Shown here: positions 1 through 53,514 of the stretch, one piece after another
How the letters are laid out: each line of letters opens with the position of its first letter
Numbering within the stretch: the stretch's first letter is position 1
DNA from: Phycisphaerales bacterium
GTDB taxonomy: Bacteria > Planctomycetota > Phycisphaerae > Phycisphaerales > SM1A02
Assembly (NCBI GenBank): GCA_022447205.1
Contig: JAKVBQ010000021.1
Location: 1 to 53,514 of the forward strand
Direction: 5' to 3'
DNA: 53,514 nt
Program-made: the position numbers and the translations under genes
The notes under the pieces: model-generated
Database searches by the model: none
What the model was told of the DNA's origin: nothing
The model's input: only the letters and a program-made list of their open reading frames with translations

Positions 1-217
1 AGACGGTGTTGGGCTGGAAGATGTTCCCGACCATGGCATCGAGGTCGCCGTCGCCGTCGAGATCACCCAGGGCGACTGTGATGCTTGAGCCGTTTCCAAG
101 TGCCTGGCCGGAGTCGGTGAACTCGAACGTGACTTGCGCGGTGGCGCTCCCGGCGCAGGCAGCCCCGGCAAGAAGGACGGGGATGAACAGGACAGCGGGC
201 GTGCGGTGCTTCGGCAT
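1..217 (-). CDS. Secreted FG-GAP/VCBS repeat protein, N-terminal fragment
   Basis: Only the first 72 codons are present; the gene runs off the left edge. The protein starts with a basic n-region (MPKHR), a hydrophobic stretch and an Ala-rich end, giving a likely signal peptidase I site near residue 28 (SATA-Q). The mature part contains GDLDGDGDLDAMVGN, a calcium-loop-rich FG-GAP/VCBS motif typical of beta-propeller secreted proteins of planctomycetes. The ATG at 217 is preceded by GGAG at a normal distance. A well-formed promoter lies at 256-283. Export and repeat type are clear, but the full architecture and function are unknown. Confidence 0.75.
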   Translation of the reverse strand, partial: MPKHRTPAVLFIPVLLAGAACAGSATAQVTFEFTDSGQALGNGSSITVALGDLDGDGDLDAMVGNIFQPNTV

Positions 218-255
218 CGATCTATCTCCAGAGTCCGGTTGAAACAGACGGTTCC

Positions 256-283
256 AGCGTAGTGGTTCAGCAAGCCGGTTCAA
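256..283 (-). promoter_or_regulatory. Promoter of the FG-GAP protein gene (TTGAAC-N16-TACGCT)
   Basis: On the minus strand TTGAAC (283-278) and TACGCT (261-256) are separated by 16 bases, about 39 nt before the start codon at 217. The same 16-base spacing recurs at other promoters in this window. Confidence 0.5.
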
Positions 284-359
284 GGATCCTCTGACAGAAC
301 CGCCATGCAGGCGCCCGAGGTGTCAAAAACCCGGGAGACCCCCCTTCAAAAGAAAAGAA

Positions 360-385
360 CAACGCCCCGCGTGAGCGGGGCGTTG
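360..385 (-). terminator. Intrinsic terminator after atpG
   Basis: An 11-bp GC-rich inverted repeat (CAACGCCCCGC / GCGGGGCGTTG) with a GTGA loop is followed, reading minus, by a T-rich run (TTCTTTTCTTTT). It lies 33 nt past the atpG stop and ends the thiE-MBL-atpG unit. Confidence 0.85.
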
Positions 386-417
386 AGAGCAATGCAATCG
401 TGGAGTTGTCTTCAGAT

Positions 418-1308
418 CTATTCGAGTGCAGCCGCACCCGAGACGATCTCGGTGAGTTCCGTGGTGATCTTGCTCTGACGCGCGCGGTTGAAGTCGCGCT
501 TCAGGGTCCGACCGAGTCCGGTGGCGTTGTCGCTTGCCGCCTTCATGGCGATCATGCGCATGACCTGCTCGCTGACGATCGCGTCGTTGATCGCCTGGAA
601 GAGCGAGGTCTTGACCGCGCGCGGAAGCAGCGCCGTGAGGATCTGCTCGACCGAGGGACTGAATTCATAGGAAACGCCGGTCAGCTCGTCCTCGATGGCG
701 GCTTCTTCGGCAGCGACCTCGTCGAGGCGCATCGGGAGCAGCTGCATCATCTCCGGCTCCTGGCGAGCGTTCGAGATGAACTTCATGTAGGCGACGCGCA
801 CCGAGGAGAATTCGCCGGCCGCGAAGCGGGTGATGAAGCTCGAGGCGACCTCGGCGACCTGTTCGAAGTCGGGGTTGTCACCGAAGGTGTGGTGCTCGCT
901 GACCGGAATGCCGGCGAAGGCGAAGTAGCCAGCTGCCTTCTTGCCGACGATCTGGAGTTCGTAGTCCACGCCTTCCGCCTTGAGCGCGGCGAGGTGACGT
1001 GATGCGATTCGGAGCACGTGGCTGTTGTAGGCACCGCAGAGTCCGCGGTCGGAGGAGACCACCAGGACCAGCTCGCGGGAAGCCGCGCCACTGACGCCGT
1101 TGACCAGGGGATCATCGAGCTCGTCGGAACTGCTGGCGGCCATCTGCGCGACCAGCTCCCGGATCTTGTCGGTATACGGACGGGTGGCCCGTGCCCGCTG
1201 CAGGCTCGAGGTGAACTTCGCGGTGGCGATCATCTGCATCGTCTTGGTGATGCGTTGGATCGTGGCGACCGCAACCATGCGCTTCTTGATCTCGCGAATC
1301 TGTGCCAT
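418..1308 (-). CDS. atpG: F-type ATP synthase gamma subunit
   Basis: This is the central rotor shaft of F1, coupling proton flow through Fo to ATP synthesis at the inner face of the cytoplasmic membrane. At 296 aa it has the family length. The N-terminal helix MAQIREIKKRM and the C-terminal helix with RQSKITTELTEIVSGAAAL are the two ends of the coiled-coil shaft and are both well conserved. Oddly, no other atp gene is nearby: atpG is the last gene of a minus-strand unit behind a metallo-beta-lactamase-fold gene (12-nt gap) and thiE, and it is followed by a strong terminator. Normally gamma sits between alpha and beta in the atp operon. Confidence 0.97.
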   Translation of the reverse strand: MAQIREIKKRMVAVATIQRITKTMQMIATAKFTSSLQRARATRPYTDKIRELVAQMAASSSDELDDPLVNGVSGAASRELVLVVSSDRGLCGAYNSHVLRIASRHLAALKAEGVDYELQIVGKKAAGYFAFAGIPVSEHHTFGDNPDFEQVAEVASSFITRFAAGEFSSVRVAYMKFISNARQEPEMMQLLPMRLDEVAAEEAAIEDELTGVSYEFSPSVEQILTALLPRAVKTSLFQAINDAIVSEQVMRMIAMKAASDNATGLGRTLKRDFNRARQSKITTELTEIVSGAAALE

Positions 1309-1320
1309 AGGTCGAGGAGT

Positions 1321-2196
1321 CTACCCCAGATCCGGGCCCTGCGGGGCCGTAATCGGGAGGACAAGCCCGTCCCAGGCCGGGCTCATGCCGGGTGGCAGGC
1401 GGGACTCGAGCTCGGCATGCCGGAGGTCATGGGTCATGTGGATGAACCAGGTGGCCTGGGCGCCGATGCGGCCCGCCGCGTCCACCGCCTCCTCGACCGT
1501 GAAATGAGTGGCATGGGCTCGATCCCGCAGCATGTCGAGGACCAGGGTCCGCAGCCCGGACAATCGGGGCCAGGTCTCGGGTGGGATCGCCGAGACGTCG
1601 CTGCACCATGCCAGTGGGAACGGTGCGGGCTGTTCAGCCAGGGGCTCGCCATCCTCATCGGCCGCCTCGATGCGAAAGCCGAGGATCGGCAGCTTCCCAT
1701 GCAGGAGCCGCAGGGGCTCGATGCGCAACCCGTGCATGGTGAAGACCCCGCCGGGCTGGAGGGGAACGTCGAAGAGATCCGCGACGTACGAGGTGTTCAC
1801 GTTCCGGTGCGACGCGAAGATGTGCCGGAAGATCCGGTGCAACTCGTCTCGGACCTGGGGCTCCGCGTGGACTCCGATCGGCTCGCCCATCAGGGTGTTG
1901 TATCGACGGATCTCGTCCAGCCCGAAGACGTGATCGACATGGGCATGGGTGATGAGGATCCCGTCACACCGAGTCAGTCCGAGTCGGATCGACTGCTCCC
2001 GATGATCCGGCGGCACGTCGATCAGCAGCACGCGGGGCTGCCCCCCGGGATCGGTGAAGCGAAGGCAGGCACCGCAGCGGAGCCGGCGATCGCGAGGATC
2101 GGTCGAGGTGCAGGTCGGACAGGAGCAGCCGATCACGGGGACGCCGGCGGAGGTGCCCGTGCCCATGAAGACCAACTCTGCATCATGGACGGTCAT
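1321..2196 (-). CDS. Metallo-beta-lactamase-fold hydrolase, PhnP-like
   Basis: A 291-aa cytosolic metal-dependent hydrolase. It carries the GTGTSAGVPVIGC start and the C-x-C-x-x-C cluster (C24, C26, C29) followed by DPRDRRLR, typical of the PhnP-like branch (phosphoribosyl cyclic phosphodiesterase and relatives). The HxHxDH metal motif is THAHVDH (H84, H86, D88, H89), and further ligand candidates lie in CSDVS and IHMTHD near the C-terminus. There is no phosphonate-use gene nearby, so the substrate is unknown; a cyclic phosphodiester is the best guess. Its ATG overlaps the thiE stop by 4 nt (ATGA), so the two are translationally coupled. Confidence 0.85.
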   Translation of the reverse strand: MTVHDAELVFMGTGTSAGVPVIGCSCPTCTSTDPRDRRLRCGACLRFTDPGGQPRVLLIDVPPDHREQSIRLGLTRCDGILITHAHVDHVFGLDEIRRYNTLMGEPIGVHAEPQVRDELHRIFRHIFASHRNVNTSYVADLFDVPLQPGGVFTMHGLRIEPLRLLHGKLPILGFRIEAADEDGEPLAEQPAPFPLAWCSDVSAIPPETWPRLSGLRTLVLDMLRDRAHATHFTVEEAVDAAGRIGAQATWFIHMTHDLRHAELESRLPPGMSPAWDGLVLPITAPQGPDLG

Positions 2197-3254
2197 TGGG
2201 GCATCGGCTCCCGACCATGGAGGGCCTCGAGAACCTCCCGTGCGACCTCCTGAGGCTCGTCGGCAGCGCAGATCGCACCGGACATGGCCACACCACGACA
2301 GCCCAGTGCCGAGAGTTCAGTGGTGCGTTCGACGTCGATGCCCCCGATGGCGAGATGCGGGACCTCGGGATGGGCCGCGAGAAAATCGGACAGGAACCCG
2401 GGGCCACGTGTCTCGCAGTCGGGCTTGGTGCGGCTCGGATACATCGTGCCGAGACCGAGCCCGTCGCATCCGGCATCGAGCGCCGCCTGCGCCTCGTCGA
2501 GGTCATGGGCGGTCGCACCGATCCACAATCGTCCGCCGGCAAGTCGTCGTGCCGCTTCGATCGGCATGTCGTCGGCACCGAGATGGACACCATCCGCACC
2601 GGATGCGAGCGCGAGGTCGACGCGATCATTGACGACCACCGACACGCCGGCGGGCCGGGCGATCCCGACGACCTGTTCGATCCATGCGAGGAGCGCACGA
2701 TCATCAAGCGTCTTCTCGCGAACCTGGATGCAGTCAGCGCCACCCGCCACGACGGACCGGACCACCTCTTCAGGAGAACGGGCGCAGAGCGCACGCGTCA
2801 ACACGACACAGAGTCGCCATTGAGGACCACGAACCGGGAAGCGGGCGGCGAGCTCGGCCGTCAGTTCGTAACTGCGATAGCGCAGGACCTCCACTCGGGC
2901 CGCAACCTCGGGATCGATGGTCTTCGACCACTCCTCGATCGAACGCAGGGCCTCCCCCAGTCGGCCCGCCGCCGCCCTGATCACGGCCAGCGGATCCTCG
3001 CGGGTGAACTCCGAATCGACCCGGATCGACCGACCGACATCCCCAGCGGTCTCCCGACTGGATTCCAGGAGTCCGGAAGGAAGCGACCCGATCACCTCCA
3101 CGAGGGCATGACGGAGCTCCTTGAATCCGCGACTCGCCTCGGGATCGTCCAGCAGGAACCGTGCACCATCCTCGAGGACCCGCAGGGCCTCGCGAGCACG
3201 GTTCGCGTTCGCATCGAGGATGCGTGCCGGGTGATGTCGCGATGGCTCGTTCAT
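2193..3254 (-). CDS. thiE: Thiamine phosphate synthase with N-terminal ThiD2-type domain
   Basis: Joins the thiazole and pyrimidine moieties to make thiamine monophosphate. Residues 1-140 form an alpha-helical domain (RILDANANRAREALRVLED) of the ThiD2 family seen fused to ThiE in several phyla. Residues 147-353 are the TIM-barrel synthase with QVREK (177-181), VVNDRVDLA (207-215), DGVHLG (221-226), GLGTMYPSRTK (267-277) and AIGGI. The open frame runs further upstream, but homology begins at MNEPSRHHPARIL, and a TAGGAT box lies 7 nt before this ATG, which fits a leaderless start. It is the first gene of the unit with the MBL hydrolase and atpG. No other thiamine gene is in the window. Confidence 0.93.
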   Translation of the reverse strand: MNEPSRHHPARILDANANRAREALRVLEDGARFLLDDPEASRGFKELRHALVEVIGSLPSGLLESSRETAGDVGRSIRVDSEFTREDPLAVIRAAAGRLGEALRSIEEWSKTIDPEVAARVEVLRYRSYELTAELAARFPVRGPQWRLCVVLTRALCARSPEEVVRSVVAGGADCIQVREKTLDDRALLAWIEQVVGIARPAGVSVVVNDRVDLALASGADGVHLGADDMPIEAARRLAGGRLWIGATAHDLDEAQAALDAGCDGLGLGTMYPSRTKPDCETRGPGFLSDFLAAHPEVPHLAIGGIDVERTTELSALGCRGVAMSGAICAADEPQEVAREVLEALHGREPMPQ

Positions 3255-3261
3255 GGGGAAG

Positions 3262-3267
3262 ATCCTA
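3262..3267 (-). promoter_or_regulatory. -10 element of thiE (leaderless type)
   Basis: TAGGAT on the minus strand ends 7 nt before the thiE ATG. There is no recognisable -35. Transcription would start at or next to the A of the start codon. Confidence 0.45.
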
Positions 3268-3335
3268 CCCGTTGACGCCCACGAACCGCTCCTCCAGCTG
3301 TAAACTTGCCCCCCAAACCCAGGAGGACCACCACC

Positions 3336-3962
3336 ATGACTTTCACGCTCCCCGACCTGCCGTACGCCGAAGACGCACTCGAACCAGCCATCGACGCGCG
3401 GACCATGAACATCCACCACTCGAAGCACCACGCCGGTTACGTCGCCAAGCTCAACGCAGCGATCGAGGGCACCGACCTCGAAGGCAAGACGATCGAGGAA
3501 CTGTGCTCGGGCATCAAGAACCTCCCGGCCGACGTTCAGGGAGCGGTCCGCAACAACGGTGGCGGCCACTTCAATCACTCCCTCTTCTGGAAGAGCCTTG
3601 CCGCTCCCGGAACCGGAGGTGCACCGAGCGCCGAGCTCGCAGCGGCCATCGACGGCACCTTCGGATCGATGGACGGCTTCAAGAAGGCGTTCGCGGATGC
3701 GGCAGCGACTCGCTTCGGCAGCGGCTGGGCATGGCTCTGCACGCAGGGCGACGGCGAACTCTGCGTCTGTTCGAGCGCGAACCAGGACAACCCGCTCATG
3801 GTCGGCATCGTCGAGTGCCCCGGCACTCCGATCCTCGGCCTGGACGTCTGGGAGCATGCCTACTACCTGAACTACCAGAACCGTCGTCCCGACTACATCA
3901 CCGCCTTCTGGGATGTCGTCAACTGGGACGAGGTCAGCCGGCGCTTCACGGCCCAGGGCTGA
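3336..3962 (+). CDS. sodA: Superoxide dismutase, Mn-type
   Basis: Cytosolic detoxification of superoxide to oxygen and hydrogen peroxide. The protein is 208 aa, with metal ligands H27, H81, D170 and H174 (DVWEHAYY). [13 protein letters not shown] and [10 protein letters not shown] place the glycine and the second-shell glutamine as in Mn-SODs rather than Fe-SODs; cambialistic use cannot be excluded. The start is set by a perfect AGGAGG at 3321-3326, nine nt before the ATG; the ten upstream in-frame codons lack support. It is monocistronic, divergent from thiE and followed by a hairpin terminator. Confidence 0.96.
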
Positions 3963-3984
3963 CGAGGACAAGCGACCGATGACG

Positions 3985-4014
3985 ACGACGCCCCGCGCAA
4001 TCGCGGGGCGTTGT
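3985..4014. terminator. Terminator between sodA and the convergent CotH-like gene
   Basis: A 13-bp near-perfect stem, core ACGCCCCGCG/CGCGGGGCGT with CAAT loop, follows sodA by 22 nt; only TTGT follows on the plus side. The stem core nearly repeats that of the atpG terminator. It may serve both strands because the next gene ends at 4039 on minus. Confidence 0.65.
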
Positions 4015-4038
4015 CATGGCCAGACCAGCAAGCACGGA

Positions 4039-5778
4039 TCAGGGCACCGTGACCTCGATGACGTTGGACACGCCCGTTCCTCGTGGTCCCTGGGGCGTGC
4101 GATGAACGGCGTAGACCCGGTACCGATAGGTCTGTCCCGATTGCGCCCCGGTGTCGGTGAGCGTGACGATGTCCCTGCCCTCCGAACCGACATGGTTGGC
4201 GAAGTCGGTGCAGCCAGCGCCCGTGCAGCGTTGAACGGCGAAGAAGAACTCGCCATCTGCGTTGTCCGTCCAGACGAGGACGACGTTGCCGTGCTCCACG
4301 GTCGTGGCACGCAGGCTGCTGGGGGCGTCCTTCGACGATGGGCCGGGCGAGGGCCCTTGCTTGCGACGGTCGTCTGCGTAGACCGGCGGTTCCGTCAGCG
4401 GGTTCGCCAGCTGAGCCTTCGCCGTTCGGTAGCGCTTTCGAGAGAACGCCTTCATGGTGTCAAGGATGTTCCGCCAACCCACGTTCCGGGGATTGGTGGC
4501 GCGTCGCTGCGGATAGGGGTCGCCCTCCAGGGCGATCGACGCCACCGCCCAGAGATCGTCGAGGCGCGCGGCGACCTTGTCCGGGTGAAAATGACGCTCG
4601 AGATAGTCGGCGGCGTAGGCGCGGTACCTCGAGCGGAGCCCCTCGTCGGCAAGGATCCGCTCGATGAGCGGCCGCGGGGTGTTGGGCAGCGGCCAGGAAG
4701 CGTTCCACTGGTCGATGACCTTCACCCGGCCGAACGCATTGTCTGCAAAGCCCACGTCCAGGTCCCATGGCAGGTAGGACCAACGCCCGGTCGCCGGGTC
4801 GTCGTACAGGTAGAAATTGTGCGGACCCCAGCCCGTGTACTGATCGAATGCCCCGGACAGCATGAAGATGGCCATCATGCGGAGCATCGAGTCGACCTGG
4901 AAGCGTGCCTCCAGCGCTTGCGCGAACCGGTCATCAGGCGTGTCTCGGATCAGGAGTGCCAACGCTCGCAGGTCCGTGAAGTCCGCCTCGTCTGAGTGGG
5001 TCTTGGGCTCGAACGATCGAGCGTAGTCACCCGGCGCGTCCAGGACCTCCAGAACAGAGCCCGGGCCCCCGAGGTGGTTCTTGTAGAGAATGCCGTCACG
5101 GTTGTCGAAGAAACGCTCGAGGAACGACTTGTCGATGCGCTCGACGTTGACGTAGGCGCCGACGACCTCGTCGTTGACGACCAGGCGCGCGTAGTTGGAA
5201 CGCGAGACGACCACGCCTTCCTCCCTCAGGACGTCGTCGATGAACCGTTCACTGAAGAGACTGCCGAACTGGATGGCATTGTCGAGGGCGACCCGGCGAA
5301 GCCCCAGGAAACGCTGGTCATCGACGTACTCGTCGAATCTGACGAGGTAGCTGCGCTTGTGAGTCGCGTCGGGGTTGGAGGAGCTGTTGCCCTTGAACCG
5401 GACGCCGACGTTGGCGACCGTGATGTCGTTCCAGTGGAAGGTCGCGGGAACGTAGATGCGTTCCGGCAATGCGTCGAACATCGCCGCCCGATCGGATGGA
5501 GCGATGTCGAGACGGATCTGCTGCACCACCCACGGGGCGTAGAAGTCATCGGTCCCATCCACTTCGTGCGCGGTTTCGGGATCTGCCGTGTCATCTGCCT
5601 GCGTCGTGCCCGGCGACTGGACTGAACCCATGCCGATCGAGACATCCGCGAACCTGCCCGCCGCGATGCCTGCATCGAGATCACCTCCGAAGGCCCGCGT
5701 GCTCACAAGACAGCCGAAGCAGACGCCGATCGATGCCGTCGCAAGTGCACGCCTCATCGATTCCAGGGATACAGGCAT
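4039..5778 (-). CDS. Secreted CotH kinase-family protein with C-terminal fibronectin III domain
   Basis: A 579-aa protein. Residues 1-31 form a signal peptide-like segment (MRRALATASIGVCFGCLV...AFGG). Residues about 85-430 match the CotH family: VRFKGNSSSN (126-135), a substrate loop, FYLYDDPATGRW and PWDLDVGF (337-344), the last holding the acidic metal site of these atypical kinases. Residues about 490-579 look like a fibronectin type III domain (VVLVWTDNADGEFFFAVQR, YRYRVYAV). Bacillus CotH phosphorylates spore-coat proteins; planctomycetes carry many paralogues of unknown substrate. The chosen ATG has GGGGAG seven nt upstream. The lipoprotein gene lies 71 nt upstream on the same strand. 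Confidence 0.8.
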   Translation of the reverse strand: MPVSLESMRRALATASIGVCFGCLVSTRAFGGDLDAGIAAGRFADVSIGMGSVQSPGTTQADDTADPETAHEVDGTDDFYAPWVVQQIRLDIAPSDRAAMFDALPERIYVPATFHWNDITVANVGVRFKGNSSSNPDATHKRSYLVRFDEYVDDQRFLGLRRVALDNAIQFGSLFSERFIDDVLREEGVVVSRSNYARLVVNDEVVGAYVNVERIDKSFLERFFDNRDGILYKNHLGGPGSVLEVLDAPGDYARSFEPKTHSDEADFTDLRALALLIRDTPDDRFAQALEARFQVDSMLRMMAIFMLSGAFDQYTGWGPHNFYLYDDPATGRWSYLPWDLDVGFADNAFGRVKVIDQWNASWPLPNTPRPLIERILADEGLRSRYRAYAADYLERHFHPDKVAARLDDLWAVASIALEGDPYPQRRATNPRNVGWRNILDTMKAFSRKRYRTAKAQLANPLTEPPVYADDRRKQGPSPGPSSKDAPSSLRATTVEHGNVVLVWTDNADGEFFFAVQRCTGAGCTDFANHVGSEGRDIVTLTDTGAQSGQTYRYRVYAVHRTPQGPRGTGVSNVIEVTVP

Positions 5779-5849
5779 CGCTCCCCTTTCGACGGATACA
5801 CCGCCATCGACCACGCCTTCGACGGGTACGAGCGTTTTCAGACCATCGA

Positions 5850-6536
5850 TCAGTCGATCGTCATCGACTTGATCATCTCCATGAAGGCGTCGGTGTTCGA
5901 GAGAACGGTGTCCGATGGACCGAGCAGGCGCACGAAGATGTCTGCACCCGGGGTCTGGATGATCGCACCGAGCTGCGACCATCCCGGTCGTGGTGCCGCC
6001 GCGCCCATGCCGGCATAGCTGCCTTCGAGCTCGATGAAGGACACTCCGGATCCCGCCACCTCGAACTCGGATCGTTCGCTGCGTGCGGGCACGCCCTCCG
6101 CTGATCGGAACTGTCCTTCCCAGCGATCGAGGTTCGCCGGGATGGGCCCCGCACCACCGGAGGGGAAGACGCTGAAGATCAGGTCCGCCGCCGGTGCACC
6201 GTCCTGCCCCGGCACCGTGTACTGCAAGGTGCGGAACTGCATGGTCGGGGTGATCCACCCCCAGGTGACCGGCTTCCGGAACGTCACGCCACCACAGCGG
6301 GCTGTCGAAGGGTCGTCGGTGGAAGTGGAGACCACGGCCTTCGCGGTGTCCGCTTCCGTGGCGGCATCATTGCCGGTTGGAACCGAGGGAACCGTGGGAA
6401 GCGCGGGGGACGCCTGGTCCGTGGTGGCGCCGGTCGCGGCAGGTGGTGCCGGCACCCGCGGTTGGGGCGGGTCCTCACAGGCCGTGAGCAGGATCAGCAG
6501 GAAGACCGGGAGACAGCTGGCTGGGATCGACTTCAT
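5850..6536 (-). CDS. Lipoprotein of unknown function
   Basis: A 228-aa protein. The signal peptide ends in a lipobox (LLTAC, Cys about residue 20), so it is lipid-anchored. A Pro/Ala/Thr-rich linker to about residue 75 precedes a globular domain beginning GGVTFRKPVTWGW with YTVPG, LIFSVFPSGGAG and ANLDRWEGQF. Similar lipoproteins are common in planctomycetes, but I know no function. The ATG at 6536 has TTTGGAG upstream; the longer frame (MVRTDSFGEP...) lacks an initiation signal. It is probably co-transcribed with the CotH-like gene downstream, which would put both at the cell envelope. Confidence 0.75.
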   Translation of the reverse strand: MKSIPASCLPVFLLILLTACEDPPQPRVPAPPAATGATTDQASPALPTVPSVPTGNDAATEADTAKAVVSTSTDDPSTARCGGVTFRKPVTWGWITPTMQFRTLQYTVPGQDGAPAADLIFSVFPSGGAGPIPANLDRWEGQFRSAEGVPARSERSEFEVAGSGVSFIELEGSYAGMGAAAPRPGWSQLGAIIQTPGADIFVRLLGPSDTVLSNTDAFMEMIKSMTID

Positions 6537-6567
6537 GGGTTCTCCAAATGAATCGGTTCGAACCATC

Positions 6568-6573
6568 TACGAT
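6568..6573 (+). promoter_or_regulatory. -10 element of the amidohydrolase gene (leaderless type)
   Basis: TACGAT ends 6 nt before the GTG at 6580, without a clear -35. It supports GTG 6580 as both transcription and translation start. Confidence 0.4.
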
Positions 6574-6579
6574 ACCCCG

Positions 6580-8136
6580 GTGCAGAACCGACTGAAAACC
6601 ACCTCCCCTTCCGGGGGCATCCGGAACGCCTCCTTCCGCTCGGCGGACGGGCATGCCGGACTGGTCGACATCAGCTTCGAAGGCGGCAGGATCGGGGCGA
6701 TCCTCGAGGCGGGAACCCTCGATGGATCAGAGACCCTCGACGCGCAGGGCAGCCGCATCCATCCGGGATTCGTGGACGCCCACCTGCACCTCTCGCTCGG
6801 CGGGCAGACCCTCGACCAGCTCGACCTGTCCGGGATCCGAAGCCGAGATGACTTCGAACGGGCGATCGGCAGGCGTCATGAGGAATTGGAGCCGGGACGC
6901 TGGCTCCAGGCACTCGGCTGGAACGAGGACCACTGGGGCGGCGAACGTCCCACCGCGGACTGGCTGGCCGCTGCCGGGGATCGACCGACGGTGTGCTACC
7001 GGATGGACCACCATGCGTGCGTCGTCAACGAACCGGTCCTCCGCATGCTCCAGGATGCTTCCTGCCCGCCGGGTGGCGAGATCATCCTCGGGCCGGACGG
7101 CAGGCCGAACGGGGAGATGATCGAATCCGCCGCCTGGCACCTCGTGAATCCGCTGGTCCCGGACCCGACCCCGGACCAGGCGAAGGCCTCCGCACTCGAG
7201 GCCGCACGCCACTGTGCACGACACGGCCTGGTCGCGGTCGGCTCGATGGAATACATGCAGGATGTCCTGACCGGGCTCGAGCCGCAGCGCGAGGAACTGG
7301 GGATCAGGATCATGATCACCCTGCTCGAGCGCACCCTCCCGATCGACTTCGGCGCGGCCGATGCATTTCATGGGGACGAACTGCTCTCGATCATCGGATT
7401 CAAGGCGTTCATCGACGGTACGCTCGGCTCCCGCACCGCCGCGATGCTCGAACCATATGCGGATGTCGACGACGGTGGCCGGGGGATGCTGGTCGAACTG
7501 GCGGAAGCCGGTGAACTGGAGCACTGGATTCGATCGGTGCATGACCACGGCTATTCGCCCTCGATGCATGCGATCGGTGACCGAGCACTCCGTCTCGCCC
7601 TCGACGTGGCCGATCACCTCCCGGAAACGGCACGGCACCGGGTGCGCTTCGAGCATGCGCAGACCGCGCATCCGGAGGACGTTGCCAGGATGGCGGCACG
7701 ATTCGCGAGCATGCAGCCGCTGCACAAGGCATCCGATGCGGTCACCGCACGCAGTCGACTCGGGTCGGATCGCATGAATCGATTCTTCCCGTTCCGTGGA
7801 CTTCGCGAGGCCGGGGCACGACTCGCGTTCGGAAGTGACTGGCCGATCGTCTCCTGCGACCCGCTTGCCGGCATGCGGGCCGCGATCACCGGTCTCGACC
7901 TCGAAGGCAATCCGGTCGAGACCCGGGCGAACCTTCCGGTCGAGGCCGCCGTCGAGGCCTACACCACGGAAGCCAGGGCCTGCCTCGGGCTGGATGGTGG
8001 CCGGATCGCCCCGGGCGAACCGGCCGATCTCGTCCTCCTGGACCGGGCACCGGACGAGATCACCTGGTCGGATGAGCCGGACCCGAAGGTGCTGGCGACG
8101 ATCGTCGCAGGCAGGATCGTCCACGAGGCGTCATGA
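6580..8136 (+). CDS. Amidohydrolase, YtcJ-like
   Basis: A 518-aa metal-dependent hydrolase of the amidohydrolase superfamily, YtcJ/AepA-like branch. HPGFVDAHLHLSLGG gives the HxH metal site (H68, H70). GFKAFIDGTLGSRTA, SMHAIGDRAL, RFEHAQTAHPED and FGSDWPI supply the other family motifs with further His/Asp ligands. No signal peptide is seen. The GTG start was chosen because the only upstream in-frame ATG (6535) lies at the divergent lipoprotein start, and TACGAT sits 6 nt before the GTG. It heads a unit with moaC (10-nt gap) and an M50 protease. The substrate is unknown; this branch hydrolyses C-N bonds in small amides or formamide-like compounds. Confidence 0.85.
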   Translation: MQNRLKTTSPSGGIRNASFRSADGHAGLVDISFEGGRIGAILEAGTLDGSETLDAQGSRIHPGFVDAHLHLSLGGQTLDQLDLSGIRSRDDFERAIGRRHEELEPGRWLQALGWNEDHWGGERPTADWLAAAGDRPTVCYRMDHHACVVNEPVLRMLQDASCPPGGEIILGPDGRPNGEMIESAAWHLVNPLVPDPTPDQAKASALEAARHCARHGLVAVGSMEYMQDVLTGLEPQREELGIRIMITLLERTLPIDFGAADAFHGDELLSIIGFKAFIDGTLGSRTAAMLEPYADVDDGGRGMLVELAEAGELEHWIRSVHDHGYSPSMHAIGDRALRLALDVADHLPETARHRVRFEHAQTAHPEDVARMAARFASMQPLHKASDAVTARSRLGSDRMNRFFPFRGLREAGARLAFGSDWPIVSCDPLAGMRAAITGLDLEGNPVETRANLPVEAAVEAYTTEARACLGLDGGRIAPGEPADLVLLDRAPDEITWSDEPDPKVLATIVAGRIVHEAS

Positions 8137-8146
8137 TGGTGATCCG

Positions 8147-8602
8147 ATGAATGAACTCTCCCACTACGACGCCGACGGCACCGCACGCATGGTCGACGTG
8201 AGCGACAAGCCACCGCTGGCACGAGAGGCGGTCGCGGAAGCCTGCCTGCTTGCGGCGGAAGACACGATCGATCGCATTCTTGACGGCTCGCTACCCAAGG
8301 GCGAGGCACTCCCGGTCGCACGCATCGCGGGCATCCAGGCCGCAAAGCGCTGTGCGGAACTGATTCCCCTCTGCCATCCACTGCCGTTGAACCATGCCGG
8401 CGTCGAGTTCGAACGAACCGAACCGGGGCGCCTGCGCGTGCGAGCCACCGCACGAACCATCGATCGGACAGGTGTCGAGATGGAAGCGCTGTGTGCCGCC
8501 TCGATCGCCGCACTCACGTTGTGGGACATGGTCAAGGCGGTCGACACCGACCTGACCGTCACCGACGTGCGACTCATCTCGAAGACGAAGCAGGAGCCCT
8601 GA
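8147..8602 (+). CDS. moaC: Cyclic pyranopterin monophosphate synthase
   Basis: Second step of molybdenum cofactor synthesis, converting the MoaA product to cyclic pyranopterin monophosphate. The protein is 151 aa, family length. Conserved SHYDADGTARMVDVSDK opens it, followed by K67, LIPLCHPLPL with H77, E112/E114, and LTLWDMVKAVD with D127 and K130. The start ATG gives the canonical N-terminus; the longer frame overlaps the amidohydrolase. No moaA, moaE or moeA is in the window, so the pathway is dispersed. It lies 1 nt before the M50 protease. Confidence 0.96.
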   Translation: MNELSHYDADGTARMVDVSDKPPLAREAVAEACLLAAEDTIDRILDGSLPKGEALPVARIAGIQAAKRCAELIPLCHPLPLNHAGVEFERTEPGRLRVRATARTIDRTGVEMEALCAASIAALTLWDMVKAVDTDLTVTDVRLISKTKQEP

Positions 8603-8603
8603 C

Positions 8604-9275
8604 ATGCAGTGGTGGATACACGAGGCCTACTACTCAGGCGGCATGGTCCTGGTCACTTCATGGATCTTCTGGGTGGTCTTCTCGATCACCTTGCACGAAC
8701 TCGGTCATGGCTGGGCGGCCCTCTCGCAGGGTGACGGCACCCCGCGCGAGACCGGGCACATGAGCTGGAACCCCCTCGTCCACATGGGCCCATGGTCCCT
8801 GGCGATGTTCGCGCTGATCGGCATCGCCTGGGGTCTGATGCCGACCGATCCCAGTCGGTATCGATCGGGGCGCAAGGGACGCGTCGTGGTGGCTCTGGCC
8901 GGCCCCCTGGTCAACGTGCTCCTCGCACTTGTCACGCTCACCGCACTCGGACTCTGGATCCGGTACGGCAACAGCGGCACGGTTTTCGACGAGCGACTCC
9001 GGGTCTTCCTCCTGACCGGCGGGATGTTGAACATCCTCCTGGCCGGCTTCAACATGCTCCCGATCCCCCCGCTCGACGGCTCCCAGGCCCTGATGGGGCT
9101 CTCGGTACGCTGCTACGTCTGGTTCCACCACCCGGCCGTCCGTCAGTACAGCTTCTTCGCGATCATCGCCCTCTTCTTCCTCTTCAACGTGGGCACCTGG
9201 ATGTTCATCTGGGCCCAGAGGGCCACAGGAGCCTATCTGGGGCTGCTTGAGATGCTCCTGGGAACCCCCTCTTGA
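8604..9275 (+). CDS. Site-2 protease family zinc metalloprotease (M50)
   Basis: A 223-aa multi-spanning membrane protein. HELGH (31-35) in the first membrane helix and NMLPIPPLDG (150-159) in a later helix give the two His and one Asp zinc ligands of intramembrane M50 peptidases. About five hydrophobic segments are visible. There is no PDZ or CBS domain, so it belongs to the minimal group whose substrates are usually unknown; site-2 proteases cleave membrane-anchored regulators within the bilayer. Its ATG follows the moaC stop by a single base, so the two are coupled although no functional link is apparent. Confidence 0.88.
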   Translation: MQWWIHEAYYSGGMVLVTSWIFWVVFSITLHELGHGWAALSQGDGTPRETGHMSWNPLVHMGPWSLAMFALIGIAWGLMPTDPSRYRSGRKGRVVVALAGPLVNVLLALVTLTALGLWIRYGNSGTVFDERLRVFLLTGGMLNILLAGFNMLPIPPLDGSQALMGLSVRCYVWFHHPAVRQYSFFAIIALFFLFNVGTWMFIWAQRATGAYLGLLEMLLGTPS

Positions 9276-9301
9276 TCAGGAAGCGATCAATCCGCTAGAC
9301 T
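9272..9301 (+). promoter_or_regulatory. Promoter of rpsP operon (TTGATC-N18-TAGACT)
   Basis: TTGATC 9272-9277 and TAGACT 9296-9301 lie 18 bases apart, starting inside the stop region of the protease gene. A leader of about 120 nt would follow. Confidence 0.5.
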
Positions 9302-9373
9302 CCCCGATTCGCACCCACCCGCCGAGGTCGGCCGCACGGGCTCCCCGCCCCCACGGTCGGACGGCAGGTCGCG

Positions 9374-9392
9374 CCTCGTGATCGTCACGAGG
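9374..9392 (+). promoter_or_regulatory. Hairpin in rpsP 5' leader
   Basis: A perfect 8-bp stem CCTCGTGA/TCACGAGG with a TCG loop lies 36 nt before the rpsP start. A second small repeat, GCAGG-TG-CCTGC, touches the AAGGAG ribosome site (9417-9422). It is a candidate site for feedback or translational control of the ribosomal operon. Confidence 0.45.
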
Positions 9393-9428
9393 GGACCGGT
9401 CGAGGCAGGTGCCTGCAAGGAGTTCACA

Positions 9429-9740
9429 ATGGTTGTCATTCGCATGCAGCGCATGGGCCGAGCCCACCGCCCGTTCTATCGCATCGGCGTGATGGACAAG
9501 CGATCCCCCCGCAACGGCCGCGTCATCGAGAACCTCGGTTGGTACGACCCCGTCCACACGATGGGGAAGGACAAGCCCGAGTTCCAGATCAACGAGGATC
9601 GCGTGCGGTACTGGCTGAGCGTCGGCGCGCAGCCGAGTGACACCGTCCGGGACATCCTCCGCAAGGCGGAGATCGATGCCAAGTCCGGCACCGCGTACGT
9701 CCCTGCTCCCATGGAAGCAGCGGAGTCCTCCGCCGAGTGA
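9429..9740 (+). CDS. rpsP: Ribosomal protein bS16
   Basis: Small-subunit assembly protein, 103 aa, starting MVVIRMQRMGRAHRPFYRIGV with PRNGRVIENLGWYDP, the family core; the C-terminus is a short Ala/Glu-rich tail. AAGGAG at 9417-9422 sets the start and excludes the 17 upstream codons. It opens the rpsP-trmD-rplS cluster; rimM, usually between rpsP and trmD, is absent. Confidence 0.97.
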   Translation: MVVIRMQRMGRAHRPFYRIGVMDKRSPRNGRVIENLGWYDPVHTMGKDKPEFQINEDRVRYWLSVGAQPSDTVRDILRKAEIDAKSGTAYVPAPMEAAESSAE

Positions 9741-9859
9741 CCAGGTCCTGAACGTTCGAGCCGGAACCCCCCATCGAGGCGGCAGCCATGACCGATTCTC
9801 AAGGAAGACTCGGTTCGGACAAGGACAGATCCCGTGAGCGCACGCCACCCGAGCGCCCA

Positions 9860-10564
9860 ATGCGGATCGACATCCTGACGATCTTCCCGGAGCTGTTCGA
9901 GCCGACCCTCGGCACCAGCATCCCGGGACGGGCCCGCGAGATGGGTGCAGTGGAGTACGTCATCCACGACATCCGCGAATGGGCCGACAACAAGCACCGA
10001 AAGGTCGATGATCGACCGTTCGGTGGAGGCCCGGGGATGGTGCTGATGTGCCAGCCGCTCGTGGATTGCGTCGAAGCAGTCGAGGCAATGGACGAACGGA
10101 AGGCCACACGCGTCCTGCTCACGCCGCAGGGAGAACCCCTCCGGCAGGGGCGCGTGGAAACCCTGGCGACGACGGAGCGACTGCTCCTGATCGCCGGACA
10201 TTACGAGGGGATCGACGAGCGTGCGATCGAAGCACTCTCGCCCCTCGAACTGAGCATCGGGGATTTCGTCTGCTCCGGCGGCGAACTCCCGGCGCTCCTG
10301 CTCGTGGATGCGGTCGTCCGGCTCCAGCCGAACGTCCTCGGACACGAGCTCTCCGCGGCGGAGGATTCATTCTCCGCCAGGGACGAGTCGGGCAATCCAC
10401 TCCTGGACTGCCCGCACTACACCCGCCCGCGCTCGTGGCGCGATCGGGAAGTTCCGGAGGTCCTGCTCGGCGGCGATCATGCCGCCATTGCGAGCTGGCG
10501 CCTCCAGCAGATGAAGGATCGCACGCGCACTCGGCGCCCCGATCTTGAACAACGCGACCCCTGA
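9860..10564 (+). CDS. trmD: tRNA (guanine-N1)-methyltransferase TrmD
   Basis: SPOUT-class enzyme that methylates G37 of tRNAs to prevent +1 frameshifting, using S-adenosylmethionine. The product is 234 aa. FGGGPGM (54-60), LLTPQG (86-91), AGHYEGIDERA (112-122) and SIGDFVCSGGELP (132-144) make the trefoil-knot cofactor site. R154 and D169 match the catalytic pair of the family. I place the start at MRIDILTIFPELF from homology. An upstream in-frame ATG at 9788 would add 24 polar residues and has a GAGG before it, so a longer form is possible. The 119-nt gap from rpsP is large for this operon. Confidence 0.95.
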   Translation: MRIDILTIFPELFEPTLGTSIPGRAREMGAVEYVIHDIREWADNKHRKVDDRPFGGGPGMVLMCQPLVDCVEAVEAMDERKATRVLLTPQGEPLRQGRVETLATTERLLLIAGHYEGIDERAIEALSPLELSIGDFVCSGGELPALLLVDAVVRLQPNVLGHELSAAEDSFSARDESGNPLLDCPHYTRPRSWRDREVPEVLLGGDHAAIASWRLQQMKDRTRTRRPDLEQRDP

Positions 10565-10653
10565 GCCGGCAGCAGCCAGGACTCAAGTCGCGCAACCGAA
10601 CGGTCCCCGAGGGGACTGCGAGGGACAGCGGCGCAAGCCGGGATACCAGACCG

Positions 10654-11115
10654 ATGAGCAAGAGCTTCAACCCACAAGAGATCGTCGAATCCGTCGTTGC
10701 CGACCAGCTCAAGGGCGAGGGCGACCTCCCCCTGATGAGTCCCGGGGACACCATCGATGTCCACTACCGGATCATCGAGGGCGAGAAGGAACGCATCCAG
10801 ATCTTCCAGGGCGTCCTGCTCTCGATGAACAGCCGCGGCATCAACCGAACCATCACCGTCCGTCGCATCGTCGCCAACGAGGGTGTCGAACGCATCTTCC
10901 CGCTGCACTCCCCCCGCATCGCGAAGATCGACGTCGTCCGCCGTGGTGACGCCCGACGCTCGAAGCTCTACTTCCTTCGTGACCGGATCGGCAAGGCACG
11001 TCGCCTGCGCGACCAGCGTCGTGGCCACAAGCACATCCAGGCCTGGGAACAGGCACACTCGGAACGTGTCACCGCCGCGAAGCAGGCCACCGAGGACCAG
11101 GATGCGGGCAAGTAG
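10654..11115 (+). CDS. rplS: Ribosomal protein bL19
   Basis: Large-subunit protein at the 30S/50S interface, 153 aa. Core motifs are PGDTIDVHYRIIEGEKERIQIFQG, GINRTITVRRI, GVERIFPLHSP and RRSKLYFLRDRIGKA. The C-terminus (about 118-153) is a charged extension longer than usual. It lies 89 nt after trmD and 18 nt before queD. Confidence 0.96.
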   Translation: MSKSFNPQEIVESVVADQLKGEGDLPLMSPGDTIDVHYRIIEGEKERIQIFQGVLLSMNSRGINRTITVRRIVANEGVERIFPLHSPRIAKIDVVRRGDARRSKLYFLRDRIGKARRLRDQRRGHKHIQAWEQAHSERVTAAKQATEDQDAGK

Positions 11116-11133
11116 CCCGCACACGGCCTCTCG

Positions 11134-11499
11134 ATGCGGGTCACCCTGAGCAAGACATTCTCCTTCGAAGCCGCCCACTGGCTGCCGAAGTTCCCCGAAG
11201 GGCACAAGTGCCGTCGCATGCACGGACACTCCTTCCACGTGGACGTGCAGGTGGAAGGCGACGTCCCCGAAGAGACCGGCTACCTGATGGACTACGGCGA
11301 GATCAAGAAGGTGATCTCGCCCATTCACGACCAGCTCGACCACCGGTGCCTCAACGACATCGAGGGTCTCGAGAACCCGACCGCGGAACAACTGGCACGG
11401 TGGATCTGGGATCGCATCAAGCCGGACCTTCCCCTGCTGTCGGAAGTGCGCGTCAGGGAGACCTGCAGCAACGGTTGTACCTACCGCGGAGAAGACTGA
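11134..11499 (+). CDS. queD: 6-carboxy-5,6,7,8-tetrahydropterin synthase, QueD family
   Basis: Converts 7,8-dihydroneopterin triphosphate to 6-carboxytetrahydropterin on the way to queuosine and other deazapurines; some relatives act in folate or biopterin synthesis. The product is 121 aa. Zinc ligands are H15, H30 and H32 (CRRMHGHSFHV) with catalytic C26; LDHRCLND and VRVRETCSN hold the remaining active-site residues. Queuosine is a tRNA modification, so sharing an operon with trmD fits a translation role. No queC, queE or queF is in the window. Confidence 0.9.
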   Translation: MRVTLSKTFSFEAAHWLPKFPEGHKCRRMHGHSFHVDVQVEGDVPEETGYLMDYGEIKKVISPIHDQLDHRCLNDIEGLENPTAEQLARWIWDRIKPDLPLLSEVRVRETCSNGCTYRGED

Positions 11500-11500
11500 A

Positions 11501-12211
11501 GTGACGCTCCACGCGTTGCATGACGCAGCGACCGTGGCACGACTGGCCGGCGCACCATGTCCCGAATGCGAATCGCTCGCACTCTCGACCGAGAACCCGT
11601 CCGAGGTTCTCTTTGCATTCGTCGGAAGCAACCCGCTGGCGCCCGACTGGCTGGTGGACCTGGATCTCCCCGGCGAACGGATCGCCTGCTGGAGTGGCAC
11701 CCTTGATCCGGATGCCGCAACGAGCGGTGATCTCTTCCGGGCCCACCCCCACAACTGGATGCAACCGGGCGGCGAGGCCCTGGCCCGGCTGCTTGACGAG
11801 ATCACCCCGGGACTCGAACGCCACGGCAGACGCCTGTGCCTGGTGCCCCACGCACGGCATGTCCTCAACGACGTCCAGGGTTCGATCAACCTGATTCGCG
11901 AGCGCGCCGGCTCTCCCATCGAGGTCGCACTCGCCCCCGCCTCGCTCCTGACCCCTTCGATGCTCGGCACCCTCGAGGACCACCTGGCCCGCTGCTTCGA
12001 GACCCTCGCCGAACATGCTCCGTTCCTCTTCCTGCATGACGTGCAGGTCGATGTCGAAGACGACCGCCTGCTCCCGACGCCACTCGGCGAAGGAATCCTC
12101 GATCAAGAGATCGTGAGGAGGATGATCGATCGGCACTGGCCGGAGGACCGACCGATCGTGATCCCGGCAGGTGACCTGGCAGCCCAGGGCGCCTGGCTCT
12201 CGGGATCCTGA
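11501..12211 (+). CDS. Hypothetical protein, possibly TIM-barrel (xylose isomerase-like)
   Basis: A 236-aa soluble protein that I do not recognise with certainty. The GTG start is one base after the queD stop, so the genes are coupled. The second half has a pattern reminiscent of sugar isomerase/AP endonuclease-2 barrels: RLCLVPHARHVLNDVQG, IEVALAPASLLTPSM, FLFLHDVQVD and LPTPLGEGILDQEIVRRM. The N-terminus contains CPECES and an acidic stretch. There is no signal peptide or membrane segment. Context suggests a role near deazapurine or tRNA metabolism, but that is inference only. Confidence 0.65.
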   Translation: MTLHALHDAATVARLAGAPCPECESLALSTENPSEVLFAFVGSNPLAPDWLVDLDLPGERIACWSGTLDPDAATSGDLFRAHPHNWMQPGGEALARLLDEITPGLERHGRRLCLVPHARHVLNDVQGSINLIRERAGSPIEVALAPASLLTPSMLGTLEDHLARCFETLAEHAPFLFLHDVQVDVEDDRLLPTPLGEGILDQEIVRRMIDRHWPEDRPIVIPAGDLAAQGAWLSGS

Positions 12212-12325
12212 TCCGACGACTGAAAACCCGCCTCACGAGCCCCCGGAGGCCCGGTGGGCCGAACATCGGGCTCGAGACTCAAGCCAGCCCCCGAAGGTGC
12301 CGACGTCATCAACGGAGGCTCCGCC

Positions 12326-12973
12326 ATGAGCTCGATTCCGCACAGCATGATCGAAACCCCGGCCCTGCAGGCGCAGGTGCTGGTGCTGAATCGCGTCTAC
12401 ACCGCGATCAAGATCGTTGATGCGAGAAGGGCCTTCACCCTGCTCGCGAAGCAGATCGCGGAAGTCGTCGCGCTCGAGGAAGGCACCTACCGCAACTACG
12501 ACCTCCACTCCTGGACCGACATCGCGGAACTCCAGAAGGAACTCGAGGCCGATGCGCACGAATGGGTGTCGACCGCACGCATCAGCATCGCGGTCCCGAA
12601 GATCATCCGACTGCTCGACTACGATCGCCGGCCTCACCACGATGTGAAGCTCAACCGACGGAACATCTACGCACGCGATGAAAGTCGGTGCCAGTACTGC
12701 GGCCGGAAGCACACCTCGAAGGAACTGTCGCTCGACCATGTCCTCCCCCGCGTCCAGGGTGGTGAGGATTCCTGGACGAACCTGGTGTGCGCCTGCGTGA
12801 AGTGCAACGCACGCAAGGGTGGGCGCACCCCGAGGCAGGCGAACATGCGACTGATCCGCGAACCACGCAAGCCGAGGCGCAACCCGGCGATCACGATCCG
12901 GGTGGGTGCGCCGAGGTACAAGTCGTGGAAGGCGTTCCTTGACGAGGCGTACTGGACGGTCGAACTCGCCTGA
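12326..12973 (+). CDS. HNH endonuclease
   Basis: A 215-aa protein with a C-terminal HNH nuclease domain. CQYCG and CVKCN form the zinc-binding cysteine pairs, and LSLDHVLPRVQGGEDSWTNLV carries the first catalytic His and the Asn. The N-terminal 110 residues (ALQAQVLVLNRVYTAIKIVDARRAFTLL) form the accessory domain common to the widespread single-gene HNH proteins of Bacteroidetes and planctomycetes, whose role is not established. GGAGG upstream fixes the ATG at 12326. There is no partner methylase, phage or intron gene nearby. It converges on the CPBP gene with an 11-nt gap. Confidence 0.9.
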   Translation: MSSIPHSMIETPALQAQVLVLNRVYTAIKIVDARRAFTLLAKQIAEVVALEEGTYRNYDLHSWTDIAELQKELEADAHEWVSTARISIAVPKIIRLLDYDRRPHHDVKLNRRNIYARDESRCQYCGRKHTSKELSLDHVLPRVQGGEDSWTNLVCACVKCNARKGGRTPRQANMRLIREPRKPRRNPAITIRVGAPRYKSWKAFLDEAYWTVELA

Positions 12974-12984
12974 AGTCCCGACGA

Positions 12985-14505
12985 TCAGCCGCTGATGAAC
13001 ACGTTCAGGGTCATGACCACGCCGTTGTTGAGGGCGTGTGCCACCATGGGTGCGATCAACGACCCCCGCCATTCCCGACCAAGGCAGAACCCGATCGCGA
13101 GTGCGCCCAGGACCGGGACGAACACCACGCCCTGGGGATGGATGATCGCGAAGATGAAGCTCGAAACGAAGGCGGCGATGACGAAACTCCCGAACCAGAG
13201 GAGTTTCGACGTCCCGTCACGCAGGTACCGGTAGAGGAATCCCCGGAACATGATCTCCTCGACGATCGGCGCCGCCACGCAGGCCACGAGGTAGACCAGC
13301 ACCAGGGCGACGATGCCGGAGCCCATGCTGTCCTGGATGGGGTGACTCGGCTGGGGCGTGTCGTCGAACAGCAGCACCCAGATCGCGGAGAGGACCATGA
13401 AGAGGATCACGCCGAAGAGCAGCAGCGGGAGCGCCGCGCAGTACGTCGCGACTCCCGCGACGATCTCCCGGAACCACCGTCCCGGCACGAGACCGATGTC
13501 TTCGCACACGTCGCTGAAACGGACACCGCGGATCACCGGCCAGACGAGAACGACCAGCGAGAGGAACATGGTGATCAGCCCGATCAGGAGCTGGCCCTGC
13601 TGACTGATGCCGGCGAGGTCCTCCCCGGTGACCAGCTGATAGAGCAGCGGGATGGCGATCGAGAAGGCCATGAACAGGAACAACCACAGGGCGAACGTCT
13701 CGAGGTAGACGCTCCCGGTCCCCGTGCCGGGCAGGAACTTCAACTGCAGGCGTCCGGTCAGGCGGAACACGATGAAGAGGACGAGCAGGACGAAGCCGCT
13801 GAAGCCGGCGACCAGGAACCACACCATGACCGCGAGCAGTCCGAAGACCGCCCGGCTGAACTGGGACTCGAGCACCGAGATGGCCTGGGTGTCATCGGTC
13901 GCATGCGCGAGCAGGTACGTTCCGTAGATGCCCAGGCTGGCCTCGAGCAAAGACCGGTCCTCCACGGGGGGAGGTGCGGCGGTCTCGCCAGCCGCGGTCG
14001 AGAAGAGCAGCCCCCCCACGACCTCGAGCAGCTGGTCATAGCCCTCGGGAAGATCCTCGAGGGTTCCTGCATCGATCGACTCGTGCAGCGCCTCGAGCGC
14101 CTTCACCCCTTCCTCGGGGGAGATGAGTTCACTGGTGAGGATCACATAGGCAAGCTGCTGCTCCGGGGTGCCGTTCTTCATGGGCGCGGCCTGATCGAGA
14201 AGCATCGGGCCGAAGGCACCGTCCATCTCGTTGAGTCCGAGAAGCATTCGGCCGTTCATGTCGTCGGCCATCGGCAATGGCTGCAGCGTGCGGGAATCGG
14301 TGGTTCCGCCGGAATCGACGGGAGCCTGCTCCAACTGCCCTCCGAGGACGGAAAGCAGGACCAGGATCATGATGACCACCCAGGCCAGAAGATGGGTCAA
14401 AGGGTGGCTGAAGGGACGTGGGCGGCGATTTTGTCCATCCACCGGCGCCATGGCATGCTCGGTGTGGCCTGGCAGGTCTGGGCGAGGGTCTGCTGGATCT
14501 GTCAT
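12985..14505 (-). CDS. CPBP-family intramembrane glutamic protease
   Basis: A 506-aa membrane protein. One N-terminal membrane segment (LAWVVIMILVLLSVLGG) precedes a long soluble helical region to about residue 210, followed by roughly eight membrane helices. The catalytic CPBP motifs lie at the C-terminus: APIVEEIMFRGFLYRYL (Glu-Glu...Arg), FAIIHPQG, and VAHALNNG. Relatives process CAAX proteins in eukaryotes; bacterial ones include bacteriocin-immunity proteins and processing proteases. The large soluble N-terminal insert is unusual for the family. TAGGCT lies 7 nt before the ATG, suggesting a leaderless message. It is divergent from rplM. Confidence 0.88.
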   Translation of the reverse strand: MTDPADPRPDLPGHTEHAMAPVDGQNRRPRPFSHPLTHLLAWVVIMILVLLSVLGGQLEQAPVDSGGTTDSRTLQPLPMADDMNGRMLLGLNEMDGAFGPMLLDQAAPMKNGTPEQQLAYVILTSELISPEEGVKALEALHESIDAGTLEDLPEGYDQLLEVVGGLLFSTAAGETAAPPPVEDRSLLEASLGIYGTYLLAHATDDTQAISVLESQFSRAVFGLLAVMVWFLVAGFSGFVLLVLFIVFRLTGRLQLKFLPGTGTGSVYLETFALWLFLFMAFSIAIPLLYQLVTGEDLAGISQQGQLLIGLITMFLSLVVLVWPVIRGVRFSDVCEDIGLVPGRWFREIVAGVATYCAALPLLLFGVILFMVLSAIWVLLFDDTPQPSHPIQDSMGSGIVALVLVYLVACVAAPIVEEIMFRGFLYRYLRDGTSKLLWFGSFVIAAFVSSFIFAIIHPQGVVFVPVLGALAIGFCLGREWRGSLIAPMVAHALNNGVVMTLNVFISG

Positions 14506-14512
14506 GCGTTAC

Positions 14513-14518
14513 AGCCTA
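14513..14518 (-). promoter_or_regulatory. -10 element of the CPBP gene (leaderless type)
   Basis: TAGGCT on minus ends 7 nt before the ATG at 14505; no good -35 and no ribosome-binding sequence are visible. Confidence 0.4.
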
Positions 14519-14558
14519 ACCGAGACGGTCTGGGCGGGCATTCATGGCTTTCGAACGC

Positions 14559-14586
14559 TTGACACCCCCGATGAGGCCACTATCCT
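14559..14586 (+). promoter_or_regulatory. Promoter of rplM-rpsI (TTGACA-N16-TATCCT)
   Basis: Consensus TTGACA at 14559-14564, a 16-base spacer, then TATCCT at 14581-14586. The start site would be near 14593, giving a leader of about 100 nt. Confidence 0.7.
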
Positions 14587-14596
14587 TGCCGATTCG

Positions 14597-14615
14597 CTCC
14601 GGTCCACAACCGGAG
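14597..14615 (+). promoter_or_regulatory. 5'-terminal hairpin in rplM leader
   Basis: A perfect 7-bp stem CTCCGGT/ACCGGAG with a CCACA loop starts about 4 nt after the predicted transcription start. A second hairpin, CCCGC/GCGGG, lies further down the leader. These may stabilise the mRNA or bind L13 for feedback. Confidence 0.45.
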
Positions 14616-14693
14616 GGCTTCGTGCATGGTACTCGGAAGAGTCCGACACCCCGCCTGAAGCGGGTTCCAAGGCTCATCACACAGGATCGAACG

Positions 14694-15134
14694 ATGGCTC
14701 GTCAAACCTATTTCGCCAAGACAGGTGAACTCGAACGCTCATGGCACCACGTCGATGCAGACGGCAAGGTGCTTGGTCGCATGGCGACCGAGATCGCGAC
14801 GATCCTGATGGGCAAGCATCGCCCCGAATACACCCCGCACGTCGACTCCGGCGATCACGTGATCGTGACCAACGCCGACAAGATCGTCATGACCGGCAAG
14901 AAGCTCCAGCACAAGACCGTGCACTCCTTCAGTGGCTACCCCGGTGGCCTCAGGGTCAGGACGTACGAGCGCATGATGCAGGATCACCCGGAACGCATCG
15001 TCCAGAAGGCGATCACCAGGATGCTCCCCAAGGGACGACTTGGTCGCAGCATGGCTGACAAGCTTCACGTGTACGCCGGTTCGGAGCACCCGCACCAGGC
15101 ACAACAACCCCAGACCCTCGAGGTCGGCGCCTGA
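14694..15134 (+). CDS. rplM: Ribosomal protein uL13
   Basis: Early-assembling large-subunit protein, 146 aa. ARQTYFAKTGELERSWHHVDADGKVLGRMAT, GDHVIVTNADKIVMTGKK and MLPKGRLGRSM are the family core. Homology fixes the ATG; the 50 upstream codons cover the promoter and leader. It is the first gene of the usual rplM-rpsI pair. Confidence 0.97.
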   Translation: MARQTYFAKTGELERSWHHVDADGKVLGRMATEIATILMGKHRPEYTPHVDSGDHVIVTNADKIVMTGKKLQHKTVHSFSGYPGGLRVRTYERMMQDHPERIVQKAITRMLPKGRLGRSMADKLHVYAGSEHPHQAQQPQTLEVGA

Positions 15135-15177
15135 GTGAGCCACTTCGGAATCGAACACCCGATTCGAGCAAAAGAGC

Positions 15178-15723
15178 ATGAACGAAGAGACCGACAACAC
15201 CGTGCACGAAGATCCCAACACCGATTCAACGGCAGCCATGCCTGAGAACGACGCCACCGAAGCTCCGGCTGCCGTGGTGGAAGCACCCGCAGAACCCATG
15301 CCCGTGCAGCGGGCCGTGTCCCAGGACGCGGACGCACACGGCTGGTGGCGCGGCACCGGCCGACGCAAGACGGCCGTCGCACGAGTCCGGATCAAGGCCG
15401 GCAACGGTTCCTTCAAGGTCAACGATCGCGACCTCGACCAGTATTTCACCGAGGAACGCGACCTCAAGAACATCAGGAACGTCCTGGACAAGACCAACAC
15501 CAGCTCGGCCCTCGAGATCCACGTCCGTACCCACGGCGGCGGATACATGGGACAGGCCGGAGCGGTCATCCTCGGTCTCGGACGTGCCCTGCTGAAGTAC
15601 GACGCCTCGTTCGAGCCGATCCTGCGCTCCAACGGGTTCCTCACCAGGGACGCCCGTGAAGTGGAACGCAAGAAGTACGGTCAGCCCGGCGCGCGTAAAC
15701 GCTTCCAGTTCTCCAAGCGCTGA
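15178..15723 (+). CDS. rpsI: Ribosomal protein uS9 with N-terminal acidic extension
   Basis: Small-subunit protein whose C-terminal tail reaches the P-site tRNA. The conserved domain begins near residue 55 (WWRGTGRRKTAVARVRI) and ends with the normal RKKYGQPGARKRFQFSKR tail. Residues 1-54 are an extra segment rich in Glu, Asp, Ala and Pro, making 181 aa against about 130 in most bacteria. It has no Met near the conserved domain except M41, so the extension is probably translated. It lies 43 nt after rplM. Confidence 0.96.
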   Translation: MNEETDNTVHEDPNTDSTAAMPENDATEAPAAVVEAPAEPMPVQRAVSQDADAHGWWRGTGRRKTAVARVRIKAGNGSFKVNDRDLDQYFTEERDLKNIRNVLDKTNTSSALEIHVRTHGGGYMGQAGAVILGLGRALLKYDASFEPILRSNGFLTRDAREVERKKYGQPGARKRFQFSKR

Positions 15724-15785
15724 TCCCGAACGCCGCACGATGGCTCGGGAACCCGCGATCCGCTCACCGGATCAGGTCGGTGTTG

Positions 15786-17408
15786 TCACGTCCCCTCAGG
15801 ACGATGGAGCTGGCGAAGTGACTCGGAGATCATGCTGGAGATCGCTCGCCTGGAGACGGAAGACCGGTCCGCGAGTTCAGCAATGGTCAGCGGGTGTTCG
15901 CTGGAGAGTCCGTACCGTGCCGTGACCAGCTTCGAGCCTTCGGCATCAAGCCGGTCCATGCGCCCCTGGAGCCGGGGCGGAAGCAGGAGTTGCGGGAACC
16001 GGGCGAAGCTCATCGATGCGGGCTGGAGAGGAGCCCCCCCCTCCTTCGAGGATCGAGCCACCTCACGCTCGCGCAGCACGATCAGCTTGTCGGTCTCGAG
16101 CGCGACGAAGCGATCGAGTCGCGGCTCGAGTTCCCCACGTGCGGTGGGATCGAACCCATCGATCGTCGAGGTCACCACCTGCACGCAGAAGGCGAACCAT
16201 CGCTCGAGATCAGGGAGGTCGAGATCGGTCAACGGCGCGGCGATGTGCTGCTCCACGCGACGGAAGGCCGCCCCCAGGACCGACTCGACGACACGACGCC
16301 ACAGACGATCGGCACGACGCAACCCGGTCTCGATCTCATCAAGACGCCCCACAGGTGGAGTCCTTGGCAGGACGTCGATCTGACGTGCGGCACTCCGAAG
16401 CTGCAGATGCATCGCCGGGAGCAGGAGCGCTTCGGGATGCGCATTCCCCCGGCGAAGCGACTCGACCAGCTCGAACACCGAAACCGGTCCGGACGAGGGT
16501 TCGGGCCCGTGCACGACGTCACGTGCCCCGAGGAGCACATGCTCGGCATCCTCCTGCTCGAAGGCCGGCATCTCGATCCAGACCGGACGCAACCGGCGAA
16601 GTCGCTCCGCACGGGCTTCCGCTCCGATCCTTCGCGTCGAAGGCGTGCTTCGGCCGATCCGAAATGCGATCGTCGAGCACTCCAGGCCGCGTTCGAAAGC
16701 CTTGAGAACAAGCGCTCGCTCACGCTCCCTGACGCGACCACCGAAGCCACGAACGGGGCCACGTTGGCCGCGATGGCGACGGATCAACTGTCGGATCGTC
16801 TCGTGCGCCCGTGCACTGCCTCCGGACACCTCGAGTGCAGCCTGGTTGAGCGAATGACCTTGCGCCATGAGGGCGTTCGCTCGTTCAAGGAGCTGGTGCT
16901 CCTCCTCGGCCGTGATCCGGGTGAACCCGGTGGCACGCTGGACGGAGGTCCCGCCTCGCTCGCGAAACCGCCGAAGCGCGCCTTGCAGAACACCAAGGCG
17001 CACCTGGCCGTCGGGAAAACGAACATGGGGGAAGACGAGCCCCCTGGCCCGCCAGCGCTGCAGGGTCCTCACGGACACCTCGAGAGCCGCTGCGGCCTCA
17101 TGCATGTCAAGGGCGCCATCGGGATCCGTCGAGGCATCGACCGGCGAATCCTCGGTGAGTCGTTGAACGAGGATCCCCAGGTCGCCAAGCAGCGCATCCC
17201 CGGACAGTGGAGCCGAGTCATCGGGAACACGATCACCAAGCAACCGCCAGCGAACGAATTCGGCCGGATAGCCGGAAGAAGGCTCGATCTCCCAGACCAG
17301 TTCCTCGGCGGCATCGAGCGCCGCCTTGCGTTGAGTCAGAGGACGTGCCTTCAACGACTCGAAGAGTCCTTCGAGGGTTGACGTCCTGAAGACCGCGGGA
17401 CGCGGCAT
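15786..17408 (-). CDS. Multi-HTH sigma-70-like regulator with MerR-type domain
   Basis: A 540-aa soluble DNA-binding protein. Residues 100-140 resemble a MerR-type winged helix (ALDMHEAAAALEVSVRTLQRWRARG). A second HTH lies at about 184-212 (HSLNQAALEVSGG...ETIRQLIRRH) and a third at 229-270 (ERALVLKAFERGLECSTIAFRIGRS). The last 57 residues look like sigma region 4 (LVTARYGLSSEHPLTIAELADRSSVSRRAISSMISESL). No clear sigma region 2 is seen, so promoter melting by this protein alone is doubtful. Large sigma-like proteins of this kind occur in planctomycetes without known regulons. It lies 3 nt after mqnA in one transcript. Confidence 0.7.
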   Translation of the reverse strand: MPRPAVFRTSTLEGLFESLKARPLTQRKAALDAAEELVWEIEPSSGYPAEFVRWRLLGDRVPDDSAPLSGDALLGDLGILVQRLTEDSPVDASTDPDGALDMHEAAAALEVSVRTLQRWRARGLVFPHVRFPDGQVRLGVLQGALRRFRERGGTSVQRATGFTRITAEEEHQLLERANALMAQGHSLNQAALEVSGGSARAHETIRQLIRRHRGQRGPVRGFGGRVRERERALVLKAFERGLECSTIAFRIGRSTPSTRRIGAEARAERLRRLRPVWIEMPAFEQEDAEHVLLGARDVVHGPEPSSGPVSVFELVESLRRGNAHPEALLLPAMHLQLRSAARQIDVLPRTPPVGRLDEIETGLRRADRLWRRVVESVLGAAFRRVEQHIAAPLTDLDLPDLERWFAFCVQVVTSTIDGFDPTARGELEPRLDRFVALETDKLIVLREREVARSSKEGGAPLQPASMSFARFPQLLLPPRLQGRMDRLDAEGSKLVTARYGLSSEHPLTIAELADRSSVSRRAISSMISESLRQLHRPEGT

Positions 17409-17411
17409 GAC

Positions 17412-18272
17412 TCAGATGTCCTCGAGGATGCGAACGGGACGGTCCCGTCCCTCGGACAGCTCGATGAACAGGCGCAGTCCCGCCATCGCCCGTTCGTCGA
17501 AGTCGTAGATCAGGTTCTCGACGAAATAGCGACGGGCGAGTTCGACCGGCCAACCGTGGATGGGCGCATGAATCGCAGCCAGTCGGCTGATCCGCGACTT
17601 GTTGCGCAACCGGGTTCGATCGAGGATCCGTGCGGCAAGACGGACCCGTTCGAGCTCCTCCGGCGTTCGATTCACCCGGCACAACCAGGTGGCGAAGACG
17701 AAGGGCAGGCCGGTCATCTCGAACCATGCCTCACCAAGGTCGACTTCATGTTCGTGGAACGCTTCAGGAACGGTCGCGGTCACAACCTTGTCACCGATCA
17801 GGAGGAGTGCATCCATTGCTGCATCGGTCCTGATCCCGTCCATGCCGGCATCGAGATCCACCAGTTCAGGTTCGACACCATGCACCTCGCGGAGGAAGAC
17901 CCGGAGCAGCTGGACAGATGTGTGACTCTCACGATCACAGGCCACCCGACTCAATTCGGACAACGGCCGGCGCGAGAGGAGTCGTACGGTCAGGGTCGGA
18001 CCGGCACATCCGAGCATCCCCACCGGTACCGCCATCAACGGTTCCGGGCAACGCACGAGATCGATCGACGAACACAGGGCCAGGTCGACCGCATCACGCT
18101 GGAGCATCCCCACCTGGTTGGCGGGCACGTCGGTCCTGACCTCCAGGGTCTCAAGGCCCTCGAGCCCGGCGATGAGCGGGATGGTGTTGAGGTAGTCGAC
18201 CGCACCGACGGTGATCATCCGGGGCAGCGTGGGCTCGATCGAGGGTGGTGCGAGGGACTCGGTCCGTGACAT
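17412..18272 (-). CDS. mqnA: Chorismate dehydratase (futalosine pathway)
   Basis: Dehydrates chorismate to 3-enolpyruvylbenzoate, the first committed step of futalosine-type menaquinone synthesis. The protein is 286 aa and has the periplasmic-binding-protein fold of MqnA/MqnD: VGAVDYLNTIPLIAGL, VDLALCSSID, VACDRESHTSVQLLRVFL, DALLLIGDKV and FEMTGLPFVFATWLCR. The N-terminal 19 residues before ITVGAVDYLN are an extension, so M19 is an alternative start; the ATG at 18272 is supported by a GCTAGACT box just upstream. No other mqn gene is in the window. It is co-transcribed with the sigma-like gene. Confidence 0.92.
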   Translation of the reverse strand: MSRTESLAPPSIEPTLPRMITVGAVDYLNTIPLIAGLEGLETLEVRTDVPANQVGMLQRDAVDLALCSSIDLVRCPEPLMAVPVGMLGCAGPTLTVRLLSRRPLSELSRVACDRESHTSVQLLRVFLREVHGVEPELVDLDAGMDGIRTDAAMDALLLIGDKVVTATVPEAFHEHEVDLGEAWFEMTGLPFVFATWLCRVNRTPEELERVRLAARILDRTRLRNKSRISRLAAIHAPIHGWPVELARRYFVENLIYDFDERAMAGLRLFIELSEGRDRPVRILEDI

Positions 18273-18281
18273 GACAGGGAA

Positions 18282-18287
18282 AGTCTA
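18282..18287 (-). promoter_or_regulatory. -10 element of mqnA
   Basis: TAGACT on minus, preceded by GC, ends 9 nt before the ATG at 18272. It predicts a leader of about two bases. No clear -35 is seen. Confidence 0.4.
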
Positions 18288-18330
18288 GCCCGGATCATCC
18301 CGGGAAGGGAGTCCATTCCGGGCGCATGAA

Positions 18331-19557
18331 TCAACCCGCAGCGGTCACCGAACGCGCGTTCGGGAGGGCAGCGCCGCTCGCTGAACCCGCGACCTCGCCC
18401 GCACCTTCGGCCAGGTAGATCCTGGGGACACCCGAACCCAGGCAGGCGAGCAGCTGGTGCGGCACGATCCCTGCTCGCGAAGCCAGCCTGGCCAGGCTCA
18501 CCTGAGAGTCCGGTTGATCGGAAAGGAGCATGACGCGCTGATCGTGAAGGGGTTCGGCCGCATCGATGTCGCCGAGATCGACGACCAGTTGATCCATGTT
18601 CATCGCCCCCACCACGGGTGCGGCACGCATGCCGTCACGGGTCTCGACGAGGACACGTTGGGGATCCGTGGGATCGACCAGGGTGGCGGGATAGCCATCG
18701 GCATAGCCGACAGGAACCAGTCCGATGCGCGTCGCCCGGGGACTCGTCCAGGTGGATCCGTACCCGATGGTGGTGCCGGCCTCGATGGCGCGCACCTGAA
18801 TGAGGGAGCTCGACCAGCTGACCGCACCATGCAGCCCTGCCTCGATGGCACGGGAACCGTCGATGTCCGACGGCAGGGAACCTGTCCAACCCAGTCCGAT
18901 CCGAACGAGATCCCGACGTTGGTCGGGGCTCGTGAAACACGGCCCGGTACTCGCAGCGTGGATCCGGACTCGCGTTGGCAGCACCTCGCGCACCTCTTCC
19001 AGAACGGAGTCGAAGCACGCGGCCTGTTCGGCGACGCGTCGGGGATCCTGTTCGCTGAAGTGCGTGAAGACCCCGGTCAGGCGAAGGGAACGTGCCGCCC
19101 GAACCGCTTCGATGAGCATCGCGGCCTGCCCGGGCAGGACCCCCCCACGACCCATGCCGGTATCGATCTCCACATGCACGGGGATCGGTCGTCCCAGGCG
19201 TATGCCGGCCAGGGCGGTCATCTGCTCCAGATCACCGATCGAACATTCAAGGCGACCGGTGGCAAGCAACCTGGAGATCGCAGGATCCCGGGGGAAGTCG
19301 CAGGTCGGCATCAGGACCAGGATCCGGGCTGAACCGGAGATCTCCTCGATCTCTGCAGCCTGCCCGGGCGTGAAGACGGCAAGCATCCGCGAACCGGCCC
19401 CGACGAGGGTCCTGGCCACCCTGCGGGCACCAAGGCCGTAGGCATCGGCCTTGACCACGGAGCAGATTTCAGGCCCTGAGCCCACCACACGACGTATTGC
19501 GCGGAGATTTTCCGCGATGGCGTCCAGATCGACTCGGATGTGGCTTGTGTGGCGCAT
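18331..19557 (-). CDS. alr: Alanine racemase
   Basis: PLP enzyme that makes D-alanine for peptidoglycan. The protein is 408 aa, slightly long. The PLP lysine is K36 in VVKADAYGLG; HVEIDTGMGRGG, FTHFSEQD, the catalytic Tyr in TIGYGSTW, PVGYADGYP and AMNMDQLVVDL are all present. The C-terminal 30 residues (GAGEVAGSASGAALPNA...) are an extra low-complexity tail. The start at MRHTSHIRVDLDAI follows homology; upstream in-frame codons are unsupported. It is divergent from the DEAD-box helicase. With murA, murG and ftsW it shows that the organism builds a peptidoglycan wall. Confidence 0.96.
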   Translation of the reverse strand: MRHTSHIRVDLDAIAENLRAIRRVVGSGPEICSVVKADAYGLGARRVARTLVGAGSRMLAVFTPGQAAEIEEISGSARILVLMPTCDFPRDPAISRLLATGRLECSIGDLEQMTALAGIRLGRPIPVHVEIDTGMGRGGVLPGQAAMLIEAVRAARSLRLTGVFTHFSEQDPRRVAEQAACFDSVLEEVREVLPTRVRIHAASTGPCFTSPDQRRDLVRIGLGWTGSLPSDIDGSRAIEAGLHGAVSWSSSLIQVRAIEAGTTIGYGSTWTSPRATRIGLVPVGYADGYPATLVDPTDPQRVLVETRDGMRAAPVVGAMNMDQLVVDLGDIDAAEPLHDQRVMLLSDQPDSQVSLARLASRAGIVPHQLLACLGSGVPRIYLAEGAGEVAGSASGAALPNARSVTAAG

Positions 19558-19748
19558 GCAGTCCGTTGCAGTCCCACTGTTTGTATCGGTTGACGCTCGA
19601 CCATACCATGACAGGTCTCGGCCAGCGAACCCCACATGCTGTCCAGATCATCGTGACCGTCGCTCCAGGCTGGTCACGGGAACGAGAACGCCCGCATTGG
19701 CACGATTCGACCGGCGCCTCATCCTCGAACTACGGATCCAAGCAGACC

Positions 19749-21239
19749 ATGACCGACAGCGCCGAAAGCGAACAGACCAGCAACCCGGAATCCGGGACCA
19801 CTTCCGACAAGCCGAAGAGGAAACGGACCAGGAAGAAGAGCCCGTCGAAGGGAAAGAAGAAGGCCGAAGGCAGCGCCCCCGCGCCAAAGGTCGATGCCGC
19901 GGAGACATTCAGCCTGGACGCGCAGTTCAAGGACCTCGGACTCGACGACCAGGTGCTCAAGGCGATCACCGAACGCGGCTTCGAACACCCCACACTGATC
20001 CAGGCACGGATGATCCCACCGGCACTCGAGGGACGTGATGTGCTCGGACAGGCCCGGACCGGTACCGGCAAGACGGCGGCATTCGGACTGCCCTCACTCG
20101 GTCGCTTGAAGAAGGGCACCGGGTTCGGTGCGCTGATCCTCGTGCCGACCCGTGAGCTTGCGATCCAGGTGACGGCGGAACTCCGCGAGTTCGCCAAGTT
20201 CTCGAAGCAACGCATCGTCGCGGTCTACGGCGGCCAGAAGATCAAGCAGCAGGCGGACAAGCTCGAGAAGGGACCGGAGATCATCGTCGGCACCCCGGGC
20301 CGAGTGATGGACATGCACAATCGCGGCATGCTCCCCTACGACAAGATGCAGATCGCGATCCTCGACGAGGTCGACCGCATGCTCGACATCGGCTTCCGGG
20401 ACGACATCCGGAAGATCCTCGGCAAGATGCCGAAGTCCCGGCAGACGATCTTCGTCTCGGCGACGATCTCCGATGAGATCGAGAAACTCGCTCGCAGCTA
20501 CATGCGCAACCCGGAGAAGATCGTCACCACCGGGAAGAGCCTGACCGTCCAGCAGGTCGGCCAGAGCTATTGCAGCGTGGAACGATGGGACAAGGCGAGC
20601 CTCCTGACCCACCTGATCAAGAACGAGGAGGCGGCCCTGACCCTGGTCTTCTGCCGCACCAAGCGAACGGTGGACCAGGTCCAGAAGAAGCTCTCGCGCG
20701 CCGGGATCGATGCCCACGCGATCCATGGCGACATGGTCCAGGGCAAGCGGAACCGGGTCATGCAGACCCTGCGCGACGGCAACCTGCACGTGCTGGTCTG
20801 CTCGGATCTCGCAGCACGAGGACTCGATGTCGAAGGGATCTCCCACGTGGTCAACTACGACCTCCCGGAGGATCCCGAGATCTACATCCACCGGGTCGGT
20901 CGAACCGCTCGCGCAGGCCGTGACGGCATCGCCTACAGCTTCGTGTCCCCGGACCAGGGCGACCTGCTCACCGCGATCGAGATGCTCGCCAACATCGAGA
21001 TCCCGCAGAAGGTCTTCCCCGACTTCAAGCCCGGCCCGGTCCCGTCGGACGTCCGTGCCCATCGAGAGCACGAGAAGACCAAGAAGGACAAGGAGATGCA
21101 GCAGAAGAACAGGTACGCCATGCCGGACAAGCCTGACGATGCCGATCTCAAGGACGAACGCAAGTTCCCCGGCGGCATCGTGCCCGCCAAGATGCCGCCG
21201 AAGCGCCTGATGGGACGAACCCGAACCGGCAGGCGTTGA
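19749..21239 (+). CDS. DEAD-box family ATP-dependent RNA helicase
   Basis: A 496-aa RNA helicase acting in RNA remodelling, ribosome assembly or decay. Residues 1-50 are a Lys/Arg-rich, disordered RNA-binding tail. The core has F60 and Q85 of the Q motif, ARTGTGKT (102-109), PTRELA (133-138), TPGR, SAT, and HRVGRTARAGR. Motif II reads DEVD (206-209) instead of DEAD, which keeps both acidic residues. A further basic tail follows (about 430-496). It resembles RhlE/CsdA-type helicases; I do not assign a symbol. It is divergent from alr, with psuG starting 12 nt after its stop. Confidence 0.94.
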   Translation: MTDSAESEQTSNPESGTTSDKPKRKRTRKKSPSKGKKKAEGSAPAPKVDAAETFSLDAQFKDLGLDDQVLKAITERGFEHPTLIQARMIPPALEGRDVLGQARTGTGKTAAFGLPSLGRLKKGTGFGALILVPTRELAIQVTAELREFAKFSKQRIVAVYGGQKIKQQADKLEKGPEIIVGTPGRVMDMHNRGMLPYDKMQIAILDEVDRMLDIGFRDDIRKILGKMPKSRQTIFVSATISDEIEKLARSYMRNPEKIVTTGKSLTVQQVGQSYCSVERWDKASLLTHLIKNEEAALTLVFCRTKRTVDQVQKKLSRAGIDAHAIHGDMVQGKRNRVMQTLRDGNLHVLVCSDLAARGLDVEGISHVVNYDLPEDPEIYIHRVGRTARAGRDGIAYSFVSPDQGDLLTAIEMLANIEIPQKVFPDFKPGPVPSDVRAHREHEKTKKDKEMQQKNRYAMPDKPDDADLKDERKFPGGIVPAKMPPKRLMGRTRTGRR

Positions 21240-21251
21240 GCCTTGGACTCC

Positions 21252-22322
21252 ATGATCGCCATCCACCCCGAGGTCGAGACGGCCCTCTCCGAGGGAAGAC
21301 CGGTGGTTGCGCTGGAGACCGCCGTGGTCACCCACGGACTGCCGAGGACACCTTCATCCAAAGCTCCACGCCTCGTCGAAGAGACTTCAAATGACGCTGA
21401 ATCCGCCAGGAACGCCTGCTGGGCGGACGGAAGACCACCGGCGGAATGGCGAGGGGATCGACCACTCAATCTGGAAGTCGCACGCTTCATCGAGGCGACC
21501 GTCCGCAACCAGGGCGGCACGCCTGCCACGGTTGCGGTGATCGAAGGCACGCTGCACGTTGGACTCGACGAGGCGCAACTCGAACGACTTGCAGACAGGG
21601 ACGATGTGGCCAAGTGCTCGACACGGGAACTGGGCCGGGTCATGGCGCGCAAGGAGTCGGGCGGCACGACGGTTGCCGGCACGCTCGGAGCCTGCCAGGC
21701 CGCGAATCGCGAACTGGCCGCGGCTGGTCTTCCTGCCATCGAGGTCTTCGCCACCGGCGGGATCGGTGGCGTCCACCGCAACTGGAACCAGCATGGTGAC
21801 ATCTCCGCGGACATACGAGCCCTGTCGGAAACCTCGATGGCGGTCATTTCCGCAGGTGCGAAGGTGATCCTGGATCTGCCTGCAACACGCGAGGCCCTGG
21901 ATACGGGGATGGTGCCGGTCTTCGGATGGCAGACCGGAAGATTCCCCATGTTCACTGCGCCCGGCATCGAGGACGAGCACCCCCTTCCACGCTTCGATGA
22001 CATCGAAGACATGGCAGCCAGCTGTCGGATGCACTGGGATGTGCTCCACCGAGGCGAGGCCGTCCTTGTCGCCAACGAGATCCCGAACGGACTGGGACTC
22101 GATCCGGAGCGACTCGAGATGCTGGTGAAGCGTGCCATCTCCGAAGCGGAGGCAGAGGGCATCTCCGGAGCGGCGCTCACCCCTTTCCTGCTCAGCCGGC
22201 TTGCGGAGAGCACGGAAGGCGACGCGCTGGATGCGAACATCACCCTGCTCTGCTCGAACGCTTCGGTGGGCGCAAGACTGGCAGCCGCCCTGGCCCGTCA
22301 ACGAGGTCAGACCTCCACTTGA
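21252..22322 (+). CDS. psuG: Pseudouridine-5'-phosphate glycosidase with insertion
   Basis: Cleaves pseudouridine 5'-phosphate to uracil and ribose 5-phosphate, salvaging modified RNA nucleosides. The protein is 356 aa from ATG 21252; a TTG at 21243 is an alternative. Family motifs are VVALETAVVTHGLP, TPATVAVIEG, GTTVAGTL, FATGGIGGVHR, DISADIRALSET, ISAGAKVILDL and LTPFLLSRLAE. Between GLP and NLEVARF there are about 43 residues where relatives have about ten, so there is an insertion of some 30 residues next to the active-site loop. No kinase psuK is nearby. Its position behind an RNA helicase fits RNA turnover. Confidence 0.88.
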   Translation: MIAIHPEVETALSEGRPVVALETAVVTHGLPRTPSSKAPRLVEETSNDAESARNACWADGRPPAEWRGDRPLNLEVARFIEATVRNQGGTPATVAVIEGTLHVGLDEAQLERLADRDDVAKCSTRELGRVMARKESGGTTVAGTLGACQAANRELAAAGLPAIEVFATGGIGGVHRNWNQHGDISADIRALSETSMAVISAGAKVILDLPATREALDTGMVPVFGWQTGRFPMFTAPGIEDEHPLPRFDDIEDMAASCRMHWDVLHRGEAVLVANEIPNGLGLDPERLEMLVKRAISEAEAEGISGAALTPFLLSRLAESTEGDALDANITLLCSNASVGARLAAALARQRGQTST

Positions 22323-22342
22323 CACCTGAATAACCCTGCGAT

Positions 22343-22371
22343 TTGACAGGACTCCGTTCCATTGCTCCAAT
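22343..22371 (+). promoter_or_regulatory. Candidate promoter of rho
   Basis: A perfect TTGACA at 22343-22348 is followed after 17 bases only by a poor -10 (TCCAAT 22366-22371). A leader of about 150 nt would precede the rho start, as in other bacteria where rho is autoregulated in its leader. Confidence 0.3.
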
Positions 22372-22528
22372 CAAGTCGTCCGACCGGTCCACCATCGAGT
22401 GCTGAACCGAGCGGATGAAACGAACCCCAAGAGAAACAACACGGTCACGGAGCCTGCCGCAGGACGCGAGCGTCTCGTTGAATGACACCCCACTCGAAGT
22501 GGGCGGACACCCGTTCGGTCGTCCATGG

Positions 22529-23701
22529 ATGATGATGAGTACCGACACAAGCAAAGAACAACCCCCGGCAACGCAGACCATCAGCGGCATCCTTCAACTC
22601 CAGAATGGTGCGGACGGTCGACTGCGACAGCTCGAGGACGGCCTCGTCGAGTCCAAGGAAGATCCATTCATCCCGATGTCCCTGGAGGACCAGGTCCCAC
22701 TTCGACCGGCACTGCAGATGACCGTAGAGGTGACCGAGCGGAAGGCCAAGCGCCGACGCCGCGGCGGAGGTGGACGACCGATCCGCAGGATCGCCGAGGA
22801 GGTCATCTCCATCGAAGGCATTCCCGCGGCGGAGTTCGCGGGCCGCAAGCGCTTCGAGGATCTGACTCCGATCGATCCCCAGCCGAGAATCACCCTCGAG
22901 CACGACGGGTGCCCCCCTGCCTGCCGGCTGATCGACATGTTCTGCCCGATCGGATACGGAACCCGGGGCCTGATCGTCGCACCACCGAAAGCCGGCAAGA
23001 CGATCCTGCTCCAGAACATCGCCTACGGGATCAAGCACAATCATCCCGACATCGAACTGGTCGCGCTCCTCATCGATGAACGACCGGAGGAAGTCACCGA
23101 CTTCAAGCGCAACGTCCCCGCCCACGTCCTTGCCTCGAGCAACGACGAGGAGATCGACAAGCACATCAGCATGGGCCTGCTCGCGATCGAACGCGCCCGA
23201 CGGATGGTCGAGGCCGGCAAGGACGTGGTGGTCCTTCTGGACTCGATCACCAGGCTCGGCCGGGCATTCAACAACTCGAAGAAGTACGCCTCGAGTGGCA
23301 GGACGATGTCAGGCGGCCTGGATGCGAAGGCGCTGGAGGTCCCCAAGCAGCTCTTCGGTTCCGCCCGAAGGCCCGAGGAGGGCGGCAGCCTCACGATCAT
23401 CGCCACCTGTCTCGTCGATACCGGTTCCAGAGCGGACCAGGTGATCTTCGAGGAATTCAAGGGCACGGGGAACATGGAGCTGATCCTCGATCGTTCGATC
23501 TCCGAGAAGCGGATCTTCCCGGCGATCAACCTCGCCGCCTCCGGCACCCGGAAGGAACACCTCCTGATGGGCGAGGAGGAACTGAAGACCGTGACCGCCC
23601 TGAGACGCCGACTGATGAACATGAAGCCTCCGGTCCAGGTCGAGCAGCTGCTGAGAGCACTCGAGCGGTTCAAGACCAACGAAGACATGATCAGCAGCTG
23701 A
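22529..23701 (+). CDS. rho: Transcription termination factor Rho
   Basis: Hexameric RNA-dependent ATPase that ends transcription. The product is 390 aa from the first of three tandem ATGs (22529, 22532, 22535), and any of them could be used. The ATPase half is typical: APPKAGKT (151-158), LLIDERPEEVTDF, LLDSITRLGRAFN, SGGLDAKAL (Q-loop region), EEGGSLTIIAT and EEFKGTGNMEL. The usual N-terminal helical domain is missing. The cold-shock-like RNA-binding domain is degenerate: the aromatic RNP1 loop (GFGFLR in E. coli) reads ADGRLR (28-33). An Arg-rich stretch (KRRRRGGGG, 74-82) follows. The C-terminal ATPase is conserved, so the protein should still translocate. Confidence 0.95.
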   Translation: MMMSTDTSKEQPPATQTISGILQLQNGADGRLRQLEDGLVESKEDPFIPMSLEDQVPLRPALQMTVEVTERKAKRRRRGGGGRPIRRIAEEVISIEGIPAAEFAGRKRFEDLTPIDPQPRITLEHDGCPPACRLIDMFCPIGYGTRGLIVAPPKAGKTILLQNIAYGIKHNHPDIELVALLIDERPEEVTDFKRNVPAHVLASSNDEEIDKHISMGLLAIERARRMVEAGKDVVVLLDSITRLGRAFNNSKKYASSGRTMSGGLDAKALEVPKQLFGSARRPEEGGSLTIIATCLVDTGSRADQVIFEEFKGTGNMELILDRSISEKRIFPAINLAASGTRKEHLLMGEEELKTVTALRRRLMNMKPPVQVEQLLRALERFKTNEDMISS

Positions 23702-23788
23702 CAACGACGGAGCCAGGGCCCCGATCGAGGCCCGGTTGGACATGGAGCCCTCTCCGAGGCACACTAGGTGCGAATGGGAGGAACCTTC

Positions 23789-25099
23789 ATGGCAGATGGT
23801 TCGGAACAGGTCAACAACAATGTCCGCGCAGGTGCGTTCATCCTCGCTGCTCTGGCGTTGGGCATCTCGGTCTTCGTGATCCTCTCGGGCTGGGACCCAT
23901 TCGAGAGCCGAACCTCGTACGAGCTCAGCTTCTCGGTCGAGCAGGGCGTGGACGGGCTTTCAGCGGGAAGTGATGTCAAGGTCGGCGGCCTCATCAAGGG
24001 AACGGTCACCAGCGTCTCACCCCAGTTCACGACACAGGACGGCACGACTCAGTTCGATTCGATCCTCGTCGGCTTCAATGTGGACAATGACGTCACCCTG
24101 TGGAGCAACGCGCAGGTGACCAGGTACACCCCGCTCCTCGGTGGCGGCGCCTGGCTGAACTTCGACAGCGTCGGATTCCCGAAGGGAACCGACACCCCCG
24201 GAGGCACCGTCCTCCCGTCGGGAGGGCGCCTCGACGCGACCACCGCGGGTGGCATGCTCGCCACCCTCCTCGGCCCCTCGAACGCGCAGAAGACGAGCAA
24301 CGCACTCACGAACATCGACGAGTTCACGGTGTTCCTCGCCGACATCCCCAAGACCTGGAACGCCGACGTCGTCCCGATGCTCGACAACGCGGATGCCGTG
24401 GTCGCGGACATCAGGCAGGACTACCAGCCATGGTCGGAGAAGGTGACGGCCTTCCTCGATCGAATCGACACCGCCGCGGTGAAGCTCGACGAGGCACTCG
24501 ACGACGCGAAGCCGGTGCTGGCAAGCGCACAGAAGGACCTCGACGCGATTGGCGAGCTCCTGGCGGAGAACGGTCCGAAGCTCACCAGCGGACTCGACAA
24601 CATCCTCGTGATGACCGAAGACGGCAAGGAAGTCCTTGCGGGACTCAAGACCGACACCATGGCGAAGTTGAACGCGATCCTCGACCAGGGCGAGGAAGGG
24701 ATCGGTTCCTTCAGGTCGACGATCGACCGCATCGATGCGGAACTCGCGGTTCGGATGCCCGACATCAGCATGATGCTTGCCGACCTCAGGCAGGCCAGTG
24801 CGCAGTTGAAGCTGACCTCCCTCGAGGTCAGGCGCAGCCCGTGGAAGTTGCTGTACACCCCGTCAACCACGGAAGTCGCGCACGAGAACCTGTATGAATC
24901 GGCCCGCAGCTACGTGATGGCGACCAACGAGCTGGAGGCGGCCGCCAGGGCCCTGAGAGAGGCCTTCGACCTGGACCCGGACCAGCAGCAGATCGATCCC
25001 GAGCTCCGCAGGCAGGTCCAGGAGTACGTCATGGACGCACTCGAACGATACAAGGTGGCACAGGAACGCCTCTTCTCGGAGATCGTCGACCAGCCATGA
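23789..25099 (+). CDS. MCE/MlaD-family protein 1
   Basis: A 436-aa envelope protein. It has a short cytosolic N-terminus, one membrane helix (about 15-36), then an MCE domain (about 45-150: DGLSAGSDVKVGGLIKGTVTSV, TPLLGGGAWLNF) and a long alpha-helical C-terminal region. MCE proteins form rings or tunnels carrying lipids between membranes. GGAGG at 23776-23780, seven nt before the ATG, sets the start. No MlaE permease or MlaF ATPase gene is adjacent. It is followed after 72 nt by a second MCE gene sharing a C-terminal segment. Confidence 0.88.
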   Translation: MADGSEQVNNNVRAGAFILAALALGISVFVILSGWDPFESRTSYELSFSVEQGVDGLSAGSDVKVGGLIKGTVTSVSPQFTTQDGTTQFDSILVGFNVDNDVTLWSNAQVTRYTPLLGGGAWLNFDSVGFPKGTDTPGGTVLPSGGRLDATTAGGMLATLLGPSNAQKTSNALTNIDEFTVFLADIPKTWNADVVPMLDNADAVVADIRQDYQPWSEKVTAFLDRIDTAAVKLDEALDDAKPVLASAQKDLDAIGELLAENGPKLTSGLDNILVMTEDGKEVLAGLKTDTMAKLNAILDQGEEGIGSFRSTIDRIDAELAVRMPDISMMLADLRQASAQLKLTSLEVRRSPWKLLYTPSTTEVAHENLYESARSYVMATNELEAAARALREAFDLDPDQQQIDPELRRQVQEYVMDALERYKVAQERLFSEIVDQP

Positions 25100-25171
25100 C
25101 CACCCCCACGGCAGGTCGGGCATGATCCCCGGAAACGGCGGTTCGCGAGACACGACACGCAAGGACGTTCC

Positions 25172-26470
25172 TTGAGCGAATACGGCACTGACAAGAAGCG
25201 AGAACGTCGCGCAGGCATGGCGATCATCCTGCTCCTTGCGATCCTGCTCGCGTCGATCACCGCCTTCGCCCGCTGGCGGAACAACCCCGGCGAGACCGTC
25301 ACCTACCAGGTGGTGTTCGATCTCCAGTCCGGCATCGAGGGCGTGCAACCGGGCTCGATCGTCCTCTACGGGGGCATCGAGATCGGCAAGGTCAGGAAGC
25401 TGCACTACCGGAACGAGGAACTGATCGTCGTGGCCGAGGTCATCAAGACGTACCAGTTCCGCGAAGGTGCACAGGTCTACCGGTCGACCCCGCTCATCGG
25501 AGGGGCCTCCACGCTCGTGGTCACCTCACTCGGCGGACAGTCCGAGGAGGTGCTCCCGAACAACGCCCGCATCAACGCGATCCTGCCGAAGGGTGGAAGG
25601 ACCACAATCCTCGGTGAGGAGAACGTCCAGCGAGTCGACAAGATCAGGCTCGCCTTCAGCGAGTCGATGGATGGCTTGCGGGAGATGGCGGACAAGGCGA
25701 GCAGGATCGGCAGCGCCAGCAGTTCATTCACGGAATTCACCGGGGACATGGCCGACGACATCGAGGGATGGCGCCCGCGCCTCGATGCGATCGAGAACCG
25801 ACTGAACTCGATCTCGAGCAGGTTGAACGCCCTGCGAGACCAGACGACGCCCCTGATGGAGAAGGGTGACTTCGTGGCGCGGGAGCTGGGAAGTCTCGGC
25901 GACACGCTCGACGAGGGGACCAGGAACCTCGGCAAGGACTTCGACGCACTTTCCATCGACTTCGAGGGACTGCGAAACGACTACGAGGAGCAGGTCATGC
26001 CCAACCTGGACGCGATCATCTCGAGGGGGGAAGCCTCATGGCTCGCCTCCCAGGAGAGCCTCGACCGCCTCAGGAGCCTCGCTGGAGAAGGCCGCTCCTC
26101 CCTGCAGAAGTTCATCGCGGACAGCACCCTCGCCGCCCAGCAGCTGAAGCTCGCGGAGGCGGAGATCATCGGATCGCTCGGACTGGAACTCCTGGAGCGA
26201 CCCTCGACGGAGGACCAGGATCTCTTGATCAGGGAAGCCGCGATGGGCGACTGGGCGAGGACGGCGGTCAGGCTGGCCGAGCTGCTTCGGCTCCTCGAGT
26301 CGATCGACGCACCCGTGGAAGACGAGGGCGAGCAGTCGAAACTGCTCCGTCGGCTCATCGACGAGATTCGATCGAACCTCGCTGAATTCGACTCGATCCA
26401 GGACCGCATCTTCAAGCTCGACCGCCCATCGCCGGATGTCGGCGAAGCCGGCGAAGAGAGCTCCGGGTGA
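25172..26470 (+). CDS. MCE/MlaD-family protein 2
   Basis: A 432-aa paralogue of the preceding protein: basic N-terminus, membrane helix (about 14-33), MCE domain (about 42-140: GIEGVQPGSIVLYGGIEIGKVRKL, YRSTPLIGGASTLVV), then heptad-like helices to about residue 330. Its QQLKLAEAEIIGSLGLELL...PSTED stretch parallels QLKLTSLEVRRSPWKLLY..PSTTE in protein 1. The TTG start at 25172 has AAGGA at a normal distance; no suitable ATG precedes the membrane helix. Its stop overlaps the GTG of the methyltransferase gene (GTGA). The two proteins could form a hetero-oligomeric lipid bridge, which is inference. Confidence 0.85.
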   Translation: MSEYGTDKKRERRAGMAIILLLAILLASITAFARWRNNPGETVTYQVVFDLQSGIEGVQPGSIVLYGGIEIGKVRKLHYRNEELIVVAEVIKTYQFREGAQVYRSTPLIGGASTLVVTSLGGQSEEVLPNNARINAILPKGGRTTILGEENVQRVDKIRLAFSESMDGLREMADKASRIGSASSSFTEFTGDMADDIEGWRPRLDAIENRLNSISSRLNALRDQTTPLMEKGDFVARELGSLGDTLDEGTRNLGKDFDALSIDFEGLRNDYEEQVMPNLDAIISRGEASWLASQESLDRLRSLAGEGRSSLQKFIADSTLAAQQLKLAEAEIIGSLGLELLERPSTEDQDLLIREAAMGDWARTAVRLAELLRLLESIDAPVEDEGEQSKLLRRLIDEIRSNLAEFDSIQDRIFKLDRPSPDVGEAGEESSG

Positions 26471-27330
26471 ACGATGCGATGGGCTCGATGATCACCATCA
26501 GGGATGTCGAGGACCCACGGCTCGCCGACTATCGCGAACTCAGGGATGCCGACCTGCGGGGAGCTCGAAGACTCTTCACCGTGGAGTCACTTCGAGTGGT
26601 TCGTCGATTCATCCGGAGCGGCTGGCCGATCGAATCGATCCTCCTCGAACCTCAGGCTGCGGCAGAACTCGAAGAGGAGTTGTCGATGGTTCGGGACGAA
26701 GTCCCGATCTACCTGGCGCCCGAAGATTCGATGCGTGCGATCTCCGGCTACGGATTCCATGGCGGCGCACTCGCACTCGGCAGACGACCTGACATGGCCC
26801 CCGGCATCGGTTGCCTCGACGAACTGCTCGGAAGAAACCGGCTCACGATCCTCGCCGCCGAAGGCGTCGTCCACGTTGACAACATGGGGAGCCTCTTTCG
26901 CAACGCCGCGTGCCTCGGTGCGGATGCGGTCCTGCTCGCCCCGGACTGCGCAGACCCCTTGTTGCGGAAGACGGTCAGGATCTCCACCGGACGGGTCTTC
27001 TCGATGCCATGGTCGTTCATCGACCCATGGCAGGAGACACTCGACGCCCTTCGATCGGAACACGGGATCCACGTCGTCGGACTGGATACCCACCCCGAGG
27101 CCGTCTCGATCGACGAGATGACCGATGCGCCGAAGACGCTCCTGCTGCTGGGAGGAGAGGGACACGGCCTGACACCGGAGAGCATCGGTTCCTGTGATCA
27201 GCTCTGCGAGATCCCGGTCTCGATGCCGGTCGATGACACCGAGGATGCTTCGCTCAACGTCGCGGTTGCGTCAGCCATCGCCCTGAACGAACGATTCCGC
27301 AGACTTCGACTGGGGAATGATCTCGATTGA
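26467..27330 (+). CDS. TrmH/SpoU-family RNA 2'-O-methyltransferase
   Basis: A 287-aa SPOUT methyltransferase using S-adenosylmethionine on rRNA or tRNA. Motif 1 is DNMGSLFRNAACLGADAVLL, motif 2 LLLLGGEGHGLTPE, and motif 3 PVDDTEDASLNVAVASAIAL. The N-terminal 100 residues form the substrate-recognition domain. The GTG start overlaps the preceding stop, so it is coupled to the MCE pair. Its last 60 bases overlap the 3' end of murA on the opposite strand. The exact RNA target is not deducible. Confidence 0.92.
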   Translation: MNDAMGSMITIRDVEDPRLADYRELRDADLRGARRLFTVESLRVVRRFIRSGWPIESILLEPQAAAELEEELSMVRDEVPIYLAPEDSMRAISGYGFHGGALALGRRPDMAPGIGCLDELLGRNRLTILAAEGVVHVDNMGSLFRNAACLGADAVLLAPDCADPLLRKTVRISTGRVFSMPWSFIDPWQETLDALRSEHGIHVVGLDTHPEAVSIDEMTDAPKTLLLLGGEGHGLTPESIGSCDQLCEIPVSMPVDDTEDASLNVAVASAIALNERFRRLRLGNDLD

Positions 27331-28674
27331 GGGCATGGACGAACCCTGCCCCTCGAGCACGGGTGGCTCCCAGAGCACTTCACCGGTCACGTCATCCGTA
27401 CGCCGGATCACCGCACCAAGCGCGGCAAGCTGGCGTTCCATCCGGACGTAGCCACGGTCGAGGTGGTAGACGCGCTTCACGATCGTCTCCCCTTCCGCGG
27501 CAAGGCCGGCGATGACCAGGCACGCGGAGGCACGCAGGTCGGATGCCATGACAGGCGCTCCGATCAGGTGAGGAACGCCCTGCACCACGACGGTGGGCCC
27601 TTGCCGGGTGAATTGAGCGCCCATGCGGGTCAGCTCCGCCACGTGCATGAATCGTTCCGGATAGATCTTCTCGGTGATCACGCTGTTGCCGTCAGCCAGG
27701 CACAGGAGCGTCATGAACTGCGCCTGCAGGTCGGTCGGGAAACCGGGGTGGGGCTGGGTCGTGAGCACGGTCGGCAGCAGACGACGGTCACTGGTGACCC
27801 GGACCGTGGCTTCCGATGAACAGGAATCCCCGTCGAGACGCTCCACGCGCACGCCGATCTGGTCCATCACGTCCAACGCGGCAAGCAGGCTGTCCCAGGG
27901 GAAGCGCTCGAGGACGATCTCACCGTTGGTGGCAGCCGCCGCGATCGCCCAGGTTCCCGCGACGATGCGGTCGGGCATGACGGGATGGTCGGTGCCGCAC
28001 AGGGATTCCACGCCGTCGATCACCAGCCGGGGACTGCCGGCACCATGGATCTGCGCACCCATCTTGTTCAGCATGTTCGCGAGGTCGACGATCTCCGGCT
28101 CGCAGGCGGCGGACTCGATCACCGTGGTGCCTTCCGCGAGCACGGCGGCACTCATGATGTTCGCGGTGCCGGTCACGGTCGAACCGAACGGCCCACCGAG
28201 GAAGACGGTCGCGCCCTTCAGGCGATCGGCTTCAGCGATGATGTCACCGTTCTCGAGCCTGATGCGCGCGCCGAGCTTCTCAAGCCCCCGGAGGTGCAGG
28301 TCGATCGGTCGATGACCGAATGCGCAGCCACCGGGCATCGAGATCCGTGCGGTCCCGCGTCGTGCAAGCATCGGGCCGAGCACGCAGATCGATGCGCGCA
28401 TCGTGCTGACCACGTCATAGCGGGCATGGCAGAGGGTCGGATCCTCGACACGCAACTGCATGCGCTCCCCGGGAGCCCCGGTGCTGCTCACACCGAGTTC
28501 GGAGAGCAGCCGCTCCATGTTTCGAATGTCACTCAGGTCGGGGATGTCGCGCAGGGTCAGGGTTTCGTCCGCAAGCAGTGACGCCGCCATCAACGGAAGC
28601 GCGGCGTTCTTCGAACCGTCGACCTGAAGGGTCCCGGCAAGCCTTGCTCCGCCCTTGATTTCAAATTGATCCAT
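27271..28674 (-). CDS. murA: UDP-N-acetylglucosamine 1-carboxyvinyltransferase
   Basis: First committed step of peptidoglycan synthesis, adding enolpyruvate to UDP-GlcNAc. The protein is 467 aa, longer than the usual 420-430. K22 (DGSKNAALPLM), the catalytic cysteine C117 (MPGGCAFGHRPIDLHLRGLEKLGA, the fosfomycin target), PGFPTDLQAQFM and RMGAQF are present. The C-terminal 40 residues (WEPPVLEGQGSSMPSIEIIPQ...) are an extension, and this part overlaps the trmH-like gene tail to tail. AAGGACGAGG precedes the ATG. The 5' leader carries a strong hairpin. Confidence 0.96.
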   Translation of the reverse strand: MDQFEIKGGARLAGTLQVDGSKNAALPLMAASLLADETLTLRDIPDLSDIRNMERLLSELGVSSTGAPGERMQLRVEDPTLCHARYDVVSTMRASICVLGPMLARRGTARISMPGGCAFGHRPIDLHLRGLEKLGARIRLENGDIIAEADRLKGATVFLGGPFGSTVTGTANIMSAAVLAEGTTVIESAACEPEIVDLANMLNKMGAQIHGAGSPRLVIDGVESLCGTDHPVMPDRIVAGTWAIAAAATNGEIVLERFPWDSLLAALDVMDQIGVRVERLDGDSCSSEATVRVTSDRRLLPTVLTTQPHPGFPTDLQAQFMTLLCLADGNSVITEKIYPERFMHVAELTRMGAQFTRQGPTVVVQGVPHLIGAPVMASDLRASACLVIAGLAAEGETIVKRVYHLDRGYVRMERQLAALGAVIRRTDDVTGEVLWEPPVLEGQGSSMPSIEIIPQSKSAESFVQGDG

Positions 28675-28712
28675 TCGAACCTCGTCCTTGAGAATCCTCG
28701 TTGCCTTTCCAT

Positions 28713-28734
28713 GCGGCCCGATAACCCGGGCCGC
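28713..28734 (-). promoter_or_regulatory. 5' leader hairpin of murA
   Basis: A perfect 8-bp GC stem GCGGCCCG/CGGGCCGC with a 6-base loop lies 39 nt upstream of murA. It would begin about 6 nt after the start site predicted from the TAGAAT box at 28752-28747. No T-run follows, so it is not a terminator. Confidence 0.45.
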
Positions 28735-28746
28735 CAGCCAGTGTGG

Positions 28747-28752
28747 ATTCTA
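28747..28752 (-). promoter_or_regulatory. -10 element of murA
   Basis: TAGAAT on minus (GTTAGAATCC). The -35 region is weak. Confidence 0.35.
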
Positions 28753-28853
28753 ACTGGTTGTTCTGGATGAGTCCGATCCCCAAGTTACCCCCCATACAAC
28801 CGGCACTCCCGGAACAACCTCAAGGCAACCCCCAAGTTGCCCGATCCACCCCC

Positions 28854-28881
28854 TTGGACACCGGGCGATGAATCGTACGGT
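28854..28881 (+). promoter_or_regulatory. Promoter of the fibro-slime protein gene (TTGGAC-N16-TACGGT)
   Basis: TTGGAC 28854-28859 and TACGGT 28876-28881 are 16 bases apart. Start near 28888, leader about 34 nt including GGGGAG. Confidence 0.4.
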
Positions 28882-28921
28882 CCACCAGGAAGGCTTACCC
28901 TCGACGCGGGGAGAAAACACC

Positions 28922-29839
28922 ATGCGACACACCATCATTCCCATCATCGGCGCCTCATGCCTGGCGATCCTCGTCGGAGGGCTCAACGCCACCCCGACCC
29001 CCCTCCCCAACACCGACGCCACGGACGAGAATCCGGATGAGATCACCCTCACCGGCGTGGTACGTGACTTCAAGGAACGGAGCGTGGACGGCGGACATAC
29101 CGATTTCGAGCGACAGCCGGGGCTCGGCTACGGCCTCTACGCCCAGAACATCGCCGTCGACATCGGAGCGGACGAGAAGCCGGTCTTCACCGGCAACGGA
29201 CGCAAGGTGCGTCGTTCCTACCGCGATGCCGGAGGGAACCCGATCTGCTGGACGCTCTACGACCCCAGCAGGGGCGACCGAATCGGCCGCTGGAGCGGTT
29301 ACGACAGCGGAGGGATCGAATCGGCGAGCTCCTTCAACATGTGGTTCAACGACGTCCTCGGCATGAACATGTCACGAACCCTGGACCTGACCCTCGTCCG
29401 CGAGGAGGACGGCTCGTACGTCTTCGACAGCAACGAGGTCGACTGGTGCCAGGAGGTCGGGGGCTTCTTCCCGATCGAGAACCAGCTCTTCGGGAATTCC
29501 GCACCTCAGAACAACGCCCCGAACCGGAACTTCCACTTCACCTTCGAACTGCACACGGAGTTCACCTACAACGAGGGTGACGGCCAGATCTTCACCTTCC
29601 GAGGGGATGACGACGTGTGGGTCTTCGTGAACGGGAAGCTCGTGATCGACCTGGGTGGCGTCCACGCTGCGGAGGAGCAGACTGTCGACATCGACCGGCT
29701 GGATCTCGTCGACGGAGAGGACTATCGCCTCTCGTTCTTCTTCGCGGAACGCCACCGAACCCAGTCCAACTTCCGGATCCAGACCAACCTGAGACTGGAC
29801 TCGGTCGACCTCCCGACGGTGACCGCAGCCTACGATTGA
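28922..29839 (+). CDS. Secreted fibro-slime domain protein
   Basis: A 305-aa protein. A hydrophobic N-terminus (RHTIIPIIGASCLAILVGGLNA) is the export signal. The mature part is one fibro-slime/PA14-like beta domain: TLTGVVRDF, the central FNMWFNDVLGMN, and TFRGDDDVWVFVNGKLVIDLGG, the metal-binding hallmark, then FFAERHRTQSNFRI. The domain is shared with slime-mould and myxobacterial matrix proteins and often binds carbohydrate. GGGGAG precedes the ATG. There is no sorting tail or anchor, so it is probably secreted freely. It is monocistronic with a terminator behind it. Confidence 0.88.
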   Translation: MRHTIIPIIGASCLAILVGGLNATPTPLPNTDATDENPDEITLTGVVRDFKERSVDGGHTDFERQPGLGYGLYAQNIAVDIGADEKPVFTGNGRKVRRSYRDAGGNPICWTLYDPSRGDRIGRWSGYDSGGIESASSFNMWFNDVLGMNMSRTLDLTLVREEDGSYVFDSNEVDWCQEVGGFFPIENQLFGNSAPQNNAPNRNFHFTFELHTEFTYNEGDGQIFTFRGDDDVWVFVNGKLVIDLGGVHAAEEQTVDIDRLDLVDGEDYRLSFFFAERHRTQSNFRIQTNLRLDSVDLPTVTAAYD

Positions 29840-29879
29840 CACATCCGGCGATTCCGTCGGCGAGCCCACGAATCACACG

Positions 29880-29909
29880 GGGCCTGCAGGAGCATCCTCC
29901 CGCAGGCCC
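29880..29909 (+). terminator. Intrinsic terminator after the fibro-slime gene
   Basis: GGGCCTGC/GCAGGCCC stem with an inner AGGA/TCCT extension, followed by TTCTTTC. Confidence 0.75.
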
Positions 29910-29938
29910 TTCTTTCATGCCGGGACCGTCAGGGCTGC

Positions 29939-29944
29939 TAGAAT
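29939..29944 (+). promoter_or_regulatory. -10 element of the ferredoxin-NADP reductase gene (leaderless type)
   Basis: TAGAAT, preceded by GC, ends 6 nt before the ATG at 29951. There is no ribosome-binding sequence between them and no clear -35. Confidence 0.45.
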
Positions 29945-29950
29945 CAGGGG

Positions 29951-30943
29951 ATGCATGCCGAGCCAGCCCCCGAACGCACCCTCGATCCGGTCCTCCCGGA
30001 CGCGATGATGAACCTCGTCAAGCCGACGGAGCCCGTCGTCGGACGCGTCACGCGAAACGAATCCTGCATGCGGGGCAAGAGCGCGAGCTTCGTCCGGCAC
30101 ATCGCCATCGATGTCTCGGGAACACCCCTCGAAGGGAACTTCAGGGCCGGGCAGGCGTTCGGAGTCGTGCCTCCGGGAACGGACGAACGGGGTCGCCCCG
30201 AGAAGGTCCGCCTCTACTCGATCGCCTCCCCCACTCGCGGCGAGGACGGGGAAGGCAGGATCCTCTCCACCACCTGCAAGCGTCTGATCGACGAGTTCAC
30301 CCCGCAGACCGGCAAGGACGACAAGGAACGTCACGATCTCTTCATCGGCAAGTGCAGCAACTACCTGTGCGACCTGAATGTCGGCGACGAGGTCCTGGTG
30401 ACGGGACCGTCCGGCAAGCGCTTCCTCCTGCCGGTCAGACCGAACGACCATGACTACCTCTTCCTTGCGACCGGAACCGGGATCGCCCCCTACCGTGGCA
30501 TGGTTGCGGACCTCCTCGAGGGACCCGACGGCCCGGTGGAGAGCGACATCCATCTCGTGATGGGGGTGGGGTACACCAGCGACCTCCTCTATGACGACAC
30601 CTGGCGGGAACTGGCCGAGAAGCACCCGAACTTCCACTACCACACCGTGGTCAGTCGCGAACTGCTTCCGAACGGCGATCGTGGCGGCTACATCCACCAC
30701 TTCCTCGACCGCCAGATCGAGCTCCATGACTCACTGATCAGGTCGGATCGGACCCTGATGTACATGTGCGGCCTTGCCGGCATGCAGCTCGGCGTCTTCC
30801 AGCTCCTGGCTCGTCTCGGGCTGGGCGACGGCTACCTGAAGGTCAAGGAAGCGCTTGCGGACACCGATCCCTCGGAATGGGACAGTGCGTCGATCAAGCG
30901 GCACGTCCGCCCGACGCATCGCTGCATGCTCGAAGTCTATTGA
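29951..30943 (+). CDS. Ferredoxin-NADP+ reductase, plant type
   Basis: A 330-aa FAD enzyme moving electrons between ferredoxin and NADP(H). It has RLYSIAS (FAD), CSNYLCD, the GPSGK loop, ATGTGIAPYRGM (NADP pyrophosphate site), YMCGLAGM, and the C-terminal EVY whose terminal tyrosine stacks on the flavin. These are the marks of the plant/cyanobacterial class rather than the bacterial FPR class. The BoxA reductase domain is a related alternative. TAGAAT six nt before the ATG suggests a leaderless message. It is monocistronic; no ferredoxin gene lies nearby. The gene converges on fumC with a 12-nt gap. Confidence 0.9.
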   Translation: MHAEPAPERTLDPVLPDAMMNLVKPTEPVVGRVTRNESCMRGKSASFVRHIAIDVSGTPLEGNFRAGQAFGVVPPGTDERGRPEKVRLYSIASPTRGEDGEGRILSTTCKRLIDEFTPQTGKDDKERHDLFIGKCSNYLCDLNVGDEVLVTGPSGKRFLLPVRPNDHDYLFLATGTGIAPYRGMVADLLEGPDGPVESDIHLVMGVGYTSDLLYDDTWRELAEKHPNFHYHTVVSRELLPNGDRGGYIHHFLDRQIELHDSLIRSDRTLMYMCGLAGMQLGVFQLLARLGLGDGYLKVKEALADTDPSEWDSASIKRHVRPTHRCMLEVY

Positions 30944-30955
30944 CCGACGACCGGA

Positions 30956-32449
30956 TCAGTCCGGCCGGGTCATCCCTTCGGCGTCCAGGAGCTCGTCCAG
31001 GAGCTCCTCCTCGATCATCTCGAGCGCGAGCACGTGCTCTCGGATCGTCCGGTTCTTCGCAAAGGACTCCTTCGCGATCCGTGCAGCGGTGTCGTACCCG
31101 ATCTCGGGCGCGAGCTTGGTGCAGAGCATGAGACTCCGTTCGACGAAGCCCGCCGCGTTCTCCTCGTTGACCTCGAGACCTTCGATGCAGCGTTCCCTGA
31201 ACACGTTCGCCACGTTCGCCATCAGGTTGATCGACTCCATGATGTTGGCGGCCATCATGGGCATGGCGACGTTCAGCTGAAGGATCGAACCCACCCCCCC
31301 GAGTCCTCCAGCAGTGATCGCGGCGTCGTTGCCGATGACCTGGCATGCCACCTGGACGACCGATTCGCACATCACGGGATTGACCTTGCCCGGCATGATC
31401 GATGATCCCGGCTGGGTCGCTGGCAGGCTGAGTTCGAACAGCCCGGCGCGAGGACCTGAACCGAGCAATCTGATGTCGCTCGCGATCTTCGAAAGCGAGA
31501 CGGCGATCGTCTTCAGCTCTCCGGAGGCCTCCACGACGCAGTCGCGGGTGGACTGGGCCTCGAAGTGGTTGGCGGCCTCGCTGAACTTCACGCCGGACAT
31601 CTTCGAAAGCCTGGAAGCGACACCCTTCCCGAAGCGGGAATGAGTGTTGATCCCGGTTCCGACCGCGGTCCCGCCGATCGGGAGGTTCTCGGCGAGGCGG
31701 ACCATGGCACGCTCGGCACGAACCCTGGCGAGATCCATCTGGGCGGCGAACCCCCCGAACTCCTGTCCGAGCCTGACCGGCGTCGCATCCATGAGATGGG
31801 TCCGACCGATCTTCACGATCTTGTCCCACTTGCGGGCCTTCGCGTGCAGGGCCTTCGCCAGCGCCTTCACCGAGGGCAGCAGGTGCTCCTTGATCGCCAT
31901 GGCGGCAGCGATCTGCATCGCGGTCGGGAAGGTGTCGTTGCTGCTCTGCCCCATGTTCACGTGGTCGTTCGGATGAATCGGTTCCTTCGCCCCGACCTCG
32001 TTGCCTCGGGACAGTGAGACATGGTTCGACACCACCTCGTTCACGTTCATGTTGGTGCTCGTACCGGACCCGGTCTGGAACACGTCGACCGGGAACTGCT
32101 TCATCCAGCCCGCATCGAGGGTGCCATCGGCGGCCTGGGCATCAATGCCGTCGATGATCTCGTTGCAGGCCTTCATGATCATCCGAGCCTTGGTCTTCTG
32201 CAGCACGCCGAGATCCATGTTGGTCTCGGCAGCAGCGCACTTCAGGAGAACGAACGCACGAATCACCTCGTAGGGAAGCGGTCGATTCGCGATGGGGAAG
32301 TTCGCCACGGCTCGTGCAGTGGTCGCTCCATAGATCGAGTCCGCAGGGAGGGTCATCTCCCCCATCGAGTCGCTCTCGACACGAGTATGCCTGGTGCGTG
32401 CTCGTGAACGCGCGCCTGCTGCTCTTCGACGTCCTGACTTCTTGGCCAT
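30956..32449 (-). CDS. fumC: Fumarate hydratase, class II
   Basis: Reversible hydration of fumarate to malate in the TCA cycle; oxygen-stable homotetramer. The protein is 497 aa. SGTSTNMNVNEV, HPNDHVNMGQSSNDTFPTAM, GRTHLMDATPVRLGQE and the signature GSSIMPGKVNPV (catalytic Ser loop) are intact. Residues 1-25 are an unusual Arg/Lys-rich extension (AKKSGRRRAAGARSRARTRH) before the enzyme proper. AAGAGGAG upstream supports the ATG at 32449, so the extension is probably real. It lies 58 nt behind the sirtuin gene on the same strand and is likely co-transcribed. Confidence 0.96.
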   Translation of the reverse strand: MAKKSGRRRAAGARSRARTRHTRVESDSMGEMTLPADSIYGATTARAVANFPIANRPLPYEVIRAFVLLKCAAAETNMDLGVLQKTKARMIMKACNEIIDGIDAQAADGTLDAGWMKQFPVDVFQTGSGTSTNMNVNEVVSNHVSLSRGNEVGAKEPIHPNDHVNMGQSSNDTFPTAMQIAAAMAIKEHLLPSVKALAKALHAKARKWDKIVKIGRTHLMDATPVRLGQEFGGFAAQMDLARVRAERAMVRLAENLPIGGTAVGTGINTHSRFGKGVASRLSKMSGVKFSEAANHFEAQSTRDCVVEASGELKTIAVSLSKIASDIRLLGSGPRAGLFELSLPATQPGSSIMPGKVNPVMCESVVQVACQVIGNDAAITAGGLGGVGSILQLNVAMPMMAANIMESINLMANVANVFRERCIEGLEVNEENAAGFVERSLMLCTKLAPEIGYDTAARIAKESFAKNRTIREHVLALEMIEEELLDELLDAEGMTRPD

Positions 32450-32507
32450 GGGGCTGTGCTCCTCTTGATGCCTGCTGAGACCGACCATGATATCGAAGCC
32501 GCGGCGT

Positions 32508-33239
32508 TCAGTCCGGAAGCAGGGCAGGCAGCACGCCGGCAGCAGGGGCATGAATGCTCGCATCGGCCAGGGCATCCAGAGGCGTGGGTTCGGGATTGAC
32601 ATTCACCACGTAGGCCCCCCCGTCGGCCGCCATCTCCACCAGCATCGCTGCCGGCTGCACCACCCCGCTGGTCCCGACGACCAGGAGCAGGTCAGTCTCG
32701 GAGCAGGCTCTGCAGGCACGTGTCCAGACCGCCTGAGGCAGGGTCTCCCCGAACCAGACCACTGCCGGCCGAGCGACACCCCCACAGCGGGGACACTCGG
32801 AACGACCTCCTCCTGCCTCCGATTCGACCGGACCGACCCAGCCACAGCCATCATGACAGCGGTCATGAACGATCGATCCGTGGAGATGGAGGATCCGTTC
32901 ATCCGGCGCGCCGGCCCGTTCCTGAAGATCATCGACGTTCTGGGTGACAAGCAGTGCTTCGTGCCAGCCGGCGAGTGCGTGGTGGGCATCGTTGGGCATC
33001 GCTTCGGCGACCAGCCCTCGACGCCATGCGTACCAGCCGCGAACACGATCAGGATTGCGCGTGAATCCCTCGATGGAGGCGAGTTCCTCGGGATCGTATC
33101 GAGACCAGAGTGCATGATCGGACGCGGCCCGGAAGGTCGGGATACCGCTTTCCGCGCTCAGCCCTGCACCACAGAAGACCACGGGGCGGTTCGAACGCCT
33201 GATCCGTTCGACAAGCCCTGCATCAATCGGCTCAGTCAA
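32508..33239 (-). CDS. NAD-dependent protein deacylase (sirtuin, class III-like)
   Basis: A 243-aa lysine deacylase. GAGLSAESGIPTFR (24-37), TQNVDDLQERAG (99-110), catalytic H120 in LHGS, zinc cysteines 128, 132, 149 and 152, and RPAVVWFGE are present. Y70 and R73 (YAWR) match the Tyr-x-x-Arg pocket of sirtuins that remove succinyl, malonyl or glutaryl groups. The TTG start overlaps the end of the upstream HEAT gene by 8 nt; no in-frame ATG exists before the Rossmann motif. Between the HEAT gene and fumarase, it may act on metabolic enzymes, which is inference. Confidence 0.92.
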   Translation of the reverse strand: MTEPIDAGLVERIRRSNRPVVFCGAGLSAESGIPTFRAASDHALWSRYDPEELASIEGFTRNPDRVRGWYAWRRGLVAEAMPNDAHHALAGWHEALLVTQNVDDLQERAGAPDERILHLHGSIVHDRCHDGCGWVGPVESEAGGGRSECPRCGGVARPAVVWFGETLPQAVWTRACRACSETDLLLVVGTSGVVQPAAMLVEMAADGGAYVVNVNPEPTPLDALADASIHAPAAGVLPALLPD

Positions 33240-35292
33240 CCTCTGGTTCCGTCATCGAACCATCGACGATGGCGATCTTGAGAATGATGCCGTCCAGACG
33301 CTCGAGCTGATCCTCATCGAGCCTTCCATCGAAGCGGGTGCGAATCTCCTCGACGATCGTCGCGGCGCCGGCAGGCGCGATCTCGATGCTGGTGTCGAGG
33401 TAGTCGAGCCATGCATTCGGGGAATCCTCGATGTTGGCGGCACCCTCGAAGTCCTCGATCCGCATGCGCGCGGTGAAGAGCCGCTTCGGCAGGATCCCGG
33501 CGAGCTCGATGCCTGGCCGTCCAAGGACCTTGGCGACCTCCTGCCAGCGACTGCCCTCGACCAGCAGACCGGTGAAACGTTCCAGGAGCCTTCCCTTGAA
33601 CACGGCGTCGGATTCGAATGCGTTGCTGCTCATCGCCGCATCAAGGAGATCGACACGCATCTGGATCGACACGCGGTCGGACTGCGAGAGGAGATCGTCG
33701 TTATTCAGGACCTGACTTTCCGGGAAACGAACGGCAAGCATCCGGAGGGATTCCCTCCAGAGGACGAGCTGGGTCTCCTCGGGCTCGATCGCGAGCATCC
33801 GAAGCAGGTTGTCGGTCGAGGGAGGCATCAGGCCGAAGGCCTTGATCGCTGCAGGCCGGACGCCTTCGTCGTCGGAACGTGCGACCACCGGTTCGTATCG
33901 CTGGCGGGCGACGAAGGAGAACGCGGATGCCCTGCGAACCGCAAGTGAATCATGATCGAGATCGAGCAATGCCACCTCGAGATCAGCGTCCTCGCCGACC
34001 AGCACGAACAGCGAAGCCGTTGCGGGAATCACGAGCCGCGCGTGGAGTTCACGGACCAGCGGTCGTGCGCGCTTGACCCAACCTTCGGGCACCATCTTCG
34101 AATCCACCATGCGCGACAGGGCACGTGCGGCGGCCGCACCGGTCATGCCGTCATCAAGCCTTGCAAGTACCGGCTCGAAGGCATCGGGGCAGGGACGAAG
34201 TGCGATCTGGTCCAGCATCACCGAGGCGACCTGGGGATCGATCTCCTCGGTCACCTTGCGAGCAAGCCGCTCGGGCAGACCTTCGATGCCGATCGCCGCA
34301 AGCAGCTGCGCGCCGAGAATGCGAAGCTCGGCGACCTCGTCGTCAAGCAGAACGAGGACCGCGGCCACCGTCTGTTCATCCGGCACGACACCGTTGCGCA
34401 GCAACCGCTGCACCTGATTGGCGGCGAAGAGGCGGACCACGCTGAGTTCATCACCGAGCATGACATGCAGCCGATCGCCACGTTCGGTTTCGGGCAGGGT
34501 CAGGAACCAGTCACCAAGCACCGACTGCAGCCGGTCGCTGAGCCTGGCCTGTCTGGTCTGGAGCAACTCGATCGACTCCCGCTGTGCTTCCAGTTGCTGG
34601 GCCTGGTTGCCGGCGCTGGCGGCACCGATCGCCTGCTCCAGGGGCATCGAATCGACGGCATCCCACCAGCTGCGCCATCGAGCCTTCTCCTCACCAAGAT
34701 CGATTCGAGTGATCTCGTAGAGCGAACTGGTGATCGCAGCCAGACGCGTGGGGTCGCCGGTCGCATCCAGCATGTTGATCAGGGCTTCGACCGACGCGCG
34801 ATACTGGAATCCACCAAGGGCGCGAATCGCAGCGATCCGGGTGGCGTCCGAGGCGTCGGGATCAAGCGACATGGCGAGGATCGGCGTGATCTCACTCTCG
34901 CCGAGGCGAGCAAGCGTCCGCCCGGCAAGCACTCCGAAGTCCGGGCTTGCGTCGAGGAGGGCCGCGACCAGGGCATCCGCCACGAGTCGAGGCGGCACCC
35001 CGTTGTCAGCAAGGGCTCGAGCAACGGCTTCGACCTGGGCTGTTTCTCCGGACCTCAAGGCCTCCGACAAGGCTTCATTGGCCCCGGAGCCGCCGAGCCG
35101 GAGGAGCCTGACCGCGGCATCGGTCCGCGTCGCATCCGAAATGGCCGGATTCCTGAGAATCGTGGTGAGGAAGCTCAGATCATCGTCTGCAGCCGCTGAG
35201 GGCGCATGGAAACCGATCTGGATCGCGCAGAGGCAGGCGAGAAGCCCCCCCTTGGTCAGCACGAGGCGGAAGGATCGCTTCCAAGATCGCAT
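33232..35292 (-). CDS. Exported HEAT-repeat protein
   Basis: A 686-aa protein. Residues about 12-36 (LTKGGLLACLCAIQIGFHAPSAAA) form a signal peptide, so the protein is probably periplasmic. The rest is alpha-helical with HEAT-like units: ATRTDAAVRLLRLGGSGANEALSEAL, ATRIAAIRALGGF, ELRILGAQLLAAIG, and more to about residue 560. A Gln/Glu-rich helix lies near residues 230-260. No catalytic motif is seen, so a scaffold role is likely. The ATG follows the family start rather than the longer frame. Its promoter region carries a TACGAT box and a hairpin. It overlaps the sirtuin start. Confidence 0.8.
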   Translation of the reverse strand: MRSWKRSFRLVLTKGGLLACLCAIQIGFHAPSAAADDDLSFLTTILRNPAISDATRTDAAVRLLRLGGSGANEALSEALRSGETAQVEAVARALADNGVPPRLVADALVAALLDASPDFGVLAGRTLARLGESEITPILAMSLDPDASDATRIAAIRALGGFQYRASVEALINMLDATGDPTRLAAITSSLYEITRIDLGEEKARWRSWWDAVDSMPLEQAIGAASAGNQAQQLEAQRESIELLQTRQARLSDRLQSVLGDWFLTLPETERGDRLHVMLGDELSVVRLFAANQVQRLLRNGVVPDEQTVAAVLVLLDDEVAELRILGAQLLAAIGIEGLPERLARKVTEEIDPQVASVMLDQIALRPCPDAFEPVLARLDDGMTGAAAARALSRMVDSKMVPEGWVKRARPLVRELHARLVIPATASLFVLVGEDADLEVALLDLDHDSLAVRRASAFSFVARQRYEPVVARSDDEGVRPAAIKAFGLMPPSTDNLLRMLAIEPEETQLVLWRESLRMLAVRFPESQVLNNDDLLSQSDRVSIQMRVDLLDAAMSSNAFESDAVFKGRLLERFTGLLVEGSRWQEVAKVLGRPGIELAGILPKRLFTARMRIEDFEGAANIEDSPNAWLDYLDTSIEIAPAGAATIVEEIRTRFDGRLDEDQLERLDGIILKIAIVDGSMTEPEVD

Positions 35293-35331
35293 GGTCTGGC
35301 CCAACTCCGGTCGATGAAGTCCATGAGGAAA

Positions 35332-35366
35332 CCCGGGCAAACCAGCCCGGGACATCGGCAATCGTA
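35332..35366 (-). promoter_or_regulatory. Promoter -10 and 5'-terminal hairpin of the HEAT-sirtuin-fumC unit
   Basis: TACGAT on minus (35366-35361) predicts a start near 35354. A perfect 7-bp stem CCCGGGC/GCCCGGG (35351-35332, six-base loop) begins about three bases later. The leader to the ATG is about 60 nt. Confidence 0.35.
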
Positions 35367-35499
35367 CCGATTCCGACCCCCGTGGGAGGCGCCAAGATGC
35401 ACTTCCTTCCATTCAATGTGACTTCATGCCTGCTGCCACTTGCCATCCGGGGGTGGAGCGCGTTCAATCAGTGAACCGAAGCCCGGTGGAGCCCCCAGG

Positions 35500-36861
35500 A
35501 TGACCGATTGGAATGCAGCCGAGGACCATGTCGACAGAGCGCTCGAGCTCTTCAGGCGCGGCCGCCTCGATGAGGCTGAGAAGGCGCTGCGGCTCGCGCT
35601 TGAGATCGCTCCTGATCGTGGCGACTGGGTCTTCAACCTCGCCCTGACCCTGGATGCCTCCGGGCGCCTCAACGAAGCGATCGACTGCTACCTGGCCGCA
35701 GCCAGCGCACTCCCCGAAGAGGGTGAGATCAAGGCATCGGCTGGCATCGCACTCTCCAAGGCCAATCGGCCGGAGGAGGCACTTCGCCTGCTGAAGGATG
35801 CCTGTGTCCTCGAGCCGACTTGTGAGGAGGCCTGGGCCCACCAGATCGATGTCCTGTCGAGCCTGGAGCGTCACGACGAGGCCGAGGAGGTCTACTTCCT
35901 GGCCCAGCAGTACATGGACGAGTACCCGAACTGCCTCTTTGCAATGGGTGAAAGCCTGTTCTCGAGGGGCGAGCTGGACCGCGCCGCCTGGTGCTTCAGG
36001 GAGGCCGCCAGCCAGGACCCGGCGCTTCCGAGGGTCCGTGCGCGGCTGGGAGCGGTTCTTGCCAAGTCAGGTCGGACGCATCGAGCGGTCCGCATGTACC
36101 TCCAGGATCTTCGCGAGGATCCCGGCTCGGCCGAAACCCTGCTTGAATTCGGTGACCTGCTGACCACTCTGGGGCGGTATGGCGAAGCCGAGGAGAAGTT
36201 CCGTCGAGTGCTGGAACTGCAACCTGCGGACATCGGCGCACACCGACGGCTTGCGACCCTCTCCATCCGCATGGGACGACATGATCAGGCGATCTCGGAG
36301 CTGGAACTGATCCGGAGCCTCGACCCCGAAGACGGCCCCACCATCATGCACCTCGCAGGCAGCCTCCTCACCGTCAGGAAGACGCGAGAGGCGAAGGGGC
36401 TCCTGCTGGAACACGCCGACTTCCTGAGTCGTGATGCGGATCGGGAGACCACCGTCCAGCTCTGTGACCTGCTCCTGAACGCCGGACTTCCCGGCATCAG
36501 CACCGACATCCTGGCCGAAGCCATGGAACGTCACCCGAATGACGTCGAGCTGCTCAGACGCATGGCCTACGCCCGATACGACAGTGGAGACACCCGAGGT
36601 GGGGACCGGGTCTCACGCAGGCTGATCCGGATGAATCCGACCCTGACCGCCACGCATGAGAACCTGGTCCTGAGCGCGCTGTCGTTGAACGAGCCGACCC
36701 TGGCCAGACTGAGGCTGCGTCGTGCACTGAGTCACTGCCCTGCCGAAGATCGCATCCGCAGACTGAGACCGCTCCTGGTCCTGAAGTGGGTGCCGACCTT
36801 CCTGCGCAGATGGCGGGAACGGTTCGCGAAACTCCCGGTCATCAGCCGCTTCCTCGGCTGA
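35500..36861 (+). CDS. TPR-repeat protein
   Basis: A 453-aa soluble protein made of tetratricopeptide repeats: AEDHVDRALELFRRGRLDEAEKALRLALEIAPD, followed by GRLNEAIDCYL, NRPEEALRLLKDA, GELDRAAWCFREA, GRYGEAEEKFRRVLELQPADIGAHRRLA, GRHDQAISELE and others to about residue 400. The C-terminus is basic (RWRERFAKL). There is no signal peptide or enzyme domain, so it is a protein-interaction scaffold. The ATG at 35500 has GGTGGAG upstream. It is transcribed alone and ends at a bidirectional terminator. Confidence 0.88.
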   Translation: MTDWNAAEDHVDRALELFRRGRLDEAEKALRLALEIAPDRGDWVFNLALTLDASGRLNEAIDCYLAAASALPEEGEIKASAGIALSKANRPEEALRLLKDACVLEPTCEEAWAHQIDVLSSLERHDEAEEVYFLAQQYMDEYPNCLFAMGESLFSRGELDRAAWCFREAASQDPALPRVRARLGAVLAKSGRTHRAVRMYLQDLREDPGSAETLLEFGDLLTTLGRYGEAEEKFRRVLELQPADIGAHRRLATLSIRMGRHDQAISELELIRSLDPEDGPTIMHLAGSLLTVRKTREAKGLLLEHADFLSRDADRETTVQLCDLLLNAGLPGISTDILAEAMERHPNDVELLRRMAYARYDSGDTRGGDRVSRRLIRMNPTLTATHENLVLSALSLNEPTLARLRLRRALSHCPAEDRIRRLRPLLVLKWVPTFLRRWRERFAKLPVISRFLG

Positions 36862-36885
36862 CGCAGGAAAACGAAAGCCAATGAA

Positions 36886-36910
36886 GAACCCCGGCAGGAT
36901 GCCGGGGTTC
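36886..36910. terminator. Bidirectional terminator between the TPR gene and rpsR
   Basis: A perfect 10-bp stem GAACCCCGGC/GCCGGGGTTC with an AGGAT loop. TCGTTTGTT follows on plus, and TTCATTGGCTTTCGTTTT follows on minus. Confidence 0.85.
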
Positions 36911-36940
36911 TCGTTTGTTCCGTCGAGCCTCGAAACGGGC

Positions 36941-37174
36941 TCAGAGGGTTGCGTTCGTGTAGGGGAGCAGGGCCATGTAGCGGGCTCGCTTGATTGCCTG
37001 CCCAAGCGCACGCTGTTCACGCGCGGACGTCGAAAGACGCTTCCGGGAGTACATCTTCCCGTTGGGGGTCAGCATGCGTCGCAGCATGTCGATGTCCTTG
37101 TGGTCGACGTAGAAACGACCGTCGGAACCGGTCTTCATCTTGAGTTGGGGACCGGGGGTCTGGAACTGGCTCAT
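36941..37174 (-). CDS. rpsR: Ribosomal protein bS18
   Basis: Small-subunit platform protein that pairs with bS6. The protein is 77 aa; the core is YVDHKDIDMLRRMLTPNGKMYSRKRLSTSAREQRALGQAIKRARYMALLPY. AGAGG precedes the ATG by six nt. It is a solitary gene here; in most bacteria it lies with rpsF, ssb and rplI. It is divergent from the chagasin-like lipoprotein. Confidence 0.97.
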   Translation of the reverse strand: MSQFQTPGPQLKMKTGSDGRFYVDHKDIDMLRRMLTPNGKMYSRKRLSTSAREQRALGQAIKRARYMALLPYTNATL

Positions 37175-37368
37175 GTATGCCTCTGCCTTCGCTTGAAATC
37201 AGTCTTGGAAAGCCCCTTGGAGGGACCTCCGCCGGATACGTGCCCGGCGGTAACCGAGCCACACAGGGTATCCAGTCCCCGCAGGAGCCGCAAACCGAAT
37301 TCCCCGTTTCCGCCCTGAGCGGGCATAATGGCCTCATGACCACCATGAACGCTCCTGGAGCCAGCCCC

Positions 37369-37806
37369 ATGACCCAGATCCGGATCGCCCTCCTCGCCAT
37401 GACCCTCCCGATCCTCGCCCTGGCGGGGTGCGCCGCCCAGGACGGTGACCGGGGAGACCACATGCTGACCGTGGTCGGCCCGGCGTCGCCGGACGGTGCG
37501 CCGGAACAACTGATGCTCGAATCCGTCGTCGGTCGCGAGGAGATCATCCAACTGCCCTCGAATGCCGGGACCGGATACACCTGGTCGATGACGACCCACT
37601 CCGAAGGCATCGAGCTGGTCGGCGCACCGACCACCGAGCCCATTCAAAAGGACCTGCCCGGGGGGGAGGTCATGACCCGCTTCACCTTGAGGATGAACAA
37701 GGCGGGAAGACAGACCGCTCGTCTGGAACTCGCACGGACCTGGGAAACCGACGTTCCTGCAGCACGCCTCGTGAACGTGATCATCAAAGTGGACGGAAAC
37801 TCGTGA
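37369..37806 (+). CDS. Chagasin-like cysteine protease inhibitor, lipoprotein
   Basis: A 145-aa protein. A signal peptide with lipobox LALAGC anchors it to the membrane. The mature part has the three inhibitor loops of family I42: SNAGTGYTWSM (NPTTGY loop), PGGEVMTRFTLRM, and ELARTWE (RPW loop). Such proteins block papain-like cysteine proteases. I choose ATG 37369 because GGAG sits before it and it gives a compact signal peptide. ATG 37336, six nt after a CATAAT box, would add 11 residues. The stop overlaps the next gene's GTG by 4 nt. Confidence 0.82.
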   Translation: MTQIRIALLAMTLPILALAGCAAQDGDRGDHMLTVVGPASPDGAPEQLMLESVVGREEIIQLPSNAGTGYTWSMTTHSEGIELVGAPTTEPIQKDLPGGEVMTRFTLRMNKAGRQTARLELARTWETDVPAARLVNVIIKVDGNS

Positions 37807-38456
37807 CCCGAGTCGGCACATGTCCCCGCATCGGCATCACCGTGGATGTGGAAGCGGAAAGCTACCGAAGTCGATTCCCCTACTCGGAGATGGTGGCCTC
37901 GGTGGGCGCCACCCCCCTGCTGCTCCCATGCGTGCCAGAATCGACCCCCGACTACCTGGCGTGCTGCGACGCGATCGTGCTGACCGGCGGTGATGATCCG
38001 GACATGACCGGATACGGCGTCACCAACCATCCGAAGATCACGACGATGTCACCTCGACGCCAGGCGTTCGAACGTGCACTGCTCGAACAGCTCGACGGGA
38101 CGAACCATCCCATCCTCGCGATCTGTCTCGGGATGCAGTTGATGAGTCTTGAAGCCGGCGGCACTCTCGACCAGCATCTGCCGGACTCGCTCGCGACGGC
38201 CGATCTTCACTGGAATGGAACGGTCCATGGCGTCGAAGGCGCACTCGGTTCCGGTGAGGTCCACAGCCATCACCGGCAGGCGATCTCCGAGGCAGGCAGC
38301 CTGGAGGTCGTCGCCCGGGCGGAGGATGGCGTGATCGAAGCCGTTCGTGACAGAACACACCCCTGTCGTCTCGGCGTGCAGTGGCATCCCGAACGCACCA
38401 ACGATGCTGCACTGGGCGTGGGTCTCTTCGAACGACTGGTCAAAGCCATTCCCTGA
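37803..38456 (+). CDS. Peptidase C26 / gamma-glutamyl-GABA hydrolase family protein
   Basis: A 217-aa class I glutamine amidotransferase-like hydrolase. The nucleophile is Cys in AICLGMQLM, with the catalytic His-Glu in LGVQWHPERT. DAIVLTGGDDPDMTGYG and SHHRQAI match the PuuD-like branch, which hydrolyses gamma-glutamyl amides. The GTG start overlaps the upstream stop (GTGA), coupling a cysteine-hydrolase to a cysteine-protease inhibitor. The inhibitor is exported while this enzyme appears cytosolic, so direct inhibition is unlikely. Confidence 0.87.
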   Translation: MTRVGTCPRIGITVDVEAESYRSRFPYSEMVASVGATPLLLPCVPESTPDYLACCDAIVLTGGDDPDMTGYGVTNHPKITTMSPRRQAFERALLEQLDGTNHPILAICLGMQLMSLEAGGTLDQHLPDSLATADLHWNGTVHGVEGALGSGEVHSHHRQAISEAGSLEVVARAEDGVIEAVRDRTHPCRLGVQWHPERTNDAALGVGLFERLVKAIP

Positions 38457-38602
38457 ACACCCTGCGACACGGTCAAGGCAGGTGACTGCCGCGTCCGAAA
38501 ACGCTGTGCGCCCGTTCGGTGGCTGGCACCCCCTCGAACCTTCCGGAACCGATGCGGCACGGCCTTATTCCCGTGCTAGGATCAATCTGGAGAGGTGATG
38601 CC

Positions 38603-39238
38603 GTGCATGAGGCACCGGAAAACTGGCACAGGCGTTTTCGCCACTATGTGCTCCTGAGACCACAGGAGACACCTTGTCCTCCGGATGTCATGCAGTCGAT
38701 CCAGCGTGCCAGAGGGCAGGTCACGGAGGTTCACAACCCACTGGCCGCGCTGGCGGAACTCTGCACCTTGAATCGATCCCAGGAACCTCGCAGACGACAG
38801 AACCTCCCGAAGGATGATGCCATCGCGCTCCTGGTCTACAACCCCGATGGTCGCCTTGAACTCCTGCCCGAGCTTTATCGGTCGATCAGGGAGAAGCTCA
38901 GGGACGTCGAGTTGTTCGCGGTCGAATCGACGTCGAAGGGATTGATGCTCATCGACATCACCAACGTCACGACCCGCCAGACACGGGCCCCGCAGAGCGA
39001 GCAGGAGAAGCCGTCGGGATACGGTCAGCTGAGACTCGCAGGGACCGAACGGGAAGCCGATCAGGTCGAGGCGGAGGAGACCGGGGAGGCACAGGCCCCC
39101 GAGTCAGAACAGACCGGAGAAAGTCCGGCCGGGACGAACCCCAAGGACCCCCCGGAACGTACTCTTTCGGCAGGGGAACTGGACATGCTGCTGGGTCGAA
39201 ACGAGGACGAGGATCCATCAGCGGATGAACTGGAGTGA
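38603..39238 (+). CDS. Hypothetical protein upstream of a diguanylate cyclase
   Basis: A 211-aa protein that I do not recognise. Residues 10-125 look globular alpha/beta (HYVLLRPQETPCPPDVMQSI, AIALLVYNPDGRLELLPELYRSIREKL, LFAVESTSKGLMLIDITN), possibly a degenerate receiver-like fold. Residues 135-211 are disordered, rich in Glu, Gln and Pro, ending LSAGELDMLLGRNEDED. The start is GTG 38603 with GGAGAGG seven nt upstream and a TAGGAT box at 38577-38582; longer frames lack signals. It ends 6 nt before the GGDEF gene and probably partners it. The acidic LDMLLG tail could be a short binding motif. Confidence 0.7.
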   Translation: MHEAPENWHRRFRHYVLLRPQETPCPPDVMQSIQRARGQVTEVHNPLAALAELCTLNRSQEPRRRQNLPKDDAIALLVYNPDGRLELLPELYRSIREKLRDVELFAVESTSKGLMLIDITNVTTRQTRAPQSEQEKPSGYGQLRLAGTEREADQVEAEETGEAQAPESEQTGESPAGTNPKDPPERTLSAGELDMLLGRNEDEDPSADELE

Positions 39239-39244
39239 GCCGGG

Positions 39245-40765
39245 ATGAGTGCGATCGGTACCAATCCCAAGTCCACGAGCCGACGTCCGGTGCTGATCCG
39301 GGCGGGGCTGCCGGTCGAGCAGCTCCGGCGTTTGAGCAAGGAGCTCGAGACCAACCGGATCCGGATGGTCGAGACGATCTTCGACGCGCTCTGCGAGGCG
39401 GGGTCACCGAATCCGACCGATCGGATTTCAGCGATCCTCATGGCCCCCCCGCCCTCCGGACTCGATGATCCCGCAGTCGTCGAGGCGTTCCGGAGCACCG
39501 ACCCGGACGTACGCATGATCCTCCTGCTTCCGGACGAGGAGCAGGACCGCGCGAACTCGGCACTGGTTGCAGGTTTCAACGATGCACTGACGCTTCCCGC
39601 CTCGGCGGAGCGCCTCCGTCAGGCCCTCGATCCGGTCGAAGAAGCGGACACCGGCGGGGATGACCTCGCGACATACCGTGACCATGACGAGGACCAGGAA
39701 ACGAACGCCACTGGAGGCACGCGGAACTCGACCACCTACCACCGCTCGATCGTGGAGATCGTGCTCGAGGAGGCGTGCACCAGGATCGAGGAGGAAGCCT
39801 CGATGGAGCTCCCGGAACCGGGCGAGTCGCTCCTGGGTGACTACGCCTCACAAGGCGACATCGGCGACACCCACCTCATCCATGCGGTGATCGAAGGCCG
39901 GCACATCGAGCACATCGCGATCGAGCTCATCCGGAATCGAACCGGCATCACATCCCTGGAACTGGTGATGGATCGGATCACGGAGATTCCCGGGAAGGAG
40001 ACGCCCTCCGGTCGAGGTCGGGGATGGACATGCGTCCAGATCGGAGAGGAGGAGTCGTTCGGATTCCTCGCTTCGGAGACGGCGGACGAGGCGACCCTCA
40101 CTCCCTGGTGCCGCTGGCTCCGACACTGGCTCGTCCTTCAGCACCAGCACGCGGACTACCGACGCAAGGCGTGGACGGACGAACTCACCGGTGCGGGCAA
40201 TCGCAGGGCGCTCAACAAGGTCCTGGGAAAGGTCATCGACAGAGCCCGTTCCGAACGGAGAGCGGTCACGGTGATGTTCTTCGACATCGACAACTTCAAG
40301 ACCTACAACGATCAGTTCGGCCACGACGCAGGTGACAAGGTCCTGCGTGAGACCGTACAGCTGCTCCGATCGGTGATCAGGCGGGGTGACCATGTGTTCA
40401 GGGTCGGCGGCGACGAATTCGTCGTGATCTTCGCACCCGATCCCGCAGGACCGCGTTCCGCCTGTTCCAGCCCGCCGGAGTCGATCGAACAGATCGCTTC
40501 ACGTTTCCAGCATCAGGTCGGAAGCCTCCAGCTCCCACAGATCGGTCTCAATGCACCCGGCACGCTCTCCATCTCCGCCGGGATGGTCAGCTACCCCTGG
40601 GACGGTCAGGATCCGGAGGAGCTGCTCCGCAAGGCCGACCAGCTCGCCCTCGAGAGCAAGCGGAGCGGCAAGAACGTGATCACCTTCGGCCCCGCGGCGA
40701 GGAACCAGTCCGACGAGTTCCCGCCACCCCCCGAGGACGAGCGCGACCGGACCGAAAGCGAGTAG
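39245..40765 (+). CDS. Diguanylate cyclase (GGDEF) with N-terminal pseudo-receiver
   Basis: Makes cyclic di-GMP from two GTP. The protein is 506 aa. Residues 14-132 resemble a receiver fold (RPVLIRAGLPVEQLRRL, MILLLPDEEQ, GFNDALTLPASAERL) without the usual phosphoacceptor pattern. Residues 165-300 form a sensory-type domain of unknown class. The catalytic domain (about 310-480) has FFDIDNFK with D347, DQFGHDAGDKVL and an intact GGDEF at 388-392. An inhibitory I-site R379-x-x-D382 lies five residues before GGDEF, so product feedback is expected. There is no membrane segment. It lies 6 nt behind the unknown gene. Confidence 0.92.
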   Translation: MSAIGTNPKSTSRRPVLIRAGLPVEQLRRLSKELETNRIRMVETIFDALCEAGSPNPTDRISAILMAPPPSGLDDPAVVEAFRSTDPDVRMILLLPDEEQDRANSALVAGFNDALTLPASAERLRQALDPVEEADTGGDDLATYRDHDEDQETNATGGTRNSTTYHRSIVEIVLEEACTRIEEEASMELPEPGESLLGDYASQGDIGDTHLIHAVIEGRHIEHIAIELIRNRTGITSLELVMDRITEIPGKETPSGRGRGWTCVQIGEEESFGFLASETADEATLTPWCRWLRHWLVLQHQHADYRRKAWTDELTGAGNRRALNKVLGKVIDRARSERRAVTVMFFDIDNFKTYNDQFGHDAGDKVLRETVQLLRSVIRRGDHVFRVGGDEFVVIFAPDPAGPRSACSSPPESIEQIASRFQHQVGSLQLPQIGLNAPGTLSISAGMVSYPWDGQDPEELLRKADQLALESKRSGKNVITFGPAARNQSDEFPPPPEDERDRTESE

Positions 40766-40835
40766 ATCTCGAACCGAACTTGACCCCGAACCCCTCGGTA
40801 GCCGAAGAGTGATCAACAGGCTGCCGAGAGGGCTC

Positions 40836-41765
40836 ATGTCACGAACCATCGTCATCTCCGACACCCACATGCCGAGGCGGAACAGGGTCGCTTCGGCGAG
40901 GTTGCTGGAACCGCTCCTCGGAGCGTGCGACCGCCTCCTCGTGAACGGCGATCTCGCGGAAACCCACAAGCAGGAACTCATCGAACCTGTGGAGCGGGAG
41001 ATCCGTCTCCTGCTCGATCTGAGTGAACGAGCCGGTACGGAACTGCTTCTCCTTGCCGGGAACCATGACCCGGAACTCTCTCCCTGGCGTGCGGCCGAAT
41101 TCGGAGAGGGCAGGATCGTGGTCACGCACGGGGATGCCTTCCAGTCGAACATCGCACCCTGGGCACGTGAGGCTGCGGTCATGCATGAGGAATGGGAACG
41201 CATAAGAGAACTGCACCCCGGCGAGGAGACGATCGAAAGTCGGTTCGATTCGGTCCGTGGTGCCGCGATCGTGGAATGGGGGATCGACCCGACCAGTCCC
41301 GGATACTCGACGGTGCCGAGCCTGATGCTCAGGCCGGGGGCGGTCCTGAGGATCCTTCAGCAATGGCGACGTTTCCCGGAACTCGCAAGACGATTCGCAC
41401 AGGCCTTCTTTCCCCGAGCGGACTGGATGGTGGTCGGTCATTGCCATCGGAACGGCATCAGCCGATCGCGCAGGCCGGGCGTGATCAACACCGGAGCATT
41501 CGGGTTTCCCACCAGTCCGCTCGCAGTGATCCTCGAGGGTGACGAACTTGAGGTTCGAAGACTTGCCAGGGGAACGCACGGGTGGACGGTCGAGGGGACC
41601 ACCTGCATTCTTCGCGAGGAAGTGCCGCATGCCGAACGACTCTGCGCACTGCATGGTCCTCCCGAGGAACGACCACCGGGAGGTCGCCACATGGAATCGG
41701 CACAGGTGACGTACCCGACCCGGACGATACGGATCTCCGGCGACGACGAGGCGACGACCGCCTGA
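40836..41765 (+). CDS. Calcineurin-like metallophosphoesterase
   Basis: A 309-aa cytosolic dinuclear-metal phosphoesterase. The metal motifs appear in order: SDTHMP, NGDLAET, LLLAGNHDPE, VVTHGDAF and VVGHCHRNG. The segment of about 70 residues after HGDAF (ESRFDSVRGAAIVEWGIDPTS...) is an insertion likely to shape the substrate pocket. The ATG at 40836 is preferred over GTG 40809 because the motif start then has the family distance, with GAGAGG just upstream. The substrate is unknown. It follows the GGDEF gene by 70 nt; a link to nucleotide signalling is possible but unproven. Confidence 0.85.
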   Translation: MSRTIVISDTHMPRRNRVASARLLEPLLGACDRLLVNGDLAETHKQELIEPVEREIRLLLDLSERAGTELLLLAGNHDPELSPWRAAEFGEGRIVVTHGDAFQSNIAPWAREAAVMHEEWERIRELHPGEETIESRFDSVRGAAIVEWGIDPTSPGYSTVPSLMLRPGAVLRILQQWRRFPELARRFAQAFFPRADWMVVGHCHRNGISRSRRPGVINTGAFGFPTSPLAVILEGDELEVRRLARGTHGWTVEGTTCILREEVPHAERLCALHGPPEERPPGGRHMESAQVTYPTRTIRISGDDEATTA

Positions 41766-41798
41766 TCGTTTCGCATGCTTCGAATCGTGACTCCGGGT

Positions 41799-42695
41799 TC
41801 AGCCGGAGGTTCGATCGCCGCGCGAGGTCTTCAGGCTCGTGATGATCGCCTGTGCGGCGGCCTCGACTCCGGCCCTGTCGATGCCGGTTTCGAATCCAAG
41901 TTCCTCGCAGAGCCGAACGAGTGCCTCGGTCCCGACGTTTCCGGGGCTTCCCGGAGCGAACGGACAACCTCCAAGTCCCCCGCAGGCCGAGTCGAACCGG
42001 CGGATGCCGAGCTCGAGCGCCCGTCGTGCACAGGCGAGTGCCATGCCGTTGGTGTCATGCAGATGCAGCACGAGATCGTCGGTTGCAACCAGGCCGTCGA
42101 GCCCGGCGAGCAGGGCTTCGATGTCCTCGGGACGGGCGGCACCGATGGTGTCCCCGAGATCGAGTTCGTCGATGCCGATCTCGAGGAGACGCTCGCAGGC
42201 ATCGCGCACCAGGGCAGGTTCGATCCCGCCGTCGTAGGGGCAGGCGACGACGCAGCTGACGTAGCCGCGTACCGGCCTGCCTGCCGCGTGCGCACCCTCG
42301 ATCACCGGCCGGAACCGGTCGATGGTCTCGGCGATGGATGCATTGACGTTTGCGCGCGCGAACCCTTCGCTCGCCGAGGTGAAGACCGCCACCTTGTCGA
42401 CCTGCACTTCGAGTGCTCGCTCGAGTCCTCGGAGATTGGGGACCAGGGCGGAGTAGACCACGCCGGCATGGCGCGGGAGGGACTCGAAGAGTTCCGCACT
42501 GTCGGCCAGCTGGGGAATCACGTCCGGACGCACGAAGCTGCCAACCTCGATCTCCTGCAACCCGGTTGCCGCCAGGGCATCGACCAGCGCACGCTTCTGC
42601 TCGATCGGGATGATCCCCGGTTCGTTCTGCAGGCCGTCACGAGGTCCGACCTCGGTGATCCGCACTCGCCTTGCCGCCTCATCACCCGTGACCAT
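41799..42695 (-). CDS. Hydroxymethylglutaryl-CoA lyase family enzyme
   Basis: Cleaves HMG-CoA to acetyl-CoA and acetoacetate, the end of leucine breakdown. The protein is 298 aa with a TIM barrel. TEVGPRDGLQNEP (metal and base), EVGSFV, HLHDTNGMALA (metal His) and GGLGGCPFAPGSPGNVGTE, with the active-site cysteine loop, are present. The final motif differs slightly from GCPYAKGASGNVATED of classical lyases, so related acyl-CoA lyases are possible. GGGAGGG precedes the ATG, which lies inside the end of the small membrane protein gene (14-nt overlap). No other leucine catabolism gene is in the window. Confidence 0.88.
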   Translation of the reverse strand: MVTGDEAARRVRITEVGPRDGLQNEPGIIPIEQKRALVDALAATGLQEIEVGSFVRPDVIPQLADSAELFESLPRHAGVVYSALVPNLRGLERALEVQVDKVAVFTSASEGFARANVNASIAETIDRFRPVIEGAHAAGRPVRGYVSCVVACPYDGGIEPALVRDACERLLEIGIDELDLGDTIGAARPEDIEALLAGLDGLVATDDLVLHLHDTNGMALACARRALELGIRRFDSACGGLGGCPFAPGSPGNVGTEALVRLCEELGFETGIDRAGVEAAAQAIITSLKTSRGDRTSG

Positions 42696-42894
42696 CGGAC
42701 CCTCCCTTCGGATGCCGATCGACGTCGTTGGATTCCAGCGCCCGACGTTCACGATCCTCCAGATGCATCTGACGGACGAGCCAGAGGGCGACGCCGAGGA
42801 CGATCAGGGTCGCGATGACGCCGAGAAGGAGCAGCAGCAGCTCCGGACCGAGCTCGAATCCGCCCGGCTCGCTGCCCGCGGGTGCGGGAGTCAA
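42682..42894 (-). CDS. Small single-span membrane protein
   Basis: A 70-aa protein with a Gly/Pro/Glu-rich N-terminus (about 1-16), one long membrane helix (about 17-41, PELLLLLLGVIATLIVLGVALWLV) and a charged tail with HLEDRERRALES. The TTG start overlaps the stop of the YgfZ-like gene (TTGA), and the tail overlaps the lyase start, so it is embedded between two well-supported genes. No family is recognised. The overlaps and a clean membrane helix argue that it is real. Confidence 0.6.
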   Translation of the reverse strand: MTPAPAGSEPGGFELGPELLLLLLGVIATLIVLGVALWLVRQMHLEDRERRALESNDVDRHPKGGSDGHG

Positions 42895-44138
42895 GAACCC
42901 GCTCCCGGCAGGAAGCTCAGTTGTTCGCGAACAACCGCATCGATCCGCTCACCCTCCGCGGTGAGGTGCAGGGAGGTGCCTGCAGCAGCCTGTTCATACC
43001 GGATCATCGCCAGTGCGACGGGCCGTGCCCCGAGCATCGGTGCGATGGTGCTGCTGGTCACCCAGCCCACCTGCGGACCGAGGCCGCTCGAGCCGTCCGC
43101 CATCGCGGCACTCTCGAAGATCTGGGAACCCGCGACCGGAAGCAGCTCGCCGTCGAGATCCAGGCCGACCAGGAGCTGCTTGGCGTGGCCGAGACTCTGC
43201 AGGCGGGCGACGATCTCCTGACCGAGATAGCAGCCCTTGTTGAAACAGACCCGATCCTCGAGCACCCCACTTTCCTGTGGGAGTGCATCGGATCCGAAGT
43301 CGACGTTGAACAACGGGGTACCAGCCTCGATCCGCGCGGTGTTGAACGCGGACCAGCCGACCGGACGCACCCTCTGTTCGCCGGACCCCTCCCAGGCAAG
43401 GAGGCGATCCCAGACCTGCGCGACCTCGTCGGTGCGGACGATGACGGCGATCCCGGGTTCACCGGTTTCATCGATGCGGACGAGAACGACCCTGCAGGAC
43501 CCCATCGTTCCCTCCGTCACGGCATCCGGTCCCGGCGCGCTGCCTTCATCAAGCAGGTCATCGAGAGCGGCGCAGGCAGCGGAGCCGTGCAGGCGGAGCT
43601 GGCGGTGTTCCGTGGGATCCCAATGGAACTCGGCATCCTCCGCGAAGAGATAGTTGTCGAGTGTCTTGATCGTCTCCTCCGCCTTGTGCACGTCGACTTC
43701 CAGAAGACAGCGGTCCTCGAGGTTGGCGACCACGAGGTCGGAAACGATGCGTCCCTTGCGGTTGAGCCAGAAGGAGCGTCGCACGCTCCCCGGGGCAAGG
43801 TCACCGACCTTCTGGGTGATCATCGAATCGAGGAACGAAAGACGATCGCCGCCACGAAGCTCGATCGTGGTCCGGTGCGGTGAATCCATCAGACCGACAC
43901 CACGCCGGATCGCCGCATACTCGGGCTCGACCGGACCGTAAGCGGACACGATCTCGCATGAAGGGGATCCGGTTTCATCGGCGGGCCCGTAGGGGATGTA
44001 CTCGATCTCGAACGACGCCCCGGAGTCGGCGGATGCCGCGCCCGGTCGTTGGGTTGAGGCGATTCTGGAGGCGATGCGCCTGCCTTCATCGGTGACCCAG
44101 TTCTGATGGCGATCTCGGAGGGGGGTGTCGAACTGCAT
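42891..44138 (-). CDS. YgfZ/GcvT-like folate-binding protein
   Basis: A 415-aa protein of the aminomethyltransferase fold. The signature KGCYLGQEIVARL with its conserved cysteine marks the YgfZ group, which uses folate to support assembly or repair of some Fe-S enzymes such as MiaB; miaB occurs about 5 kb downstream of this gene's promoter. GLMDSPHRTTIELRGGDRLSFLDSMITQ is the N-terminal GcvT domain. The first 60 residues are an extension. The start at MQFDTPLRDRHQNW has AGGCAG upstream and a TAGAAT box 26 nt before. It is divergent from the M42 peptidase. Confidence 0.88.
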   Translation of the reverse strand: MQFDTPLRDRHQNWVTDEGRRIASRIASTQRPGAASADSGASFEIEYIPYGPADETGSPSCEIVSAYGPVEPEYAAIRRGVGLMDSPHRTTIELRGGDRLSFLDSMITQKVGDLAPGSVRRSFWLNRKGRIVSDLVVANLEDRCLLEVDVHKAEETIKTLDNYLFAEDAEFHWDPTEHRQLRLHGSAACAALDDLLDEGSAPGPDAVTEGTMGSCRVVLVRIDETGEPGIAVIVRTDEVAQVWDRLLAWEGSGEQRVRPVGWSAFNTARIEAGTPLFNVDFGSDALPQESGVLEDRVCFNKGCYLGQEIVARLQSLGHAKQLLVGLDLDGELLPVAGSQIFESAAMADGSSGLGPQVGWVTSSTIAPMLGARPVALAMIRYEQAAAGTSLHLTAEGERIDAVVREQLSFLPGAGS

Positions 44139-44162
44139 GCTGCCTGCTTTCGGGAGGGGTGC

Positions 44163-44169
44163 TATTCTA
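44163..44169. promoter_or_regulatory. Overlapping divergent -10 elements
   Basis: CTATTCTAG reads TATTCT on plus (44163-44168) toward the M42 peptidase and TAGAAT on minus (44169-44164) toward ygfZ. Polymerase could bind only one way at a time, tying the two genes in competition. Confidence 0.4.
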
Positions 44170-44217
44170 GACGTTTCCCATTCGACATACCCATCGAGCA
44201 CGACTGGAGCTCCAGAC

Positions 44218-45291
44218 ATGGCCCTGAACATCGACCTCTTCAGAAGACTCTGCGAGACCCCCGGCGTCCCCGGACGCGAGGAACGCGTCCGAGACCTGAT
44301 CCGGAAGGAGATCAAGGGCCTGTTCGACTCCACCACGGTGGACAGCATGGGCTCGTTGATCTGCACCAGAAAACCGACCCGGAAGACCACCGGGCGCAAG
44401 AAGCCGACCAGGGTGATGGTTGCCGCCCACATGGACGAAATCGGCTTCTACGTCCGCCACGTCGACGAGAACGGTTTCCTCTGGATCAACCCCGCGGGCG
44501 GTTTCGATGCACGGAATCTCTTCTCCCGCCGCGTGATGGTCTGCACGGGCAAGGAAGACCTGATCGGCGTCCTGAACCCCGGCGGCAAGCCGGTCCACAT
44601 CGCCAGCGCCGAGGATCGCAAGAAGGTCCCCGAGCTGAATGAGTTCTTCATCGACCTCGGCATGGCCCCGAAGGACGTGGCGAAGAAGGTGAAGATCGGC
44701 GACTTCGTGGTCATGCACGAGCCCTTCGTCGAACAGCCTGACGCGGTGGTCTCGAAGGCGATCGACAACCGGTTCGCCTGCTACGTCGCGATCGAGGCGC
44801 TGCGCAAGCTCTCGAAGGCCAAGGGCGCACTCGGCAGGCATTCCAGCGAGATCGTCATCGCCTTCACCACCCAGGAGGAAGTCGGCCTCCGAGGCGCCCA
44901 GGTGGCGGCCAACCAGGTCAAGGCGGATGTCGGGATCGGCCTGGACGTCACGCTGGGCTGCGACACCCCGGGAGTCCCCACCACCCAGCGCGTCACCAAG
45001 CGCGGCGATGGTGCGGCACTCGTGGTCCAGGACAGTTCGATGATCGCGAACCATGAACTGGTCGAGGAACTGTGTGCGGTGGCGCGCAAGCACCGGATCA
45101 AGCACCAGCGGGCGATCCTGCCGCTTGGTGGCGCGGATGGAGCCGCCATCCAGCGTTCAGGCTCGGGCGCACGCTGCGCCACCCTGGCCGCAGGCACCCG
45201 CTACATCCACACCGTGACTGAATCGATGGACAAGAAGGACCTCCAGGCCGCGGTCGACCTGCTCGCCGCCTGGTTGGCGACGACCAGCTGA
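44218..45291 (+). CDS. M42-family metallo-aminopeptidase
   Basis: A 357-aa cytosolic dinuclear zinc aminopeptidase, a likely dodecameric shell degrading peptides from proteasome-like proteases. Metal and catalytic motifs are VAAHMDEIGFYV (first His, Asp), SKAIDNRFACYVAIEAL (bridging Asp), FTTQEEVGLRGA (Glu-Glu), GLDVT and the C-terminal YIHTVTESMD (His). PGVPGREERVRDLI is the normal N-terminus. TGGAG lies shortly before the ATG. It is divergent from ygfZ and convergent with murG. Confidence 0.92.
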   Translation: MALNIDLFRRLCETPGVPGREERVRDLIRKEIKGLFDSTTVDSMGSLICTRKPTRKTTGRKKPTRVMVAAHMDEIGFYVRHVDENGFLWINPAGGFDARNLFSRRVMVCTGKEDLIGVLNPGGKPVHIASAEDRKKVPELNEFFIDLGMAPKDVAKKVKIGDFVVMHEPFVEQPDAVVSKAIDNRFACYVAIEALRKLSKAKGALGRHSSEIVIAFTTQEEVGLRGAQVAANQVKADVGIGLDVTLGCDTPGVPTTQRVTKRGDGAALVVQDSSMIANHELVEELCAVARKHRIKHQRAILPLGGADGAAIQRSGSGARCATLAAGTRYIHTVTESMDKKDLQAAVDLLAAWLATTS

Positions 45292-45301
45292 TCCACCAGT
45301 G

Positions 45302-46402
45302 TCAGCAACGATCGAGGAGCAGCCGGGCGATCTCGGCTGCTCCGTCGACATCGGGCCGTGCTTCGAGCACGGAGCGCATCGCGGAGCGACGAGCAGGATC
45401 GGTCAGGAGATCGATCAGGGGCACCCCGATCGAAGTTCGATTGAGCCGGACGTCGACGGCATCGGTCGCGATCGCAGCACCACCGAGTCGGACCAGGGGC
45501 TCGGCGTTGTACTGCTGGTGGACCTTGCGATCATGGGGATACGGAACGAACAAGGTCGGCACGTTGTTGGCAGAGGCCTCGGCGACCGAGTTCGCACCAG
45601 CACGACTCAATGCCAGATCCGCCGCGCCCCAGGCCAGACCCATCTGACCGAGGAACGACGTGACATGGGCCGGAACGCCCGCCTTCCGGTAGGCGGCACG
45701 CAGGGACTCTTCATCCTTCGGTCCCGAAAGATGGATGACCTGCCACCCACTCAACGCCAGGGGCGTCTCCTCGACGATCGACTGCATGAGCGCATTCAGC
45801 GAGGAGGCTCCCTGGGAAGCACCGGTGACGAGCAAGGTGTTCAGGCTCGGATCGAGATCCAGACGTTCGCGACAACCGAGCTGGTCCATGGCGGCCAGAG
45901 CGGTTCTTCGGAGCGGGAACCCGACCTGCTCGGGTGTTCCGAGCGAGCGGTGCGAGCTCAGCGGCACGGCGGTACAGATCGCGCTTGCATGACGAGCGAC
46001 CCAGCAGTTGGCCCGCCCTGGGAGCGCATCGAGATTCAACAGGACGATCGGGAGTCGATTCCTGATGGCGGCACGAACGACGGGCACGCTGACGTACCCC
46101 CCCATGGCCAGTACGACACCCGCACCGACCTCCTTGATGAGATCGCTTGAACTCCGGGTACCTCGATGGTTCTCGCGGATCATGCGCATGATCCCCGATG
46201 GCGTGGGCCGAAACGGGGCAGCGGGAATCGGGTGGAATCGGGCCCCTGCTGCTTCGAGCATCGTTCGATCAATGGCTCGACTGGAACAGGCGAAGACCAC
46301 CTCGGTGTCGGCTGCCATCGAGTGGAGTCGCTCGGCGACCGCAAGCCCGGGGCTGAGATGGCCGCCCGTGCCACCACCTGCCAGGACGATGGCGCCCCTC
46401 AT
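45302..46402 (-). CDS. murG: Undecaprenyl-PP-MurNAc-pentapeptide GlcNAc transferase
   Basis: Adds GlcNAc to lipid I to give lipid II at the inner face of the membrane. The product is 366 aa and GT-B fold. LAGGGTGGHLSPGLAVAERL is the N-terminal nucleotide loop; GGYVSVPVVRAA, VTGASQGA and SRAGANSVAEASANN...HQQYNAEPLV are the further family motifs. Its ATG overlaps the ftsW stop by 4 nt (ATGA). murC, murD and ddl, usual neighbours, are absent here. Confidence 0.96.
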   Translation of the reverse strand: MRGAIVLAGGGTGGHLSPGLAVAERLHSMAADTEVVFACSSRAIDRTMLEAAGARFHPIPAAPFRPTPSGIMRMIRENHRGTRSSSDLIKEVGAGVVLAMGGYVSVPVVRAAIRNRLPIVLLNLDALPGRANCWVARHASAICTAVPLSSHRSLGTPEQVGFPLRRTALAAMDQLGCRERLDLDPSLNTLLVTGASQGASSLNALMQSIVEETPLALSGWQVIHLSGPKDEESLRAAYRKAGVPAHVTSFLGQMGLAWGAADLALSRAGANSVAEASANNVPTLFVPYPHDRKVHQQYNAEPLVRLGGAAIATDAVDVRLNRTSIGVPLIDLLTDPARRSAMRSVLEARPDVDGAAEIARLLLDRC

Positions 46403-47631
46403 GCCGGCCCCGCATCGACTTCTGGGGCCGACGAGGGATCCTGAGGTCCGGCCTCCTCGCCCGGTCCCCCGCTTTCGGGCGGGTCCGTACCCCGCAGGGA
46501 GCCGGTTCGCTCGATGGCGATCAGCAAACCAAGACAGAAGGCGGTCAGGATCCAACCGGTCCCGCCTCGGCTGACGAGAGGCAGGGCGATTCCCTTGGTG
46601 GGAACAAGGGACGTTGTGACGAGGATGTTGAACAACGCCTGCATCCCGACCGTGAGGATGATGCCGAGTCCGATCAGGCGAACCATGGCCTCGGAACGAA
46701 TGACGGGCGTTCGTTCACCATCACCGTTTCGACGACAGATGATGGAGAGCCCGCAGACAAGCAGTCCGACGAACGCCGCGATGACCAGGGTCGCACCGAG
46801 GAGGCCCAGCTCCTCGCAGATGATCGAGAAGATGAAGTCGGTGGTGTCCTCGGCAAGATCGAACTTCTGCTCGCCCGCCCCGAGGCCACGTCCGAGGAAG
46901 CCACCCCCACTGATCGCACGCAAGGACTGGATGATGTGCCAGCCAGCCCCCTCGGGATCCACCCAGGGATCCCGAAAGATCGCGAGCCGTGCCATCCGAT
47001 AGGGCTGTGCGATGATGCCGAAGACCAGGCCCCCGATCGCAAGCGGGGCAAGGCAGAGCATGTGCCAGAAGCGAGCCCCGGCTGCCAGCAGCATCACCAC
47101 GGCCACGGCGCCGAGCAGGAAGGCCGTGCCCAGGTCCTCGATCGCGATCAGCCCCGTCACGAGACCGATCACCAGGAACGTGGGCAGGAGCCCGCGGAGG
47201 AATCGATGGATCTCGATGCCATCACGCGTGAGGAACCAGCCCAGGAAGACCGGGAGGGACCATTTGGCGAACTCGCTGGCCTGGAATCGAACACCACCGA
47301 TATCCAGCCAGCGGCTGGAACTGTTCATGGTGATGCCCATCGGTGCCCAGACCAGGACGAGCAGCAGGATCGAACCAAGGAGCATCCATGGAGCCGGGTT
47401 CAGGCCACCCTTGAGCCCGGCGATCCGACGGACGGGCAGCATCGCACCGAGGCACAAGGCACAGGTCGCCAGCAAGGCGTGCTGCATCGGTGGCCCCAGA
47501 AAGACCAGCTGATGGGTGATCTTCTGAGCGCTGGAGCCGACCAGGAGCCCGGCGGAGTTGACCATGACCACGCCGAGGACGAGCAGTGCCAGGGTCAGGA
47601 GAGCTATGCCATGTCCGGCCCGGAGAACCAT
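46399..47631 (-). CDS. ftsW: FtsW/RodA-type peptidoglycan polymerase
   Basis: A 410-aa membrane glycosyltransferase of the SEDS family with about ten helices, polymerising lipid II. SSRWLDIGGVRFQASEFAKW, EDLGTAFLLG, DFIFSIICEELGLLGA (with the conserved acidic residues) and VPTKGIALPLVSRGGTGW match FtsW. The final motif is SRGGTG where most have SYGGSS. The C-terminus is a Pro/Glu-rich tail of about 45 residues. Pairing with murG supports FtsW over RodA. AGAGGGG lies just before the ATG. Confidence 0.92.
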   Translation of the reverse strand: MVLRAGHGIALLTLALLVLGVVMVNSAGLLVGSSAQKITHQLVFLGPPMQHALLATCALCLGAMLPVRRIAGLKGGLNPAPWMLLGSILLLVLVWAPMGITMNSSSRWLDIGGVRFQASEFAKWSLPVFLGWFLTRDGIEIHRFLRGLLPTFLVIGLVTGLIAIEDLGTAFLLGAVAVVMLLAAGARFWHMLCLAPLAIGGLVFGIIAQPYRMARLAIFRDPWVDPEGAGWHIIQSLRAISGGGFLGRGLGAGEQKFDLAEDTTDFIFSIICEELGLLGATLVIAAFVGLLVCGLSIICRRNGDGERTPVIRSEAMVRLIGLGIILTVGMQALFNILVTTSLVPTKGIALPLVSRGGTGWILTAFCLGLLIAIERTGSLRGTDPPESGGPGEEAGPQDPSSAPEVDAGPA

Positions 47632-47697
47632 GCCCCTCTTATCGGCTGGAGGGCCACCTCGAGGTCGAAATCAAGACCGTGAATCCACGGGATCAGA

Positions 47698-49125
47698 TCA
47701 ACGCTCGCTCCGGGCATCCGATGGGCGAGTGAAGAATTCCTCGATCCGCTCGAGCTTGACACCCTTGGTTTCAGGGAGCCGCATGAGAATGAACAGGATC
47801 GCAACGACATTGGAGCCCGCGAACAGCCAGAAGACCGCGGTGGTGCCCATGGTCTTGTTCTCGAGGACGGTGAGGGAGAAGAGCGCCACCAGGAATGCCC
47901 CGACCCAGTTGGCGGACGTTGCAATGCCCACGCAGGCGCTTCTGACCCCGGCGGGGAAGATCTCGGAGATCACCAGCCAGACCAAGGGTCCGAGGCTGAA
48001 CGCAAAGGCAATGATCGCCACGAAGATGAGCACCAGGGCAATGATGCCAGCCATGGAATGTGACCCGGTCGTGGCCGTCTGGGTGCTGGGGATCCAGAGG
48101 GCGGAAAGCCCGATCCCGATCTGGGAAAGCATCATCAGGCTGGTTCCACAGAGGAGCAGGACCCTGCGACCGAGTCGATCGACGAGCCAGATTGCGATGA
48201 ACGTGGCCAGAACGTTGACCAGGCCGATTGCGGCGGTGAGCAGCAGCTTCTTGTCGCCAAGGCCGATCTCCTCGAGGATCGAGGGCCCGTAGAACATGAT
48301 GGCGTTGATGCCGCTGAACTGCTGCAACAAGGCCAGACCGATTGCCAGGATCAGGGCTCGACGAACCGCGGGGCTTGCAAGAAGTGCATCGAACAAGCGC
48401 TCGCCGGACTCCTCACGAACCCGGACCTTGATCGCTTCCAGTTCCGACTGGGCGGCTTCCGTGGAACCAGTCGTGCGCTTGAGGACACCAAGAGCTGTCT
48501 CGGTGCGACCTCGACCGACCAGCCAGCGCGGGCTGGGGGGCATCGCCAGCATGCCGAAGACGAGCCCGACACCCATGAGGGAGCCGATGCAGAAATGGAC
48601 TCGCCAGAGCTCGGTCCCGAGGAAGAGCCCGATGAGGAAGGCGATGAAGATGCCGAGGGTGATGGCGAGCTGGTAGAGGCTGACCATCGCACCCCGCGAC
48701 CAGGGCGCCGAAATCTCTGCGATGTAGAGAGGGCCCGCCACGGAGGAGAAACCCACACCAAGCCCCATGATGACCCGGCAAGCGGTGATCATGGTGAAGT
48801 CCGCGGAGAGTCCGCAGCCGAGGCAGCCGAGGCCGAACAAGGCGCCTCCCCAGACGTTGGTCCAGCGTCGCCCGATGCGGTCACAGAGCTTCCCGGCGAT
48901 GATCGCACCAGTGAAGGATCCGGCCAGGACCGATGCGACCACCACCTCGATCTGGAAGGTCGAGAGCTCGAAGGCCCCCTTGATCCCATCCTGGGCATCG
49001 GCGATCACCCCGATGTCGTAGCCGAACATGAGGCCGCCCACGGCGGCCACCAGGGCCACGGCAACGGTGTACGAGCCGGATCTGGTGCTGGGCTCGGTCG
49101 GCACATCGGTCTCGGTGCTGGCCAT
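47698..49125 (-). CDS. Sugar porter, major facilitator superfamily
   Basis: A 475-aa inner-membrane protein with 12 predicted helices. Signature motifs are GGLMFGYDIGVI, DRIGRRW, SPRWLVGRGR, LLQQFSGINAIMFYGP, DRLGRRVLL and the C-terminal PETKG, all typical of the sugar-proton symporter family (XylE/GLUT-like). Substrate cannot be deduced. AAAGGAC precedes the ATG. It is separated from ftsW by 66 nt on the same strand and has no sugar-metabolism neighbours. Confidence 0.93.
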   Translation of the reverse strand: MASTETDVPTEPSTRSGSYTVAVALVAAVGGLMFGYDIGVIADAQDGIKGAFELSTFQIEVVVASVLAGSFTGAIIAGKLCDRIGRRWTNVWGGALFGLGCLGCGLSADFTMITACRVIMGLGVGFSSVAGPLYIAEISAPWSRGAMVSLYQLAITLGIFIAFLIGLFLGTELWRVHFCIGSLMGVGLVFGMLAMPPSPRWLVGRGRTETALGVLKRTTGSTEAAQSELEAIKVRVREESGERLFDALLASPAVRRALILAIGLALLQQFSGINAIMFYGPSILEEIGLGDKKLLLTAAIGLVNVLATFIAIWLVDRLGRRVLLLCGTSLMMLSQIGIGLSALWIPSTQTATTGSHSMAGIIALVLIFVAIIAFAFSLGPLVWLVISEIFPAGVRSACVGIATSANWVGAFLVALFSLTVLENKTMGTTAVFWLFAGSNVVAILFILMRLPETKGVKLERIEEFFTRPSDARSER

Positions 49126-49226
49126 TTCGAGGTCCTTTGATCAAGGTGAGGACGAGCAACTCCCATGGAACGCCATCGTTCGGAGCCTGTCGGTCGCTAA
49201 GATAGGAGATTCCGGAGCCAGAGAGC

Positions 49227-50927
49227 GTGCATCAGAAGACCGTTTATCTTGAAACGTTCGGCTGCCAGATGAACGAGCTGGACAGCGAACTGGTCCAAGG
49301 TCAACTTGAGGCCCTCGGCTATCGGTTCACCCCTGATGACACCCGTGCCGACATCGTGCTCTACAACACCTGCAGTGTCCGGGAACAGGCGGAAAACAAG
49401 GCGTTGAGCAGGGTGGGCATCATCTCCCAGCGGAAACGAGATGGCGCGGACCTCATCCTCGGCGTCCTTGGCTGCATGGCGGAGCGGGATGGCAAGGACA
49501 TGATCCGCCGCCACCCCCAGATCGACCTGATGTGCGGTCCGAGCGAACTCGACCGCCTCCCGCTGCTGCTCGACAATGTTGCCAAGGCGAGGGCCTCCGA
49601 GCAGGGGCAGGCAACCCTCCTGGACCGGGTCGCCCTGGCTGGAAGCCGCTCGAGGCGCTCAACGACCCTGGGAGCTGCCGAGGACTCCCTGGAGCTCCTG
49701 GACCTCTCGAGGGCGTTCAGCCCCGACCTCAATGGGAAAGCCGCCGGGCGAAGTGCCTACGTACGCATCACCCGAGGCTGCAACAAGTTCTGTACCTACT
49801 GCGTCGTCCCCCACACCAGGGGTGCGGAGGTGCACAGGCCCCCTTCCGAGATCCTCGCCGAATGCCGACAACTGGCGGAGAAGGGGGTTCTGGAAGTGAC
49901 CCTGCTCGGCCAGACGGTGAACCACTATTGCTATACGCATGGCACCGCCCTCTCCATGGAGGGCCGAGAGCTGGCCCAGGTGGGCCCGGGGCTCAAGGCG
50001 TTCCGAGGTGGTTCGACGGGCACGAATGCGCACACGACGAGCTTTGCGGACCTCCTCCAGCGCATCCACGAGGAGGTTCCCGAGCTCCAGAGAATCCGGT
50101 TCGTCACCAGCTATCCGAGGGATTTCGGCGATGACATCCTCGATGTCATCGCGGCAAGCCCGAGAATCTGCCCATACCTCCATGTCCCGGCCCAGTCAGG
50201 CTCGAATCGCATGCTGAAGTTGATGAACCGGGGGTACACCGTCGAGGAGTACCTCGAGTTCATCGATCGAGCGATCAAGCGGGTCCCGGATGTCTCGATC
50301 GCAGGTGACATCATCGTGGGGTTCCCCGGCGAGACGGATGAGGACTTCCAGGCAACGGTGAACCTGCTCCGCCAGGTCCCGTTCAAGAACAATTTCATCT
50401 TCAAGTACTCCCCCCGACCGGGAACGGTCGCCATTGACCGCTTCGAAGACGACATACCGGACCCGATCAAGCGAGAGCGGAACAATCTCCTCCTTGCTGT
50501 CCAGGCGGAAGTCAGCGAGGCGGTCCATGCCCGCTGGGTCGGTCGAGAGGTCGATGTGCTCGTGGAGCAAGTGAGCAAGCGGGACCAGGAACGCCCAAAT
50601 CGCCCCCTGAAGAGTCAGGAGGGCGATTCTGGAGGGGTCACCTTGACCGCACACGGCAAAGCGCTGGCCGACCACGCCAATGGTGACGCAACCATGGGCA
50701 GCGTGCGGCACGGTACCGAGAACCCAAAGGCCTCCCAGGATGCGGGACCGGTCCAGCTCTCAGGCAGAACCGGGGGAGACCTGATTACCTTCTTCAATTC
50801 GCCAAGTGGCATTGACCCGGGCGAGTTGATTGGTACCATTCAAAAGGTGCGTGTCCACGAAAGTGGGGTCTTGAGCCTCTCAGGCACGCTTCAGTCCCAG
50901 TTGCCGGGCACTTTGGCAACGACATAG
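49227..50927 (+). CDS. miaB: tRNA-2-methylthio-N6-dimethylallyladenosine synthase MiaB with insertions
   Basis: Radical-SAM enzyme that adds a methylthio group to i6A37 of tRNAs, using two 4Fe-4S clusters. C13, C49 and C83 hold the auxiliary cluster; C185, C189 and C192 (CNKFCTYC) hold the SAM cluster. The protein is 566 aa against about 440-480. Extra segments lie after GQTVNHY (about 234-272) and inside the C-terminal TRAM region (about 450-525, Gly/Ser/Asn-rich); the linker 125-172 is also long. GTG start with GGAG nine nt upstream. TAAGAT at 49198-49203 may be the -10. Confidence 0.95.
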   Translation: MHQKTVYLETFGCQMNELDSELVQGQLEALGYRFTPDDTRADIVLYNTCSVREQAENKALSRVGIISQRKRDGADLILGVLGCMAERDGKDMIRRHPQIDLMCGPSELDRLPLLLDNVAKARASEQGQATLLDRVALAGSRSRRSTTLGAAEDSLELLDLSRAFSPDLNGKAAGRSAYVRITRGCNKFCTYCVVPHTRGAEVHRPPSEILAECRQLAEKGVLEVTLLGQTVNHYCYTHGTALSMEGRELAQVGPGLKAFRGGSTGTNAHTTSFADLLQRIHEEVPELQRIRFVTSYPRDFGDDILDVIAASPRICPYLHVPAQSGSNRMLKLMNRGYTVEEYLEFIDRAIKRVPDVSIAGDIIVGFPGETDEDFQATVNLLRQVPFKNNFIFKYSPRPGTVAIDRFEDDIPDPIKRERNNLLLAVQAEVSEAVHARWVGREVDVLVEQVSKRDQERPNRPLKSQEGDSGGVTLTAHGKALADHANGDATMGSVRHGTENPKASQDAGPVQLSGRTGGDLITFFNSPSGIDPGELIGTIQKVRVHESGVLSLSGTLQSQLPGTLATT

Positions 50928-50996
50928 GGCGGGAAAAGGGACTTGGTCACATCATTTGATGGACCGGTACCTGCCCAAACTGCCTCTTTTAACAAA

Positions 50997-51013
50997 CCGC
51001 CAGGCTTTGGCGG
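50997..51013 (+). terminator. Possible weak terminator after miaB
   Basis: A 6-bp stem CCGCCA/TGGCGG with GGCTT loop, 70 nt after the stop; CTTTT follows only at a distance. Confidence 0.3.
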
Positions 51014-51049
51014 GAGTTGTCGCTTTTGCAGTAATTTTCCCTTTTGTCT

Positions 51050-51077
51050 TTGCGCGGCCCCCGTTGTTTGCTACTTT
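51050..51077 (+). promoter_or_regulatory. Candidate promoter of first sorting-tail protein (TTGCGC-N16-TACTTT)
   Basis: TTGCGC 51050-51055 and TACTTT 51072-51077 are 16 bases apart. Leader about 100 nt. The second sorting-tail gene has a very similar pair. Confidence 0.4.
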
Positions 51078-51145
51078 CGACCTCGTGAGAAAAGAGTGGA
51101 AACGCGGGCAGTAACCAACCTGTGTTTCCGGAAAAGAAGGTTGTC

Positions 51146-51164
51146 CTCGTCGGTCTCCGACGAG
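51146..51164 (+). promoter_or_regulatory. Leader hairpin of first sorting-tail protein
   Basis: A perfect 8-bp stem CTCGTCGG/CCGACGAG with a TCT loop, 23 nt before the ATG, followed by a purine-rich run. No T-run follows; mRNA stabilisation or translational control is likely. Confidence 0.45.
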
Positions 51165-51187
51165 AGAAAGAAAGGTTAGTTAAAGAG

Positions 51188-51865
51188 ATGAACAAGGCTT
51201 CCCTTATCGCGTCAGCTGCCGCCGCTACCCTCGCGGGCGCAGCATTTGCAGACTTCACCGGTTTCTCCGGTGTCGCTTCCCAGTACAACGATGGCATCAC
51301 CAACTGGCAGGTCATCGACATGTACGCGAACTTCAACACTGATGGGACCGAAGCGGTCCTCAACGTCTACAACGCTGAAATCGGCACCTCTGATGGCCTC
51401 GGCTTCAACCACAACGACCTGGCTGATGCTCAGGGCGGTTCCTGGAAGCCCAGCTTCTCCTTCGAGGTCCCCGGCGTTTATGACCCCATGCGGGACTCCT
51501 ACGTTGACATCGGCTACGGCGTTGGCGCAGCCGCTGCACTCAACCAGACCGCTCTTGACCCGAACTTCGGCACCGGTCTTGGTGCGAACATCCCCTCCGG
51601 CGCAGGTTGGTTCAACCTGACCCCCGATAACCCCCGCTACGCCAATGGCGGCAGCCTGCACATCGGCCACTTCGTGTGGGACTCCTCCCGCAGTGATGGC
51701 AACGAGCTCAACTTCTTCACCTTCACCGCCGACATCGGCTACAACGAAGGCCCCGGCAGCGAAGTCAGCTTTGGCAGCGGTTCCTACACCTGGGATATCC
51801 CGGCACCTGGCGCACTGGCACTCCTCGGCCTTGGCGGCATCGTCGCCCGTCGTCGTCGCGCCTGA
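51188..51865 (+). CDS. Secreted protein with PEP-CTERM-like sorting tail, copy 1
   Basis: A 225-aa protein with signal peptide (ASLIASAAAATLAGAAFA), a beta-rich mature domain (YANFNTDGTEAVLNVYN, GGSWKPSFSFEVPG, SGAGWFNL) and a C-terminal tail PAPGALALLGLGGIVARRRRA. The tail has the small-residue motif, short hydrophobic helix and Arg cluster of PEP-CTERM signals read by exosortases, in the PAPG variant common in Phycisphaerae. No exosortase is in the window. Ends with RNA terminator 51917-51940. It shares a fold with the gene at 52589: GSWKPSFSF, DPN(F/L)G and GWF recur. Likely a matrix or surface protein; function unknown. Confidence 0.85.
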   Translation: MNKASLIASAAAATLAGAAFADFTGFSGVASQYNDGITNWQVIDMYANFNTDGTEAVLNVYNAEIGTSDGLGFNHNDLADAQGGSWKPSFSFEVPGVYDPMRDSYVDIGYGVGAAAALNQTALDPNFGTGLGANIPSGAGWFNLTPDNPRYANGGSLHIGHFVWDSSRSDGNELNFFTFTADIGYNEGPGSEVSFGSGSYTWDIPAPGALALLGLGGIVARRRRA

Positions 51866-51916
51866 GTCGCTTCAGACCGACCTTGGCAACCTGATTTGCC
51901 GAAACATGCTTTTCGA

Positions 51917-51940
51917 ACCCCTGGCCGCATGGCCAGGGGT
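51917..51940 (+). terminator. Intrinsic terminator after sorting-tail protein 1
   Basis: A perfect 10-bp stem ACCCCTGGCC/GGCCAGGGGT with GCAT loop, followed by TTTTC. Confidence 0.88.
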
Positions 51941-51944
51941 TTTT

Positions 51945-52479
51945 CATGGCACCCCCACGAAAACACTGTGCCAGAAGGCAAAAACGGGCCCAAGGCCCCC
52001 TTCCCGCCCCGAACACCGAATGGAGTGGCAACAACCCAATTCAGCTGCCAAGAAGGGGACTCCGCACCAGCTTCCTTCCGGATAACCACACCACGACTCA
52101 AAAATATTCTGGTGCGAAAGCCCTCCCCAAAACAGCTCAGAACCACTTATGCAAAGCCCTCAAACTACCCAAAGCCCCAACCTCCCTGGTCACCCCAAAG
52201 TGGCGATCCAATGAGAGGCATGAAGATGGCGCGGGAAACAAGCTCGAGCCCCTCAGTACCGAGAACTCTGCGTCTGGAGATGATGAGAGGGGATTACGAA
52301 GCGAAATCCCCCACACCGAGGCCCAGGCTCCCAAGCCAAAAGCCCCCTCGCAAGGGCACCCCTGGTGGCCATGAAGACGGCACGGACTGCCTCCCAAACA
52401 CCTGTACATGCCTCTGGACGGATGAATGGCTGAACGAAGCGCCTCAGATGCAAAACGCAATTTCTTTTCAAGCTGAGGC
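51945..52479. other. Long non-coding spacer
   Basis: About 535 bases between terminator and promoter. Open frames here have odd composition (Pro, Lys, Asn and Ser rich), no family and no ribosome-binding site. The base composition is less GC-rich than flanking genes, with many A-runs and CCC runs. I find no RNA gene, repeat or motif in it. Confidence 0.5.
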
Positions 52480-52507
52480 TTGCCTCGCATTGTGGAGACG
52501 CTAGTTT
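52480..52507 (+). promoter_or_regulatory. Promoter of second sorting-tail protein (TTGCCT-N16-TAGTTT)
   Basis: TTGCCT 52480-52485 and TAGTTT 52502-52507 with GC before the -10, spaced 16. Start near 52514, leader about 75 nt. Confidence 0.5.
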
Positions 52508-52520
52508 CCTTGCGGAGGGT

Positions 52521-52548
52521 AAGTGACTCATTCGTTGTCGAGTCATTT
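52521..52548 (+). promoter_or_regulatory. 5'-terminal hairpin of second sorting-tail protein
   Basis: AAGTGACTC pairs with GAGTCATTT (nine pairs, one G-T) around a 10-base loop, starting about 7 nt after the predicted start site. Confidence 0.45.
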
Positions 52549-52588
52549 ACAAGACAATCCGAAAGGTAGAAGAAGGGAATTGGGACCC

Positions 52589-53335
52589 ATGAGAAATGCT
52601 CTGATCGTTGCCGCAGGTGCGGCCTTTATCGCCTCGTCCGCCGCAATGGCCGACGTTTCAGGAGTCTTTGGCCAGGACACGCTCCGCTACTACGCAGCGG
52701 ATGGTGAAACCGAAGCCGGACTTGATGACGCCGCTTACGCCGTCATTGACCTGTATGTGAATTTCAACGCCACCAACACTGATGGCTTCTCCAACGCTGA
52801 CTCGCACATGCTTTCAGTGTTCAACATGAACTTTGGCGCCAACAACTTCGGCCAGTTCAGCCAGAACGACCTGACCGGCGTCGGCAACGGCGAATTCGTC
52901 GGTAGCTGGAAGCCCAGCTTCTCGTTCGACATTCCGATGACTGCAAACTCGAAGATCGACTCCTTCATCACCATCGGTGGCGGCGTCGGTTCACAGGCTG
53001 CAACCAACGTCACCACGCCCGACCCCAACCTGGGTAGTGCCCTCAACGGCGCCATCTTCAATGACAACGTCGGTTGGTTCCTCAACCCCCCGACCAGCAC
53101 CCAGGGTGATGTCATCGACTTCGACGTCTGGATCGGTCGCTTCGTCGTCACTGGTGATGAAGCTCGCGCCGGCGCGAACTTCGATATGGCAGGATCGATC
53201 GGCTACAACTACGGTTCCGGTACCGGTTCCTTCAACGCCGACGTCGCTGGCAACTTCACTTACGAGATTCCTGCGCCTGGCGCACTTGCACTCCTCGGTC
53301 TCGGTGGGCTCTGCTCCCGTCGCCGTCGCGCCTGA
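52589..53335 (+). CDS. Secreted protein with PEP-CTERM-like sorting tail, copy 2
   Basis: A 248-aa protein. Signal peptide (RNALIVAAGAAFIASSAAMA), a mature beta-rich domain, and C-terminal PAPGALALLGLGGLCSRRRRA. Mature parts of the two copies share VIDLYVNFN/VIDMYANFN, GSWKPSFSFDIP and NVGWFLN/GAGWFNL, so they are diverged tandem paralogues. Composition is Asn/Gly/Phe-rich as in extracellular structural proteins. AAGGGA upstream is a weak ribosome site. A strong terminator follows. The sorting tail implies membrane retention until cleavage by an exosortase-like enzyme. Confidence 0.85.
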   Translation: MRNALIVAAGAAFIASSAAMADVSGVFGQDTLRYYAADGETEAGLDDAAYAVIDLYVNFNATNTDGFSNADSHMLSVFNMNFGANNFGQFSQNDLTGVGNGEFVGSWKPSFSFDIPMTANSKIDSFITIGGGVGSQAATNVTTPDPNLGSALNGAIFNDNVGWFLNPPTSTQGDVIDFDVWIGRFVVTGDEARAGANFDMAGSIGYNYGSGTGSFNADVAGNFTYEIPAPGALALLGLGGLCSRRRRA

Positions 53336-53430
53336 GGCTTTGCCCAGAACGCACACGTGCAACAAATGAGTTGTCTATCCCCGTGATGGATCGGTATGAC
53401 CGCCCTTCACGGACAGGAGCCACGACTCCC

Positions 53431-53470
53431 ACCCGCCGTCGCCACTTGTGGCGGCGGTCGGGTTTTTTTT
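53431..53470 (+). terminator. Intrinsic terminator after sorting-tail protein 2
   Basis: A 14-bp GC-rich stem (53431-53444 with 53449-53463, one bulged base) with CTTG loop, followed by an eight-T run. Confidence 0.93.
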
Positions 53471-53514
53471 GGAGATCGAATCTCACGAGGGACACCGGCA
53501 TTCCCCCACGAACC

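Follow-up and report, generated by a model that had tools for sequence, protein, structure and literature searches.

Region 2.2 of E. coli sigma-70 carries a motif that binds the beta' clamp. Regulators of the MerR family consist of an N-terminal helix-turn-helix (HTH) followed by a dimerisation helix and an effector domain, which together make up the whole protein. One source (PMC8103513) describes two further systems that bear on the present locus. First, PhyR of Alphaproteobacteria is a larger regulator containing a sigma-like domain with degenerate promoter- and core-binding regions. Second, planctomycete ECF sigma factors (the former ECF87-89), which come from the same phylum as the DNA analysed here, carry N-terminal extensions.

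The gene studied here occupies positions 15786..17408 on the minus strand (the strand of all features given below) of the window, by which we mean the whole stretch of 53,514 nucleotides that was analysed. It is an intact open reading frame of 540 aa. Its product, designated HTH-sigma protein, is predicted, with a probability of about 0.64, to be a sigma factor fused to HTHs that has been converted in place to a DNA-binding regulator working without a normal holoenzyme. The first 95 residues (17124..17408) form a conserved helical domain of unassigned fold, modelled by AlphaFold2 (AF2) with pLDDT mostly >90, in which Y47, P48, G58, G70, and D76 are nearly invariant. Residues 1-95 have no Pfam match, in agreement with the original prediction that some 100 N-terminal residues are of unknown type. 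A Foldseek search with aa 1-300 gave no match at E <=0.001; most VIA-align rows for this segment cover residues 160-273, a few cover 97-154, and the first 95 residues are barely covered.

Three HTHs follow. First, a winged HTH of the MerR/excisionase type at aa 98-154 (16947..17117; residues 98-152 in the AF2 model) scores above the Pfam cut-offs for MerR_1 (PF13411, aa 102-129, 27.8 versus 21.6 bits) and HTH_17 (27.4 versus 27 bits). In VIA-align, it superposes on a viral DNA-packaging protein domain (7lwr; Z 7.1, 53 aa, 3.0 A) and on Xis of phage Pukovnik (Z 6.4, 52 aa, 2.5 A). Unlike in the MerR family, however, this HTH has 97 residues before it and two further HTHs plus a sigma remnant after it, in a protein of far greater size, and no MerR effector domain was found among the Pfam matches of the window protein. 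Second, an HTH at aa 163-215 (16764..16922) is defined by AF2 helices at 167-182, 187-196, and 202-212 and by the conserved residues R200 and R206. Third, an HTH_23-like unit is located at aa 226-273 (16590..16733; 228-272 in the AF2 model), with a PF13384 score at aa 226-261 just below the cut-off (23.4 versus 24.6 bits) and HTH_23 matches in 22 of 24 family members at E 0.1. This third HTH superposes on region 4 of solved sigma factors, for example on that of SigG1 (VIA-align Z 7.9, 47 aa, 1.4 A). Spliceosomal matches over residues ~159-272 (VIA-align Z up to 8.1) were taken as a generic tandem-HTH likeness and set aside, and PADLOC and PHROGs scans returned HTH- or sigma-level matches only (e.g., mad1 at aa 99-135, E 5e-9, and excisionase families).

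The remainder of the protein is derived from a sigma factor. At a region-1.2-like position (aa 307-350, 16359..16490), AF2 helices 311-319 and 326-345 precede region 2 and lie within the stretch aligned with SigA chains. Next come a degenerate sigma region 2 (aa 353-456, 16041..16352), recognised by alignment with canonical relatives and by hhalign, and a sigma region 4 with an altered recognition helix (aa 479-538, 15795..15974). Region 3 was not seen in the HTH-sigma family. Sigma70_r4 (PF04545) scores 22.6 bits at aa 484-534, just below its cut-off of 24.1, and region 4 superposes on that of SigA (VIA-align Z 9.5, 61 aa, 2.6 A). The AF2 models bear out the earlier count of four HTH units, namely the MerR-type unit, 167-212, 228-272, and the region-4 unit at ~479-538.

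Among sigma factors, the closest likeness is to the RpoD/SigA/SigB type of sigma-70 (PF04542, PF04545), and it consists of the SigA-like fold of region 4 in the window protein and the model matches of its canonical relatives. All of the latter that were compared (13/13) match RpoD/SigA/SigB models, with a best E of 3e-39, and a profile of canonical relatives matched solved HrdB/SigA chains at E 7e-41. However, these relatives are far from reaching the model cut-offs (e.g., 132 of 464 bits), the family adds an N-terminal domain and three HTHs, and the motifs for core binding and melting are lost from the window's branch. Of 25 listed models, the broad sigma70-ECF model TIGR02937 was the sole one whose cut-off was passed by one canonical relative (82.7 versus 42.9 bits), and TIGR02999 reached E 0.011 with the window protein, below its cut-off. 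Unlike ECF87-89, the canonical relatives score highest with RpoD/SigB-type models; some HTH-sigma members may be the same as ECF87-89. A canonical relative also matches MzaA, a sigma-70-type protein of the MZA defence system, in the sigma regions (E 5e-36 and E 4e-27). The best-matching stretch is the sigma part only, however, and the PADLOC MzaA model gave no match to the window protein at E 0.01.

Of 101 genomes from the order (Phycisphaerales), 100 contain the HTH-sigma gene, comprising the N-terminal module and the sigma-derived part, a recurrence that amounts to more than chance. The family profile detected 95 of these copies and an N-terminal profile the other five (G177, G401, G404, G413, and G449); the single order genome with no match (G392) is 78% complete and was left out of the counts. 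Matches to the window protein were found in at least 187 of 198 genomes of the class. The family profile aligns collinearly with the window protein over aa 1-537 (E 8.2e-169, the window being a row of the profile's alignment), and the window protein as a lone query matched L002 over aa 1-534 at E 1.2e-121. Motifs were scored in 126 proteins: 26 from outside the order, 8 of family f3, 28 of family f4, and 64 of the window's branch, which consists of the window and 63 relatives (f1, f2, f5, and f100). Of the outside copies, 20 were chosen among the 187 class matches, with 18 families contributing one or two each, and six come from non-class genomes, at least 16 of which have a near full-length match. 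For the tree and for the analyses by hhalign, of conservation, and of dN/dS, 59 of the 64 window-branch copies, or pairs of them, were used. In a tree of the HTH part alone, these 59 copies form one clade (support 99/98), f3 and f4 each form a clade (100/99), and the 26 outsiders lie on one side (100/100). All branches retain the conserved HTH residues. Ahead of region 2.1, a DxxETxLR stretch is more pronounced in f3 and in the 59 window-branch copies than outside the order.

The original prediction described a sigma-like protein with no visible region 2. As far as a single-sequence search goes, this stands, and no functional-looking region 2 is present: Sigma70_r2 (PF04542) has no match in the window protein up to E 1, and none of its 16 matches across the window's genome falls at the HTH-sigma gene. 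By descent, however, an altered region 2 is present at about aa 353-456. The region 2.2 core-binding motif [DE]xxx[DE]G occurs in 24 of the 26 outside copies (the exceptions being G027 and G227), 7/8 f3 copies, 1/28 f4 copies, and 0/64 copies of the window's branch. The corresponding counts for the region 2.3 melting motif F[SAT]x[YF] are 26/26, 7/8, 1/28, and 1/64, the last being a copy other than the window itself. Among f3 proteins, G387 is outright devoid of the 2.2 and 4.2 motifs, and G394, truncated where its contig ends, was counted as a miss for regions 2.3 and 4.2. The position of Y430 is occupied by F, Y, or W in only 2 of 59 window-branch copies versus 26 of 26 outside the order.

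A region-2 profile built from the outside copies matches 8/8 f3 and 24/28 f4 proteins and 7/64 of the window's branch. When a query of the degenerate region 2, built free of canonical relatives, was compared with other sigma factors by hhalign, a match at P 83.3 (E 8.5e-6) was obtained, against P of at most 0.1 for 60 column-permuted controls. This match requires a profile that includes short sigma paralogs; with RpoD supplied as one lone sequence, the comparison fails (P 0.1). The region-2 fold in the full-protein AF2 model is not independent evidence because canonical relatives were in the alignment of that model. Judged by these sequence comparisons, region 2 of the window protein is altered, not absent, and of sigma-2 origin by descent. 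The canonical relatives and the profile comparison do not support the view that region 2 was never there; the region was found in altered rather than canonical form. The sigma-like character of the protein is supported.

The remnant region 2 is under purifying selection, with dN/dS of 0.06-0.30 in 11 of 11 degenerate pairs, values that are rough since dS is often >1. In these pairs, dN/dS is below 1 for each domain wherever it could be computed (three domain values could not), and the highest value is 0.60. These results bear on the idea of a decaying, near-functionless relic. Divergence within the window's branch is fast, at 23-34% mean pairwise identity by domain in the 59 copies, and nine of the 95 family-profile matches run over a stop, mostly one. 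However, all nine have frames of at least 538 codons, and the dN/dS values, the near-universal retention of the gene in the order, and newly conserved residues make a relic very hard to credit.

In region 4, the 4.2 motif R[QL]xE is found in 25/26 outside copies (all but G018), 6/8 f3 copies, 1/28 f4 copies (a misaligned tail), and 0/64 copies of the window's branch. A region-4 profile from the outside copies still matches 26 of the 64 window-branch proteins, while region-4 profiles matched none of the 28 f4 proteins. In the f4 branch, region 4 has been lost and region 2 has drifted, and the HTH module has been kept. Between the window and its nearest relative, region 4 shows a dN/dS of 0.60 and is weakly constrained.

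These observations allow another reading to be weighed, in which the protein is still linked to polymerase: region 4 would contact the beta flap, with upstream DNA bound by the HTHs, making the protein a co-sigma or region-4 activator on the holoenzyme of another sigma factor, or part of a split sigma like SigO/RsoA, a precedent described in PMC8103513. The near-threshold Pfam score of region 4, its retained SigA-like fold, and the 26 profile matches imply that contact with the beta flap may persist. Because f4 proteins have no region 4, however, docking through it cannot be the general function, and f4 nonetheless keeps the HTH module. The complete absence of R[QL]xE from the window's branch also counts against this reading, as does the clustering of flanking frames, which, apart from mqnA or alr, gave no partner shared among the families (flanking genes being partly annotated). 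Outside the order, 26 loci yielded one cluster, on the opposite strand and overlapping the family gene, which looks like an antisense shadow frame and was rejected as a conserved partner. We consider a persisting polymerase link unlikely, though it is the least unlikely of the alternatives. The earlier suggestion of polymerase docking as a co- or anti-sigma accordingly fails as a general account by way of region 4 and may hold for the window's branch.

Compared to PhyR, the window protein is similar in that its sigma-like domain has lost core-binding determinants. PhyR, however, joins an ECF-type domain to a receiver domain and binds NepR, whereas HTH-sigma has three HTHs instead, and its order still holds a family with sigma motifs (f3). 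A PhyR-like mimic can be envisaged whose degenerate sigma domain would titrate a protein that binds the canonical short sigma paralog, either an anti-sigma or a partner, the HTHs serving as a regulator or DNA anchor. The change is of the same kind as the degeneration of promoter- and core-binding regions in PhyR (PMC8103513), the remnant region 2 is maintained by selection, and a canonical short sigma paralog is found in 100 of 101 order genomes. But no receiver domain was found among Pfam matches up to E 1 in the window protein, and the genes of HTH-sigma and the short paralog are apart in the window's genome (C14 and C25). Such mimicry seems somewhat less likely still than a persisting link to polymerase.

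The gene is joined to mqnA, as had been noted at the outset. Upstream on the same strand, mqnA (17412..18272; PF02621, 146 bits versus a cut-off of 26, E 1.8e-42) is separated by 3 nt from the ATG of the HTH-sigma gene. The next gene upstream is alr, encoding alanine racemase (18331..19635; PF01168 and PF00842), 58 nt before mqnA; a co-oriented alr lies upstream in 22 of 24 loci of f1, the family of the window, and in 5 of 5 more. The mqnA linkage had led to the suggestion of respiratory control, and a dedicated regulator of menaquinone synthesis or respiration, tied to mqnA by function, would fit the arrangement within the order, where 80 of 100 loci have mqnA as the co-oriented upstream neighbour. 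No case was established of an order genome having mqnA and lacking the HTH-sigma gene, and G404, G413, and G449 have the gene beside mqnA. However, 12 of 26 order genomes searched (G084, G398, G410, G431, G446, G422, G437, G440, G197, G039, G177, and G401) have no PF02621 gene, i.e., neither MqnA nor MqnD, and all 12 keep the HTH-sigma gene. Furthermore, none of the 26 outside loci adjoins mqnA (one, G050, has merely 51 nt of upstream sequence), though 18 of these genomes have PF02621 genes and eight do not. The mqnA link is order-specific, and the case for menaquinone control is weak; we regard it as improbable, more so than PhyR-like mimicry.

The favoured reading is conversion to a DNA-binding regulator. 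The ancestral state would be a sigma-70 factor with regions 2 and 4 and an N-terminal module made of the unassigned-fold domain and three HTHs. In the sampled lineages outside the order, the protein looks like a working alternative sigma factor equipped with DNA-binding domains of its own. The window's branch has lost the region 2 residues predicted to hold the beta' clamp and to open the -10 element, and its region 4 has a changed recognition helix, while the HTH module has been kept and the old sigma fold is maintained by purifying selection. The HTHs would bind specific DNA, the protein acting as an ordinary regulator, either activator or repressor, and the remnant sigma core may serve as a scaffold or partner-binding surface. 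Sigma work would be done by the canonical short paralog and by RpoD, which is present in the window's genome with regions 1.1, 1.2, 2, 3, and 4. The residues for polymerase contact and DNA opening are lost, yet the gene persists in nearly every genome, so that a DNA-binding regulator is the probable outcome. This favoured reading coincides with the new DNA-binding platform proposed in the original prediction.

Collectively, these results establish the descent, motif loss, and retention of the window's branch. We put at even odds the broader proposition that a sigma-70 family with built-in HTHs extends across the class and part of the phylum, and that it was converted once or twice in Phycisphaerales to a DNA-binding protein needing no polymerase binding. 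Its living intermediates would be f3, with motifs kept, f4, with region 4 lost, and the window's branch, with both regions altered. The canonical members would be sigma factors that carry DNA-binding arms themselves, and this layout was not found in full-text literature searches among the matches listed. Few cases are known of the routes by which a sigma factor ceases to be one, PhyR being an example. The graded series within one order (8 copies of f3, 28 of f4, and 64 of the window's branch) makes the order in which contacts were lost, and what replaced them, testable.

The HTH-sigma gene (15786-17408, minus strand) is an intact open reading frame of 540 aa whose ATG lies 3 nt past the stop codon of mqnA (17412-18272, minus strand), which in turn begins 58 nt past alr (18331-19635, minus strand), the gene directly upstream. 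The original prediction of a sigma-like HTH protein joined to mqnA was confirmed. In a Pfam search of the protein, the MerR-type HTH scored above its cut-off, HTH_23 and Sigma70_r4 fell slightly below theirs, and Sigma70_r2 gave no match. A named relative with 57% identity over the best segment is encoded by the Phycisphaerales MAG JAQWMQ010000035.1. Elsewhere in the window, an ORF at 12254-12973 (plus strand) resembles an HNH endonuclease, with a CxxC/DHV motif judged by eye.

The protein is matched in at least 187 of the 198 genomes of the class Phycisphaerae; G177 and G119 fall outside these matches yet do carry the gene. Within the order Phycisphaerales, 95 of 101 genomes gave a match in a first profile search, and an N-terminal profile then recovered the gene, at the usual locus, in five of the remaining six (G177, G401, G404, G413, and G449), giving a total of 100/101; G392, which is 78% complete, was the sole order genome without a match in the N-terminal search. 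Of 199 genomes sampled from the phylum, 186 are from other classes; at least 16 of these have a near full-length match, one with an internal stop and one split in two pieces, and the remaining matches listed were mostly to the sigma part only, as expected of any sigma factor.

Sigma motifs were compared across 126 proteins: 100 from the order, 20 from the rest of the class, and 6 from other classes. The branch that includes the window protein comprises 64 copies in four family groups (f1, 29; f2, 28; f5, 6; f100, 1), and f3 and f4 are the other groups of the order. In the outside-order relatives, the segment that separates the HTHs from region 4 is clearly a sigma-70 region 2 (e.g., NLRLVVSIAKRH...ELISDGNVSLM...FDYSRGNRFSTYASWA), and those motifs are absent from the corresponding stretch of the window protein. 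RpoD/SigA/SigB-type models were matched by 13 of 13 outside-order relatives (best E 3e-39); the one with a complete hit list stayed under the RpoD/SigA/SigB cut-offs and passed the broad sigma70-ECF model only. A profile of the 13 matched solved HrdB/SigA chains at E 7e-41.

The region 2.2 motif [DE]xxx[DE]G was found in 24/26 outside copies, 7/8 of f3, 1/28 of f4, and 0/64 of the window's branch. The corresponding counts were 26/26, 7/8, 1/28, and 1/64 (G386) for the region 2.3 motif F[SAT]x[YF], and 25/26, 6/8, 1/28, and 0/64 for the region 4.2 motif R[QL]xE, the single f4 match to which is a tail without region 4. In E. coli sigma-70, these motifs mediate contact with the beta' clamp, melting, and contact with the -35 element. 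HMMER profiles derived from the outside copies (domain E <0.001) detected region 2 in 8/8 of f3, 24/28 of f4, and 7/64 of the window's branch, and region 4 in 7/8, 0/28, and 26/64, respectively. The f4 proteins have 26-61 residues past the end of region 2, versus medians of 105-122 in the other groups. Collectively, these counts indicate that region 2 is most altered in the window's branch, while f4 has lost region 4 with less drift of region 2. The f4 loci (L101-L108, L138, L140, L144, L146-L149, L151, L152, L154, L155, L157, L159, L162, L164, L165, L170, L171, L182, and L076) keep the N-terminal HTH module, with region 4 absent and region 2 drifted.

The descent of the altered segment was addressed with hhalign, using a query of ~aa 300-462 from 59 degenerate sequences of the window's branch only. 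The target was a profile that combined RpoD and the short sigma paralog of the window genome with four short paralogs from other genomes (six sigma factors in all). The degenerate region 2 matched this profile with P 83.3, E 8.5e-6, and score 43.1, and none of 60 column-permuted controls exceeded P 0.1 or a score of 12.9; the f4 region 2 reached P 98.8 and the N-terminal HTH part P 1.5. The sigma link of the degenerate region 2 is detectable only with a profile: comparison with the lone RpoD sequence gave P 0.1. These results showed that the degenerate region 2 descends from sigma region 2. The original interpretation, which took the sigma-like protein to be without region 2, was right in part: the canonical motifs are missing, but a remnant of the region is present.

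An AF2 model of the whole protein (mean pLDDT 85.6) places aa 479-539 on SigA region 4 (Z 9.5, 61 aa, 2.6 A), and over aa 307-540 the model matches entire SigA chains at Z ~9, with rmsd ~26 A. The best 50 Foldseek rows for this model were all sigma factors (best E 0.0098). Because its alignment included canonical relatives, the independent case for region 2 is the hhalign comparison of degenerate sequences. A model of aa 1-300 (pLDDT 88.7) contains, after a 95-residue segment of unassigned fold, three HTHs, the first similar to Xis of a phage and to a domain of a viral packaging protein at Z <8, a likeness that may be generic. The third (16590-16733, minus strand) can be overlaid on region 4 in several sigma factor structures (Z <=7.9, 47 aa, 1.4 A) and may be either a generic HTH or another sigma-4-like unit of the protein.

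A tree of 121 rows was built from the N-terminal HTH part alone and is independent of the sigma part. The 59 degenerate copies form a clade (99/98), as do f3 and f4 (100/99 each), and the 26 outsiders are separate (100/100). The tree fits either one or two losses of the sigma motifs, as it supports no particular branching order among f3, f4, and the 59. Within the window's branch, dN/dS across 11 close pairs was 0.06-0.30 for the remnant region 2, similar in order to the HTHs, and 0.17-0.60 for region 4, with the maximum for the window protein versus that of G419, a genome listed in the same genus; the two computable f4 pairs gave 0.21 and 0.49 for region 2. All these values are rough, since many dS exceed 1. 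D357, E360, T361, L363, and R364 (window-protein numbering), just ahead of region 2.1, are 85-98% conserved in the 59, and a linker Trp ahead of region 4 (Phe in the window protein) is 95% conserved, in each case more than beyond the order. The remnant sigma part looks like a domain maintained under new constraints.

The window genome also encodes canonical sigma factors: a full RpoD (regions 1.1, 1.2, 2, 3, and 4) and a short sigma paralog of 383 aa (L135:126-1275 on contig C25, plus strand) with regions 2 and 4 and no match to region 3. The short paralog is present in 100/101 order genomes, with mostly 48-68% identity to the window genome copy (three genomes from a single genus are at ~40%); in this search, G137 gave only a weak sigma match (E 1.3e-11). 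Across the order, it is more conserved than the HTH-sigma protein.

In 80 of the 100 order loci, the adjacent upstream gene, in the same orientation, is mqnA (f1, 17/29; f2, 24/28; f3, 8/8; f4, 24/28; f5, 6/6; f100, 1/1). This holds for none of 26 loci beyond the order, one with just 51 nt upstream; PF02621 (MqnA/MqnD family) genes occur in 18 of those 26 genomes. The mqnA link either predates motif loss or arose independently of it, as f3 combines this link with the sigma motifs. PF02621 is absent from 12 of 26 order genomes searched, all of which retain the HTH-sigma gene; those without an MqnA/MqnD family gene are G084, G398, G410, G431, G446, G422, G437, G440, G197, G177, G401, and G039, which suggests loss of the futalosine pathway in these genomes. 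Eight of the 26 outside-order genomes likewise have the HTH-sigma gene without PF02621, and the converse, mqnA without it, was not seen in the order. The mqnA link is conserved, but the HTH-sigma gene is not dependent on it. At L101:4326-5681 and related f4 loci, frames resembling QueE and QueD on inspection by eye are found downstream in the opposite orientation, each at 13/28 f4 loci.

Among the papers listed in searches of the open-licence literature, none dealt with a fusion of HTHs to a sigma factor in such a layout. One review describes the degenerate sigma-like domain of PhyR, the split sigma SigO/RsoA, and N-terminally extended ECF factors of planctomycetes (PMC8103513), and another review presents PhyR as a sigma mimic (PMC4598750). 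The present results established an HTH-sigma family in which one large branch has lost the region 2 motifs and retained the protein. In that branch, we infer that the HTHs bind DNA, that holoenzyme function has been lost, and that the protein has a regulatory role.
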